From Microcaldota archaeon (GTDB lineage Archaea; Micrarchaeota; Micrarchaeia; Micrarchaeales; CABMGC01), in contig DAHVUT010000006.1 of assembly GCA_027328425.1 (NCBI GenBank), positions 1 through 45,598 of the forward strand: DNA of 45,598 nt, written 5' to 3'. Shown here piece by piece: positions 1 through 45,598 of this stretch (position 1 is the stretch's first letter; each line of letters begins with the position of its first letter). The notes beneath the pieces are model-generated. The model had not been told where the DNA came from. It saw only the letters and a list, made by a program, of their open reading frames with translations, and did no database searches. The position numbers and the translations under genes are program-made.

Positions 1-342
1 ATCGTGCCCGGCGACATAGTGATGTCGTACGACACGCAGACCGGCGCATTCGTGCCGAACATAGTGGCAAAGGTGCTAACGTACAACGTCAGCAAGGAAT
101 ACATAATAAACGGCGTCATTGTTACCGACGCCAACGAGTACTTCTACACGCAGGGCGGCTGGGTAATGGCCTCCGGCCTGCACGTCGGCGACTCCATATT
201 CAACCCTGTGAGCGGCGCGTATGTCGGGGTCGCATCAATAGTGACTGTCTCCTCGCAGTCAGTGGTCTATGACATAGTGGGCAATGACGGCAACAACGTC
301 GTCGTAGATTATGGTTATCTTGCTGATGCCATATCTGGTTAA
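1..342 (+). CDS. C-terminal fragment of a Hint-like domain protein (5' end outside window)
   Basis: Open from the first base to a TAA at 340-342; the true start lies before the window. The 113 visible residues resemble the later part of a Hedgehog/intein (Hint) fold: a PGD turn followed by SYD..TG, then a TDANEYFYTQGGWV segment, then L.VGD and VYDIVG. In Hint domains the second block normally reads T..H or HPFYT..GW; here the histidine position holds asparagine, so self-processing is doubtful. It precedes two surface-type genes with an 8-nt gap, so an exported protein is plausible. Family assignment is by motif reading only; a beta-rich surface repeat protein is the alternative. Confidence 0.5.
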   Translation: MVPGDIVMSYDTQTGAFVPNIVAKVLTYNVSKEYIINGVIVTDANEYFYTQGGWVMASGLHVGDSIFNPVSGAYVGVASIVTVSSQSVVYDIVGNDGNNVVVDYGYLADAISG

Positions 343-350
343 GTGATGCT

Positions 351-1049
351 GTGGTTTTGAGAAATGTGGTTTTGGCTGCAATTGTAGTTGTAATAGTGAT
401 AGCGGCTGCATACTATATGCTAATGTCTGTGCGGCTTCCTTCAACGAGCAGTTCCAGCAGTACGTACGCCACAACCACCGTCAACGCCACAGCAATGGCA
501 ATAGACGCAGTCAATGCCTCCCTCCTTACGCCGGTGCAGGCCCCCTACGCCGTCAGTTACTCGAAGACGTTCAGCACGCATGCCTACTATGCGCCGTGCA
601 ATGCAATTGATGTATTCGTTGTGTATCAGAATCCACCCACGTTCTTCGCGGCCAACTATTCGCTGCTGAACGAGACTGTGCCCTTCGCCGTCTATGACCA
701 GGTGTACGTATTCAACCGGACTGTCTACTCTACCGTGATGCCAGGCTGCCCATTCATAAACTCCACCACAAGCAACGACTTCATCTCCTACGCAAGCAAT
801 TACACAGAAATTCCGCTCTCCGGCATAGGCACGAACGCTCTGCTCCAGGAGTTCAACAACCTGACGCAGTACGGCCTCAACAATACCGATTCACTGTACA
901 TAGGCCCGATGCCGCATCTGAGCGCCTACGTGCTGACCGTAGCATACAAGAACTATATCATCGATCTGAACACCTGGGGCTTCTACAAGCACATGAATGC
1001 CTCTATGCTCGTCGACTACGCCAATTACGCCATCTCAAAGCTGAAGTGA
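351..1049 (+). CDS. Membrane-anchored extracellular protein, unknown function
   Basis: A 232-residue protein with GTG start. Residues about 4-25 form one hydrophobic helix rich in Val, Ile and Ala, acting as a signal anchor. The remainder is Ser/Thr/Asn/Tyr-rich with many N-X-S/T sequons (NAT, NAS, NYS, NET, NRT, NST, NYT, NLT), as expected for an exterior domain glycosylated by an AglB like the one encoded at 37010. Two cysteines, in PCNA and GCPF, could form a disulfide. I recognise no enzymatic motif. It sits between the Hint-like fragment and another surface protein with gaps under 10 nt, suggesting one transcript. Confidence 0.7.
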   Translation: MVLRNVVLAAIVVVIVIAAAYYMLMSVRLPSTSSSSSTYATTTVNATAMAIDAVNASLLTPVQAPYAVSYSKTFSTHAYYAPCNAIDVFVVYQNPPTFFAANYSLLNETVPFAVYDQVYVFNRTVYSTVMPGCPFINSTTSNDFISYASNYTEIPLSGIGTNALLQEFNNLTQYGLNNTDSLYIGPMPHLSAYVLTVAYKNYIIDLNTWGFYKHMNASMLVDYANYAISKLK

Positions 1050-1053
1050 TCGG

Positions 1054-1644
1054 TTGGGCTCGAAGCTCGTTCCTGTATACGTGGCACTGTCGCTCTTGCT
1101 TGCCGTCTCGCTCTTGTTCTACGTCTTTCCGCACGCGCCCCATTATGCCAACCAGCTGCTCAACGCTTCGCTTGTGAGCGGCTTGCTCGGAGCCAACTAC
1201 TCAATTTCCAGCTCCAACTGCACCGTTTCCAGCTACCTGAAGTCGTCAGGGGTGCAGAGCATATGCACCCAGGCATTCAATCTAACCTCAAATGTGCGGG
1301 GCAAGCCGAGCACGCTCCTCGTTTTCGTGTACCGCATGAACAGCAGTGCAAGCGCGCAGAGCTATGTGCAGCGCCTGACATCTGACCTTAACACTACCCC
1401 GTGGGCACCCGGTGCCACTTCCGAATTCAGCCTCCTGCAGCGCAATGGCACGAACGTGTACTTCACTACCATGAAGATATACTCGCACGTCACCTACCTC
1501 ACCACCACGGCCTACCTGCTGCTCAACGGCACCATAATAGGCGCTACAGCGGAGGCGGTAGCCAATGAAACAGCATACACCTCCATGCAGGACAATACTG
1601 TAAGGCTCCTCTATCTCCTTTACAACAACACAGCAGCAAGCTAA
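1054..1644 (+). CDS. Signal-anchor surface protein, unknown function
   Basis: 196 residues from a TTG start 4 nt after the upstream stop. One N-terminal transmembrane helix (about residues 5-26) precedes an outside domain with several N-glycosylation sequons (NAS, NYS, NCT, NLT, NSS, NGT, NET, NNT) and two cysteines (SNCT, SICT) that may form a disulfide. Size, helix and composition match the preceding gene, so they may be distant paralogues. No catalytic motif is recognised. Its TAA overlaps the TAG of the converging amrS gene in the tetranucleotide CTAA, so the two transcripts must overlap at their 3' ends. Confidence 0.7.
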   Translation: MGSKLVPVYVALSLLLAVSLLFYVFPHAPHYANQLLNASLVSGLLGANYSISSSNCTVSSYLKSSGVQSICTQAFNLTSNVRGKPSTLLVFVYRMNSSASAQSYVQRLTSDLNTTPWAPGATSEFSLLQRNGTNVYFTTMKIYSHVTYLTTTAYLLLNGTIIGATAEAVANETAYTSMQDNTVRLLYLLYNNTAAS

Positions 1645-2696
1645 TACAGGACGGAGATGCGCCTTCGGGATAGGCCTCTGGCCCTCTCCCCCTCTATCGG
1701 TATCTCCCGGCCGCAGCCCATGCATCTGTTCCTCGCGTCGATGTTCCATTCGGTTATGCCGAAGCCGAGCCTGCCTATCACCTTCCTGTGGCAGCCAGGA
1801 CAGTATGTGCTCTCGTGCCTGTTCCCGGGTGCGTTGCCTATGTAGACATAGTTGAGCCCGTTGCGCCTCGCTGTGTCATAATGGGTCTTCAGTGTTGAGT
1901 AGGGCGTTTCCTGGAAATCGAGCATCCTGTAATCCGGATGGAAGCGCGTGAACTGTGTGGGCGTGTCCCGGCCCAGGTCATTCGCTATCCACTTGGTGAG
2001 CGAATCGCACGCCTTCAGCGAGTCTCCCACCTGCGGGATTATCAGGTCCGTTATCTCTATATGGATCTTCGCTTTCTTCATCCAGAGCAGCGCCTCCTTT
2101 ATCGGCTCTTCGGACTGCACCGTTTCGTATTTGTTGGCGAACTTCTGCTCTCCGCTGCCCTTGAAGTCAACCACCACTGCGTCCACCAAGCCTTTCATCT
2201 CGCGCACCGAATCCTCAGTCATATAGCCGTTGCTGACCCATACGTTCTTCAGCCCCTTCCTGCGCGCCAGTCTGGCGGTGTCCAGCGCGTACTCTATGAA
2301 TATCGTAGGCTCATTGTACGTATACGCTATTCCCTGCACTCCCTGCTCCAGCGCCAGCTCAACAGCCCATTCGGGTTCGAGCTCCATGCCCCTTATGTCG
2401 CGCTTCTTGCTTATGCTGTGGTTCTGGCAGAAGAGGCAGCCGAAGTTGCATGAGCTTGTGCCTATGCCGAGCACGTACGCGCCAGGCATGAAGTGGTTGA
2501 AAGGCTTCTTCTCTATCGGGTCTACCTGCACCGCCTCGGCTAAACCGTAGTTGGTGAGGTAGAGCCTGCCGCCCCTGTTCCGCCTGACGAAGCAGAAACC
2601 GTGCGCGCCTTCAGGTATCTTGCAGAGCCGAGCGCAGGCTGTGCATTCCACCTTCCTGCCCTCAAGCTTCCTATACAGGGTTGCTTCCTTTTCCAC
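1641..2696 (-). CDS. amrS: AmmeMemoRadiSam radical SAM enzyme
   Basis: 351 residues. The radical SAM cluster motif CNFGCLFC lies at residues 83-90 in the CX3CX2C spacing, followed by QNH as in the AmrS family. Extra cysteines at the N-terminus (C18, C21, C25 and GFC) and a CPGC/CMGC pair near the C-terminus suggest further metal sites. AmrS belongs to a widely conserved trio with an AMMECR1 protein and a MEMO protein (amrB, found here at 15596). The trio's reaction is not settled; a radical modification of a small molecule or protein is assumed. The gene is last in the ATP synthase/dph6 run, 26 nt after dph6. AMMECR1 is not in the window. Confidence 0.9.
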   Translation of the reverse strand: MEKEATLYRKLEGRKVECTACARLCKIPEGAHGFCFVRRNRGGRLYLTNYGLAEAVQVDPIEKKPFNHFMPGAYVLGIGTSSCNFGCLFCQNHSISKKRDIRGMELEPEWAVELALEQGVQGIAYTYNEPTIFIEYALDTARLARRKGLKNVWVSNGYMTEDSVREMKGLVDAVVVDFKGSGEQKFANKYETVQSEEPIKEALLWMKKAKIHIEITDLIIPQVGDSLKACDSLTKWIANDLGRDTPTQFTRFHPDYRMLDFQETPYSTLKTHYDTARRNGLNYVYIGNAPGNRHESTYCPGCHRKVIGRLGFGITEWNIDARNRCMGCGREIPIEGERARGLSRRRISVLY

Positions 2697-2722
2697 GCTA
2701 TTACAATTGGCGCCCGATGTAT

Positions 2723-3394
2723 TTATTGCTTGCCCACCAGCTCCGCGTCATCTATTACATATGTGCCTGAGTCTCCGCGTATCTCGCTGTGCGCCGCCTT
2801 AACAACGATCCTTTTCTTGAAGAGAGGCGCGTCGAGCACGAAACTCTCTGCTTCGCCCCCCTCAAAGAGCATGTTTATGCCATGCTTCCTTCTCGCCTCT
2901 CTCAGCGTACCGATGACTCTTTCGTCTATGCGCCTGCCCAGGAGCTCGGTACCCAGCCCCTCAGCAGACACGGATGTTATTATAGCGTCGAAATCTTTTG
3001 ACAGTTCCTGCAGCTCATCCTCAGGTTCGGTGTGCCATAGCGGCACCACGTGCTCTATGCCAAGCTTCTTCGCTATGGCGTTTATCCTGTCAGCCTGGTA
3101 CCTACTGTACGTGGCCCCAGTCACAAGTGCCTTGACTTTGTTTTCTTCTAGCGCTCTTTCGAGGTCCTGCAGTTCCTTCTCCTTCTCGCCCGCCGTTTCG
3201 ACGAATACCTGCCTTATCCCGAGCGCCTCTGCCTGCAGGCCGGTGGTGATTGTGTTGGGGTAATGGAACATGTAGCTCTCCCTGTTCGCGCTAATCACTG
3301 TTATCAGCAGGTCTACGCTTAGGCCCAGCCCTATCGCCTTGTGCAGTGCAAGCGTCGAGTCCTTCCCGCCGCTGAAGAGGCACGCATTTGTCAT
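2723..3394 (-). CDS. dph6: Diphthine--ammonia ligase (diphthamide synthesis, Dph6)
   Basis: ATP-dependent amidation of diphthine on elongation factor 2, the last step of diphthamide formation. The N-terminal PP-loop SGGKDS (residues 8-13) binds ATP, and the C-terminal GGEAESFVLDAP block is typical of the Dph6/MJ0570 family. Length (223 residues) is normal. I chose the ATG at 3394 because it places the PP-loop at the usual distance from the N-terminus and has a GGAG 8-11 nt upstream; an in-frame ATG at 3409 would overlap atpI by 11 nt. Cotranscription with the ATP synthase genes is likely; a functional link is not evident. Confidence 0.9.
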   Translation of the reverse strand: MTNACLFSGGKDSTLALHKAIGLGLSVDLLITVISANRESYMFHYPNTITTGLQAEALGIRQVFVETAGEKEKELQDLERALEENKVKALVTGATYSRYQADRINAIAKKLGIEHVVPLWHTEPEDELQELSKDFDAIITSVSAEGLGTELLGRRIDERVIGTLREARRKHGINMLFEGGEAESFVLDAPLFKKRIVVKAAHSEIRGDSGTYVIDDAELVGKQ

Positions 3395-3398
3395 GCGT

Positions 3399-5336
3399 TC
3401 ACGCTCCATGCCTCTCTATGTCAAACTTGCTCAATGTCCGCACGCGTCTGCTTGCGAACGGCCTGAATTCCCTGCCGTTGCCATCGAAGAACTTGGAGAA
3501 GAACTCGACGTAGATCAGCCTGGCGCCTTGTATGCCCGGCTCAAAAATGGCTATGAGCATGTTGAACGCCTGGCCCACCAGCAGTATCACTACGCCAACC
3601 ACGCCGAGCAGCGCCGAGTGCTGTATGCCTTTGAGGAATATCAGGTCTATAACTTCAGCCAGTATGACTGACGCGAGCAGTATGCCAACGAGTCTCGTGT
3701 ACGAGAGTATGTGGCTTATCAGCGACGGCAGCTCCATCAGCGCCTCGAAACCCTCCCCATAAAGCACGGTCGCTATGCCCCCTATCAGCAGCGCGTATGC
3801 GAGTATTGCGAGCGGGTTGGAGAGGCCTATCGGCTGCGCGTGCAGTACGGCCAGACCGAGCATCACTATGGCCCACGCAGCCGCGAGCCAGCCCAGCTTC
3901 GCAGCCGCCTTCTTCATTTCGCCGGTGGCGAATCTGTTCAGAAAACCTAACACGAAACCGAATGAGACCATGAATACGCCTATCCAGCCGGATATGACAA
4001 GGAGCGTCGCTACGTTCGCGCTGACAGAGAACGGCGTGGCGTATGGAAGTTGGAAACCGAAATACTCGTTGAAAAAAACGCCCAGCACTATCGCTATTAT
4101 GGAGCCTGGTATTATGGACCTCATTACTGTAGCGAGGCCGTTGTTGCTTATTATTGTGTGAACGAAGTCAGAGAGCGCCTTTGGGATCCTGCTTTTCTTT
4201 GGAGGGTTGGCGATCCTTCTGTTCAGCCAGAGGGCCATTACGAGGAACGCGGCACCGTAACCCACGTCGCCTATCATGAAACCGAAGAATATGGGAAACA
4301 CTATTGCAAATATCAGCGTAGGGTCTATCTCATTGCTTCTGGGCAGCGAGTAGAACCTTATGAAGAACTCATAGAGCTTTGCTGTCATCGGGTTCTCGAG
4401 TTTCGTCGGTGGCAGAGCGTCTGTCTTGACTTTCTCTATTATGAAGGAGTTGTGGGTTATGTGCTCCATCTCGTAGTTGAGCGCATTGATGCTCGCCTCC
4501 GGCACCCACCCGTCTATGGCAACGATTGACTTGCCTATGCCCAGTTTGGCCGTTATCTCCTGTTTCTCCACCTCAAGATCCAACTGCTCCCTTATCGCGC
4601 TTACCTCAGGGTAGTACTCATTTGATATGCGTGTCAGCTCCTCTTCGAACCCTCGCTGTCGCCTGCGGTTGTCAGCGATCGCCTTTTCGAGCACAGGTAT
4701 CTCTGCTTCCACGGTTCCGGAGAGTTTTGGCACTGTTTCAACGTGTAGTTTGGTGCCCTCCACGAGACTGCTGAACTTCGCCTGCTCTGCTTTGTCTATG
4801 CACACGAGTACCGACGTACTCCCCGCGAGCACAATCGCGTCTCCCAGTTCATTCGCCGCTTTTGCAGCGAACTCATTAATCAGCTGCCCAGTCACTAGGA
4901 ACGATGCTATCCTACTTGTGGTCAGCACCGAAAGATCCTGTGTAAAAGCGGCCGGCATGTGCTTCAGCGCTGCAATGCTTTCCAGGACAAGATTCGTATC
5001 CGCAGATATCTCTTCGATGTGCTTCCTTGTGTGTGCCACTTCCGCATCTATCCTTATGCTGTCTGCTTTTTTGAGCAGTTCGTCGATGCTTTCAAAGTTG
5101 TATTTCCTGTCGGAATCGCTCCTGCGCAGCTGGCTCTCAAGGCCCCTGAAACGCTGTGCGTAGTCGCCTATCTGCCCGCGTGCGTAACTCTCTCCCCTGT
5201 TGAGCAGCTCCGCAGCCTCGGCCGGCACGTATTCGATCTGCATCACGCCTATGTCGTGCAGCGCCGTGAGTGCACGTTCGGAGTACTTCTTGGAGAACAC
5301 GAGCCTTATCCTTTGCATCTTTGCGGGCCTCAGCAT
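3399..5336 (-). CDS. atpI: A-type ATP synthase subunit I (a-subunit, proton/sodium channel stator)
   Basis: 645 residues, normal for the family. A soluble N-terminal half of about 330 residues with coiled-coil arms (heptads near 65-115 and 215-270) is followed by a membrane half with seven or eight helices beginning at the FAIVFPIFFGFMIGDVGYG segment. The family signatures FGFMIGDVGYG and SHILSYTRLVGILLA are both present; the latter carries the arginine that faces the c-ring. It forms the half-channels for ions next to subunit K. The start ATG abuts the stop of subunit H without a gap, and dph6 follows, implying translational coupling. Confidence 0.95.
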   Translation of the reverse strand: MLRPAKMQRIRLVFSKKYSERALTALHDIGVMQIEYVPAEAAELLNRGESYARGQIGDYAQRFRGLESQLRRSDSDRKYNFESIDELLKKADSIRIDAEVAHTRKHIEEISADTNLVLESIAALKHMPAAFTQDLSVLTTSRIASFLVTGQLINEFAAKAANELGDAIVLAGSTSVLVCIDKAEQAKFSSLVEGTKLHVETVPKLSGTVEAEIPVLEKAIADNRRRQRGFEEELTRISNEYYPEVSAIREQLDLEVEKQEITAKLGIGKSIVAIDGWVPEASINALNYEMEHITHNSFIIEKVKTDALPPTKLENPMTAKLYEFFIRFYSLPRSNEIDPTLIFAIVFPIFFGFMIGDVGYGAAFLVMALWLNRRIANPPKKSRIPKALSDFVHTIISNNGLATVMRSIIPGSIIAIVLGVFFNEYFGFQLPYATPFSVSANVATLLVISGWIGVFMVSFGFVLGFLNRFATGEMKKAAAKLGWLAAAWAIVMLGLAVLHAQPIGLSNPLAILAYALLIGGIATVLYGEGFEALMELPSLISHILSYTRLVGILLASVILAEVIDLIFLKGIQHSALLGVVGVVILLVGQAFNMLIAIFEPGIQGARLIYVEFFSKFFDGNGREFRPFASRRVRTLSKFDIERHGA

Positions 5337-5654
5337 TCACGCACCATACTCCTTTTCCAGCATATCAACGAATGTATCAAGGGCGTCCTCCGCACTGACG
5401 CGCTTCAGTGCCGATATCCTGCTTTTCCATCTCTTCGCTATCTCCGCAGCCTTCGCGTCAGCCTCCTCCTCCGTTTCGGTTATCTTCCTGCCGTATGCGG
5501 TTTCCGCGTCCTTTGCAGCTGCGTTCTCCTGCCTCTCTGCCTCCTTCTTCGCGCTCTGGACCATTTTCGAGGCTTCCTCTTTCGCCTTTGCCACTTCCTT
5601 CTCGGCCCTGCCTTCTTCCTCCTTTATCTTTTCAAGCGTCTCCATGTCGGTCAT
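5337..5654 (-). CDS. atpH: A-type ATP synthase subunit H (peripheral stalk)
   Basis: About 105 residues of almost unbroken Ala/Glu/Lys-rich coiled coil, as expected for subunit H, which pairs with subunit E to make the peripheral stalk between subunit I and the A3B3 head. The sequence alone is low complexity; position directly before atpI is the strongest support, since H and I are neighbours in other archaea. I start at the ATG at 5654 (MTDMETLEKIKEEE); an extension to 5684 would add a Trp/Cys-rich run unlike the family and would overlap the upstream gene. Confidence 0.85.
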   Translation of the reverse strand: MTDMETLEKIKEEEGRAEKEVAKAKEEASKMVQSAKKEAERQENAAAKDAETAYGRKITETEEEADAKAAEIAKRWKSRISALKRVSAEDALDTFVDMLEKEYGA

Positions 5655-5670
5655 TTGTATGCACCATACA

Positions 5671-5820
5671 TTACAAAACCACACTTATCGCAAAAGCGAT
5701 GAGCGCCAAAGAAGCTGCAACATTGAAGGCAAGCAGCAGTACCCTTATCCTGTTGAACCTTGCCGCAGCTCTGTTTGTGGCTGCGGGTGCTGCGCGCCCT
5801 GCCGCAGCCTGCGCATGCAT
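5671..5820 (-). CDS. Small membrane protein in the ATP synthase operon
   Basis: A 49-residue ORF: a basic, Ala-rich N-terminus (about 25 residues) and one predicted transmembrane helix (FNRIRVLLLAFNVAASLALIA region) ending at the C-terminus. It sits between subunit D and subunit H. Methanosarcina has a small gene, ahaG, immediately after D, so this is a positional analogue, but I see no recognisable identity. The chosen ATG at 5820 lies one base outside the right boundary of the inserted tnpB element (5822-7228), so its original upstream region has been displaced. A longer reading from 5886 would run through the element's end and is therefore recent at best. Confidence 0.5.
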   Translation of the reverse strand: MHAQAAAGRAAPAATNRAAARFNRIRVLLLAFNVAASLALIAFAISVVL

Positions 5821-5830
5821 TTGACGTCCT

Positions 5831-5851
5831 CTCCTATCTGAAGGATAGGAG
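5831..5851 (-). repeat. Right-end hairpin of the tnpB element
   Basis: Plus-strand CTCCTATC-TGAAG-GATAGGAG: an 8-bp perfect stem (9 with the flanking T/A) and a 5-nt loop. It is nearly the same sequence as the left-end hairpin at 7190-7210 and lies in the same orientation, the arrangement of IS200/IS605 subterminal hairpins recognised as single-stranded DNA by TnpA. It would also form the last stem of the TnpB guide RNA scaffold. Confidence 0.85.
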
Positions 5852-5882
5852 ATTCCTTTTGGATTTCTGAGGTTCGTTTTCT

Positions 5883-7127
5883 TCATGAGATCACCACAGT
5901 AATTGCGCTGGGCATCATTGCCTCATTGCGCCATTCGTGCTCATTCCATTGAAGTACCGCAGGCTGCGCCAATGCAGCCACTACTCCTATCCCACTGCCC
6001 TTTGACAGCGGAATTCGGAGATACTTTTTCATTATGTTCAACGCACCACCTGAATCTGCATTGAATACGACGTTGTGCAGTTTACATCTGTACAAGCCCC
6101 TGTGGATTCTTCCATGCTCTTCATTGCCGCAAAGCGCACAGGTCTTTGAGGTGTCCTTCTCGCTTACTTTCCTGAACATTATGCCGTTTAGTTTTGATTT
6201 ATACTCCAACTGCAAGGTTATCTGTCCGAATATCCATTGGTGGTTTGCCTGATTCGTCTTTTTCCTGAAATGCATCGATTCCCTTATGCCGTTCAGATTG
6301 CCTATCACTATGCCCTTTCCCTCATTCTTTGCAGTATTGACAATCTTTGATGTCATTGCATGGATTTGCTGTTTTATCCTTCTTTTTGCCTGTCTTGCAA
6401 GCCTTCTTTTTTCCTTGCTGGTTTTCTTCTTCTGCATCGAGAGAACTCCTTGCACTTCCGCAACCTTTTTGTCTTTGTACTGGTTTTCTGCAAGCGCAAG
6501 CCCTCCTTTGTATAGAGTCGTATTTTTGCCATCATATATTGCAGCAAGGTTCTTCACCCCAATGTCTATATAGAGATTCTCTTTCGGTATTGAAGGTTCT
6601 GCATTTGGAACATCGAATACCAATGAAACCTTCCATGTTCCTTCTGATTTGAAGATTTCAATATATGCAAGCCTTCCCTCATACCTCAATTTTGGAATCC
6701 TGAAGTTGATATATGATATTCCTGTCTGTTTTCTGTATGCGATTGACATCGGAAGCGTTATTTTGTTCTTTTTCAGTTTGATCTGCTGCGATTTGTACGG
6801 CAATACCCATTCGGTATCTTTCTTATGATAGTGCGGGAATTCCGCAGCAGTGCCTTTCTTGTGGAGTGCAAGAAACGACTTTATGCTTCCTTCTACCTTC
6901 TGAAGCACCGCCTGCGCGGATTGCGACGCAAGAAGCCCATAAAGTTCATTGGTTTTTAGGTTCTTGCACATGTCTTCATAGAAAGAAAACTTCTTTTCTG
7001 CTCTGTACCTTTGATTATTCTCGTACAATGCTGAGTTATACAACCCGTTGGCGATCTTTGAGAGGTTTACTAACGCTTCTTCTGTCTGTTTATTCGGATT
7101 TATTGTTATAACCTGCGTTAGTTTCAT
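5883..7127 (-). CDS. tnpB: TnpB RNA-guided nuclease (IS605 OrfB), variant RuvC-II site
   Basis: 414 residues, full length. RuvC-I aspartate is D188 (YIDIGVKNL), RuvC-III aspartate is D358 (FNADSGGALNI). The RuvC-II position that usually reads (I/V)E(D/N)L is IGNL, with G276 in place of Glu; E283 in GIRES seven residues on may substitute, as in TnpB groups with a relocated glutamate. The zinc finger is C330, C333, C348 and His351 instead of a fourth Cys. Known role: guided cleavage of empty donor sites, favouring element retention. A TATA-like GTATAAATTG about 35 nt upstream of the start suggests its own promoter. Codon choice is more AT-rich than the flanking ATPase genes. Confidence 0.88.
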   Translation of the reverse strand: MKLTQVITINPNKQTEEALVNLSKIANGLYNSALYENNQRYRAEKKFSFYEDMCKNLKTNELYGLLASQSAQAVLQKVEGSIKSFLALHKKGTAAEFPHYHKKDTEWVLPYKSQQIKLKKNKITLPMSIAYRKQTGISYINFRIPKLRYEGRLAYIEIFKSEGTWKVSLVFDVPNAEPSIPKENLYIDIGVKNLAAIYDGKNTTLYKGGLALAENQYKDKKVAEVQGVLSMQKKKTSKEKRRLARQAKRRIKQQIHAMTSKIVNTAKNEGKGIVIGNLNGIRESMHFRKKTNQANHQWIFGQITLQLEYKSKLNGIMFRKVSEKDTSKTCALCGNEEHGRIHRGLYRCKLHNVVFNADSGGALNIMKKYLRIPLSKGSGIGVVAALAQPAVLQWNEHEWRNEAMMPSAITVVIS

Positions 7128-7189
7128 TTATTTCACTTCAATGCCTTATACATAAATACAATTTATACTCCTTTGTATTTCGCATTTAT

Positions 7190-7210
7190 CCCCTATCTCA
7201 AGGATAGGGG
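7190..7210 (-). repeat. Left-end hairpin of the tnpB element
   Basis: Plus-strand CCCCTATC-TCAAG-GATAGGGG: 8-bp perfect stem, 5-nt loop. It differs from the right-end hairpin at 5831-5851 by a few bases. The 18 bases between this hairpin and the proposed boundary include AGCAGAAAG, similar to the AGCGGGAAAA at the same place in the elements at 21423 and 44010. Confidence 0.85.
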
Positions 7211-7256
7211 CTTTCTGCTATGCATTTTGTAATTTCTGCCTATGAACTCTCTTCCG

Positions 7257-7877
7257 CTATCCACCGATCTTACCCTTTATGAACTTTATCGAGACTATCT
7301 GGTCCCTCTCCATGTCCTCGAGCCTCAGCTTTATGTAGGCTGCCTTGCCCAGCATGTCAGGTATGGCGACATTCTCTATAGCGTTCGTCCTCCTGTTTAT
7401 CTTCTCTATCTCGTATAGCAGCTTCCTGAGCGAGTTCTCTTTCTCCGCCACCTCAACCAGCATATTGAAGAGCGTAAGGTAGCTCCTCTTCGCGTCCTCT
7501 ACGGAAGTGGGCACCGATATGAGCTCATAGGCTGCCGAGAGTGTGGCCCTGTTTCCGAGCTCCACGTTTGGTATCTTGACGCCCATTACGTTTCTCGCCT
7601 CGACGCTCGCGCCGATGTGGCTCTGCTCGGCCGCTATCCGCTCCAGTATTATGCGCCCCGCGTGCAGTTCAGCGAGCCTTGCGCTCTCCATGGCGCTGCT
7701 GACCGCATTCCTCATGCTCTCCCGCATGAGCTTTATCTGCCTCGCGAGTTCAAAGAAGGCAAGCACCAGGCTGGTGCGTTTCATCTTCAGCAGTGTGAGC
7801 CCCTTGTTGGCCACCTTTATCCTCGCCTTCGTGCGTATCAGCTCCATCCTCGTCGTCTTCACGCTGCTACTGGGCAC
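7257..7877 (-). CDS. atpD: A-type ATP synthase subunit D (central rotor stalk)
   Basis: 206 residues, typical length. The N-terminal [19 protein letters not shown] helix and the C-terminal helix ending near [20 protein letters not shown] form the antiparallel coiled coil that rotates inside the A3B3 hexamer. The family motif NEVSRRVNALE is represented by [15 protein letters not shown]. The start overlaps the end of atpB by 11 nt, indicating coupling. Before the insertion the next gene began about 30 nt after this stop; now 1.4 kb of mobile DNA intervenes. Confidence 0.93.
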
Positions 7878-9252
7878 CCTTCCACCTCCCGTACTTGCTT
7901 ATCTGCTCCTCCTTGACCCTCTTCATCTCGCGCCTGTCCAGATCCGCGAAAAGCTCCCAGCCCAGGGAGAGCGTCTGCTCTATGTCCCTGTCCTCGTAGA
8001 AACCCTGGTTCACGAAATAGTTCTCAAATTTGTCGGCGAAAGCCAGGAACTTCCTGTCGCCGGCGCTGAGCGCTTCCTCACCCACTATCTCGGTAAGGCT
8101 CCTCAGTTCCTTGCCCCTGGCGTAAGCGGCATAGAGCTGGTCGGCAACTCCCCTGTGGTCATCCCTCGTCCTTCCCTTGCCTATGCCCTGGTTCATCAGC
8201 CTCGAGAGTGAGAGCAGGACGTCGACATTGGGGTACACGCCCTTCCTGTAAAGGTCCCTGCTCAGCACCACCTGGCCCTCGGTTATGTAACCAGTCAGAT
8301 CGGGTATCGGGTGCGTGATGTCATCGCCTGGCATCGTGAGTATCGGCAGCTGCGTTATCGAGCCCTTCCTGTTGTGTATCTTGCCTGCGCGCTCGTAGAT
8401 GCTGGAAAGGTCCGTGTACATGTAGCCGGGGTAGCCCCTCCTTCCGGGCACTTCGTTCCTAGCGGCGCTCACTTCGCGCAGCGCCTCGCAGTAGTTCGTC
8501 ATGTCCGTCAGGATGACAAGCACGTGCATCTGCTCCGTGTACGCCAGGTACTCGGCGGCGGTGAGGGCCAGCCTCGGCAGTATTATCCTTTCCATCGATG
8601 GCTCTGACGCAAGGTTCAGGAACATGACAGACTTGTCCAGCGCGCCAGTCTCCTCGAACTCCTTCTTGAAGAAGTTGGCTTCTTCGCTGTTTATGCCTAT
8701 GCCGCCGAATACGACGGCGAATCCTTCGCTACTGTCGAGCAGCTTCGCCTGCCTCGCTATCTGTGCGGCTATCCTGTTGTGCGGCAGCCCGGAACCCGAG
8801 AATATGGGCAGCTTCTGGCCCCTCACAAGCGAGTTCATGCCGTCTATGCTCGATATGCCTGTCTCTATGAACTCGGATGGCTCTTCCCTGGCGTCAGGAT
8901 TTATGGCGCTGCCCGCTATGTCCATCGATTCCTCGCTGTATATCTTTGGCCCGCTGTCCCTGGGCAGGCCCATGCCGTTGAACACCCTGCCCAGCATGTC
9001 AGTGCTCACGTTCAGCCGGGCAGTGGTGCCAAGAAACTTCACCCTGGTCCTGTTGACGTCGATGCCCCTGGTCTCGGCGAACGACTGCACTATCGCAAGG
9101 CCGTTCCTGCTGTCAAGCACCTGGCCCGTCACGCTGCTTCCATCCTCGAGCCTTATTTCGGCGAGTTCTCCGTATGCAGCATCCTTTATCCCTTCTACGA
9201 ACAGCAGCACATTTGTTACCTGATTCAGCGTCTTGTAGTATACGTCGCTCAT
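7867..9252 (-). CDS. atpB: A-type ATP synthase subunit B (non-catalytic)
   Basis: 461 residues. It alternates with subunit A in the A3B3 head and binds nucleotide at non-catalytic sites. In place of a Walker A motif it has [11 protein letters not shown] (near residue 155), the normal B-subunit sequence. The segments [31 protein letters not shown] and [21 protein letters not shown] are all diagnostic. The gene begins 8 nt after atpA and overlaps atpD, in the usual A-B-D order. Confidence 0.96.
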
Positions 9253-9260
9253 ACCCTCAT

Positions 9261-12200
9261 CTACTTTGACTGCGCGGCCTCCATGCCGCCTATAGCAGCT
9301 ATCTCCTTGCCCACGTCCTTTGAGTACGCGTCTATCTCGCCCTCCTTCACGTACTTCATCCTGGCTATCTTGTCCTTGACGCCAAGACCTGAGAGCTGCT
9401 CCGCCGTTATCCCTCCCTTGAGCGCCTTGCTGCCCTCTTCGGCGAGCTCCATTATCGCCTTGAGCATCAAGTGCTGTTTATGCAGTGTCGTGTACGTGTC
9501 CACTTCATCGAAAGCGCTCTGCTGAAGGTAGTCTTCGCGTATCATCTTTGCGGTGTCGAGCGTGAGCTTGTCCGCTTCCGGCAAAGCGTCATAGCCCACC
9601 AGCTGCACCACCTCGTTTATCTCCGCTTCCTTCTGCAGCGTCTTCATCGCCTCCTGGTAGAGCGAGTGCCATTCCTTGCCCGCATTGTCGGCATACCACT
9701 TCGAAAGATCGTCTACGTAGAGCGAGTAGCTGTTGAGCCAATTGATCGACGGGAAGTGCCTGCTGTTGGCGAGCGCTGCGTCCAGGGCCCAGAACACCCT
9801 TGTGACTCTCAGCGTGTTCTGCGATACCGGCTCTGAGGTATCGCCTCCAGGCGGAGACACTGCTCCTATCGCCGTTATGCTGCCCGTGCCGCCATTGAGG
9901 GTGTGCACCTTGCCGGCACGCTCGTAGAACTCTGCGACTTTCCTGCCCAGATATGCAGGATAGCCTTCCTCGCCAGGCATCTCCTCCAACCTGCCCGATA
10001 TCTCCCTGAGCGCTTCGGCCCATCTGGATGTGCTGTCTGCCATGAGCGCCACGCTGTAGCCCATATCCCTGTAGTATTCTGCGAGCGTCATGCCAGTGTA
10101 TATGCTTGCTTCCCTCGCCGCTACCGGCATATTGGATGTGTTTGCTATCAGTATAGTCCTGTCCATGAGGGGCTTGCCCGTTTTCGGATCCTTAAGGTCA
10201 GGGAATGTAGCAAGTACTTCAGTCATCTCATTTCCGCGTTCGCCGCAGCCGATATACACTATCACATCCGCATCGCTCCATTTCGCAAGCTGGTGCTGGA
10301 TGACAGTGTTGTGCAGTATGACCCCACCGATTCCGCCCACGAAATTGCTGCCGTATTCGGGTACCACAACGTCATAGACTTCCGATTCCTCCCGTATCTC
10401 CTCTATGGAAACGATCCTGTCGCAATAGATATAATCCAATGTACTGGCGAGCTGCTGCAGGTACGTAATCTGTACTGTGCCATCATCGTTTTCCAGGATC
10501 GCGGCATCTACAAATTTTTTGAAGACGTTTACGCCCATGTGTTCCTCATTCCTTATGTAGTTAGAGATTTCAATACCGTTTTCAGCGAGCTTTTTGTAGG
10601 ACAATGTTTTCTTGTATATTTCATTAATGTGGGCCGGAGACAGCGGCACTATATCTATGGAATCATAGGTAGATTCCTTTGAATCTATATACTCCTGTAT
10701 CTCTTTCTCCTTTGCGTGTCCTGTGCCTAGTGCATCAAGCAGATTAGTGAGGTTGTGTGTTCCCCTGACAAATATCCTGTAGTACGGAACACCTTTAATG
10801 TACCTCTTTGCTAGCGTGTGTATGACCGAAAATCTCGCCAGGATATACGAAAGTTGCATGTTCAACCAACGGCTTGCCGTTGAAAATTCCACTTCTCCTT
10901 CTGATATAGATCCATCCCCCACGTAGTAAGAAGACAGAAATGCGCCAATCACTTTGTTGCTGGATTGCATTACGCAATCTGGCACGCGCTTGCATTCTGC
11001 GGTTCTGCCCGTGCCTAGGTATTCCAGAAATTCCACTACCACCCTGCTGAATAAAAGCACGTTTGGTGTTTTTCCTTCAACCCTTTCAATCTTGCCCTTT
11101 ATGCCGAAGAGCTTTTCAGCAAGTTTCATAAACCTTGCCAGCAAAGCGTCGTCCAAATTTGTGAATACGACAGTATTCTTTCCGCGTATGTAGCTTTCAG
11201 AGACAAAGTAACCAAGGAATTCAGCAAGCTCCTCTGTTACCGCGCTTGGAAGCCTTGCCACACTGCTCTTCCTATCTCCAGCAAAATGCATTGGCATAGG
11301 TATTGCCACTCCAAATGCGTTGCAGAGCTCCTTTATCCAAGATAACTTTGGTGCCACAGGATTGTGTGTGCGTGAGAGGCTCTCGAGTGTGGTATGGCTG
11401 ATTGATATTTTTGCCATTTTTTTTCTCGCTTCTCTTGAGAGCGAGGCGACCAGTTTGCGTATTTCGGGATCAGTTGTTCTTAGGTCTCCCATTCCATACA
11501 GGTCTATTTTAGCGTTTCCGAAATCTGCATCTATCTTTCTAACAGACGCGATGTAATCCCCTACCCTCAGATCCTTTGCCATGGCTTCTACCACCTCCCC
11601 CTTCTCGCTTATCCTGAAAAGCCTGTGCACTGGCGTTATCTTTGCGGTCTTGCCGGTTCTGGTGGTAATTTTGAAAAGGGAGTTGGATGCTCCCTTGTAG
11701 ATTAACATGGATCTGCTTCTGGTTATCTTCCTGTTGTGCATGGACAAAAGTCCTATGCCTTCATCCAATTCTATTATCTCCTCGCCGTTTCCAATTCTTC
11801 TTTTGCCATGCAGGATGGCGTGGTCATATATCTGCCGCATCTCCCTTATCGTTCCATCTGCAAGCATTACTGGCGTATCGCCGCTTACGCACTTTCCCGA
11901 TCCGAAGGGCCCAGGCACTGCTGCCGTGCCTCCTTTTGCAACAGGGAAGAATGTGTCTATCACGCGCTGGCCCGTGACGAGCGGGGCATTCAGCATCATC
12001 TTGTCTACCACAGGTCTCGCGATTCTAACGGGCCATTTCTGCGCCAGTCGTATGTCCTTGTCTCCCACTGTGGCTATCGTGTCGTTTATGGTGTAGTCCC
12101 CCGCAGCAAGACCGGAGATTTTCCCAAATGTTCCAGGAGGCACGAGCACCTTGTGCTTTATCAGGCTTGTTTCCTCCACCTCCCCTATTATGCTTCCGCC

Positions 12201-12587
12201 CTTCACCTCTGCGCCGTTCTCCAGAGTCGGCTTGAAGCTCCATTTCTTCTTTTTGTCAAGCGCATCTGCACTCACTCCTTTTGCGATGAAGTCTCCGCTT
12301 GTGGCCCTTATCTTGTCCAGCGGCCTCTGTATGCCGTCGTATATCGAGCCTATCAGTCCTGGGCCCAGCTCAACAGACAGGGGTGTGCTTGTGTTTTCGA
12401 CCCTTTCTCCTGGCCTCAGGCCGTTAGTGTCCTCGTACACCTGGACTATCGCCATGCCGTTGTCGAGCTTTATTATCTCGCCAATGAGCCCCTGGTCGCC
12501 TACCCTGATCACGTCGTACATTTTAGGATCCTGCAGTCCCTGGACTGTCACCACAGGCCCCGATACCCTGTATACTACTCCTGCCAT
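9261..12587 (-). CDS. atpA: A-type ATP synthase catalytic subunit A with P-loop intein
   Basis: 1108 residues before splicing, 580 after. The N-extein (residues 1-232) ends in GPFGSGK and the C-extein resumes with TVIQHQLAK; joined they give the Walker A motif GPFGSGKT. Downstream hallmarks are [30 protein letters not shown] and [20 protein letters not shown]. It hydrolyses or makes ATP at the A/B interfaces. Because the Walker A motif is split, no active enzyme can form until the intein leaves. The start ATG shares a base with the stop of atpF, so translation is probably coupled. Confidence 0.96.
10308..11891 (-). other. Intein with LAGLIDADG homing endonuclease, in atpA P-loop
   Basis: 528 residues in frame inside atpA, from Cys (CVSGDTPV) to the terminal HN, followed by Thr of the extein. 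The splicing blocks are visible: the N-terminal cysteine nucleophile, block B with ITPVHRLF, a late YDVVV block, and GGVILHN at the end. A two-motif endonuclease lies in the middle: [10 protein letters not shown] with an acidic Glu and [12 protein letters not shown] with an Asp, so both metal-binding acids appear kept. The position in the ATPase P-loop is a known archaeal VMA intein site. The insert has more AT-rich codons than the exteins, consistent with horizontal arrival. Confidence 0.94.
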
Positions 12588-12910
12588 TATTCCACGCTTT
12601 GAATATTAACTCCGAGCACGCGCTTTGCCAGCGCCTCGACAGATTCCTCTCCTTCGTCCTGCCCCGGGGCAGGTATGAATACGACTAGCGGTCTCAGCGT
12701 GGTTTCTGCAGTCTTGAGCGCTGCCTTGCTGAGCGTCTTCTTTATGCTCTCGGATACTATCACGAGCCCGTATTCCTTGCCCGCGAGCAGCTCAGCGAAA
12801 CGCTTCGCAGCCGCTTCACCGGTCTCCATGAACACATCGCTTATTCCAACTAGCTTGAAGCCGAGCGCAATCTCCCTTTCGCCTATCACTGCAATCCTGT
12901 CGAACTCCAT
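12587..12910 (-). CDS. atpF: A-type ATP synthase subunit F (central stalk)
   Basis: 107 residues, typical length. The opening RIAVIGEREIALGFKLVGI matches the Rossmann-like start of subunit F (IAVIGD.D...GFRLAG), and EYGLVIVSESI corresponds to the next strand. It binds subunit D in the rotor. Its TAA shares the A with the ATG of atpA. Order C-F-A is the standard archaeal order. Confidence 0.92.
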   Translation of the reverse strand: MEFDRIAVIGEREIALGFKLVGISDVFMETGEAAAKRFAELLAGKEYGLVIVSESIKKTLSKAALKTAETTLRPLVVFIPAPGQDEGEESVEALAKRVLGVNIQSVE

Positions 12911-12922
12911 GTAATCGCCAAA

Positions 12923-13978
12923 CTATCTGAGGTGCTTCAGCACCTTTACATTCTCCACCCGTTCCTTGCTCACGTTGTAGTACCTGTTCATCCAGGCGAG
13001 CCTCAGCTCGTCGCGCTCTATCTCGGCCCTTATCATGTAGCCTACTATGTAAGCGAGCGAGATCGCGGACTCATTGAAGAGCTTCAGGTACTTCCTGTAC
13101 AGCTGCCCCTTGAGCGCCGCTTCGAAATAGGCAAGATAGGGGTCCTTCTTGTACAGCTCGAACGCCTCATCTATCTTGAAAGGCATCTCGTTCTTCGCGT
13201 CCTCGATGGGCTTGCCCGCTATCCCTGCGATCTTGGATTCGGGTATGTTGCCCCCCTTTATCATGTAGCTGCCCACGTCCTTGTAGCCGAACGCTGCCGA
13301 TTTCAGGGCGCTCATCACGTTCCTTACGTCTATCAGCTCCTTCACGTACCTCAGCATCAGCCCCTCGTCACCGTTGTAGAACTTCAGCGAAGACACGAGC
13401 CTGTCATAGTATGCGAGGTCCAGCGCTACCACCATCTCAGATATGTCTCCAGTCCTAAGCACGTCGTTAAGATACTTCAGCAGCACGGTGCCGTAGCCGT
13501 AGCGCGTAAGCGCATGCACCACGGCCTCTATGTCCTTCTGCTCTATTATCTCCTTGTATTCCTCCATTGTGATGGGCCCGCTTATCACGCCGACAGGCAC
13601 GTTCCTCTGCACCATCAGGAATACCTCGGTGCTCTCAATGCTGTAGCCCAGCTTCTTTGAAGACAGTATGAGCTTTATGTTCTCTATGTCCCACTTGCTC
13701 GCGTATGCAATGACGAAGTCCCGCGCGAGCGGAGGCACAGCCATGTAGGCGTTCCTCATCATGCGCATTGCGTGCGCGTTCAGCGCCACTTCGACAAGGT
13801 CGGGTACCTGGTAAAGGGTTGAGAAGGCGTCTATCTCCCTCCTGTAGCTGGTGGAGCTCAGGGACTTCAGGAACTCCTCGGGCTCCTTCTGTTCGAGCTG
13901 CTCTATGAAATCGCTGCTCAGCAGTTCGGTGCTCAGCACTGTCAGCTGCCCGTATTTTCCGGCGTACGTGGAGTCCAT
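12923..13978 (-). CDS. atpC: A-type ATP synthase subunit C (rotor-to-ring adaptor)
   Basis: 351 residues, largely helical, the V-ATPase d-subunit fold that sits like a funnel on the membrane ring. Recognisable family features are an N-terminal YAGKYGQL, the IENIKLILSSKKLG helix and an EIERDELRLAWMNRYYNV C-terminal segment resembling the usual E.NLR.I. Identification rests on these and on its place between E and F. The ATG at 13978 directly follows the atpE stop. Confidence 0.9.
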   Translation of the reverse strand: MDSTYAGKYGQLTVLSTELLSSDFIEQLEQKEPEEFLKSLSSTSYRREIDAFSTLYQVPDLVEVALNAHAMRMMRNAYMAVPPLARDFVIAYASKWDIENIKLILSSKKLGYSIESTEVFLMVQRNVPVGVISGPITMEEYKEIIEQKDIEAVVHALTRYGYGTVLLKYLNDVLRTGDISEMVVALDLAYYDRLVSSLKFYNGDEGLMLRYVKELIDVRNVMSALKSAAFGYKDVGSYMIKGGNIPESKIAGIAGKPIEDAKNEMPFKIDEAFELYKKDPYLAYFEAALKGQLYRKYLKLFNESAISLAYIVGYMIRAEIERDELRLAWMNRYYNVSKERVENVKVLKHLR

Positions 13979-14554
13979 TCAGTCGCCCCCCTCGCGAACC
14001 CGTTCCAGGAGCTTTTGGGCCAGCCTGTCGTGCAGCGCTGCCAAAAGCGCGTCGAGAGTGTAGTCTATTTCCATCTTCCCGTCGTCGGATGCTGCGACGA
14101 GCCCGCCTGAAATGTGTTCCTTGACGTCGTCCAGCTTGAATCCCGCTTCCTGGTCCAGCAGCTGCATGTCTTCCTTGCGTACGAGTATAGCGCAGTCGCT
14201 GCCCAGTTCCGCCGCCGCTTTGGCGGCGAGCGCGTTCAACAGCTTCCCGTATTTTGCGCTCTTCATGTATTCCTGCAGCCTGTCCCGCATCTTGTCTATC
14301 GCAGCTTCGATCCTGTTGTTCGCTTCTTGGTCGTAGGCCATCTTGGCTGCGATGTTAGCCTTGGAAGTTTCCCTTATCATGATTTGTTCCGCGTCGCTTT
14401 TGGATTTCGCTTCCATGCGTCGTGTTTTGTCTGCAGACCTTGCCCCGGCCTCTTCGCTTATGCGCTTGGCCTCCTCTTCTGCCTTCTGCGTTATGCCCTC
14501 TATCTCTGCATCCGTGTTCGCGTCTATGTCCTCGAGTATTTCCTTCAGTCCCAT
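13979..14554 (-). CDS. atpE: A-type ATP synthase subunit E (peripheral stalk)
   Basis: 191 residues. The first about 105 residues are an Ala/Glu/Lys-rich coiled coil that would pair with subunit H; the C-terminal globular part contains DCAILVRKEDMQLL and GGLVAASDDGKMEIDYTLDALL, matching the GG....S.DG.I..(N/D)T...R pattern of the family. The stalk holds the A3B3 head against rotation. It lies 19 nt after atpK. Confidence 0.92.
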   Translation of the reverse strand: MGLKEILEDIDANTDAEIEGITQKAEEEAKRISEEAGARSADKTRRMEAKSKSDAEQIMIRETSKANIAAKMAYDQEANNRIEAAIDKMRDRLQEYMKSAKYGKLLNALAAKAAAELGSDCAILVRKEDMQLLDQEAGFKLDDVKEHISGGLVAASDDGKMEIDYTLDALLAALHDRLAQKLLERVREGGD

Positions 14555-14573
14555 TGAAAGGCACTCCCGTGCA

Positions 14574-14795
14574 CTACAGTATCTGCAGCAGCAATATCAG
14601 GCCCAGCACGAAGCCAATTATCCAGAGCGTTTCAGGTATGACAAAGAAGAACAGCACCTGGCCGAACTTCTCCGGTCTTTCGGCTATTATTCCCATACCC
14701 GCAGCACCTATTCCCTGCTGCGCCATTCCAGTGCCTATCAATCCTCCAGCTATTGCGATCGAAGCAGCAATAGCAAACTCAGGGTCTACTGCCAT
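14574..14795 (-). CDS. atpK: A-type ATP synthase subunit K (membrane rotor ring)
   Basis: 73 residues forming one two-helix hairpin. The first helix is Gly/Ala-rich (IAASIAIAGGLIGTGMAQ); the second carries the ion-binding carboxylate E55 in FVIPETLWIIGF. A single carboxylate per hairpin is the simple bacterial-like c-subunit form. No obvious Na+-site set (Gln in helix 1 with a second polar residue near the Glu) can be called with confidence, so ion choice is left open. It is the first gene of the ATP synthase run; the promoter is upstream in 14796-14894. Confidence 0.93.
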   Translation of the reverse strand: MAVDPEFAIAASIAIAGGLIGTGMAQQGIGAAGMGIIAERPEKFGQVLFFFVIPETLWIIGFVLGLILLLQIL

Positions 14796-14817
14796 TTGTT
14801 CACCAAATCAACATGAA

Positions 14818-14831
14818 GCACCCGTGGGTGC
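14818..14831. promoter_or_regulatory. Palindrome in the leader of the ATP synthase operon
   Basis: GCACCC-GT-GGGTGC, a perfect 6-bp inverted repeat with a 2-nt centre, 23 nt upstream of the atpK start. It would lie at or just after the transcription start predicted from the AT-rich box at 14848-14859, so it could be an operator or a short leader hairpin. No factor can be named. Confidence 0.35.
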
Positions 14832-14847
14832 ACGTCAAAATAGCGTT

Positions 14848-14894
14848 CCTAATTATTTCGACTGCTAGTTTTACAACCAACAGCTTAAAAATAG
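14848..14894 (-). promoter_or_regulatory. Probable promoter region of the ATP synthase operon
   Basis: Read on the minus strand, two TATA-like boxes occur: CTATTTTTAAG (14894-14884) and GAAATAATTAGG (14859-14848). The second would place the transcription start near 14827 and give a leader of about 32 nt before atpK. This is the only long non-coding gap upstream of the ten ATPase genes, so a promoter must be here; which box is used is unclear. Confidence 0.45.
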
Positions 14895-15557
14895 CTACTC
14901 TGAGTGACGTTGCCGCGCCCGTTTGGCATTGCTAGAGGGGCAGATGTCATTGAGCACGCACCTATAGCACTCTTTGTTGCGCGCCTTGCACGCGTCCCTG
15001 CCAAGCTCTATGAAAGTGTTTGACACGCGCCCCCAATCTTTCTGCGGGTATGCGCGCAGTAGCGCCATCTCCACCTTGTATGGGTCCTTGCTTCTCGAGA
15101 AGCCGAGTCGCCTTGCGACCCTGCCCGCGTGCGTGTCTACGGCAATGCCCTCGTCTATGCCATAGCCCTCGTTCAGCACCACATTGGCGACCTTCCTCCC
15201 GACGCCAGGCAGCTCCATGAGCTCTCTCAGCGTGCCCGGCACTTCGCCGCCGAACCTTTCCAGTATCATCTTTGCCGCTTCGCGCAGGTGCTTTGCCTTT
15301 GTCTTGTAGTAGTTCATGCCCTTCAAGTACCGTATCAGGGTCCTGGGGTTGGAATCGGCGTAGTCCTCAAAGTTATCGAACCTCTTAAACAGCTTGCCGG
15401 TGGTCCTATTCGTCTGTATATCGGTGGACTGCGGCGATAGAAGCACAGCTACGAAGAGTTGCACCATATCTCTGTGGCTGAGTTGCGTGCGCGGATGCAC
15501 TCCGTACCTTTTCGAGAGCCGCCTCAGTACTTCGCGCGCGTATGGGCTCGAGCACAT
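14895..15557 (-). CDS. nth: Endonuclease III, base-excision DNA glycosylase/AP lyase
   Basis: 220 residues. The helix-hairpin-helix LPGVGRKVANVV carries catalytic Lys122, and VDTHAGRVARRLG carries catalytic Asp141. Four cysteines C190-X6-C197-X2-C200-X5-C206 form the [4Fe-4S] loop exactly as in Nth. It removes oxidised pyrimidines and cuts the abasic site. LLSPQSTD replaces the more common LSAQTTD but keeps the Gln. The gene is divergent from amrB; an ATTTAATAG box about 25 nt upstream would give a leaderless transcript. Confidence 0.95.
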   Translation of the reverse strand: MCSSPYAREVLRRLSKRYGVHPRTQLSHRDMVQLFVAVLLSPQSTDIQTNRTTGKLFKRFDNFEDYADSNPRTLIRYLKGMNYYKTKAKHLREAAKMILERFGGEVPGTLRELMELPGVGRKVANVVLNEGYGIDEGIAVDTHAGRVARRLGFSRSKDPYKVEMALLRAYPQKDWGRVSNTFIELGRDACKARNKECYRCVLNDICPSSNAKRARQRHSE

Positions 15558-15595
15558 GAATAAGAATGCGGGCTTCTACTATTAAATGTGTTGGC

Positions 15596-16417
15596 GTGAT
15601 AAGGAAGCTTGTTGTGGCCGGCCAGTTCTATCCGGAGCAGGATGGCGAGCTCTCGCGCATGCTGGGCAAGCGACTTGCTGCCGCCGAAGTGGCGGATGCC
15701 GCTGAAGGCATTGCATTCGTGGCGCCGCATGCAGGCTATGTGTATTCTGGCGGAATCGCAGCATACACTTATGCGGCCCTGCTCAAGGCCCATTCGAACA
15801 GGAAGTTTGACTCGCTCATAGTCATAGGTCCGAACCATACAGGCTACGGGGCGCCGATCGCAGTGTCCATGGACGACTGGCAAACGCCGTTGGGCATTGT
15901 AGAGAACGATGCAGCGCTTTCTCGGACCATAGCGAATGCTCTAGGCGTAAGCGCCGATGAGATTGCGCATGGTTTTGAGCACTCGGTTGAGGTACAGCTA
16001 CCGTTCATACAAAGGGTGCTGCCAGACGTAAGCTGTTCGTTCATCTGCATGGGGGATCAATCATTCAGGGCAGGCATAGAGCTGACGAATGCGGTAATCG
16101 GCGCTGCCAAAAAACTTGGGAGGAGGGTTGCTGTGATAGCGAGTTCTGATTTCAACCACTATGAGTCCGCAGAGGTTGCAAGAAAGAAGGACATGCCTGC
16201 GATAGAAGCGGTCCTGAAGCTTGATGTCGAGAACTTCCATGAGCTCATACGCAGGAACAAGGACAGTGCATGCGGCTACGGACCCGTGGCAGTCGCCGCG
16301 CTGTTCGCCAGGCGGAATGGCGCAAAGGCAGGAGTGCTGCTCAAATACGGGAATTCGGGAGACTCTACGAACGATTACAGGTCTGTAGTTGCCTACGCGA
16401 GCATAGTGTTCCTGTGA
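15596..16417 (+). CDS. amrB: MEMO1-family protein (AmmeMemoRadiSam system protein B)
   Basis: About 273 residues from a GTG at 15596 (MIRKLVVAGQFYP, the usual family N-terminus); an in-frame ATG at 15566 would add ten residues. The metal-site blocks of the family are all present: PHAGYVYSG, GPNHTGYG, GFEHSVEVQLPF, ICMGDQ and SSDFNHYE. MEMO proteins resemble extradiol dioxygenases, and the human protein has been linked to metal binding; the archaeal reaction is unknown. Together with amrS at 1641-2696 it gives two members of the AMMECR1-MEMO-radical SAM set, here separated by 13 kb and in opposite orientation. Confidence 0.92.
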   Translation: MIRKLVVAGQFYPEQDGELSRMLGKRLAAAEVADAAEGIAFVAPHAGYVYSGGIAAYTYAALLKAHSNRKFDSLIVIGPNHTGYGAPIAVSMDDWQTPLGIVENDAALSRTIANALGVSADEIAHGFEHSVEVQLPFIQRVLPDVSCSFICMGDQSFRAGIELTNAVIGAAKKLGRRVAVIASSDFNHYESAEVARKKDMPAIEAVLKLDVENFHELIRRNKDSACGYGPVAVAALFARRNGAKAGVLLKYGNSGDSTNDYRSVVAYASIVFL

Positions 16418-16523
16418 TTCACTCTGTGTTTTGCTGCGCCGCAGAAGCGGGCAGTTTGGCAGCATTATACGCTTGCCTTTCTCCGTTACGGAGTATGAGA
16501 CGCTCCCTTGACTATTACTCAAA

Positions 16524-16646
16524 ATGCCCTTTGCTGCGAATCATCCTCCAATCAATTCATCAGGTGAGGCCACTGCCGTTGTAGCAGCTGTGCTTTACTT
16601 AAGGAGAAGGAAGGGAACCGGAGGCAGGAAGCAGGATAAGGAATAA
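16524..16646 (+). CDS. Possible 40-residue small protein (doubtful)
   Basis: In the 284-nt gap between amrB and the membrane protein at 16702, an ATG at 16524 opens 40 codons to TAA at 16644. The product would have a short hydrophobic stretch (ATAVVAAVLYL) followed by a strongly basic tail (RRRKGTGGRKQDK), like a membrane anchor with a positive cytoplasmic end. The next frame continues with KLKQAGKALSASKYQP before a TAG at 16694, so a frameshifted longer gene is also possible. Nothing else is seen in the gap. Confidence 0.25.
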   Translation: MPFAANHPPINSSGEATAVVAAVLYLRRRKGTGGRKQDKE

Positions 16647-16701
16647 GCTGAAGCAGGCGGGAAAGGCTCTGAGCGCAAGCAAATACCAGCCGTAGCGCGG
16701 G

Positions 16702-17484
16702 CTATGCCTTTTTCCCCTTGTGCTTTGCCTCCATCTCTTCCTTGATGTCTTTCTCTATCTTTTTCACTCCTTTCTCCACATCCGCTTCCACGTCCTTGCC
16801 CGCTTCCTCCAGATCATGCTCAACGTCCTCTTCCAGAACCTCCTCGAATCTGTCAATCCTGGGCCTCACCCACCTGTTCAGATAGATGTAGTAGCTTGCA
16901 CCGAAGACTATGCCTCCAAGGATGTGTATGTACCAGAACTGGTTGCCGTTCAGGTATATGAAAAGTATGGCTGATACCATCAACAGCAGCGCTACAAAAG
17001 AGAGCGACGCTATCTCCAGCCTCCTCCTGAAATGCTCCCCCCTCTCTGACATGCGCTTTATCAGCTCGGTGTCGTACGTCTCGAACGCAGCGAAGATGAG
17101 TACGTTGAAAGCTAGTATCGATGTGCCGCTGGAAGGGAAGCCGGTATGCCACCACACCAGCGCTGCCGCTATGTATGAGGCAAACACGCTCAGGAGGCCG
17201 GCGTTCCTGATCAGCGCTATCCTGCCCTTCAGGTGCGCCAGGTTTCTAGTGTAGAGCTCGACTATCAGGTAAATGACCACTAGGAATACGTAGTTGTAGA
17301 GGATTCCGTCCCCCTGCATCTCATAGGTTATGTTGAACGGTGATGTAAGCCATACGAGCAGATCGGTGTGCCACGCCGCCGGCGCCTGATTGTAGAGGAA
17401 GGTAATCAATGGCACCAGTACTGCTATGTAGGTGGTGGTCCATGGGAACTTGAATCGGAACCCTATCCCAGCCATACTGGTCAA
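16702..17484 (-). CDS. Six-TM membrane protein, possibly rhomboid-like, with acidic/basic coiled tail
   Basis: 260 residues. Six hydrophobic helices (about 18-36, 62-80, 93-112, 120-138, 158-178, 182-201) are followed by a cytoplasmic tail of about 55 residues made of alternating Glu and Lys with a VEKGVKKIEKDIKEE coil. Helix 4 holds SSGTSILAF and helix 6 holds HILGGIVFG, resembling the GxS and H..GG...G patterns of rhomboid proteases, but the Gly after the Ser is absent, so an inactive relative or coincidence is possible. Transcribed alone, divergently from the sulfatase-family gene. Confidence 0.55.
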   Translation of the reverse strand: MTSMAGIGFRFKFPWTTTYIAVLVPLITFLYNQAPAAWHTDLLVWLTSPFNITYEMQGDGILYNYVFLVVIYLIVELYTRNLAHLKGRIALIRNAGLLSVFASYIAAALVWWHTGFPSSGTSILAFNVLIFAAFETYDTELIKRMSERGEHFRRRLEIASLSFVALLLMVSAILFIYLNGNQFWYIHILGGIVFGASYYIYLNRWVRPRIDRFEEVLEEDVEHDLEEAGKDVEADVEKGVKKIEKDIKEEMEAKHKGKKA

Positions 17485-17594
17485 CGTGAGTTATGCAGTA
17501 ATGCGCTTTATTAATTCTTTCAATGCTCCATGCCTTTGATTCTGCTCTGCCTGGCTGCAGTAAGCCTTTTTAGGTGTGCCTTCGATATGAAGCC

Positions 17595-18812
17595 ATGCAA
17601 GCAAGGATGCCGAACGTAAGCGTAATAGTCCTGGATACGCTCAGGCTCGACATGTTCAACAGGCTCGAGCGCAGGAGCAACGGCCTGGCTGGCCTTGGCA
17701 GGTTCACTCTCGTGGACAGGTGCATCGCGCCGTCGTCATGGACACTACCATCGCACGCATCGCTGTTTACCGGCATGTATCCGAGCGAGCACAGGGCGCA
17801 CGAGACGAAGACGGTCAAGGGGCTGGACATAGCGCGGATAAAACTCAAGCGCAGGACATTTGTCGCAGACCTTAACGATGCAGGTTACGCCACGTATGCG
17901 ATATCAGCCAACCCATATGTGCATCCGATATACGGCTTCGACGAATTTAAGCACTTCAGGGCTGAATCATATTTCACCGACCTCTGGGGCTATGCCATAG
18001 AAGTGCCGGAGAAGCTGAAGCCGCTCCTCTCGAAGTACAGGGCGCAGTATGGCGGCAACTTCTTCAAGATAGGCTTCGCGATGCTGCGCGACGACCCCGG
18101 ATTGATAAGAGAAGTTACAGGATTGCCTCTGACCGCAGCCCTTACGCTTAGGAACATGGCCAGGAAGGCCAGGGCGAAGGCGATAGAGGGCTGGCCTATA
18201 GAGAAGGGCGGCAGGAGGATAGTGAAGAGCGTGGCAGAGATGCGGCTGCGTAAGCCTTTCTTCCTATTCCTTAACCTCATGGAAGCCCACGACCCTTATA
18301 CTGCTTCAAAGGTGCTTAAGATGGACTGGTCCACGCCGTTCCTGAAGGAGCCCGCGGGTGCAAATGCGGTTAGCCTGTGGAAGCGCCTCTATGCTAAGGC
18401 GTCAGAGCGAGCCTACGACTACGCCCGCGACATAATAGGGAATCTGGTGGAGCGTTTCGGCGACGACCAGATAATTGTGCTGACGAGCGATCACGGCCAG
18501 GAGTTCAATGAGCATGGCTATATAGGCCATGGCACCGTGCTTCACGATGAGGTGATAAAGGTGCCGCTTGCAGTAATGCTGCCCAAGGGCTTTGCCGGGC
18601 CGCGCATCGGCGGATATTCATCGCTCGTGAACGTGAGGCGCTTCATCTCTGAGGCTCTCCAGAAGAATGCGCATGCAGCTGACTATCTGTACAGCGACGA
18701 GGTGCGCACAGAGAGCTTTGGCGTTCCTGCGGCAATACCGAGACGCAATGACATAAACTTTAGAAAGCTAAATATGTATGAAAAGAAGACTGTTAGGAAA
18801 TTCAGGTCATGA
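17595..18812 (+). CDS. Sulfatase/alkaline-phosphatase superfamily hydrolase
   Basis: About 405 residues. Metal-binding blocks are DTLRLD near the N-terminus and TSDHGQEFNEHG near residue 295. The nucleophile loop reads APSSWTLPSHASLFTG; true sulfatases have C/S-x-P-S-R there to make formylglycine, which is lacking, so a Ser or Thr nucleophile and a phosphoester substrate (as in related phosphotransferases) are as likely as sulfate release. No signal peptide is seen, so it looks cytoplasmic. I start at ATG 17595: a CCTTTTTAGG box centred at 17568 puts the transcription start on it. GTG 17574 is the alternative. It converges with cysN and overlaps it by 11 nt. Confidence 0.8.
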   Translation: MQARMPNVSVIVLDTLRLDMFNRLERRSNGLAGLGRFTLVDRCIAPSSWTLPSHASLFTGMYPSEHRAHETKTVKGLDIARIKLKRRTFVADLNDAGYATYAISANPYVHPIYGFDEFKHFRAESYFTDLWGYAIEVPEKLKPLLSKYRAQYGGNFFKIGFAMLRDDPGLIREVTGLPLTAALTLRNMARKARAKAIEGWPIEKGGRRIVKSVAEMRLRKPFFLFLNLMEAHDPYTASKVLKMDWSTPFLKEPAGANAVSLWKRLYAKASERAYDYARDIIGNLVERFGDDQIIVLTSDHGQEFNEHGYIGHGTVLHDEVIKVPLAVMLPKGFAGPRIGGYSSLVNVRRFISEALQKNAHAADYLYSDEVRTESFGVPAAIPRRNDINFRKLNMYEKKTVRKFRS

Positions 18813-20025
18813 CAGTGCCTATGCCAACGAACTTGCCCTTCCTGTAGAGCACGAACCTTCCCAGTTCCTTAGTGACTTCGTAATTCTCAACGGGCACCTT
18901 CCTCGCCAGCCTCAGTTCCGCCTCTGCTGCCTCGAGCGCCTTGGCCGTTTTGGATTTGTCCGCATCCCCGGTTGTGGTGCTTACGCTGCGCAGCACGCGT
19001 ATTCCTTTACAAGGTATGTCTATCCCGTTGAATTTTGCGGTCATGCCGTCTCCGAACTTCCCAGTGACGAATATCCTAAGTTTTACTGCGTCCTTGACCG
19101 CTGGCTTGTCTCTGCTGCCCGATATCACCGCGCCTCTTGGATTCCCCGAGATGGGCGTATCAAGCTCCAATGCTACGTTCTCCCCAACATTTCCTGTGCC
19201 TACGCTCCTGTTCTTCACTATTATTGCGCGTGTCTTTGCATCGATTCCTAGCGGCAGTATGCTTATCTTTTCCCCGACTTTTATCTTGCCGCTTATCACT
19301 CTGCCCACTATTAGATTGCCTTTCTTGCCCGGTATGACGCCCTGTGCTATTATCCTAAGCGCGCCATCTTGCGTCTTGTTTGTCTTTGTTGCGCTTACAT
19401 ACAATGCATCGAGCAACGGTTTTCCGCTATACCACCGCATCTTCCGGCTCTTCCTCACTAGGTTCTCGCCCTTGTACGCAGATATAGGCACAAAAGCCAC
19501 ATTTGGCGTGTCGAATCCTATCTTTTCTATGAATTTCACAAGCCCCTCCTTCACTTCCATGAACCTGCCTTCATCGTAGCCAACCGTGTCCATCTTGTTC
19601 ACGGCAACCACTAGCCTGTCTATGCCGAGCATCCTGGATATGAAGAGATGCCTCTTTGTCTGGTCCCTTATCCCCTCGTCCCTCTTCGCGGAGACAAGCA
19701 GCAGCGCTATCTCTCCGTAGCTTGCGCCGCTTATCATGTTCTTTATCAGTTCCTCGTGCCCGGGCACATCGATCAGCGCGAAAGCTAGATTTCTGTGCTT
19801 TATCTCCGCCCTGGTGGTGTCTATTGTCATCTCCTGCAGTCTCTCTTCCGCGAAACTGTCGAGTATGAACGCAGGTTCGAATGCCTTGTGGAGGCGCTTG
19901 CTGTATTCCTCAGCTTCTTTTATCCTCACCTTGGTGGCTGCACCTGTCTGCATCAGCAGGCTCCCTATGAGCGTGGACTTGCCGTGATCCTTGTGCCCGA
20001 GCAATGCGATAAACTTTACCTGCAT
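18802..20025 (-). CDS. cysN: Sulfate adenylyltransferase GTPase subunit CysN (EF-Tu-like)
   Basis: 407 residues: a GTPase domain (GHKDHGKST at 10-18, TTRAEI switch, DVPGHEE, NKMD, SAYKGE) followed by two beta-barrel domains as in EF-1alpha. On its own it could be taken for another translational GTPase, but it lies 4 nt after cysD, and CysN uses GTP hydrolysis to drive adenylylation of sulfate by CysD to give APS. It is shorter than bacterial CysN (about 470) and lacks any APS-kinase fusion. Last gene of the RHH-unknown-cysD-cysN operon. Confidence 0.82.
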   Translation of the reverse strand: MQVKFIALLGHKDHGKSTLIGSLLMQTGAATKVRIKEAEEYSKRLHKAFEPAFILDSFAEERLQEMTIDTTRAEIKHRNLAFALIDVPGHEELIKNMISGASYGEIALLLVSAKRDEGIRDQTKRHLFISRMLGIDRLVVAVNKMDTVGYDEGRFMEVKEGLVKFIEKIGFDTPNVAFVPISAYKGENLVRKSRKMRWYSGKPLLDALYVSATKTNKTQDGALRIIAQGVIPGKKGNLIVGRVISGKIKVGEKISILPLGIDAKTRAIIVKNRSVGTGNVGENVALELDTPISGNPRGAVISGSRDKPAVKDAVKLRIFVTGKFGDGMTAKFNGIDIPCKGIRVLRSVSTTTGDADKSKTAKALEAAEAELRLARKVPVENYEVTKELGRFVLYRKGKFVGIGTVMT

Positions 20026-20029
20026 CGGA

Positions 20030-20818
20030 TCACATATAGCCCAAGCTTCTGAGCCTGAGCATGGCGTACTCGCTTTCCTTGTCCATGCTCCTGCCTGAGC
20101 GTTCCTCCTGCTTCGTCGTCCTGAGCTCCTTTATTATGTCATCCACTGTCTTGGCGTTTGACCTAAGCGCTATCGTGCAATGCGTGCAGCCGAGGCTCCT
20201 GTACCTGAACCCGTTCTTTGAGAAGTAAAGGGGGTTTATAGGTATGCGCTCCTGCCTTATATAGCGCCACACATCGAGCTCGTTCCAGTCGAGCAGTGGA
20301 TGCACCCTTATGTGCCCCAAAGTGTCCATCTTGCTCGAGTAGTCGTCCCACAGCTCGGCAGGCTGGTTTCTATACTTCCACCTGAAGTTCCTGTCGCGGG
20401 GGCTCATGTACCTTTCCTTGGCCCTCACTCCGTGTTCGTCGCGCCTTATAGAGACAATGAGAGCGTCGAAGCCATGCTGCGCCATTATCTTTTTCAGCGT
20501 CTCGGGCTTGTTCTTGCCGCAGCACGCCGAGCCCACCAAATCCTGTTTTATCTCGCTATGACCAACTATCACCTTGAAGTTCCATTTCTTGGCCAGGTAT
20601 TCCCTGAAGGTGTATGTCTCTGGGAAATCTACAGAATTGTCGATGTGAATCACAGGGAATGGTATCTTGCCCATGAATGCCTTGCGGGTAAGCGCAAGCA
20701 TGGCGGTGCTGTCCTTCCCCATGCTCCACAGAGCCGCTATGTTCTTGAACTTGAGCTTCGCCTCGCGTATTATGTAGATGCTCTTCTCCTCCAGCGTCTT
20801 GAGATCCTGCTCTATCAT
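20030..20818 (-). CDS. cysD: Sulfate adenylyltransferase subunit CysD
   Basis: 262 residues. The PP-loop SMGKDST (32-38), the FPVIHIDNSVDFPETYTFRE block, NGFRYRSLGCTHC and the C-terminal ERSGRSMDKESEYAMLRLRSLGYM region are specific for CysD within the PAPS-reductase superfamily. It adenylylates sulfate with ATP, giving APS, together with CysN. Start chosen at 20818, where the ATG overlaps the TGA of the upstream gene (ATGA); ATG 20827 would add three residues. No APS kinase, APS reductase or sulfotransferase is in the window, so the fate of APS is open. Confidence 0.88.
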   Translation of the reverse strand: MIEQDLKTLEEKSIYIIREAKLKFKNIAALWSMGKDSTAMLALTRKAFMGKIPFPVIHIDNSVDFPETYTFREYLAKKWNFKVIVGHSEIKQDLVGSACCGKNKPETLKKIMAQHGFDALIVSIRRDEHGVRAKERYMSPRDRNFRWKYRNQPAELWDDYSSKMDTLGHIRVHPLLDWNELDVWRYIRQERIPINPLYFSKNGFRYRSLGCTHCTIALRSNAKTVDDIIKELRTTKQEERSGRSMDKESEYAMLRLRSLGYM

Positions 20819-21123
20819 TTGATCCACTCATCAGGCCTGTTTATGGTAAGCAGCCCCTTCATGTAGTATGTTGCGCCCGTTATCTTCCTGCCCGATTTTT
20901 CGAATATCGGTATCCTCAGCACCAGTTTTTGTTTCGGGTCGTAGAGCTCTGCGTACGACTTCGTTAAGTCCTGCGCCCTGTTTAGCTTGCCTCCATTCTG
21001 ATAGACGACCTTGTAGTATCTCAGATTGCTCTTCGGCAGCGCCTTCGCGAACCTTTTCCAGTTAGCCTCACTGGGCTCCTCCCAGAGCGTGTCTGTTATC
21101 TCTTTTATGTCAACTTTGGCCAT
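20815..21123 (-). CDS. Unknown protein in the cysDN operon
   Basis: 102 residues from ATG 21123 (a GTG at 21132 overlapping the preceding stop is the alternative). It is a soluble, Lys-rich alpha/beta protein with no cysteine and no motif I can name; visible blocks are LWEEPSEANWKRFAKALPKSNLRYYKVVYQNGG and KSGRKITGATYYMKG. Its stop overlaps the cysD start (ATGA), so it is translationally tied to sulfate activation. A role as a substrate-delivery or regulatory partner of CysD is possible but only from position. Confidence 0.75.
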   Translation of the reverse strand: MAKVDIKEITDTLWEEPSEANWKRFAKALPKSNLRYYKVVYQNGGKLNRAQDLTKSYAELYDPKQKLVLRIPIFEKSGRKITGATYYMKGLLTINRPDEWIK

Positions 21124-21131
21124 AGCAACCA

Positions 21132-21356
21132 CTAAGTGTACCCCAGTGCTTTCAGCTTTTCCAGAACGCTCTCGGTTTCCCTTTTTCCTGTTTTTCTGAG
21201 CTCGATTTCAGACATCGTTTCGCGGAGTATGTATGTTGCGTAGTCCGAAACCGAGGAAAAGCCCGTTGCCTTTATCCTATCCTGTATCTTCTGGAACAGC
21301 GGTGCCGGAATCGTTATCGTAGTATATTTCCTCTTCACGTGTGTGTTTTTCGTCAT
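21132..21356 (-). CDS. Ribbon-helix-helix (CopG/MetJ-type) DNA-binding protein
   Basis: 74 residues. YTTITIPAPLFQKIQDRIKATGFSSVSDYATYILRE has the beta strand, helix, turn, helix spacing of RHH repressors. A Glu/Lys-rich C-terminal helix follows. First gene of the operon with the unknown protein, cysD and cysN, which makes it the likely autoregulator. I prefer ATG 21356 over 21374 because the TATA box at 21386-21394 predicts a transcription start near 21365, downstream of the earlier ATG. Confidence 0.8.
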   Translation of the reverse strand: MTKNTHVKRKYTTITIPAPLFQKIQDRIKATGFSSVSDYATYILRETMSEIELRKTGKRETESVLEKLKALGYT

Positions 21357-21370
21357 ATTGTCACTTAATG

Positions 21371-21394
21371 TCATTACATTGTATTGTATATAAA
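21371..21394 (-). promoter_or_regulatory. Promoter of the RHH-cysDN operon
   Basis: The minus strand reads TTTATATACAATACAATG here. TTTATATAC is a strong archaeal TATA box. The following repeated ACAATACAATG runs between the TATA box and the predicted start and would be a natural operator for the RHH protein encoded directly downstream. Confidence 0.55.
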
Positions 21395-21440
21395 TCTATG
21401 CTTTCCTCGAGTACGCATTTATCTTTGCTTAGCGGGAAAA

Positions 21441-21461
21441 CCCACGATGTTCAATCGTGGG
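21441..21461 (+). repeat. Left-end hairpin of the tnpB element
   Basis: CCCACGAT-GTTCA-ATCGTGGG, an 8-bp perfect stem with a 5-nt loop, 18 nt inside the left boundary. The flanks AGCGGGAAAA and GATGAGAGCGAGC recur at the left end of the miniature element at 44010, where the stem itself has decayed. Confidence 0.88.
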
Positions 21462-21510
21462 ATGAGAGCGAGCTGCAGACAGGAATATAAATACAAATGT
21501 TGACGTAAGT

Positions 21511-22713
21511 ATGGTCATCGTGAAAACCACATACAAATTCAGGGCATATCCTTCTCAGGTTCATAAATCAATGTTGAACCACCAAATGCATCTTTCCAAA
21601 CAACTCTACAATCTCCTTCTTGAAAAGTCGCAGGAACACTTCAAGGACTATGGAAAGGCATTCACAAAATTTGACATGAATAAGTGGATTACCCAACTCA
21701 AGAGGAAGTCCCCGGAGTTCAAGGAACTTCACTCGCAGGTCTGCCAAAACGTCGCAGACAGGGTTTCAAATGGGTATAAGCAATTCTTCCGAAGGATAAA
21801 GGAAAGAGAGACGGGGAAGAAGGTCAGGGCAGGATTCCCACGCTTCAAGTCATTCGTATCATCGTTGACATTTCCGCAGGAAGGCGGGTTCGTCATAGGG
21901 AAAAAGAAGGTCCGTCTCTCGAAAATAGGAAACATCAATTTCGTTAATCATAGGGATATCGAAGGAATCCCGAAGACCTGTGCTATAAAGAAGACTAAAA
22001 CAGACGAATGGTATCTCACAATTTCAACTGAGAAAGATGACATAGTTCCATTCACGAATGGAAAGGGGGCAGTCGGAATGGACCTGGGCATAAAGAAGTA
22101 TGCAGTCTTGTCGGACGGTTCTGTGCTGCATAATACTCACATGTCCGTGAAAGAGAGGTCGAAACTGAAAAGGCTTCAAAGGGTGATCTCAAGGCGTAAG
22201 AAAGGTTCTCGCAAAAGGAGAAAGGCGGTAATCGCTTTCGCAAGGAAATACGAACATATATCAAAAATCAAAGACGACCGCCTGCACAAACTATCGCACC
22301 GTCTTGTCAATTCCTACTCATTCATCGCATATGAGGGACTGGAAATCGCAAACATGATGGGAAACCACCGTCTTGCGAGAAATATCGGTGAGGAGTCTTG
22401 GGGAAAGTTCACCGACTATCTGCGCTACAAGGCTGAGAGCGCTGGTTGCGCAGTGGTCAGCGTAGATCCAAGGAATACGTCAAAGACATGCAGTGATTGC
22501 GGAAACATTCAGTATATATCTCTGTCGGAAAGGACATTCGCCTGCAATAAATGCGGTATGTCAAAGGACAGGGACCTGAATGCATCGGTAAACATACTCA
22601 ACAGAGCTACCTCTGGACAAGGGGGAAGTAACGCCTCTGGAGACAATGCAAGACCTCTCGCAAGAGAGGCAGTTGTCAAGGAACGAGGAACTATAATTGG
22701 CGATTCGCGATGA
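21511..22713 (+). CDS. tnpB: TnpB RNA-guided nuclease (IS605 OrfB), canonical active site
   Basis: 400 residues, full length. All three RuvC acids are present: D191 (VGMDLGIKKYAVL), E275 (FIAYEGLEI) and D355 (KDRDLNASVNIL). The zinc finger has four cysteines (C327, C330, C345, C348). The N-terminal TYKFRAYPS and the Arg/Lys-rich bridge region (about 213-237) are typical. It should cleave DNA next to the target motif under guidance of RNA from the element's right end. A TATA-like AATATAAATAC lies about 20-25 nt upstream of the ATG. It is only distantly related to the tnpB at 5883-7127, so the two belong to different subfamilies. Confidence 0.94.
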   Translation: MVIVKTTYKFRAYPSQVHKSMLNHQMHLSKQLYNLLLEKSQEHFKDYGKAFTKFDMNKWITQLKRKSPEFKELHSQVCQNVADRVSNGYKQFFRRIKERETGKKVRAGFPRFKSFVSSLTFPQEGGFVIGKKKVRLSKIGNINFVNHRDIEGIPKTCAIKKTKTDEWYLTISTEKDDIVPFTNGKGAVGMDLGIKKYAVLSDGSVLHNTHMSVKERSKLKRLQRVISRRKKGSRKRRKAVIAFARKYEHISKIKDDRLHKLSHRLVNSYSFIAYEGLEIANMMGNHRLARNIGEESWGKFTDYLRYKAESAGCAVVSVDPRNTSKTCSDCGNIQYISLSERTFACNKCGMSKDRDLNASVNILNRATSGQGGSNASGDNARPLAREAVVKERGTIIGDSR

Positions 22714-22735
22714 CCATCAAAGACGCCATTGGAAG

Positions 22736-22755
22736 CCCACGAATTAATTCGTGGG
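22736..22755 (+). repeat. Right-end hairpin of the tnpB element
   Basis: CCCACGAATTAATTCGTGGG, a perfect 20-bp palindrome. The 34-base segment from 22731 to 22764 that contains it recurs without change at 44281-44314. It also forms the terminal stem of the predicted TnpB guide RNA. Confidence 0.9.
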
Positions 22756-22761
22756 AGGATG

Positions 22762-23319
22762 TCACAACCCTTGCACGCCGCTGAGTGCAGCCCTTATGGC
22801 GCGTATCAGCCCAGGGTAATAATCGCGCTGCACATACTTCTTCGTGAGCTCGGGGTCGCCTATCTCCTTCTCAAGCCTGGCCAATGGAATGAACTCCACA
22901 GACTCTACCTCTTCCTTCTGCAGTGTCTGCGGCAGCGTGTCACGCTTTAACAGGTAAACGGTGTAGACGTGCTTGTTGTAGTAGCCAGGCTTCGGTTCTC
23001 CGCTGAGTTTCGACGCAAGTATCTCCTTCAGCTCTCCTGCTTCTGCCCTTATGCCCAGCTCTTCCTCTAGTTCCCTGAGCGCAGCCTGGATCCGTGTTTC
23101 GCCAGCGGACACGTGCCCTGCAGCCGATATGTCCAAGAGCCCAGGATAGCTCTCTTTAGACATCGAACGTTTCTGCAAAAGGACCTCTCCTTCAGTGTTG
23201 TATATCCATACGTCCACTGTCTGGTGCCACACCCCTTCTGCATGGGCGTCCTTTTTTGAAATGGTGTACCCCTGCATACTGCCATTCTCATCAACTACAT
23301 CAAGCAGTTCGTCTGGCAT
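22762..23319 (-). CDS. NUDIX hydrolase, Idi/YfcD-like; C-terminus altered by the adjacent insertion
   Basis: 185 residues. The Nudix box GHVSAGETRIQAALRELEEELG fits GX5EX7REUXEEXGU exactly. The surrounding sequence (DVVDENG, W.QTVDVWIYN, KRS..K..YPG..D.SAAGHV) is that of the isopentenyl-diphosphate-isomerase-like branch, as in YfcD, rather than a MutT. Substrate is unknown; a nucleoside or isoprenoid diphosphate is likely. The TGA stop (22764-22762) lies in the last three bases of the neighbouring mobile element. Rejoining the flanks gives an ORF with eight more residues (INAYSRKA). Confidence 0.88.
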   Translation of the reverse strand: MPDELLDVVDENGSMQGYTISKKDAHAEGVWHQTVDVWIYNTEGEVLLQKRSMSKESYPGLLDISAAGHVSAGETRIQAALRELEEELGIRAEAGELKEILASKLSGEPKPGYYNKHVYTVYLLKRDTLPQTLQKEEVESVEFIPLARLEKEIGDPELTKKYVQRDYYPGLIRAIRAALSGVQGL

Positions 23320-23330
23320 GCGGGTCTGGT

Positions 23331-23355
23331 GTAATATTAATGTTAACTAATTATA
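23331..23355. promoter_or_regulatory. Divergent promoter of NUDIX and beta-CASP genes
   Basis: A 25-bp AT-rich stretch, GTAATATTAATGTTAACTAA and the following TTATA, between the two divergent starts. Read leftward, ATATAATTAG puts a start about 5 nt before the NUDIX ATG. A rightward box is less clear. Confidence 0.45.
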
Positions 23356-24629
23356 TGCTTTCAACGAACGTTGATTTTTTGGAGCTCCAGTTCCTGGGCG
23401 GTGCAGGTGAAGTAGGCAGGTCAGCGATACTGCTGGAGGGCAGCAAGCGCATAGTGCTGGACCATGGAGTGAAGCTGGACCACAAGACGCAGTACCCGAT
23501 GCACACAGGGCCTGTGGACGCATGCGTGCTCAGCCATGCGCACCTTGACCACAGCGGCGACGTGCCCTTTCTGTATAAGGGCGCGTTTCCCGTCACGTAC
23601 GGCACCGAGCCCACCAGGGAGCTCAGCACGCTGCTGCTTGAGGATTCGCTGAAGATAGCGAGGAAGGAGCACCAGTCCCCGAAGTTCTCAAAGCACGACC
23701 TCAGGAATATGCTGACCCATTATGCTCCCTATGAGTACGGCAGCGAGATAGACGTAGGCGAGTACACTATGACTCTGCACGACGCAGGCCACATAAGCGG
23801 CAGCTCGATAACGGAGCTGCGCAGCAGGAAGAGCGGCAAGACAATAGTCTACACCGGTGACTTCAAGCTCGAACCACAGCTGCTCCACGAAGGGGCAGAG
23901 ATAGTGAGGAGCGATGTGCTCATAACCGAGACCACGTACGCAGGCAGGGAGCATCCCGACAGGGGCGAGCTCATAAGCAAGTTTGTAGCCGACGTAAAGC
24001 AAACTCTGGACGCCGGCGGCATAGCGTTGGTGCCCAGTTTTGCGGTGGGCAGGGCCCAGGAGCTGCTCGCCATACTCCATAGAGCGGGCCTCTCCGATTT
24101 CGTGTTCATGGACGGGATGGCCAGGAAGGCCACGGAGATAGTGATGCGCTACGGCAGTTTCATAAGGAACGCAGGCCTGCTGGGCGACGCACTGGAGAGG
24201 ATAACGGTGGTGGGCAACGTCGAGCACAGGCACCACGCGGTGAGCGGGCCCAGCATAATACTGACGACTGCGGGCATGCTGAATGGTGGCCCGGTGCTGA
24301 ACTACCTGACGCAGCTCAATCCAATGTCTAAGATATTCCTTACAGGCTATCAGGTCGAGGGTACGAACGGCAGGAAGCTGATGGAGGGCAAGCCAATCTC
24401 CCTTGACGGCAGGAATGAGCGCATAAGGACGCCGTGGGTGTACTACGACTTCTCAGCGCATTCAGGCAACAGGGATCTCAACGAGTACATAAAGAAGAGC
24501 AATCCTGAGGTAGTGGTCTGCGTTCACGGAGAGGAGCTGAGCGCTGAGGCGTTCGCTGAGCAGCTGAAGGCCAACGGCTTCAAGACGCATGTGCCCAAGC
24601 TGGGAGAAAGCCTCCGGCTAGATGTATGA
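23355..24629 (+). CDS. Metallo-beta-lactamase/beta-CASP ribonuclease (archaeal CPSF-like, without KH domain)
   Basis: 424 residues from ATG 23355. MBL motif 2 SHAHLDHSGD (H61, H63, D65, H66), the GHISGSS motif, VYTGDFKLE, and the beta-CASP parts ITETTYAGREH, VPSFAVGRAQELL and YYDFSAHSGN are complete, so it should be an active zinc-dependent RNA endo- or 5'-exonuclease. The lack of N-terminal KH domains separates it from aCPSF1, the archaeal termination factor; it best fits the shorter aCPSF2 group, with aRNase J as alternative. It lies divergent to NUDIX, and the next gene converges on it. Confidence 0.9.
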   Translation: MLSTNVDFLELQFLGGAGEVGRSAILLEGSKRIVLDHGVKLDHKTQYPMHTGPVDACVLSHAHLDHSGDVPFLYKGAFPVTYGTEPTRELSTLLLEDSLKIARKEHQSPKFSKHDLRNMLTHYAPYEYGSEIDVGEYTMTLHDAGHISGSSITELRSRKSGKTIVYTGDFKLEPQLLHEGAEIVRSDVLITETTYAGREHPDRGELISKFVADVKQTLDAGGIALVPSFAVGRAQELLAILHRAGLSDFVFMDGMARKATEIVMRYGSFIRNAGLLGDALERITVVGNVEHRHHAVSGPSIILTTAGMLNGGPVLNYLTQLNPMSKIFLTGYQVEGTNGRKLMEGKPISLDGRNERIRTPWVYYDFSAHSGNRDLNEYIKKSNPEVVVCVHGEELSAEAFAEQLKANGFKTHVPKLGESLRLDV

Positions 24630-24652
24630 GAAACAGGAAAGAGCAAACAGGC

Positions 24653-24949
24653 TTATTCCTTGCCTACAACTTCTATCTTGCCGTACTTGCCGGTGCTAAG
24701 CTGCGGGTTGCCCTTGAACTCGCTGACGTAGCCGTTGGTTATCTTTACCTTGTCGCCAACGCTCACGAGCTCGATGTTGCCCTCCCAGAGCGAGATGGCA
24801 ATGCTGCCCGAGTCGTCGCTTATCACCGCATCAGCCACCTTCAGTGGCTTGCCGAACTTTGTAACAACCTCCCTGGGTTCGCCCTTCTCAGTGATTACGC
24901 CTTCAAGTTCTACGCTAGTAGCACCTGCTTTCAGTTCAGATATCTTCAT
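24653..24949 (-). CDS. Single OB-fold nucleic-acid-binding protein (archaeal SSB/RPA-like)
   Basis: 98 residues, one OB fold: MKISELKAGATSVELEGVI, then VADAVISDDSGSIAISLWEGNIELVSVGDKVKITNGYVSEFKG. This is the crenarchaeal SSB/RPA-type domain that binds single-stranded DNA. No zinc finger and no acidic tail follow, so it is a minimal protein. I start at ATG 24949; ATG 24976 would run through the AT-rich promoter. It is transcribed alone. Confidence 0.85.
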   Translation of the reverse strand: MKISELKAGATSVELEGVITEKGEPREVVTKFGKPLKVADAVISDDSGSIAISLWEGNIELVSVGDKVKITNGYVSEFKGNPQLSTGKYGKIEVVGKE

Positions 24950-25108
24950 TTCTTCACCGTGAGGTAGATTATACAAAGGAAAGTATAATAATGAATGCCT
25001 GTTTCCGAGCCGAAATTCCGCAAATGTCGCAAAACAGCATCGTATGCCTGTAAAGATCTACAGAAACACAATGCTTTTAACGGGTGTCGTGTCGCCCACT
25101 GGAATGCC

Positions 25109-25441
25109 CTAACTCAAACGCGTCAGTTTTGCGTAGGCATCCTTAAGGCTCTTTATCGTGCCCGATGTCCTTATCGTGCGCAATCCTATCTGTTTCTCCC
25201 CCAACTTCTTGACGAATGTCAGAGCCAGCGTCAGGCTCTGCTCGTATCCCCTGTTCAGGCTCAGTATGAAGAAGGTGTCGCTCGGCTGAGCCGCCAGCCT
25301 CACATTGGCCCTGAAGTACTCAAGCTCGCCCATTAACTTCGCAAGCTCATGCATCAGGGAGTCCTCTGCCCCCCTGTTCCTGAGGTCTATCGGCATGCTG
25401 CTCTCCACCAGCAGGTAGCGGAGCTTCCTCCTGTAGATCAT
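25109..25441 (-). CDS. rnp2: RNase P protein subunit Pop5 (RNP2)
   Basis: 110 residues. The opening RRKLRYLLVES and the closing LRTIRTSGTIKSLKDAYAKL are the two ends of the Pop5 RRM-like fold. With Rpp30 it supports the catalytic domain of RNase P RNA in tRNA 5'-end maturation. Its ATG overlaps the stop of the rpp30 gene, and the Rpp30-Pop5 pair is known to bind as a heterotetramer, so coupling makes sense. The RNase P RNA gene is not in the window. Confidence 0.82.
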   Translation of the reverse strand: MIYRRKLRYLLVESSMPIDLRNRGAEDSLMHELAKLMGELEYFRANVRLAAQPSDTFFILSLNRGYEQSLTLALTFVKKLGEKQIGLRTIRTSGTIKSLKDAYAKLTRLS

Positions 25442-25953
25442 AGCACGTCACCTAGCACGCCCAGCGTCCTCTGCGCTGCAGCCCCTTCCAGCCCGAGCAG
25501 CCCACCTATGCCGAGCATCTGTTGCGCCGACATCAGGCACTCCTGGCGTTCAGCAAGGCTCGCCAGCGCTATGGGCACCCCGTGCAGCATCGCCTCCCTT
25601 ACCGTTCCCTTCGCCCTTCGCAGTTCGTTCTTCCTCTCGCTCTCCGATGCGCACGTAATCCTGGCGATTGGTATAAGCAGCGGTTTTCCTATCTCCTTGA
25701 GCGTCTCCAGCTCCTTGCCACTGAGGCTGCGTTCGCCGGTCATCACCGCCACCACGTCGTTTCGTTTGAGCCCCCCTGCAAGCATCTCAGGGCTGTCGTC
25801 CTTTATTATCTTCCTCCTGCCGTCCTGCTGCAGGTTTGTGTTGTCCATGAGTTCGGCATCGCTGCCCAGACAGAAGATGCGCTTGAAGCCTAGTCTCTTT
25901 TCCAAACTCTTTACTGCGCTTTCCTGCATGGCGGCCAGGTCGAAGTAAGCCAT
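25438..25953 (-). CDS. rnp3: RNase P protein subunit Rpp30 (RNP3)
   Basis: 171 residues, shorter than the usual 205-230. Matches to the PHP-like barrel of Rpp30 include LKRNDVVAVMTGE, a stretch with RRAKGTVREAMLHGVPIALAS (the usual RENLRLARKYGVPIVI region) and the terminal LGIGGLLGLEGAAAQRTLG. The N-terminal strand that normally holds a D.H-like opening is replaced by MAYFDLAAMQESAVKSLEKRLGFKRIFCLG. It starts 4 nt after orc1. Confidence 0.8.
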   Translation of the reverse strand: MAYFDLAAMQESAVKSLEKRLGFKRIFCLGSDAELMDNTNLQQDGRRKIIKDDSPEMLAGGLKRNDVVAVMTGERSLSGKELETLKEIGKPLLIPIARITCASESERKNELRRAKGTVREAMLHGVPIALASLAERQECLMSAQQMLGIGGLLGLEGAAAQRTLGVLGDVL

Positions 25954-25957
25954 GGGC

Positions 25958-27187
25958 TCAGGCCTTCTCTTCCGTGCCCGCCCCTTTCGCTTCGCTCTCT
26001 GCGAAGAGGCTCTTCTCTATGGTCTCCTTTATCTTGTCGGCAGCGTAGGCCAGCTTGATGAGTTTTGTGTGCCCTCTTATGCCCTTGCCCGATTCGTACG
26101 TGTCTATGAGGCCCTGCATCTCCAAATCGGAGATGTACTTCCTGTACCACCTGCTGCTTTTGGGTTCCTTGCTGAGCGAGTTTGCTATGCCCGAATACTT
26201 GTTGTATACCTCGCCGCTGAATATGTATGTGTCGTCGCCGTCCACGAGCTTCTTGTACCTGCTTCCCTGCAGCGATAGCAGCGAGATCGCATAGAGGACG
26301 AGCTTCTGGTGCTCTGGCAACGTGGCTATCACCTCGTAGGCCACCTCTTCCTCCGCGTCCTTCTCGGCCTTCATCACTTCCTGCTCCCCTATCTTGCTCT
26401 TCTCCTCCTCCTCCGTCAGCTCCCCGGCCCTTGACAGTATCTTGAGAGCAAGCCTCGCATCCCCGCTCTCCTTTGCGGCTATGGCGGCAATGAGGTTGAG
26501 CACGTCATCGCCGGCCACTCCCTGCTTGAAGCCGCTGGCGGCCCTGTCCTTGACTATCGCGGCCAGCTCCGTCGAGTTGTACGGCGGGAACACAAGTTCG
26601 TGCTCGTAGAGCGTGGACAGGCTCCTGGGATCGAGCAGCTCCTTGAAGTCAATCCTGTTGCTCACGCCCACTATGGTTATGCCGCCGGCGCGTATGTCGC
26701 TGTTGGCTCTGGTGAGTGTGTACACAAGATCGTCGAGGTCCTTGACCATGTCGATTTCGTCCAGGACGGCCACAAGCACCTTGCCGTCCTCTTCAACCCA
26801 GTTGATTATCTTCTCGTATATCTCCACAAGGCCGTAGCCCCTCCTCGCGAGGAACGGCAGGTGGTCGCTTATTATCTTGCTGAGCACCCTGTACCTGGAG
26901 TTGTATATCCTGCAGTTTATGTAGGATATTTTGGCCTTTGCGGCAGTCAGCGACCTTACTTCCTCGATGACGTGCCTTATGCAGGAAGTCTTGCCGGTGC
27001 CTGTCTTGCCGTATATGAAGACGTTCCTGCCGCGTTCACCTTTCAGCGATGGCGCAAGCGCCTTGACTATGCTCTCAATCTGCTTGTCCCTGTAGAGCAG
27101 GTTCTGCGGGAGATAGTGCGGAGAGAGCACCTCGCGGTTCGCAAAAACATTAGATTCCTTGAATAGAGATGCGAATTTCTCATCCAT
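25958..27187 (-). CDS. orc1: Orc1/Cdc6 replication initiator
   Basis: 409 residues. AAA+ domain with Walker A GKTGTGKT (60-67) and Walker B VLVAVLDEID (about 135-144), sensor 1 near VGVSNR, followed by a winged-helix domain (about 305-390) ending in GLIDTYESGKGIRGHTKLIKL. It binds origin repeats and loads MCM. Its ATG shares one base with the TGA of the Mrp gene. Archaeal origins often lie beside orc1, but no repeat set or long AT-rich gap is seen at either end of this gene, so the origin is not identified here. Confidence 0.95.
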   Translation of the reverse strand: MDEKFASLFKESNVFANREVLSPHYLPQNLLYRDKQIESIVKALAPSLKGERGRNVFIYGKTGTGKTSCIRHVIEEVRSLTAAKAKISYINCRIYNSRYRVLSKIISDHLPFLARRGYGLVEIYEKIINWVEEDGKVLVAVLDEIDMVKDLDDLVYTLTRANSDIRAGGITIVGVSNRIDFKELLDPRSLSTLYEHELVFPPYNSTELAAIVKDRAASGFKQGVAGDDVLNLIAAIAAKESGDARLALKILSRAGELTEEEEKSKIGEQEVMKAEKDAEEEVAYEVIATLPEHQKLVLYAISLLSLQGSRYKKLVDGDDTYIFSGEVYNKYSGIANSLSKEPKSSRWYRKYISDLEMQGLIDTYESGKGIRGHTKLIKLAYAADKIKETIEKSLFAESEAKGAGTEEKA

Positions 27188-28008
27188 CAGCGTCCCCCGT
27201 TAACCAATCTCTTTGCTATGCTTATAAACTCTCCTTTTATCTCAGCATCTCCGTGCATGGCGACCCTTCCGGAGTCGCTGAATTCGTCAAACTTCCTGTC
27301 CTCTTTCACCGTTCCGAGCACCTCGCAATGCAGAGCTTCTGCGACCGTCTTCGCTCCTGTGGGTGCGCCGCTGGACATGTTCTCGACCACTCCTAATATC
27401 GGCGCGCCGAGCCTCTTCGCCATCAGCCCCGACCTTACCGCGTTTATGGCAGCTATCTGCTGCGGCGTGGTCACTATCACGAAGCCGTCCATCTCGAGCA
27501 GCTGCATTATGGACAGGTTGGAGTCGCTCGTCCCAGGGCTGCAGTCGAGTATCAGGTAGTCGAGCTCGCCCCAGTCCGTGGCCTCCAGGAACTCGCCCAG
27601 CATCTTGGCCACCATCGGCCCGCGCCATATCATGGGCCTCTTGGCCTCGTCCATGAACATCGCCGTGGAGATGACCTTCACGCCGTCCTTCTCCAGCGGC
27701 TTGAGCGGGTATTCCGGCTCCCCGGATTGCCTTATGCCTAGGAAGAGGTGCAGATTGGGGCAGTCTATGTCTGCATCGAGCAGGCCCACCCTGTAGCCCA
27801 TGTCCTTGAGCGCGAATGCGATGTTTACGGCTATCGTGGTCTTGCCCACTCCGCCCTTTGCGCTGTACACGCCTATCTTGTGCTTCACCCCTGCGAGCGC
27901 CTGCTTAACATGCTGCCGCTGCTTCACCACGTTCAGTATTGACGGGTGCACCACGTTCACTGTGGCGTTGCCTATTTTTGCAGTTGCTGCTTCTTTTTCA
28001 TCAGGCAT
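27187..28008 (-). CDS. Mrp/MinD-type P-loop ATPase (ApbC/Nbp35 relative)
   Basis: 273 residues from ATG 28008. Deviant Walker A SAKGGVGKTT (49-58), LDADIDCPNLHLFLG and the ILDCSPGTSD block are those of Mrp, the Fe-S carrier family. The usual C-terminal CXXC pair (NMS...CP.CG) is missing: the segment reads NMSSGAPTGAKT, so cluster bridging in the normal way is not possible. It may act as a partner without a cluster or as a MinD-like protein. It opens the run Mrp-Orc1-Rpp30-Pop5; a TATTATACTTGC box lies about 25-30 nt before the start. Confidence 0.85.
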   Translation of the reverse strand: MPDEKEAATAKIGNATVNVVHPSILNVVKQRQHVKQALAGVKHKIGVYSAKGGVGKTTIAVNIAFALKDMGYRVGLLDADIDCPNLHLFLGIRQSGEPEYPLKPLEKDGVKVISTAMFMDEAKRPMIWRGPMVAKMLGEFLEATDWGELDYLILDCSPGTSDSNLSIMQLLEMDGFVIVTTPQQIAAINAVRSGLMAKRLGAPILGVVENMSSGAPTGAKTVAEALHCEVLGTVKEDRKFDEFSDSGRVAMHGDAEIKGEFISIAKRLVNGGR

Positions 28009-28185
28009 AGGATCTGCAAAAGCAGGTTTGCCAGTGCAAGTATAATAATGCCTGCGTGGAAACTGCCGAAGCACCGTGCCTTTTCCTTGACTCACGTCAA
28101 AAAGCAAACCTATTTAATAACGAACCGCCAATAGCTAGATTGCTTTTACGTTTCAGAGATTAGAATACTATTTGTCGGTGGAATT

Positions 28186-28881
28186 GTGTATCCAAACATA
28201 CAAGCTTATGACAGGGGTGTGATGTTCAACCCCGACGGCAGGCTTTTTCAGGTAGAGTACGCTAAGTCGGCAGTGACCAGGGGCGGAGCCGTTGTCGGCA
28301 TGGTGACAAAGGATGGCGTAGCCTTCGTGGCGCACAAGAACGTAGACGACCCGCTTGTCGTGCCATCGAGCATGCAGAAGGTATTCAGGATAGATTCTCA
28401 CATCGGAGCTGCGTACAGCGGAATGGTGGCCGATGGCCTCCACCTGGTTGAGGAGACAAGGTCGGCTGCGCAGAGCCATAGGCTGGTGTACAACGAGGTC
28501 AAGTCGGTAGAGGCTATAGCGAAGTCGCTCTCCTCTACGATGCTTCAGGCAACTTTTTACGGGGGTGTAAGGCCCTATGGCGTGTCGCTCCTGCTCGGCG
28601 GCATAGACAGCGAGAGGAAGCTCTTCGAGGTGGATCCCGCAGGCTCCCTGCTGGGCTACAAAGCAGATTCCATAGGCTCCGGCAAGAAGATAGCAACAGA
28701 CATGCTAAACAAGGAGTACAAGGACACGATAAGCACCGAAGACGCGATAAATCTCGGCATAAAGATACTGAACAAGATAAACGAGGGCAAGCTCACCAAG
28801 GACCGCGTCGACATAGGCTATATAGAGTCGGGCAGCGAGTTCTCGGTGCTTTCAGAGCAGGAGATATTGAAATATTTCTGA
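28186..28881 (+). CDS. psmA: 20S proteasome alpha subunit
   Basis: 231 residues with a GTG start. The N-terminal YDRGVMFNPDGRLFQVEYAKSAV is the alpha-subunit gate and signature, and KNVDDPLV..SSMQKVFRID and GVRPYGVSLLLGGID complete the fold. It forms the outer rings of the 20S core. Alpha subunits lack the catalytic Thr; no beta subunit is in the window. It leads a conserved archaeal superoperon, psmA-SBDS-rrp4-rrp41-rrp42-eL43-rpo12. Confidence 0.95.
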   Translation: MYPNIQAYDRGVMFNPDGRLFQVEYAKSAVTRGGAVVGMVTKDGVAFVAHKNVDDPLVVPSSMQKVFRIDSHIGAAYSGMVADGLHLVEETRSAAQSHRLVYNEVKSVEAIAKSLSSTMLQATFYGGVRPYGVSLLLGGIDSERKLFEVDPAGSLLGYKADSIGSGKKIATDMLNKEYKDTISTEDAINLGIKILNKINEGKLTKDRVDIGYIESGSEFSVLSEQEILKYF

Positions 28882-28898
28882 TTCATTTGTGAGAATTT

Positions 28899-29585
28899 AT
28901 GTCTAAGACAGTGATCGCTAAGTATACTGCGCAGGGAGAAACCTTCGAAATCCTTGTGGATTCTGACAAGGCATACGCCTACATCACAGGCAAGCTTTCC
29001 GACCCTCTCTCAGTACTGGAAGTGGAGGACGTATTCAAGGATGCCAACAAGGGCGACAGGCAGAGCCAGGACAAGCTGAATAAGGTGTTCGGCACCGAGG
29101 ATCTCGGCAAAATAGCTGGCATGATATTGAAGGGAGGCAACGTTCCGCTCACCACTGAGCAGCGCAACAGGATGCTTGAGGAAAAGAGGAAGCAGATATT
29201 GAACATAATAGCGACAAACGCGATAGACCCGAGGACCAACGCGCCGCATCCGGCGCTCAGGATAGAGAACGCGATGAAGGAGGCGAGGGTGAATGTAGAT
29301 CCATTCAAGCCCGCGACGGAGCAGGTGGACACAATAGTAAAGAAGCTGAGCACGCAGCTGCCCCTTAAGTTTGCGATCGTGAAGATGGATGTTACAATAC
29401 CGGTGCAGTACGCGAACAGGTGCTACAGCCTGCTCAAGCAGTACGGGCTCAAATCTGAGAAGTATCTGCAGGACGGCTCGCTCCAGGCGAGCCTCGAGTT
29501 TCCAGCCGGGCTCCAGAGCGAGTTCTTCGACAAGCTCAACGGTGCAACCAAAGGTTCCGCTGTCGCTAATATAACAAGTGTATAG
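28899..29585 (+). CDS. sdo1: Ribosome maturation protein SBDS homologue
   Basis: 228 residues, the three-domain SBDS form. Diagnostic parts are [34 protein letters not shown], the helical [24 protein letters not shown] linker and the C-terminal ferredoxin-like domain with [18 protein letters not shown]. In eukaryotes SBDS helps release eIF6 from the 60S subunit. The gene lies 17 nt after psmA and 14 nt before rrp4, the standard archaeal arrangement. Confidence 0.94.
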
Positions 29586-29599
29586 GAAAAGTGTATAGA

Positions 29600-30259
29600 A
29601 TGAGGACAATACTGCCAGGAGACAAGATATCTGACACGCCCCTGCGCGCAGAGAACGCGATAGTCGAGGGCGGCAAGACGTATGCCACTGTCATAGGCAT
29701 GCTCGACGAGACGAAGGGCACCTTCATACCCCTTGAGACTGTATGGTACCCGAGAGAGGGTGACTATGTAATAGGCATAGTGGAGAACTCGAAGAACAGG
29801 GTGTACACTGTATACCTGGAATCGCCTTTCAGGGGCCTCATACTTCCGCCCCCCAGGCCGAGATTCAGGGACATGAGGCACGAGCACACGGAGAGGCAGG
29901 AGGTGCTGCAGATAGGCGATGTGGTCAGCGTATTCGTAAGGGAAGTGAAGCGCGAGGCTGACCAGATAATACTGATACTGGACAGGCCGAGGCGGCTGAT
30001 GGGCGGCAAGCTCGTAGATGTAAGGCCATCCAAGGTGCCCAGGATACTCGGCAGGGCAAACACGATGCTTACCCAGCTGCAGGACATGACTAAGAGCACC
30101 ATACTCGTCGGGCTCAATGGCCTTGTTTGGATAAAGGGAGGCAACGTGCCGCTGGCACAGAAGGCAATCGCGAAGATACAGGACGAGGCGCACGTCAGCG
30201 GGCTGACCGAGCGCATAAAGGAGATGCTTGCAGCAAACAACGGGGCGAATGGTGTTTGA
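29600..30259 (+). CDS. rrp4: Exosome RNA-binding cap subunit Rrp4
   Basis: 219 residues from ATG 29600 (an in-frame GTG at 29591 adds three). N-terminal domain, an S1 domain (about 60-135, VSVFVREVKREADQIILIL) and a KH-like domain (GLNGLVWIKGGNV). It forms the cap over the Rrp41/Rrp42 ring and gives preference for A-rich RNA tails. The ATG of rrp41 follows its stop after one base. Confidence 0.93.
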   Translation: MRTILPGDKISDTPLRAENAIVEGGKTYATVIGMLDETKGTFIPLETVWYPREGDYVIGIVENSKNRVYTVYLESPFRGLILPPPRPRFRDMRHEHTERQEVLQIGDVVSVFVREVKREADQIILILDRPRRLMGGKLVDVRPSKVPRILGRANTMLTQLQDMTKSTILVGLNGLVWIKGGNVPLAQKAIAKIQDEAHVSGLTERIKEMLAANNGANGV

Positions 30260-30260
30260 T

Positions 30261-30980
30261 ATGGGAGGAAGTGGAGAAAAACCGGAATTGATAGTTGACG
30301 GAAGGAGGCTCGACAAGCGGGCCTTCGATGAGCTCAGGCCTATAAAGATAGAGGCGGGCGTGCTGAAGAACGCTGAGGGTTCGGCGTACCTGGAATGGGG
30401 CGACAACAAGATACTCGCAGCTGTGTACGGGCCAAAAGAGGCGCAGCCCAAGCACGTGGCGGACCCTAACAGGGCCATAATAAAATGCAGGTATCAGATG
30501 GCGCCCTTCTCCTCCCTGGAGGAGCACGGCAGGACGGGCCCCAACAGGCGTGCCATAGAGATATCCAAGGTGACTAAGGAAGTGTTCGGGAACGTGATAC
30601 TGCTCGAGCAGTTCCCTGGATCCGAGATAGACATATTCGTGGAGGTGCTGCAGAGCGACGGGGGCACGAGGGCGGCTGGCATAACGGCCGCGGCCGTGGC
30701 CCTGGCGAGCAGCGGCATACCGATGCGTGACATACCCTATGCGGTCTCGGCAGGCAGGGTGGGTGAGCACATGGTGCTCGACGTCAACAAGATAGAGGAC
30801 AACTACTCCGATGCTGACATGCCCGTGGCCATAGCGCCTAGGAACGACGAGATACTGCTGCTGCAGATGGACGGTTCGCTCACTAAGGAGCAGATCTCCG
30901 AAGGCCTGGCCATGGTGCGCAAGGCAGGGGAGACCATAGTCAGGGTCCAGCGCGAGGCGCTGGAGGCCAAATACAGGTGA
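30261..30980 (+). CDS. rrp41: Exosome catalytic subunit Rrp41
   Basis: 239 residues, RNase PH fold. RRLDKRAFDELRPIKIEAGVLKNAEGSAYLEWG is the classic opening; RTGPNRRAIEISKV holds RNA-binding arginines and YSDADMPVA carries the acidic catalytic residues. It degrades RNA 3' to 5' with phosphate, or adds tails. Start chosen at 30261, directly after rrp4, instead of an ATG at 30228 inside rrp4. Confidence 0.95.
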   Translation: MGGSGEKPELIVDGRRLDKRAFDELRPIKIEAGVLKNAEGSAYLEWGDNKILAAVYGPKEAQPKHVADPNRAIIKCRYQMAPFSSLEEHGRTGPNRRAIEISKVTKEVFGNVILLEQFPGSEIDIFVEVLQSDGGTRAAGITAAAVALASSGIPMRDIPYAVSAGRVGEHMVLDVNKIEDNYSDADMPVAIAPRNDEILLLQMDGSLTKEQISEGLAMVRKAGETIVRVQREALEAKYR

Positions 30981-30985
30981 TTGTG

Positions 30986-31765
30986 ATGCAAGATGAAAAC
31001 AGGGAATACATGCTCGAACTCCTGGGCAAGGGCTCAAGGGAGCAGGAGCGTGGGCAGTTCGACTACAGGGAGATAAGGATAAAGAAAGGCGTGGTACCAC
31101 ACGCTGAGGGTTCGGCGCAGGTCGACCTTGGCTCGACCAAGGTGCTCGCGGGCGTCAAGCTGGTCGTAGGCACGCCGATGCAGGATAAGCCGAACGAAGG
31201 CGCCCTCGCCACTTCGGCGGAGCTGCTTCCGCTTGCGTCCCCAGAGTACGAGATGGGGCCGCCGAGCCCCGAGGCGATAGAGCTCGCCAGGGTGGTCGAC
31301 AGAGGCATAAGGGCCGCGGAGGTGGTGGACATGGATGCGCTCTTCATAGAGAAGGACAAGGTGTGGAACATATACACGGACATCTACATACTCAACTACG
31401 ATGGCAACCTCTTCGATGCGTCTACGCTGGCGGCCACGACAGCGCTGCTAAGTGCGCGCATGCCGAGACTCGAGGGCGATGAAGTTATAAGGGAAGGCGC
31501 ACTGGAAAAGCTCAAGACCAAGAATATAGTGAGCTCATGCACGTTCGCAAAGCTGAAGGCCAAGCTGCTCCTAGATTCGAACGCGGCTGAGGAGAGCATA
31601 ATGGATGCGAGGGTCACGATAGCCAACGACGAGCGCGTGGTGCGCGCGATGCAGAAGGGCCTGAGCGGCTCAATCTCGTTCAAGGACCTCGAGCAGATGG
31701 AGGATGTGGCCTTCGAGAAGTCGAAAGAGCTAAGAAGCAGCATTGCCAAGGCACTGGGTGAATGA
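30986..31765 (+). CDS. rrp42: Exosome subunit Rrp42
   Basis: 259 residues, RNase PH fold, non-catalytic partner that completes the hexamer with Rrp41. FDYREIRIKKGVVPHAEGSAQVDLGSTKVLAGVKL and the PPSPEAIELARVVDRGIR block are characteristic. ATG 30986 is used; GTG codons at 30977 and 30983 are upstream alternatives. Spacing of 5 nt from rrp41. Confidence 0.94.
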   Translation: MQDENREYMLELLGKGSREQERGQFDYREIRIKKGVVPHAEGSAQVDLGSTKVLAGVKLVVGTPMQDKPNEGALATSAELLPLASPEYEMGPPSPEAIELARVVDRGIRAAEVVDMDALFIEKDKVWNIYTDIYILNYDGNLFDASTLAATTALLSARMPRLEGDEVIREGALEKLKTKNIVSSCTFAKLKAKLLLDSNAAEESIMDARVTIANDERVVRAMQKGLSGSISFKDLEQMEDVAFEKSKELRSSIAKALGE

Positions 31766-31766
31766 G

Positions 31767-32009
31767 ATGGCGAACTGGAGCATACGATATGGGGCAAGCC
31801 TCAGGAAGAGATACGGTGCGGTGCAGGTGCAGAAGAAGGCACTATACATGTGCGACGTCTGCGGCAAGGAGGCCGTAAAGAGGATAGGCACGGGTATGTG
31901 GAAATGCAGGCACTGCGGCGCTGTCTTCGCCGGCGGGGCTTACACGCTCAAGACGGAGCCCGGCAAGACGCTGGAGCGCATGATGCAATCGGGCAAGGCG
32001 GGCGCATGA
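31767..32009 (+). CDS. rpl37ae: Large ribosomal subunit protein eL43 (L37Ae)
   Basis: 80 residues. A zinc ribbon CDVCG...CRHCG at about residues 37-58 follows the basic SIRYGASLRKRYGAVQVQKK opening, as in archaeal and eukaryotic L37Ae. It starts one base after the rrp42 stop. Its TGA overlaps the ATG of the next gene. Confidence 0.93.
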   Translation: MANWSIRYGASLRKRYGAVQVQKKALYMCDVCGKEAVKRIGTGMWKCRHCGAVFAGGAYTLKTEPGKTLERMMQSGKAGA

Positions 32010-32371
32010 CCAAGATAGTATTCTCTCCGGCCCAGGAACTCGTGGTGCACGAGGTGGTCGAGGTGAGCAGGGACGACCTGCTGCTAGAGCGCATAACGCC
32101 CAACGGCAACATGCCGCTCTACTGGTGCAGCGGCCTGCTCTTCAGCTTCTCGTCGGTGCCCATGACAGAGGAGGTGGTGAAAGAGTACCTTAAGGGCAGG
32201 ATACACTGGCTAGAGGTGCACTACACTAGGATGGAGAAGTACACGCCGCTCATAACATTCGAGTCTCCGGAATACAAGTCAACTATGAATGTCAAGGTCA
32301 TAGACACGAGCTTCTCAGAGATGCACACCGAGTTCGTGAAGTGGCTGAAGGACAAGGCGAAGATAAAATAG
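32006..32371 (+). CDS. Unknown protein between eL43 and Rpo12
   Basis: 121 residues, start overlapping the eL43 stop (ATGA), stop 9 nt before rpo12. In most archaea eL43 is followed directly by rpo12, so this is an added gene within a conserved transcription/translation operon. I recognise no domain; the mix of strands and a final amphipathic helix (MHTEFVKWLKDKAKIK) suggests a compact alpha/beta protein. It does not match Pcc1, which occurs nearby in some other archaea. Tight coupling implies it is made with ribosome and RNA polymerase parts. Confidence 0.75.
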   Translation: MTKIVFSPAQELVVHEVVEVSRDDLLLERITPNGNMPLYWCSGLLFSFSSVPMTEEVVKEYLKGRIHWLEVHYTRMEKYTPLITFESPEYKSTMNVKVIDTSFSEMHTEFVKWLKDKAKIK

Positions 32372-32380
32372 GGTTATGCT

Positions 32381-32515
32381 ATGCCATATGTTTGTTTGCA
32401 CTGCAGGAAGGAAGTGAAGGCTCTGGAGAAAAATTTCATAAGGTGCCCGTACTGCGGCTACAGGGTGCTCTCCAAAAAGAGGAGTACGCTTGCCAAGGAG
32501 GTATCGAGCAGCTAG
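32381..32515 (+). CDS. rpo12: RNA polymerase subunit Rpo12 (RpoP)
   Basis: 44 residues: CLHC near the start, then FIRCPYCGYRVLSKKR, a zinc ribbon with the CPYCG.R(V/I)L.K signature of Rpo12/Rpb12. This small subunit bridges Rpo3 and Rpo2 in archaeal RNA polymerase. It ends the psmA-to-rpo12 operon; the next gene converges 4 nt away. Confidence 0.93.
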   Translation: MPYVCLHCRKEVKALEKNFIRCPYCGYRVLSKKRSTLAKEVSSS

Positions 32516-32519
32516 CAAG

Positions 32520-32753
32520 CTAGTTCTTCAGCAGTACTGCCTTGCCTACTTCCCTGACGCGCTTGTACTCAATGCTGTTCTTGAACAGGCCCTTTATCAC
32601 TTCACCAGGCTCCGAGGCGTTTATCTTGCCCAGGAGCAGATGGGATACGCTCCTCTGCTCGAGGTCTATTACCACCTCGCCCACCTCGCCGAGCCACCTC
32701 CCGGTGCCTGACATTATCTTCTTGCCGTAAAGCGACGATACGGTAACGGTCAT
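32520..32753 (-). CDS. PRC-barrel domain protein
   Basis: 77 residues, a single PRC barrel: SSLYGKKIMSGTGRWLGEVGEVVIDLEQRSVSHLLLGKI. In haloarchaea, small PRC-barrel proteins (CdpB) join the FtsZ-SepF division complex; whether this one does is unknown. It follows the zinc-ribbon gene with a 4-nt overlap, so the histone, zinc-ribbon and PRC-barrel genes form one transcript. Confidence 0.85.
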   Translation of the reverse strand: MTVTVSSLYGKKIMSGTGRWLGEVGEVVIDLEQRSVSHLLLGKINASEPGEVIKGLFKNSIEYKRVREVGKAVLLKN

Positions 32754-33310
32754 CGGCTCTCGCCTATTTTCAGTCTCTTCATCTTTTTGGAAGCGAATAT
32801 TCTTATTACGTTCTCCTGCAGCGCCTCGACGAAAGCGGCCTCGTTAGCCTTGAGCTCGGCAAGCTCCGTCCTGTCGAAGAGATCGCCTTTCCTCGCTACT
32901 ATGCGCCTCAGGTACGTGTCGCCGAGCTGGTAGTACTTGGCTCTGCACGAGTGGCAGACGAAGACGGGCACCACCGGCGCGGCGTCTATGCCTTCGGGAG
33001 AGCCAGCATCGAGCTCGCGCCCTATGCTGTGCGACCCGCACGCATCGCACATGGCGTCCACCCTGACCCCCTCGTACTTCTTCGTCTCGGTCACGCGGAT
33101 CTCCTCGCTCGCCAGGTGCTCGGAGAGCGCTGCCTCAGCGTCATTTGTTTCGGACAGTACCTGTTCCAGCACCTCGCCTTCGCCAGTGAGCTCTGTTATA
33201 AGCGTGCCTTTTCGTGTCGGTTCGGCGATGCAGTACGCGCTTCCGTGCCCACTATCGTAAAAATCGGTGCGTATGCGCCCGTCGCCGCTCCTGCGCGCCT
33301 CAAGTGTCAT
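32750..33310 (-). CDS. Zinc-ribbon protein, unknown function
   Basis: 186 residues. A CDAC (about residue 88) and a CHSC (about residue 119) pair form a zinc ribbon interrupted by a 27-residue loop with PEGIDAAPVVPVFV. The N-terminal 85 residues are Glu-rich and the C-terminal 60 are helical and end in a basic KKMKRLK segment. It overlaps the histone gene by 11 nt and the PRC-barrel gene by 4 nt. A nucleic-acid-linked role fits but is only inferred. Confidence 0.7.
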   Translation of the reverse strand: MTLEARRSGDGRIRTDFYDSGHGSAYCIAEPTRKGTLITELTGEGEVLEQVLSETNDAEAALSEHLASEEIRVTETKKYEGVRVDAMCDACGSHSIGRELDAGSPEGIDAAPVVPVFVCHSCRAKYYQLGDTYLRRIVARKGDLFDRTELAELKANEAAFVEALQENVIRIFASKKMKRLKIGESR

Positions 33311-33521
33311 CCAACCCGGCCTTCAGTACGTATTCCTGTATGTCCTCCTTGGTTATCTTGTCGCCCTTCCTCCTCCTTGAGTTCAGCACCGCGAACCTGG
33401 ATATGCGCTTTGCCCTGCCCTCCAGCATCTTGGCCAGCGCCCGGGCAGCATCGTCCGTGATGTGCAAGCCGAACTCCTTGTTCACAATCCTCTTTATGCT
33501 TTCGGCAGGTATGTTTGCCAT
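33300..33521 (-). CDS. Archaeal histone-fold protein
   Basis: 73 residues: alpha1 (AESIKRIVNKE), loop, alpha2 (TDDAARALAKMLEGRAKRISRFAVLNSRR), loop, alpha3 (ITKEDIQEYVLKAG). This is a single histone fold able to dimerise and bend DNA. The second loop reads RRRKGDKIT where typical archaeal histones have GRKTI, so DNA contacts there are altered but still basic. First gene of the histone, zinc-ribbon, PRC-barrel run and divergent from thioredoxin. Confidence 0.87.
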   Translation of the reverse strand: MANIPAESIKRIVNKEFGLHITDDAARALAKMLEGRAKRISRFAVLNSRRRKGDKITKEDIQEYVLKAGLDDT

Positions 33522-33645
33522 TCACGCGCCCATTTCAGCACTCAAGATCCACATCATCTCGCAATCAGGACTTGGGTTCATCACTGCGTTGATTCTGTGC
33601 GGCAAGACTTATATATTCATAGAGCCATAATGCTTGTTCGTGGTT

Positions 33646-33966
33646 ATGATGACGTCAGACGTGACAAGCCAAAATTTCGAAGCAGAGGTGCTCAAGTCCA
33701 AGATGCCCGTTGTGGTTGATTTCTGGGCCGAATGGTGCGGTCCGTGCAAGATGTTCAGCCCTGTGCTCGACGAGGTGTCAAAGGAGTACGGCACGAAGGT
33801 GAAGTTCGTCAAGCTAAACACTGACGAGAACACCAGCATTGCCCAGGAGTACGGTATAATGAGCATACCAACGACGCTGCTCTTTGAGGGTGGCGAGGTC
33901 AAGGCCATGTCAGTGGGTGCCATACCCAAGGCAGAGTTCAAGAAGTGGCTCGACAGCAACGTGTGA
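33646..33966 (+). CDS. trxA: Thioredoxin
   Basis: 106 residues. VVDFWAEWCGPCKMFSPVLDEVSKEY has the WCGPC redox centre, IMSIPTTLLF the cis-proline, and DTDE-type strand spacing is normal. It reduces disulfides in the cytoplasm; no thioredoxin reductase is nearby. The TATA box TTATATATTC at 33609-33618 predicts a start a few bases before ATG 33646; ATG 33649 is equally possible. Confidence 0.93.
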   Translation: MMTSDVTSQNFEAEVLKSKMPVVVDFWAEWCGPCKMFSPVLDEVSKEYGTKVKFVKLNTDENTSIAQEYGIMSIPTTLLFEGGEVKAMSVGAIPKAEFKKWLDSNV

Positions 33967-34026
33967 GCAGAACAGCCTTTCGGTAACCCTTTAATTTGCT
34001 AACTTGCAAGCTTATTCAGTGGTGTC

Positions 34027-35304
34027 TTGGCCATCGAAGTGCCGCGCGGAGTGAGGGACCTTTCCCCAGCCGAGGCGATATCGCTAAGGTACATAGTGGG
34101 TGTGGTTGAAGAAGTATACAAGAGGTTCGGGTTTGCCCCTCTGGAGACTCCGGCTGTGGAGAGCACAAGCGTGCTCACCGCGAAGGCATACGGCGACGAT
34201 TCGAGCAAGGAGATATATGTGCTCAACGACGAGCAGACCGGCCTTAGGTATGATTTCACTGTGCCGCTGGCAAGGTACGTGGCAAGCAACAAGGACATGG
34301 CGCTGCCCTTCAAGAGGTACCAGATAGGCACAATCTGGCGCAAGGAGGAGCCGCAGAGGATGAGGAACAGGGAGTTCTTCCAAGCTGATGTTGACATAGT
34401 CGGCAGCTCTGATCCGTCGAGCGACGCAGAGGCAATCGCGGCGAACGCGATAGCGCTGGAGGAGCTCGGTCTTGATGATTATGTGCTGCTGCTGAACAGC
34501 AGGAAGTTGCAGGAGCTTGTGCTCGCCTATTTCAAGGCGCCACAAGCAAAGGTCACGGCTGCACTGCGCGCCATAGACAAGCTCCAGAAGATAGGCAAGG
34601 AAGAGGTAGCAAGGCTTCTCATGTCGGACGCGGGAATGGACGCGAAAGCAGCTCAGGAGTTGCTTGGCTTCCTGGAGCAGGAAGGAACCAACGAGGAGAA
34701 GCTTGACAGGGTGGCCGCAAACATAACTGGCGCGAATGAGGAGGTAGAGAAGATGCGCAGCCTGCTTGCGCTGCTCGCCGAGTACAAGCTCAACGGCAGG
34801 GTGGTCACAGACTTCTCACTCGCAAGAGGCCTGGCATATTATACGGGCTTCGTATGGGAGTTCACCGTGTTCGAGAACGGCAAACGCCTGCCCGCGATCT
34901 GCGGGGGTGGCAGGTACGACAACCTAATAGGCATATACTCCGGCAAGCAGGTGCCGGCGACCGGTACTTCATTGGGAATAACAAGGGTGTTCGACCTTAT
35001 AGGCCGGAGGAATGCAGGAGCGAGCACCTACGCGAAGGTATTCATAGCATACATAGGCGAGCAGAACGGCGCTTACGCTGTCAATGCGGCCACTATGCTG
35101 CGCGGCAACGGCGTATACACCGACATAAACACCACGGGCAGGAACCTATCGAAGCAGCTCGAGTACGCATCGTCGCTCGGCATAGGCAGGGTGCTCATAA
35201 TCGGTGACAAAGAGCGCGAGGCGAACAAGGTAAGGCTGAGGGACATGTCGAGCGGCACCGAGGAGTTAATTAGCCTTCAGGAGGCAGTAGAGAAGCTGAG
35301 ATGA
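34027..35304 (+). CDS. hisS: Histidyl-tRNA synthetase
   Basis: 425 residues, class II. PRGVRDLSPAEA opening, motif 2 RYQIGTIWRKEEPQRMRNREFFQADVD, the HisA motif ARGLAYYTGFVWE, motif 3 near GTSLGITRVFDL and a C-terminal anticodon-binding domain (YAKVFIAYIGEQ... onward). Length is normal. TTG start at 34027; a CTTTAATTTG box lies about 30 nt upstream. Confidence 0.94.
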   Translation: MAIEVPRGVRDLSPAEAISLRYIVGVVEEVYKRFGFAPLETPAVESTSVLTAKAYGDDSSKEIYVLNDEQTGLRYDFTVPLARYVASNKDMALPFKRYQIGTIWRKEEPQRMRNREFFQADVDIVGSSDPSSDAEAIAANAIALEELGLDDYVLLLNSRKLQELVLAYFKAPQAKVTAALRAIDKLQKIGKEEVARLLMSDAGMDAKAAQELLGFLEQEGTNEEKLDRVAANITGANEEVEKMRSLLALLAEYKLNGRVVTDFSLARGLAYYTGFVWEFTVFENGKRLPAICGGGRYDNLIGIYSGKQVPATGTSLGITRVFDLIGRRNAGASTYAKVFIAYIGEQNGAYAVNAATMLRGNGVYTDINTTGRNLSKQLEYASSLGIGRVLIIGDKEREANKVRLRDMSSGTEELISLQEAVEKLR

Positions 35305-35308
35305 TTGA

Positions 35309-35827
35309 TTGGCGAATGAAGGCAAGAAGGAGCTCGAGGAACTTACGCACATCACCGTCGAGAAGGGAGGCCTGCTCGTCAAGCTCTACTTTGACATGGA
35401 GAGCGAGAAGGAGGAAGAACTGCAGCCGCTGATGGTGGACCTGATAAACAACAGGCTGCTCAAGTCTCAAGGAGTGGTGTACTGCTCCGGGGCCATAGAC
35501 CAGCCGATGAAGGTCAAGGACACTTTCTCTACGAGCGCAGAGGTGACTGCGCTCTTCGACAGCCTCTGGCCCCTGGTCAACGTGATGTTCAACTTCTCCC
35601 CGGCCGCGGTCGAGGTGCTGAGGCCGTCCAAGGACTACCTGCTGAAGCAGACAGAGTTGCAGGCTCTGCTGCTCAATGTGGCCCAGGTATCAATGGAGTA
35701 CAACAACTATGTGCTCAGCAGGGTGCTCAAGCCTGAGGACATGGAGAAGATAAAGGAGCAGACCAGGCGCAGGGAAGAGCTTGGCAGGAAACTGATGGAG
35801 AAGAAGGAGGATAAGAGTCAGCAGTAG
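35309..35827 (+). CDS. Unknown conserved-looking cytoplasmic protein downstream of hisS
   Basis: 172 residues with TTG start 4 nt after hisS, so cotranscribed. Mixed alpha/beta core with YCSGAIDQPMKVKDTFSTSAEVTALF and PAAVEVLRPSKDYLLKQTELQALLLNVAQVSMEYNNYVL, then a long charged C-terminal helix (about 135-172). No transmembrane segment or metal motif. I do not recognise the family; the ordered alternation of conserved-type blocks suggests a real structured protein. Confidence 0.75.
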   Translation: MANEGKKELEELTHITVEKGGLLVKLYFDMESEKEEELQPLMVDLINNRLLKSQGVVYCSGAIDQPMKVKDTFSTSAEVTALFDSLWPLVNVMFNFSPAAVEVLRPSKDYLLKQTELQALLLNVAQVSMEYNNYVLSRVLKPEDMEKIKEQTRRREELGRKLMEKKEDKSQQ

Positions 35828-35833
35828 CGCCTT

Positions 35834-36937
35834 TCACTCCGCAGCCCTCCTCAGGAAGAATCGCTTAAGCATCAGGCCCGGCCTGTCCATGTCGCCGTAT
35901 GCGGACAGGAAGCCCTCGGCCCCTAGCGTCTTCAGTGTGTTCATGACGAACTCCAAGTGCCCCGCCCCGAGCCTCGAATAAATGCAGCTCACGAGCGCGT
36001 GAAGCTTGAGATCCGTGCCGTAGCCTTTATTGAAAAGCATCCTGTACTCCTCCAGGCTCGCACCTTCGCGTTCGTGCCTAACCACAGTCCGTGCCGCGAG
36101 CATCGCTGCACCTCCCCCGAAAACTATGCCGCCACCTGTCGTTGGCTTGACCTGCCCCGCAGCGTCGCCCACTAGCAATACCCGTTTCTTTGCGTCTACC
36201 ACGCGTCTTGCGGTCTGCATGGGTATCATGCTTGCATAGCCGTCGAGTCGTGCGGCTCCATTAAGTACGCCTGCAACGTACTTCATCTTCAGGAATCTCT
36301 CGAACGCAGCCCTGCTGTTCCCGTGTCCCGGCCCTATGCCTATGCCCGCCTCCACCACGTGTTCGGAGTTCGGGCAGAGCCATGCGAAGAACTCTGGCGC
36401 TACCGCATTGTCGAAGAAGAGATCCACCGACTTCGTGTCGTTCGGCGCTACCTCAAACTCAGCCTTGTACGTGAGCGTGTATTTGGTTATGCCGCCCATG
36501 CCGAAGTGCTTCGCGACCCCGGATACGGCTCCATCTGCGCCTATTATTATACCGCCCGCGTGCATGGCGTCGAGCCTGTCGGCATCTATGTTGGTGCCTG
36601 TGATAACCTCTGCGCCTTTCGATGCCGCCTGCTCGTAGCACAGTCTGTTCAGCCTTTCTCGGTCGAGCACGTGCGCCTGCGGCTTCTTGGCCATTATGCG
36701 CATGCTGGAATCGCCCACGTGTACGTTCGCTCCGTACAGCGTGTTCGTAATCGCCTGTTTGTAGGGTATGCCCAGCGTCTCCAGCCCCTTTATCGAGACT
36801 ATGCCGCTCGCCCTTGGCGGGTATCCCAGGCGCCTCTTCTGGTCATAAACGCGCGTCTCTATCCCTGCAGAAGCGATATCCCTGGCCGCTATCAGGCCGG
36901 ACGTGCCTGCGCCTACCACGTGTACTTTATACGCCAT
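35834..36937 (-). CDS. Geranylgeranyl reductase family FAD protein
   Basis: 367 residues. VVGAGTSGLIAARDIASAG is the N-terminal FAD-binding fingerprint and LLVGDAAGQVKPTTGGGIVFGGGAA is the strongly conserved GD motif of geranylgeranyl reductases. The archaeal enzyme saturates the isoprenoid chains of ether lipids. ATG 36937 is used; a CATTAATAAGC box about 25-30 nt upstream suggests leaderless transcription. Divergent from aglB, so lipid and glycan genes share a promoter region. Confidence 0.9.
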   Translation of the reverse strand: MAYKVHVVGAGTSGLIAARDIASAGIETRVYDQKRRLGYPPRASGIVSIKGLETLGIPYKQAITNTLYGANVHVGDSSMRIMAKKPQAHVLDRERLNRLCYEQAASKGAEVITGTNIDADRLDAMHAGGIIIGADGAVSGVAKHFGMGGITKYTLTYKAEFEVAPNDTKSVDLFFDNAVAPEFFAWLCPNSEHVVEAGIGIGPGHGNSRAAFERFLKMKYVAGVLNGAARLDGYASMIPMQTARRVVDAKKRVLLVGDAAGQVKPTTGGGIVFGGGAAMLAARTVVRHEREGASLEEYRMLFNKGYGTDLKLHALVSCIYSRLGAGHLEFVMNTLKTLGAEGFLSAYGDMDRPGLMLKRFFLRRAAE

Positions 36938-36956
36938 CAAATCCTGAAGATACACT

Positions 36957-36986
36957 TTGCTTATTAATGCTTATTATTCATATACC
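36957..36986. promoter_or_regulatory. Divergent promoter of geranylgeranyl reductase and aglB
   Basis: AT-rich 30-bp segment containing TTATTAATGC (leftward box) and TTATTCATATACC (rightward box), each about 25-35 nt from the respective ATG at 36937 and 37010. Both genes would have very short leaders. Confidence 0.5.
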
Positions 36987-37009
36987 ATCCGACTTTGGGG
37001 TTTCTGCAG

Positions 37010-40000
37010 ATGAGCGCAATCATATCCGCACTGGTAGCGTTCCTGTCCATAATATTGCCTGGCTTCTTCCTTGCGCTGGCGCTTCTTAGGAGAACAAAAC
37101 TGAACATGATTGAAATTTCTGTAATAGGCTTCATGTTTGGCCTCATATTCCCGCCAGTGCTAACGTGGCTCGAATCCTACCTCATAGCCTACATACACGC
37201 ATTCTCGTTCTCGGCGGGCCTGTACGGCGCCAACGTGATAGTGCTCACGATACTGGGCATAGCGCTGTGCGTGCAGCAGGGCGCATTCTCGGGCCCCGGC
37301 ATACCTGCGCCCGCGCAGAAGAGTCGGGCAGCACAGTACGCTTCCAGGCTCGCGGGGTTGAGGCGCAGGATATCGGAGCTCGGCGTGGACACCGAGCTGG
37401 TCAAGAGGCACGAACGCGAGGAGGAAGAGTTCGCGGCCAGGCATGCGCAGGAGGAGCGCGCGGCAGCATCGCTGCCTCGCGAGGAGCGTGAGCGGCTCAG
37501 TGTGATGCACGCCCAGGAGGAAAGCAAGCTCGCCGAGGAGCACGAGCGCGAAGAGCGGATGCTTCTCAACAATGCAGGCAATTCAAGCAGCGATGCAGCA
37601 TACGTTCTCCGCAAGAATTGGGTGTGGATACTGCTGATAGCGCTTATGCTCTTCACATTTTATACAAGGATGATGAGCATTGGCATAGCGGCGAACTTCT
37701 TCGAGTTCGACCCGTATTTCGACATGCAGAGCACAATGTCTATACTCACTTTCGGCTACCAGTACCTCTATGATACGTCTGCCTGGCCCACTGCGGTCAA
37801 CGGCACGCCGCACAGGGTTGAGCCTATAGTGCCTTACCTGGAGTCCTATTGGTACCAGATCTCCGCCACGCCGTCGCAAGCAAACGCCAGCTCAGTGAGC
37901 ACGACACTGCTCAGCGACGTCAGCAGCCTGTATCCCCCGATAACGGCTGCGCTGCTTGTCTTCATAATATTTTTCTTCCTCTACCATGGCTACGGCGAGT
38001 ATCCCGCAATAGTTGGGGCCGGCCTGGCAACAGCTATGCCCGCCCTGATCACCACTTTCATAGCCGGTGAGCAGCTGCTCGAGCCATGGGGCATATTCGC
38101 CATGTTCTTCTTCTACGCAGCCTATCTGCTCGCTGCACAGCATCCGAAGGAGATGAGGTTCGCAGTGCTCGCTGGCATAGCATATGCAGCGTCTTTCTTG
38201 GGTGCCCACTACTACACTGTCATAGCAGGCGTCTTCGCCATCTATATAGTGCTTCAGGGAGCCTTCGACGTGCTAAGGAACAAGGATATGGTTGACTTCT
38301 ACAAGATGAACGCCGTTGTGATAGCGATCATAGCTGTCTTCTTCGCAGTCTTCGATCCCTATGGCTCCGTGCTCACAGACCGCGTCCCCGGCCTGCTGGG
38401 CATACCCGTGACTGTAGCGTTCCCACTGATGGCGCTGGTGCTCGTTGCGCTTTTCGAGTATGCACCGCTGCTGGCCAAGAAGCGCGGAATAATAAAGGAT
38501 GTCAACCTCACGGAGCGTTTGGGCTGGCTTGTGGTGCTCGCACTGCTCGCACTGCTGCTCATACTCTTCACTCCGCTAGGCAACTCGGTCAAGGGCTATC
38601 TGAGCCTGAGCACCCACTTCACCACCCCGTCGATACCGCTCTTCATGACGGTGCAGGAGTATGCACCTACGGGCTTCAACTTTGACTTCGGTGCTGGCGG
38701 TTTCGGCATAATAGGCGCAAGCGTGGGCGGCGTTAACATGATTGTGTTGCTCGTGCTGATACTGTTCACGATACTGTCTGTGCGCGCCGCGCTTGTCAGG
38801 GATTCCAAGTTCAGCATTCTCGCGATAGCCGCCGTGTGGCCTCTCGCAATCGCTGGCATGATAGAGGTGAAGTACCTGCCGCACTTTGGAGTTGCGTACA
38901 TACTCGCGATAGGCATAATATTGGGCGAACTGCTGCTCATAGTCAACGCGAAGGGCCGCGAGCGCGCAAGATACTTGCTGCTGGGGATAGCGGCTGTTGT
39001 GCTGCTGATAGAGTTTGTCCCCACCTTCGTCACCATATTCGCCGCCCAGGGCCAGACGTGCGCGCAGATCAACAGCACAGGCAACGGCCTCGGCTTCGAC
39101 CTCTTCTGCAATACAGTGCCGCAGTACTGGCTCAACGCCACTGCGTGGATGCGCCAGAACGTGGGCCCATATGGCCCTAGGATACTGTCCTGGTGGGACT
39201 ACGGCGACTGGATAAACTGGTTCGGCAACAGCAACGCCGTGCTCAGGGGAGACAATGCAATAGCGCTGTTGGATTACCGGACGGCTGCAAGATACGTGCT
39301 TGGCGCAAGCGACGGCTACGGCCCGAGCAACCTGGCCAGCTTCATGAACAACGTAACAGATGCGAAGTATGTGCTCTTCGACAACCAGTTGACGGCCAAG
39401 TGGCAAGCACTGGATTTCCTTGGCTGCGTAGGCACAAATCAGACGAGCAAGGCGTTCGCAGTGGCAGCAGGCCAGTCTGTAGGCCAGCCGTACCTGCTCG
39501 GCACGTCTACGTGCGAGCTAAACCATGATCCTACATATCTGTTGGTTCCGCTCTCCACGAGCAGCGTCAGCGACTATTGCCAGCTCAGCGGCAACGCGAC
39601 AGCGCTCAGGACACTCGTGCTGGCCGGAAACAGGATACTCAATCAGACATACTGCGCGCCCACCAACTTCTCGGGCAATGCGGCAAGGCTGCTGACGACG
39701 AACGGCACCAAGACGAATATACTGCTGGTACCCAACAACCAGTTCTACGCCGGCGTGAACAACGTCAGCGGGCAGCAGTTCCTGACTTTCATAGCTCTCT
39801 ATGAGCCGAACGCGGCCAACAGCACTGTGACCGACGCCCCCACCGAGTTCTACCAGTCCAACTACTACAATGCTTTCTATCTGGGCCACCTGCCAGGATT
39901 CAAGATGGTCTATCCGAGCAACTTCACTGGCATGAATTACGTGAACGGCACGTGGCCTGTTGTGATATACGCGCTTGACAACTACACCGGCCCGCTGCCT

Positions 40001-40054
40001 AAGGTTCAGGCCAAGGATCCGTGGGTAACGAATAACTACACAATGCCTGGTTAG
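37010..40054 (+). CDS. aglB: Oligosaccharyltransferase AglB/STT3 with long N-terminal extension
   Basis: 1014 residues from ATG 37010. The STT3 core starts near residue 203 (NWVWILLIALMLFTFYTRM); the metal-binding loop is EFDPYFD (D234) and the substrate motif WWDYG is at 728-732. It transfers lipid-linked glycan to Asn in N-X-S/T. Before the core lie about 200 extra residues: three or four membrane helices (to about 105), then a charged coiled coil (about 110-185) with repeated HEREEE/HAQEE units. Such an extension is not part of the usual AglB, which is often 800-950 residues. Confidence 0.93.
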   Translation: MSAIISALVAFLSIILPGFFLALALLRRTKLNMIEISVIGFMFGLIFPPVLTWLESYLIAYIHAFSFSAGLYGANVIVLTILGIALCVQQGAFSGPGIPAPAQKSRAAQYASRLAGLRRRISELGVDTELVKRHEREEEEFAARHAQEERAAASLPREERERLSVMHAQEESKLAEEHEREERMLLNNAGNSSSDAAYVLRKNWVWILLIALMLFTFYTRMMSIGIAANFFEFDPYFDMQSTMSILTFGYQYLYDTSAWPTAVNGTPHRVEPIVPYLESYWYQISATPSQANASSVSTTLLSDVSSLYPPITAALLVFIIFFFLYHGYGEYPAIVGAGLATAMPALITTFIAGEQLLEPWGIFAMFFFYAAYLLAAQHPKEMRFAVLAGIAYAASFLGAHYYTVIAGVFAIYIVLQGAFDVLRNKDMVDFYKMNAVVIAIIAVFFAVFDPYGSVLTDRVPGLLGIPVTVAFPLMALVLVALFEYAPLLAKKRGIIKDVNLTERLGWLVVLALLALLLILFTPLGNSVKGYLSLSTHFTTPSIPLFMTVQEYAPTGFNFDFGAGGFGIIGASVGGVNMIVLLVLILFTILSVRAALVRDSKFSILAIAAVWPLAIAGMIEVKYLPHFGVAYILAIGIILGELLLIVNAKGRERARYLLLGIAAVVLLIEFVPTFVTIFAAQGQTCAQINSTGNGLGFDLFCNTVPQYWLNATAWMRQNVGPYGPRILSWWDYGDWINWFGNSNAVLRGDNAIALLDYRTAARYVLGASDGYGPSNLASFMNNVTDAKYVLFDNQLTAKWQALDFLGCVGTNQTSKAFAVAAGQSVGQPYLLGTSTCELNHDPTYLLVPLSTSSVSDYCQLSGNATALRTLVLAGNRILNQTYCAPTNFSGNAARLLTTNGTKTNILLVPNNQFYAGVNNVSGQQFLTFIALYEPNAANSTVTDAPTEFYQSNYYNAFYLGHLPGFKMVYPSNFTGMNYVNGTWPVVIYALDNYTGPLPKVQAKDPWVTNNYTMPG

Positions 40055-40072
40055 ATGCCAGGCTGCCCCTGT

Positions 40073-40444
40073 CTATTGGCGCTTTTCCTTTTCCGCGAGG
40101 AGCAAGCCAGCGACCTTTATTCCCAGAGGTTCCAGTTTCAGTACGTGCTTAGTGTAGCCCGGTATCGAGGGCTCCGTTATGTCCGAGATTATTCCGGCTC
40201 TCTTCAGTGATAAAAACTCGTCCTGAAGTTCCTCTCCCTTTTTTACAAGCGTGTCAAAGTAGTTGTATGTGTCCATGTACAGTATAGCCCATCTCTGCAG
40301 TTCATTGGATTTATCGTTGTTTTCATTGTTTTTAGAGAGCGTCCTGTAAATTTCTGCAGCGAGCTCCTCCGCATTATCCTGGCCGTTGTTGTCAGCACCT
40401 GAAGCAACTCTTCTTGCTGTATGACTTTGCACGCCATCACCCAT
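40073..40444 (-). CDS. Small protein, possible winged-helix domain, unknown function
   Basis: 123 residues. An Asn/Asp/Gln-rich N-terminus (about 1-45) precedes a helical part and a C-terminal segment FLSLKRAGIISDITEPSIPGYTKHVLKLEPLGIKVAGLL that looks like helix 3 plus wing of a winged helix. A CTATAAATATG box centred near 40477 gives a start about 7 nt before the ATG, supporting expression. It lies alone, convergent with aglB. Confidence 0.65.
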   Translation of the reverse strand: MGDGVQSHTARRVASGADNNGQDNAEELAAEIYRTLSKNNENNDKSNELQRWAILYMDTYNYFDTLVKKGEELQDEFLSLKRAGIISDITEPSIPGYTKHVLKLEPLGIKVAGLLLAEKEKRQ

Positions 40445-40554
40445 TCAACCACGAATGGTATGTGTTTTGCCCATATTTATAGGTTGTCTAGCGTGCGGGG
40501 CGTGCGATGTGCAGCAGCCAATTTCCAGCAAGCGTTAAATATTTTCTATGCCAA

Positions 40555-41106
40555 ATGGATGACATGCCCATTGACAGCGAGGAAGCGAATGCGGTGCGGG
40601 ATCTCATGTGGCCTGGCGAGCAGATAATGCTTACAGTAAAGCAGCGCCGTGTGGGTCCTGGAGGTTCGGTGACCGCGCCTACGTCCGTCATAGCTACAAA
40701 CAAGCGGCTCATAATACTTAACAGAGCCACGCTCGGCATAAGGAGAGACTACGAAGTCATACTGTACAGACAGATAACAAGCGTCAGGCTTGAGCGCGGG
40801 ATGGTTTCGTCCTCTGTGTTTGTGAGGGTGCAGGGCTACGACACGGACAAGGGCCTGTTGAAGCGCGGTAGACAGGAGGGCGAGATAGACGGGTTGAACA
40901 ACAACGACGCCAAGGCATTGGCCGACTTCATAAACCAGCAACTTGCTGAGTTCAACGGTCTGGAGACCACGGGCGAACCGGTCGGCGAGCAAGGGCAGAA
41001 AGCCGTCAATGGCGCGTATTTGTATTGCGGTGCCTGCGGAGCCAGAAACGACGCCGATGCACGTTTCTGCACCAGCTGCGGATCGAAGCTCGAGGGCTCT
41101 CAATAA
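40555..41106 (+). CDS. PH-like domain (bPH) plus C-terminal zinc ribbon protein
   Basis: About 183 residues. Residues 20-125 resemble the bacterial PH domain (GEQIMLTVKQRRV, TSVIATNKRLIILNRATLGIRRDYEVILYRQITSVRLERG), followed by a short linker and a zinc ribbon YCGACGARNDADARFC..CG. The same two-part design occurs in small proteins that monitor or bind membranes, but no function is set. ATG 40555 is chosen from the N-terminal acidic start; ATG 40564 is an alternative. A GTTAAATATTTTC box lies 10-25 nt upstream. Confidence 0.78.
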   Translation: MDDMPIDSEEANAVRDLMWPGEQIMLTVKQRRVGPGGSVTAPTSVIATNKRLIILNRATLGIRRDYEVILYRQITSVRLERGMVSSSVFVRVQGYDTDKGLLKRGRQEGEIDGLNNNDAKALADFINQQLAEFNGLETTGEPVGEQGQKAVNGAYLYCGACGARNDADARFCTSCGSKLEGSQ

Positions 41107-41129
41107 GGTAAGGTATTTAAGGATGTAAT

Positions 41130-41158
41130 GGGCATATTCTCGTATACCCATAAAAAAT
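41130..41158 (+). promoter_or_regulatory. Thermosome promoter with inverted repeat
   Basis: GGGCATA-TTCTCG-TATACCC (41130-41149) is an inverted repeat with one mismatch, directly joined to the TATA-like CATAAAAAATAC. The predicted transcription start is about 41180 and the ATG is at 41199. A dyad overlapping the upstream side of TATA is a good place for a heat-shock regulator, but it does not match the published Phr site by eye. Confidence 0.45.
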
Positions 41159-41198
41159 ACATCAGCGTGTTGGGTGTTTTTACTAAAAAGGTAACTAT

Positions 41199-42863
41199 AT
41201 GGCTGAGAATCAACAATTGGGAGGACAGCAGTATGTGGTTTTGCCAGAAGGGGCGACCAGGCTTCTCGGAAGGGAGGCACAGCGCACCAACATAGCGATA
41301 GGCTATGCGGTGGCGAGCATAGTCAAGAGCACGCTTGGGCCCAAGGGAATGGACAAGATGCTAGTCAGCGAGCTTGGCGACATAATGATAACGAACGACG
41401 GCGCCTCAATATTAGAGGAGATGAACGTCGAGCACCCCGTGGCGAAGCTTATGGTGGAGATCGCCAAGAGCCAGGACAAGGAGGTGGGCGACGGCACCAC
41501 TACCGCAGTGATAATCGCTGGCGAGCTCCTGAAGAATGCGGGTGACCTGATAGAGAAAGGCATCAACCCGAACACGATAATCAAAGGTTATGAGATGGCG
41601 GCCGGCAGGGCGAGCGATGCGCTCAACGAGTATGCCGAGCCCATAACGCTGGGCGACGACGATAGACTGAGCAAGGTCGCGCTCGTTTCGGTCGGTTCCA
41701 AGAACATAGGCACCGATGAGACGAGGAAGTACTTGTCGAAACTGGCGATACAGGCGATAAAGCAGGTGGCCGAGAAGAAGGACGGGAAGACAATCATAGA
41801 CAAGGACTTCATAAAGCTGGAGAAGAAGGAAGGCGGCTCGATAGCTGACACGCAGTACATAAACGGTGTGCTCGTGGACAAGGAGATAGCGCATCCCGGC
41901 ATGCCGAAGAGCATAACTGCGGCAAAGATAGCGCTGCTAGACCAGGCGCTCGAGATAGAGAAGACAGAGACCGATGCCAGGATAGAGATAACGAGTCCGG
42001 AGCAGATGCAGGCATTCCTGCAGCAGGAGGAGAAGATGCTGAAGGACATGGTCGACAAGGTGCAGAGGAGCGGCGCCAACGTCCTATTCGCGCAGAAGGG
42101 CGTCGACGATGTCGCGCAGCACTACCTCGCGAAGGCAGGCATACTCACAGTAAGGCGCGTCAAGAAGAGCGACATGGAGAAACTCGCGAAGGCTACGGGC
42201 GCAAAGTTTGTCACGAGCCTGGACGACCTCACGAAGGGTGACCTCGGCTTCGCCGGCATAGTGGAGGAAAGGAAGATATCCGGGGAGCAGATGGTCTTCG
42301 TAGAGAAGTGCAAGGACCCGAAGAGCGTGACCATATTCCTACGCGGGGGCACGAAGCAGGTGGTCGACGAGGCGGAACGCGCGCTGAACGACGAATTGGG
42401 CGCGTTGACCGGTGCACTGGAGATATCGAAGTGCGTCTACGGCGGCGGGAGCGCGGAGGAGTACACAGCCAAGCAGCTCAGGGACTACGCGAGCGACATA
42501 GGCGGAAGGGAGCAACTCGCAATACAGGCGTTCGCCGACGCGCTAGAGGCCATACCGAAGACGCTCGCCGAGAGCGCAGGCATGGATTCCATAGACACGC
42601 TCGTGCAGCTCAGGAGCAGAATGAAGGGCAAGGAGGGCAGGACATACGGAGTCGACGTGCTCAGGGGCTCGCTGGGAGACATGAAGAAGCTTGGAGTGAT
42701 AGAGCCGCTCAAGGTAAAGCTGCAGGCCATATCCAGCGCCATGGAGGCGAGCGTGCAGATACTGCGCATCGATGACATGATAAGCTCCAAGGGAAACAGG
42801 TCCGCCGGCGGGGCCCCGGGAGGCATGCCAGGAGGCATGCAGGGCGGCATGGGCGAAGACTGA
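41199..42863 (+). CDS. thsA: Thermosome subunit (group II chaperonin)
   Basis: 554 residues, ATP-driven protein folding in a double ring. ASIVKSTLGPKGMDKMLV, ITNDGASILEEM, QDKEVGDGTTTAVIIAGELL and VYGGGSAEEYTAKQLRDYA are the conserved ATP-binding parts; the C-terminus ends in the Gly/Met tail GGMPGGMQGGMGED. Only one subunit gene is present here. Upstream inverted repeat and TATA box at 41130-41158. Confidence 0.97.
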   Translation: MAENQQLGGQQYVVLPEGATRLLGREAQRTNIAIGYAVASIVKSTLGPKGMDKMLVSELGDIMITNDGASILEEMNVEHPVAKLMVEIAKSQDKEVGDGTTTAVIIAGELLKNAGDLIEKGINPNTIIKGYEMAAGRASDALNEYAEPITLGDDDRLSKVALVSVGSKNIGTDETRKYLSKLAIQAIKQVAEKKDGKTIIDKDFIKLEKKEGGSIADTQYINGVLVDKEIAHPGMPKSITAAKIALLDQALEIEKTETDARIEITSPEQMQAFLQQEEKMLKDMVDKVQRSGANVLFAQKGVDDVAQHYLAKAGILTVRRVKKSDMEKLAKATGAKFVTSLDDLTKGDLGFAGIVEERKISGEQMVFVEKCKDPKSVTIFLRGGTKQVVDEAERALNDELGALTGALEISKCVYGGGSAEEYTAKQLRDYASDIGGREQLAIQAFADALEAIPKTLAESAGMDSIDTLVQLRSRMKGKEGRTYGVDVLRGSLGDMKKLGVIEPLKVKLQAISSAMEASVQILRIDDMISSKGNRSAGGAPGGMPGGMQGGMGED

Positions 42864-42931
42864 GCGCCCCGAAGCCTAATAAAGCAGCCTTGCCAAACTA
42901 TGATTAGCCGCATCGCTGCCGGTGTTCCAGC

Positions 42932-43492
42932 ATGGCGAAGGTGTTCCTAGTGTTCGGCATTTCCGGTTCGGGAAAGACCACAGTATTGACAAAAGTGAGG
43001 AATGCAAGAACAGTGAGCGTCGGCACCGAGCTACTCAATGCCTATTCCAGGAAGTTCAAGGGCATGGACAGGGACACGATCAAGTTCAAGGAGCTCGAGA
43101 CGTACGGTCTGCTTTCCCGCGTAAGGAGCGGCGTTTTTGGCAAGCTGGTAAAACGGACAGGCACACTGATGCTCGACACGCACGCGTGCCTGAAGGCCGG
43201 TGACGGCTACGTGCAGGGCCTGTCGCTGCGCGATTGCGAGATACTCAGGGGCAGGTGCAGGGCTATAGTATATATAGACGCCAAGACAAAGGACATACTT
43301 ACCAGGAGGAAGCGCGACAGCAGCAGGAGGCGGGCAAGCCTAAGCGCCGATGAGCTGGATAGGCTCAGAGACATAAGCGTGTCGCTTTCCATGGCATACG
43401 CGCTGCAACTCCAGGTTCCAGTGTACATAGTGCAGAATGACTACATCAAGGACGCGGCGAGGAAAATTGAGGAAATAATCGAGAGGTCGTAG
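42932..43492 (+). CDS. adkA: Archaeal-type adenylate kinase
   Basis: 186 residues. P-loop FGISGSGKTTVL (residues 8-19) and the MLDTHACLK segment match archaeal AdkA, distinct from bacterial Adk. It interconverts AMP, ADP and ATP. The final EEIIERS helix and RRKRDSSRRR lid-type region are present. In archaea adkA commonly lies beside secY and the EMC3/DUF106 gene; here the EMC3-type gene follows 4 nt later, so the assignment is well supported, though secY is not present. Confidence 0.88.
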   Translation: MAKVFLVFGISGSGKTTVLTKVRNARTVSVGTELLNAYSRKFKGMDRDTIKFKELETYGLLSRVRSGVFGKLVKRTGTLMLDTHACLKAGDGYVQGLSLRDCEILRGRCRAIVYIDAKTKDILTRRKRDSSRRRASLSADELDRLRDISVSLSMAYALQLQVPVYIVQNDYIKDAARKIEEIIERS

Positions 43493-43496
43493 CGGC

Positions 43497-43994
43497 ATGA
43501 TAGGAACTGCAATCGAGCTGGCTGCAATAGCTGTGGCGTATGTAGCGCTGTCCATGTTCCTGCAACGAAAGCTCGGCGACGCCAAGCGCATGCGCAAGAT
43601 GCAGGAGCTGATAAAGGCGAAGAGCAAGGAACTCAATGACATGGCGAAGGCGCAGGCGAGCAAGGAGGCGCTGGAGGCCAAGCAGAAGGAGGTAACGGAG
43701 CTGCTGGGCCAGAGCATGAAGTCGTCCTTCAAGCCGCTCATAGCAGTGCTCCCGGTGTTCTTCATCCTGTACTACCTCATACTGCCGGCCATATTCCCAC
43801 ACACGCTCACGTTCACCATACCTGTCCTCTCCACTGTCAGCTACCAGACTTATTTCATAGTGATAGCATTCATAGCAGGCATAATTTCATCTATCGTGGT
43901 GATGGTCTGGGACAAGAGGGAACTGGCCAGGGAGAAGCAGCAGATAGCGGCCGCGGAGGCGCAGGCCGAGGCCCAGGACAGTGCGCTGCACTAA
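43497..43994 (+). CDS. EMC3/TMCO1/DUF106 membrane insertase (archaeal Oxa1/YidC-like)
   Basis: 165 residues with three membrane helices (about 5-20, 79-98, 118-140) and a cytoplasmic coiled coil between the first two (KRMRKMQELIKAKSKELNDM). This is the DUF106 design, the archaeal relative of YidC, EMC3 and TMCO1 that helps insert membrane proteins. It follows adkA by 4 nt as in many archaea. The stop is 15 nt before the miniature mobile element. Confidence 0.88.
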   Translation: MIGTAIELAAIAVAYVALSMFLQRKLGDAKRMRKMQELIKAKSKELNDMAKAQASKEALEAKQKEVTELLGQSMKSSFKPLIAVLPVFFILYYLILPAIFPHTLTFTIPVLSTVSYQTYFIVIAFIAGIISSIVVMVWDKRELAREKQQIAAAEAQAEAQDSALH

Positions 43995-44071
43995 CAAGAA
44001 GCTATTTATCAAATGCGAGCGGGAAAATACACATGCTTTCGCGGTGGGATGAGAGCGAGCCGATGAAATGG

Positions 44072-44099
44072 AAGCCTCCTTTGCCATCGGAGGCTTTTT
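44072..44099 (+). terminator. Terminator-like hairpin with T-run inside the miniature element
   Basis: AAGCCTCC-TTTGCCATC-GGAGGCTT, an 8-bp stem and 9-nt loop followed by TTT. It could end the transcript of the adkA-EMC3 genes, or isolate the element. Preceded by GG like the right-end hairpin. Confidence 0.5.
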
Positions 44100-44285
44100 G
44101 ACATCATATCGTTTCAATCGGTATGTGCTCGCTTCACCAGATTTGCCCAGTTGGATTCTGGGTCTTACGTGCCCTCTACGAGCCTTGTCCTCTCGGACTC
44201 CGCCGTGTCCCGACGTATAAGCAGCTTTCTCCGCAAAGGCATAAGAATCTTTTCGTCCCATGTCAATCATCGTTTCAATCGGAAG

Positions 44286-44305
44286 CCCACGAATTAATTC
44301 GTGGG
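44286..44305 (+). repeat. Right-end hairpin of the miniature element
   Basis: CCCACGAATTAATTCGTGGG, same perfect 20-bp palindrome as at 22736-22755, followed by AGGATGTCA to the boundary. AATTAA at its centre could act as a weak TATA box for thrS. Confidence 0.9.
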
Positions 44306-44348
44306 AGGATGTCACTAATGCTGTTTGCAATACTAGCGAGGCCTTTGC

Positions 44349-45598
44349 ATGAGAGTGTTACAGCTTGATGTGGAGAAGATAGGCTTTGAGATGCTGAAAC
44401 CTGAGGCCAGCATCTACGAGGAGAGCGAGGAGAAGAAAATCGAGGTTTCAGACGCACTCGTGCTGATGGTCTGTGTGGAGATGGGCGACACAGAGGAGAC
44501 AGGGGAAGCGGCGCTGAAGGACGCTCTGAAATTCATGGAGGATACCGGAAGGAAGAAGCTCGTCATATACCCATATGCCCATCTCAGCAGCAATCTGGCG
44601 GAGCCAAAGGAAGCTATAAAGGTGCTCGACCACATGCGCAAGCGGGTGCCCGATGGGATAGAGGTGAAGGGTGCGCCGTTCGGCTGGAACAAGAAATTCA
44701 GCATAGAGATGAAGGGCCATCCGCTTGCCGAGCAATCCAGGGGTTATGATGCTCAGGGCAAGGGCACGAAGATGAAGAAAGAGAAAGCGAAGCCGCAGGG
44801 CATTAATACAGCCATAGTGAAGAAGAGCGACTGGGCAGGCCTATCAGATACGGATCACAGGACCATAGGCGAAAGGATGGATCTGTACAGCTTCCAGGAA
44901 GTGTCGCCAGCGATGGTCTATTGGCACCCGAACGGTTACACGATATACAAGCAGCTCGTCGCCTTCATGCGGGAGAAGGAGGAGGAGTACGGCTACGAGG
45001 AGATAAGCACCCCTGCGATAGCCAATGTGGCGCTCTGGCACGTCAGCGGCCATATCGACCACTACAAGGACAACATGTTCGCCTTCGACTCGGGCTTCGG
45101 CACTTTAGGCCTCAAGCCGATGAACTGCCCCTCGAGCATGCTCATCTACAAGTCCAGGAAGTGGAGCTACAGGGAGCTGCCCTTCCGCACAGCCATATTC
45201 GACAGGCTCTACAGGAGCGAGCTGAGCGGCGTTGTCACGGGCCTGCTCAGGGTCAAGGAGCTGACGCAGGACGACGGCCATATCTTCGCCAGGGAAGACC
45301 AGATAGGCAGCGAGATAACGCAGGTGCTCAGGATGGTCAAGGAAGTGTACGACACTTTCGGCATGAAATACAGCGCCAAGCTCTCCACGATGCCTGACGA
45401 TCACATGGGAGACGAGGCGCTCTGGGAGCGCGCGACAGGCGAGCTGAAGCAGGCTTTGGATGCAAACAACATGAAGTACGAGGTGAAGGAGAAGGAAGGC
45501 GCGTTCTACGGACCCAAGATTGACTTCGATGTGCTCGACTCGCAGAACAGATCGTGGCAGCTAGCCACGATACAGCTCGACTACCAGCTGCCTACGCG
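44349..45598 (+). CDS. thrS: Threonyl-tRNA synthetase, archaeal type (3' end outside window)
   Basis: 416 codons visible. The N-terminal domain (MRVLQLDVEKIGFEMLKPEA, then KKLVIYPYAHLSSNLAEP) is the archaeal D-aminoacyl-tRNA-deacylase-like editing domain that removes mischarged Ser. The catalytic core follows: GERMDLYSFQEVSPAMVYWHPNG, motif 2 with LKPMNCPSSMLIYKS and FRTAIFDRLYRSELSG, and EGAFYGPKIDFDVLD. The ATG is 35 nt downstream of the miniature element. The probable original TATA box CTATTTAT (44002-44009) now lies on the far side of that element. Confidence 0.94.
   Translation, partial: MRVLQLDVEKIGFEMLKPEASIYEESEEKKIEVSDALVLMVCVEMGDTEETGEAALKDALKFMEDTGRKKLVIYPYAHLSSNLAEPKEAIKVLDHMRKRVPDGIEVKGAPFGWNKKFSIEMKGHPLAEQSRGYDAQGKGTKMKKEKAKPQGINTAIVKKSDWAGLSDTDHRTIGERMDLYSFQEVSPAMVYWHPNGYTIYKQLVAFMREKEEEYGYEEISTPAIANVALWHVSGHIDHYKDNMFAFDSGFGTLGLKPMNCPSSMLIYKSRKWSYRELPFRTAIFDRLYRSELSGVVTGLLRVKELTQDDGHIFAREDQIGSEITQVLRMVKEVYDTFGMKYSAKLSTMPDDHMGDEALWERATGELKQALDANNMKYEVKEKEGAFYGPKIDFDVLDSQNRSWQLATIQLDYQLPT

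What the first reader, a model, noticed from the sequence alone, without database searches (positions are those of the whole stretch)
44010..44314. 305-bp miniature derivative of the tnpB element with an unrelated interior
Right end identical over 34 bases and left end matching in sequence and spacing, but no tnpB. It could be moved in trans by a TnpA elsewhere, and its right end could still give a guide RNA that uses the TnpB at 21511. The interior has structure (hairpin with T-run, 14-base direct repeat, second hairpin) that does not come from tnpB and may encode an RNA.
Basis: partly seen in the sequence, partly recalled or inferred. Interest (0 to 1): 0.75.

Follow-up and report, generated by a model that had tools for sequence, protein, structure and literature searches.

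The report
Transposon MITE encoding a split guide RNA
A 306-base mobile element of tiny archaea (Micrarchaeota) appears to encode the guide RNA of the CRISPR-ancestor nuclease TnpB as two separate, divergently transcribed RNAs that base-pair with each other, the same trick that CRISPR uses with tracrRNA and crRNA but here without any CRISPR.

Summary
The element is real: 306 bp (44010-44315), inserted after TTTAT, with tnpB-element ends. It has five copies in this partial Micrarchaeota genome and about 60 matches to its interior in 34 of 164 genomes of the order, so its interior does recur. The interior is not unrelated to tnpB. A covariance model built only from the interior's MINUS strand finds the omegaRNA scaffold at the 3' end of tnpB genes, the window's own included (22606-22696, E 1.4e-8). 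So the omegaRNA is split. The 5' scaffold is read leftwards (44219 to about 44065) and carries an anti-repeat (44121-44108). The 3' part (repeat 44269-44282, end hairpin, flank guide) is read rightwards. In each copy the two are identical, that is, complementary between the two RNAs, while differing between copies (93% within against 62% between; 0 of 50000 permutations). They sit exactly where intact omegaRNAs have a cis stem. A central TATA-like box lies one archaeal promoter distance from both RNA 5' ends. Best explanation: a non-autonomous IS200/IS605 element carrying a natural tracrRNA/crRNA-like dual guide for TnpB, supplied in trans. Transcription and TnpB loading are not shown.

The parts
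44005..44009 (.). TTTAT target/TAM at the left junction; no target-site duplication
   Evidence: sequence; uninterrupted TTTAT sites in relative G002 at the left and at the right flank
44010..44315 (+). whole non-autonomous IS200/IS605-type element (306 bp)
44010..44059 (+). left end with imperfect hairpin (CAC..GTG around ATGCTTTCGCG), as in tnpB elements of the genome
44060..44219 (-). tracrRNA-like scaffold RNA, predicted 5' end near 44219 and 3' end near hairpin 44072-44096 (3' end is a guess)
   Evidence: R2 match 44120-44219 minus, E 5.2e-20; tnpB omegaRNAs match the same model
44201..44215 (-). omegaRNA first hairpin (CGUCG-GGACA-CGGCG); its loop GACA could pair with UGUC of the right end (pseudoknot, inferred)
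   Evidence: compensatory changes in all five pairs
44072..44096 (.). hairpin AAGCCTCC/GGAGGCTT next to the anti-repeat; possible 3' end structure of the minus-strand RNA
   Evidence: conserved in copies
44240..44247 (.). central TATA-like box (CATAAGAA here, degenerate; CATATATA/CATATAAA in most copies), predicted to drive both RNAs
   Evidence: about 25 nt from both predicted 5' ends
44269..44282 (+). repeat ATCGTTTCAATCGG at the 5' end of the crRNA-like RNA (second copy of the direct repeat)
44281..44315 (+). right end: hairpin CCCACGAATT/AATTCGTGGG and GGATGTCAC, 3' part of the omegaRNA
   Evidence: 35/35 identity with the tnpB element
44316..44335 (+). predicted guide, taken from the right flank (TAATGCTGTTTGCAATACTA)
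   Evidence: inference from TnpB omegaRNA biology; with TTTAT it would match the empty site
22606..22696 (+). intact single-molecule omegaRNA scaffold of the window's tnpB, homologous to the MITE's minus strand
   Evidence: R2 match, E 1.4e-8 in the whole genome
21511..22713 (+). tnpB (400 aa), possible protein partner in trans
   Evidence: Pfam OrfB_IS605 and Cas12f1-like TNB

Best explanation
The element is an IS200/IS605-type MITE that carries the omegaRNA of a TnpB system broken into two RNAs. From one central bidirectional promoter, the minus-strand RNA gives the omegaRNA scaffold ending in an anti-repeat, and the plus-strand RNA gives the repeat, the right-end hairpin and a guide copied from the flanking DNA. 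The two RNAs pair through the 13-22 nt anti-repeat:repeat duplex, which replaces the cis stem between the GAACATA(C) and GAAGCC motifs of ordinary omegaRNAs, and probably also through the guide-proximal pseudoknot. The complex then loads a TnpB made elsewhere in the genome and directs it to the TTTAT-flanked empty site, which favours retention of the element; TnpA in trans moves it. Shown here: homology of the scaffold, its strand, its covarying structure, covariation of the repeat with the anti-repeat, conservation across genera, promoter spacing. Inferred: transcription, duplex formation in cells, TnpB loading, cleavage, benefit to the element.
For: (1) R2, built only from MITE minus-strand sequences, matches omegaRNA regions just before the right ends of tnpB elements on the tnpB strand: five tnpB loci in the own genome (C8, C17, C20, C24, C27), the end of a sixth on C25, and tnpBs of relatives down to E 5e-17. 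(2) Structure on the minus strand: 30 double-change cells against 9.9 in shuffles, 0/500; all wobble cells are G-U on the minus strand and would be A-C on the plus strand. (3) In tnpB omegaRNAs the cis stem lies between GAACATA and GAAGCC (e.g. GAACATA-CCCCACAT...ATGTGGGG-GAAGCCC); in MITEs the anti-repeat follows ACATA on the minus strand and the repeat precedes (G)AAGCC on the plus strand. (4) Repeat and anti-repeat match within an element and differ between elements: 0.93 against 0.62 identity, 0/50000 permutations; cognate duplexes -23.7 against -12.1 kcal/mol. (5) A TATA-like box at a median 28 nt from the scaffold start and about 27 nt from the repeat start. (6) TnpA and several tnpB genes are in the genome.
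Against: No expression data. The window copy's TATA-like box is degenerate (CATAAGAA). A few decayed copies have diverged repeats (G101, G152, G019_C13). The 3' end of the minus-strand RNA is unknown. Recombination between repeats evidently happens (single-repeat derivatives), so some homogenisation by conversion is possible. G-U-compatible mismatches between repeat and anti-repeat only mildly exceed A-C ones (7 against 3).
Confidence: 0.74

Rival explanations
1. Inert MITE holding an inverted omegaRNA fragment. The two direct repeats are kept alike by recombination or gene conversion, and no dual RNA exists.
For: Single-repeat derivatives in G028 (two), G054 and probably G027 show recombination or slippage between the repeats; two own-genome copies share an identical block of about 100 nt, a sign of conversion.
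Against: Scaffold structure is kept by compensatory changes across many genera; the repeats coincide exactly with the two strands of the omegaRNA cis stem; a promoter-like box lies at the right distance from both RNA ends in most copies.
Confidence: 0.13
2. Regulatory decoy: the minus-strand scaffold RNA occupies TnpB without a guide (or anneals to the plus RNA) and dampens TnpB; the plus RNA is not a working guide.
For: The scaffold is conserved and could bind TnpB without a guide; nothing computed here excludes it.
Against: It does not explain why the 3' part, with intact right end and adjoining flank, is also conserved, nor the matched repeat, nor a promoter in front of it.
Confidence: 0.1
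3. One reading: interior unrelated to tnpB, plus-strand structured RNA of unknown role, right end giving a guide on its own.
For: Plus-strand folding also scores covariation, because stems are visible on both strands.
Against: Homology to tnpB omegaRNA is on the minus strand and wobble pairs assign the strand.
Confidence: 0.03

Closest known systems
TnpB omegaRNA (single molecule, 3' end of tnpB, IS200/IS605)
   Same: scaffold hairpins, ACATA and GAAGCC motifs around a stem, right-end hairpin, guide from the right flank, TTTAT-type TAM
   Different: here in two RNAs on opposite strands; the cis stem is replaced by an intermolecular 13-22 bp duplex; no tnpB in the element
tracrRNA:crRNA of type V CRISPR-Cas12 (e.g. 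Cas12f)
   Same: scaffold RNA with anti-repeat plus a repeat-guide RNA; two-RNA logic
   Different: no CRISPR array, no spacer acquisition, no Cas gene at the locus; the break appears to be in the stem upstream of the right-end hairpin, whereas the ISDra2 omegaRNA's crRNA-like and tracrRNA-like parts are joined by a tetraloop at -20 to -17 (PMC10097598), which I place in stem 4; one guide per element
Split-omegaRNA intermediates proposed for the origin of type V CRISPR (Jin et al., Cell 2025, doi 10.1016/j.cell.2025.09.004; not readable here, only its title seen)
   Same: idea that splitting an omegaRNA gives tracrRNA and crRNA
   Different: here in transposon MITEs of Micrarchaeota, with copy-specific repeats and a divergent promoter; no CRISPR array at the element
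IS200/IS605-derived MITEs and stand-alone omegaRNA elements (own genome: C2 and C6 elements)
   Same: ends, size, lack of tnpA and tnpB
   Different: those in the own genome carry the omegaRNA intact in cis; this family carries it split

Membership tests
IS200/IS605-type non-autonomous element (MITE) | ends of an IS200/IS605 element without tnpA/tnpB, several copies | tested here: met
   five copies
IS200/IS605-type non-autonomous element (MITE) | insertion 3' of a short conserved site, no duplication | tested here: met
   TTTAT left of the element; G002 has uninterrupted TTTAT sites at both flank sequences
IS200/IS605-type non-autonomous element (MITE) | a Y1 transposase available in trans | tested here: met
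   activity not testable
TnpB omegaRNA | scaffold homologous to the 3' region of tnpB | tested here: met
   (minus strand)
TnpB omegaRNA | one continuous RNA from scaffold through right end to guide | tested here: not met
   scaffold and right end lie on opposite strands in every intact copy read
TnpB omegaRNA | binds TnpB and guides cleavage | not testable with these tools
   needs bench work
Dual guide RNA (tracrRNA:crRNA-like) | anti-repeat and repeat complementary between two RNAs and covarying | tested here: met
Dual guide RNA (tracrRNA:crRNA-like) | two separate transcripts | tested here: inconclusive
   opposite strands and a central TATA-like box; no RNA data
CRISPR-Cas type V | repeat-spacer array and cas genes | tested here: not met
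   two repeats flank the scaffold, not spacers, in the copies read; single guide; cas genes at the loci were not searched systematically
Rfam omegaRNA-like (sotRNA RF02656/RF02657) or other Rfam family | match to the model | tested here: not met
   no match at E<=1 at 43900-44500; none of relevance at the tnpB 3' end

The most novel reading that the evidence does not exclude
A natural, CRISPR-free dual-guide TnpB system: mobile elements that encode separate tracrRNA-like and crRNA-like molecules with element-specific repeat:anti-repeat pairs, and guide-only derivatives that could borrow a scaffold from sister copies in trans. It would be a present-day parallel to the step by which omegaRNA is thought to have split into tracrRNA and crRNA.
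Probability: 0.62. Interest if true: 0.93.

Novelty: new variant of a known kind. Interest (0 to 1): 0.86.

Why it matters
The cryo-EM study of TnpB (PMC10097598) proposed that tracrRNA-crRNA pairs arose from a split omegaRNA, and a 2025 paper has that splitting as its title claim. If the reading here is right, the split has also happened outside CRISPR, in MITEs found in two archaeal families, and is maintained by covariation. It would allow a direct test of what a split guide gains (copy-specific pairing, sharing a scaffold, escape from overlap with the tnpB gene). It would also add a dual-RNA TnpB format and a simple sign for finding others: a short direct repeat flanking an inverted omegaRNA scaffold.

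Tried and rejected
First I modelled the interior as a plus-strand RNA (R1). It shows covariation, but the wobble pairs and the tnpB homology put the RNA on the minus strand. I looked for a third segment in cis that pairs with both repeats: none consistent. I considered a duplicated insertion site of an inner mobile unit: rejected, because the repeats coincide with the omegaRNA stem strands. I considered the loops of an IS110 bridge RNA: rejected, because the element has IS200/IS605 ends and omegaRNA homology. Rfam gives no match. The sigma-70 promoter scan is not informative for an archaeon. No exact match in viral contigs. Genome-collection matches were all labelled Micrarchaeota except one labelled Marsarchaeota, a contig of the length of that of G074, which is placed in this family.

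Full report
WHAT IS THERE. The element runs from 44010 to 44315, directly after TTTAT (44005-44009). Its last 35 bases are identical to those of the tnpB element at 22731-22765. The genome (542 kb, 72% complete) holds five copies of the whole element: the window copy, three at 85-93% identity to it and one at 69%. In relative G002 the left flank matches exactly up to 44009 and the right flank exactly from 44316, each abutting an uninterrupted TTTAT. The genome has a Y1 transposase (C20:7914-8264) and nine TnpB matches.

THE INTERIOR RECURS. A DNA search of relatives and then a covariance model (R1) found the interior in 34 of 164 genomes of the order, in two families. A few of the weakest of those matches are tnpB 3' ends read antisense, not MITEs. 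In the whole held phylum (301 genomes) only one further, degenerate match appeared outside the order. Organism labels in the genome collection are Micrarchaeota, with one contig labelled Marsarchaeota. Nearly all intact copies sit between an IS200/IS605-type left end and a right end; the left end can be of a different type (G094, G096, G029, G152) while the interior is kept.

THE REPEAT VARIES IN CONCERT. Within a copy both members are alike. Identity over 14 positions is 0.93 within elements and 0.62 between elements (0.70 between copies of the same genome); no permutation in 50000 reached the observed value (first version).

WHY. Weak R1 matches turned out to be tnpB 3' ends read antisense. 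On the minus strand the MITE interior reads like a tnpB omegaRNA. A tnpB on C8 has CTACGGCGGGACACGCCGGAAGTCACGCTCGTGGAGA...GGGTCGCTGAAGCGAGAACATA-CCCCACAT...ATGTGGGG-GAAGCCCAC...GGATGTCAC; the MITE minus strand has TATACGGCGGGACACGCCGAAATCTACGCTCAGGGAGA...GAACTGAGAACATACC in G028, and ...GGTGAAGCGAGCACATACC-GATTGAAACGAT in the window. A new model, R2, built only from MITE minus-strand scaffolds, finds ten further places in the own genome: 3' ends of tnpB genes on the tnpB strand, including the window's tnpB (22606-22696, E 1.4e-8), the end of a sixth tnpB on C25, and four small elements with an intact omegaRNA. It finds tnpBs of relatives down to E 5e-17. The two helices of R2 show 30 double-change cells against 9.9 in shuffles. 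The wobble pairs (U-G at columns 7-17, 38-96 and 42-92) are legal only on the minus strand.

THE SPLIT. In ordinary omegaRNAs a stem lies between GAACATA and GAAGCC. In the MITE the 5' strand of that stem is the anti-repeat, at the end of the minus-strand scaffold. The 3' strand is the repeat, immediately before GAAGCC on the plus strand. The two cannot meet in one transcript; they can pair only as two RNAs. Cognate pairs average -23.7 kcal/mol and non-cognate pairs -12.1 (28 repeat types); most exceptions are decayed copies, copies that share a repeat type, or one copy in wrong register (G029). Between scaffold start and repeat lies a TATA-like box (CATATATA, CATATAAA and the like in most copies; degenerate CATAAGAA in the window), at a median of 28 nt from the scaffold's first base and about 27 nt from the repeat, the usual distance from TATA box to start in archaea (own knowledge). 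One box could serve both directions.

MECHANISM. Inferred: a dual-RNA guide loads TnpB in trans. The guide is the right flank, so TnpB would cut the empty site TTTAT-TAATGCTG... and favour retention, as proposed for omegaRNA in general. The invariant GACA in the loop of the first hairpin can pair with UGUC of the right end, as in the pseudoknot of ISDra2 (PMC10097598); this is a reading of the sequence, not a test. The same paper calls the omegaRNA a natural single guide in which crRNA-like and tracrRNA-like parts are joined by a tetraloop, and suggests that dual guides arose by splitting. Here the break appears to be in the stem upstream of the right-end hairpin, not within the right-end stem itself; the correspondence of stems is my inference.

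DERIVATIVES. Single-repeat elements, in which everything between the repeats is missing, occur in G028 (C19, C27), G054 (C19) and probably G027 (C2). In G028 and G054 the repeat equals that of a full copy in the same genome. They may be dead, or guide-only elements served by a sister's scaffold.

LIMITS. No expression or biochemical data. The genomes are largely metagenome bins. The window MITE's left flank and the C16 copy's right flank form one uninterrupted locus in G002 (84% over 255 bases), so the two copies have exchanged flanks by recombination or by misassembly; the repeat and scaffold class are the same in both, so the conclusion stands. The main paper on RNA splitting (Jin et al. 2025) is not in the library; only its title was seen, so novelty relative to it rests on my own knowledge. 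Literature searches for TnpB with MITE or with Micrarchaeota found nothing that describes this.

Noticed in passing
window 44009/44316 and C16 copy (L002, L074): Flanks of the window MITE and of the C16 copy are exchanged relative to G002, by MITE-MITE recombination or assembly chimera.
   Followed up: partly
G028:C19:11573-11603, G028:C27:15910-15941, G054:C19:2808-2838, G027:C2:6668-6810: Single-repeat derivatives lacking scaffold and central promoter, with a repeat matching full copies in the same genome (G028, G054).
   Followed up: partly
G000 C2:1375-1447, C2:4219-4291, C6:4037-4109, C6:1065-1149: Other small elements in the same genome carry an intact (unsplit) omegaRNA without a full tnpB; the C6:1065 one has its own TATA-like box.
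   Followed up: partly
G094:C23, G096:C11, G096:C31, G029:C19, G152:C32: The same interior is found with left ends (and in G152 a right end) of other element types: modular exchange of ends.
   Followed up: partly
G000 C14:7756-7921 against window 44120-44219: About 100 nt identical between two otherwise diverged copies: recent conversion inside the scaffold.
   Followed up: no
window 5883-7127 (-): Second TnpB-family gene (414 aa, Pfam OrfB_IS605 and Cas12f1-like TNB) without a match to this omegaRNA type.
   Followed up: no
G000 C8:10370-10473 (L011, L016): Tandem duplication of a tnpB-element left end.
   Followed up: no
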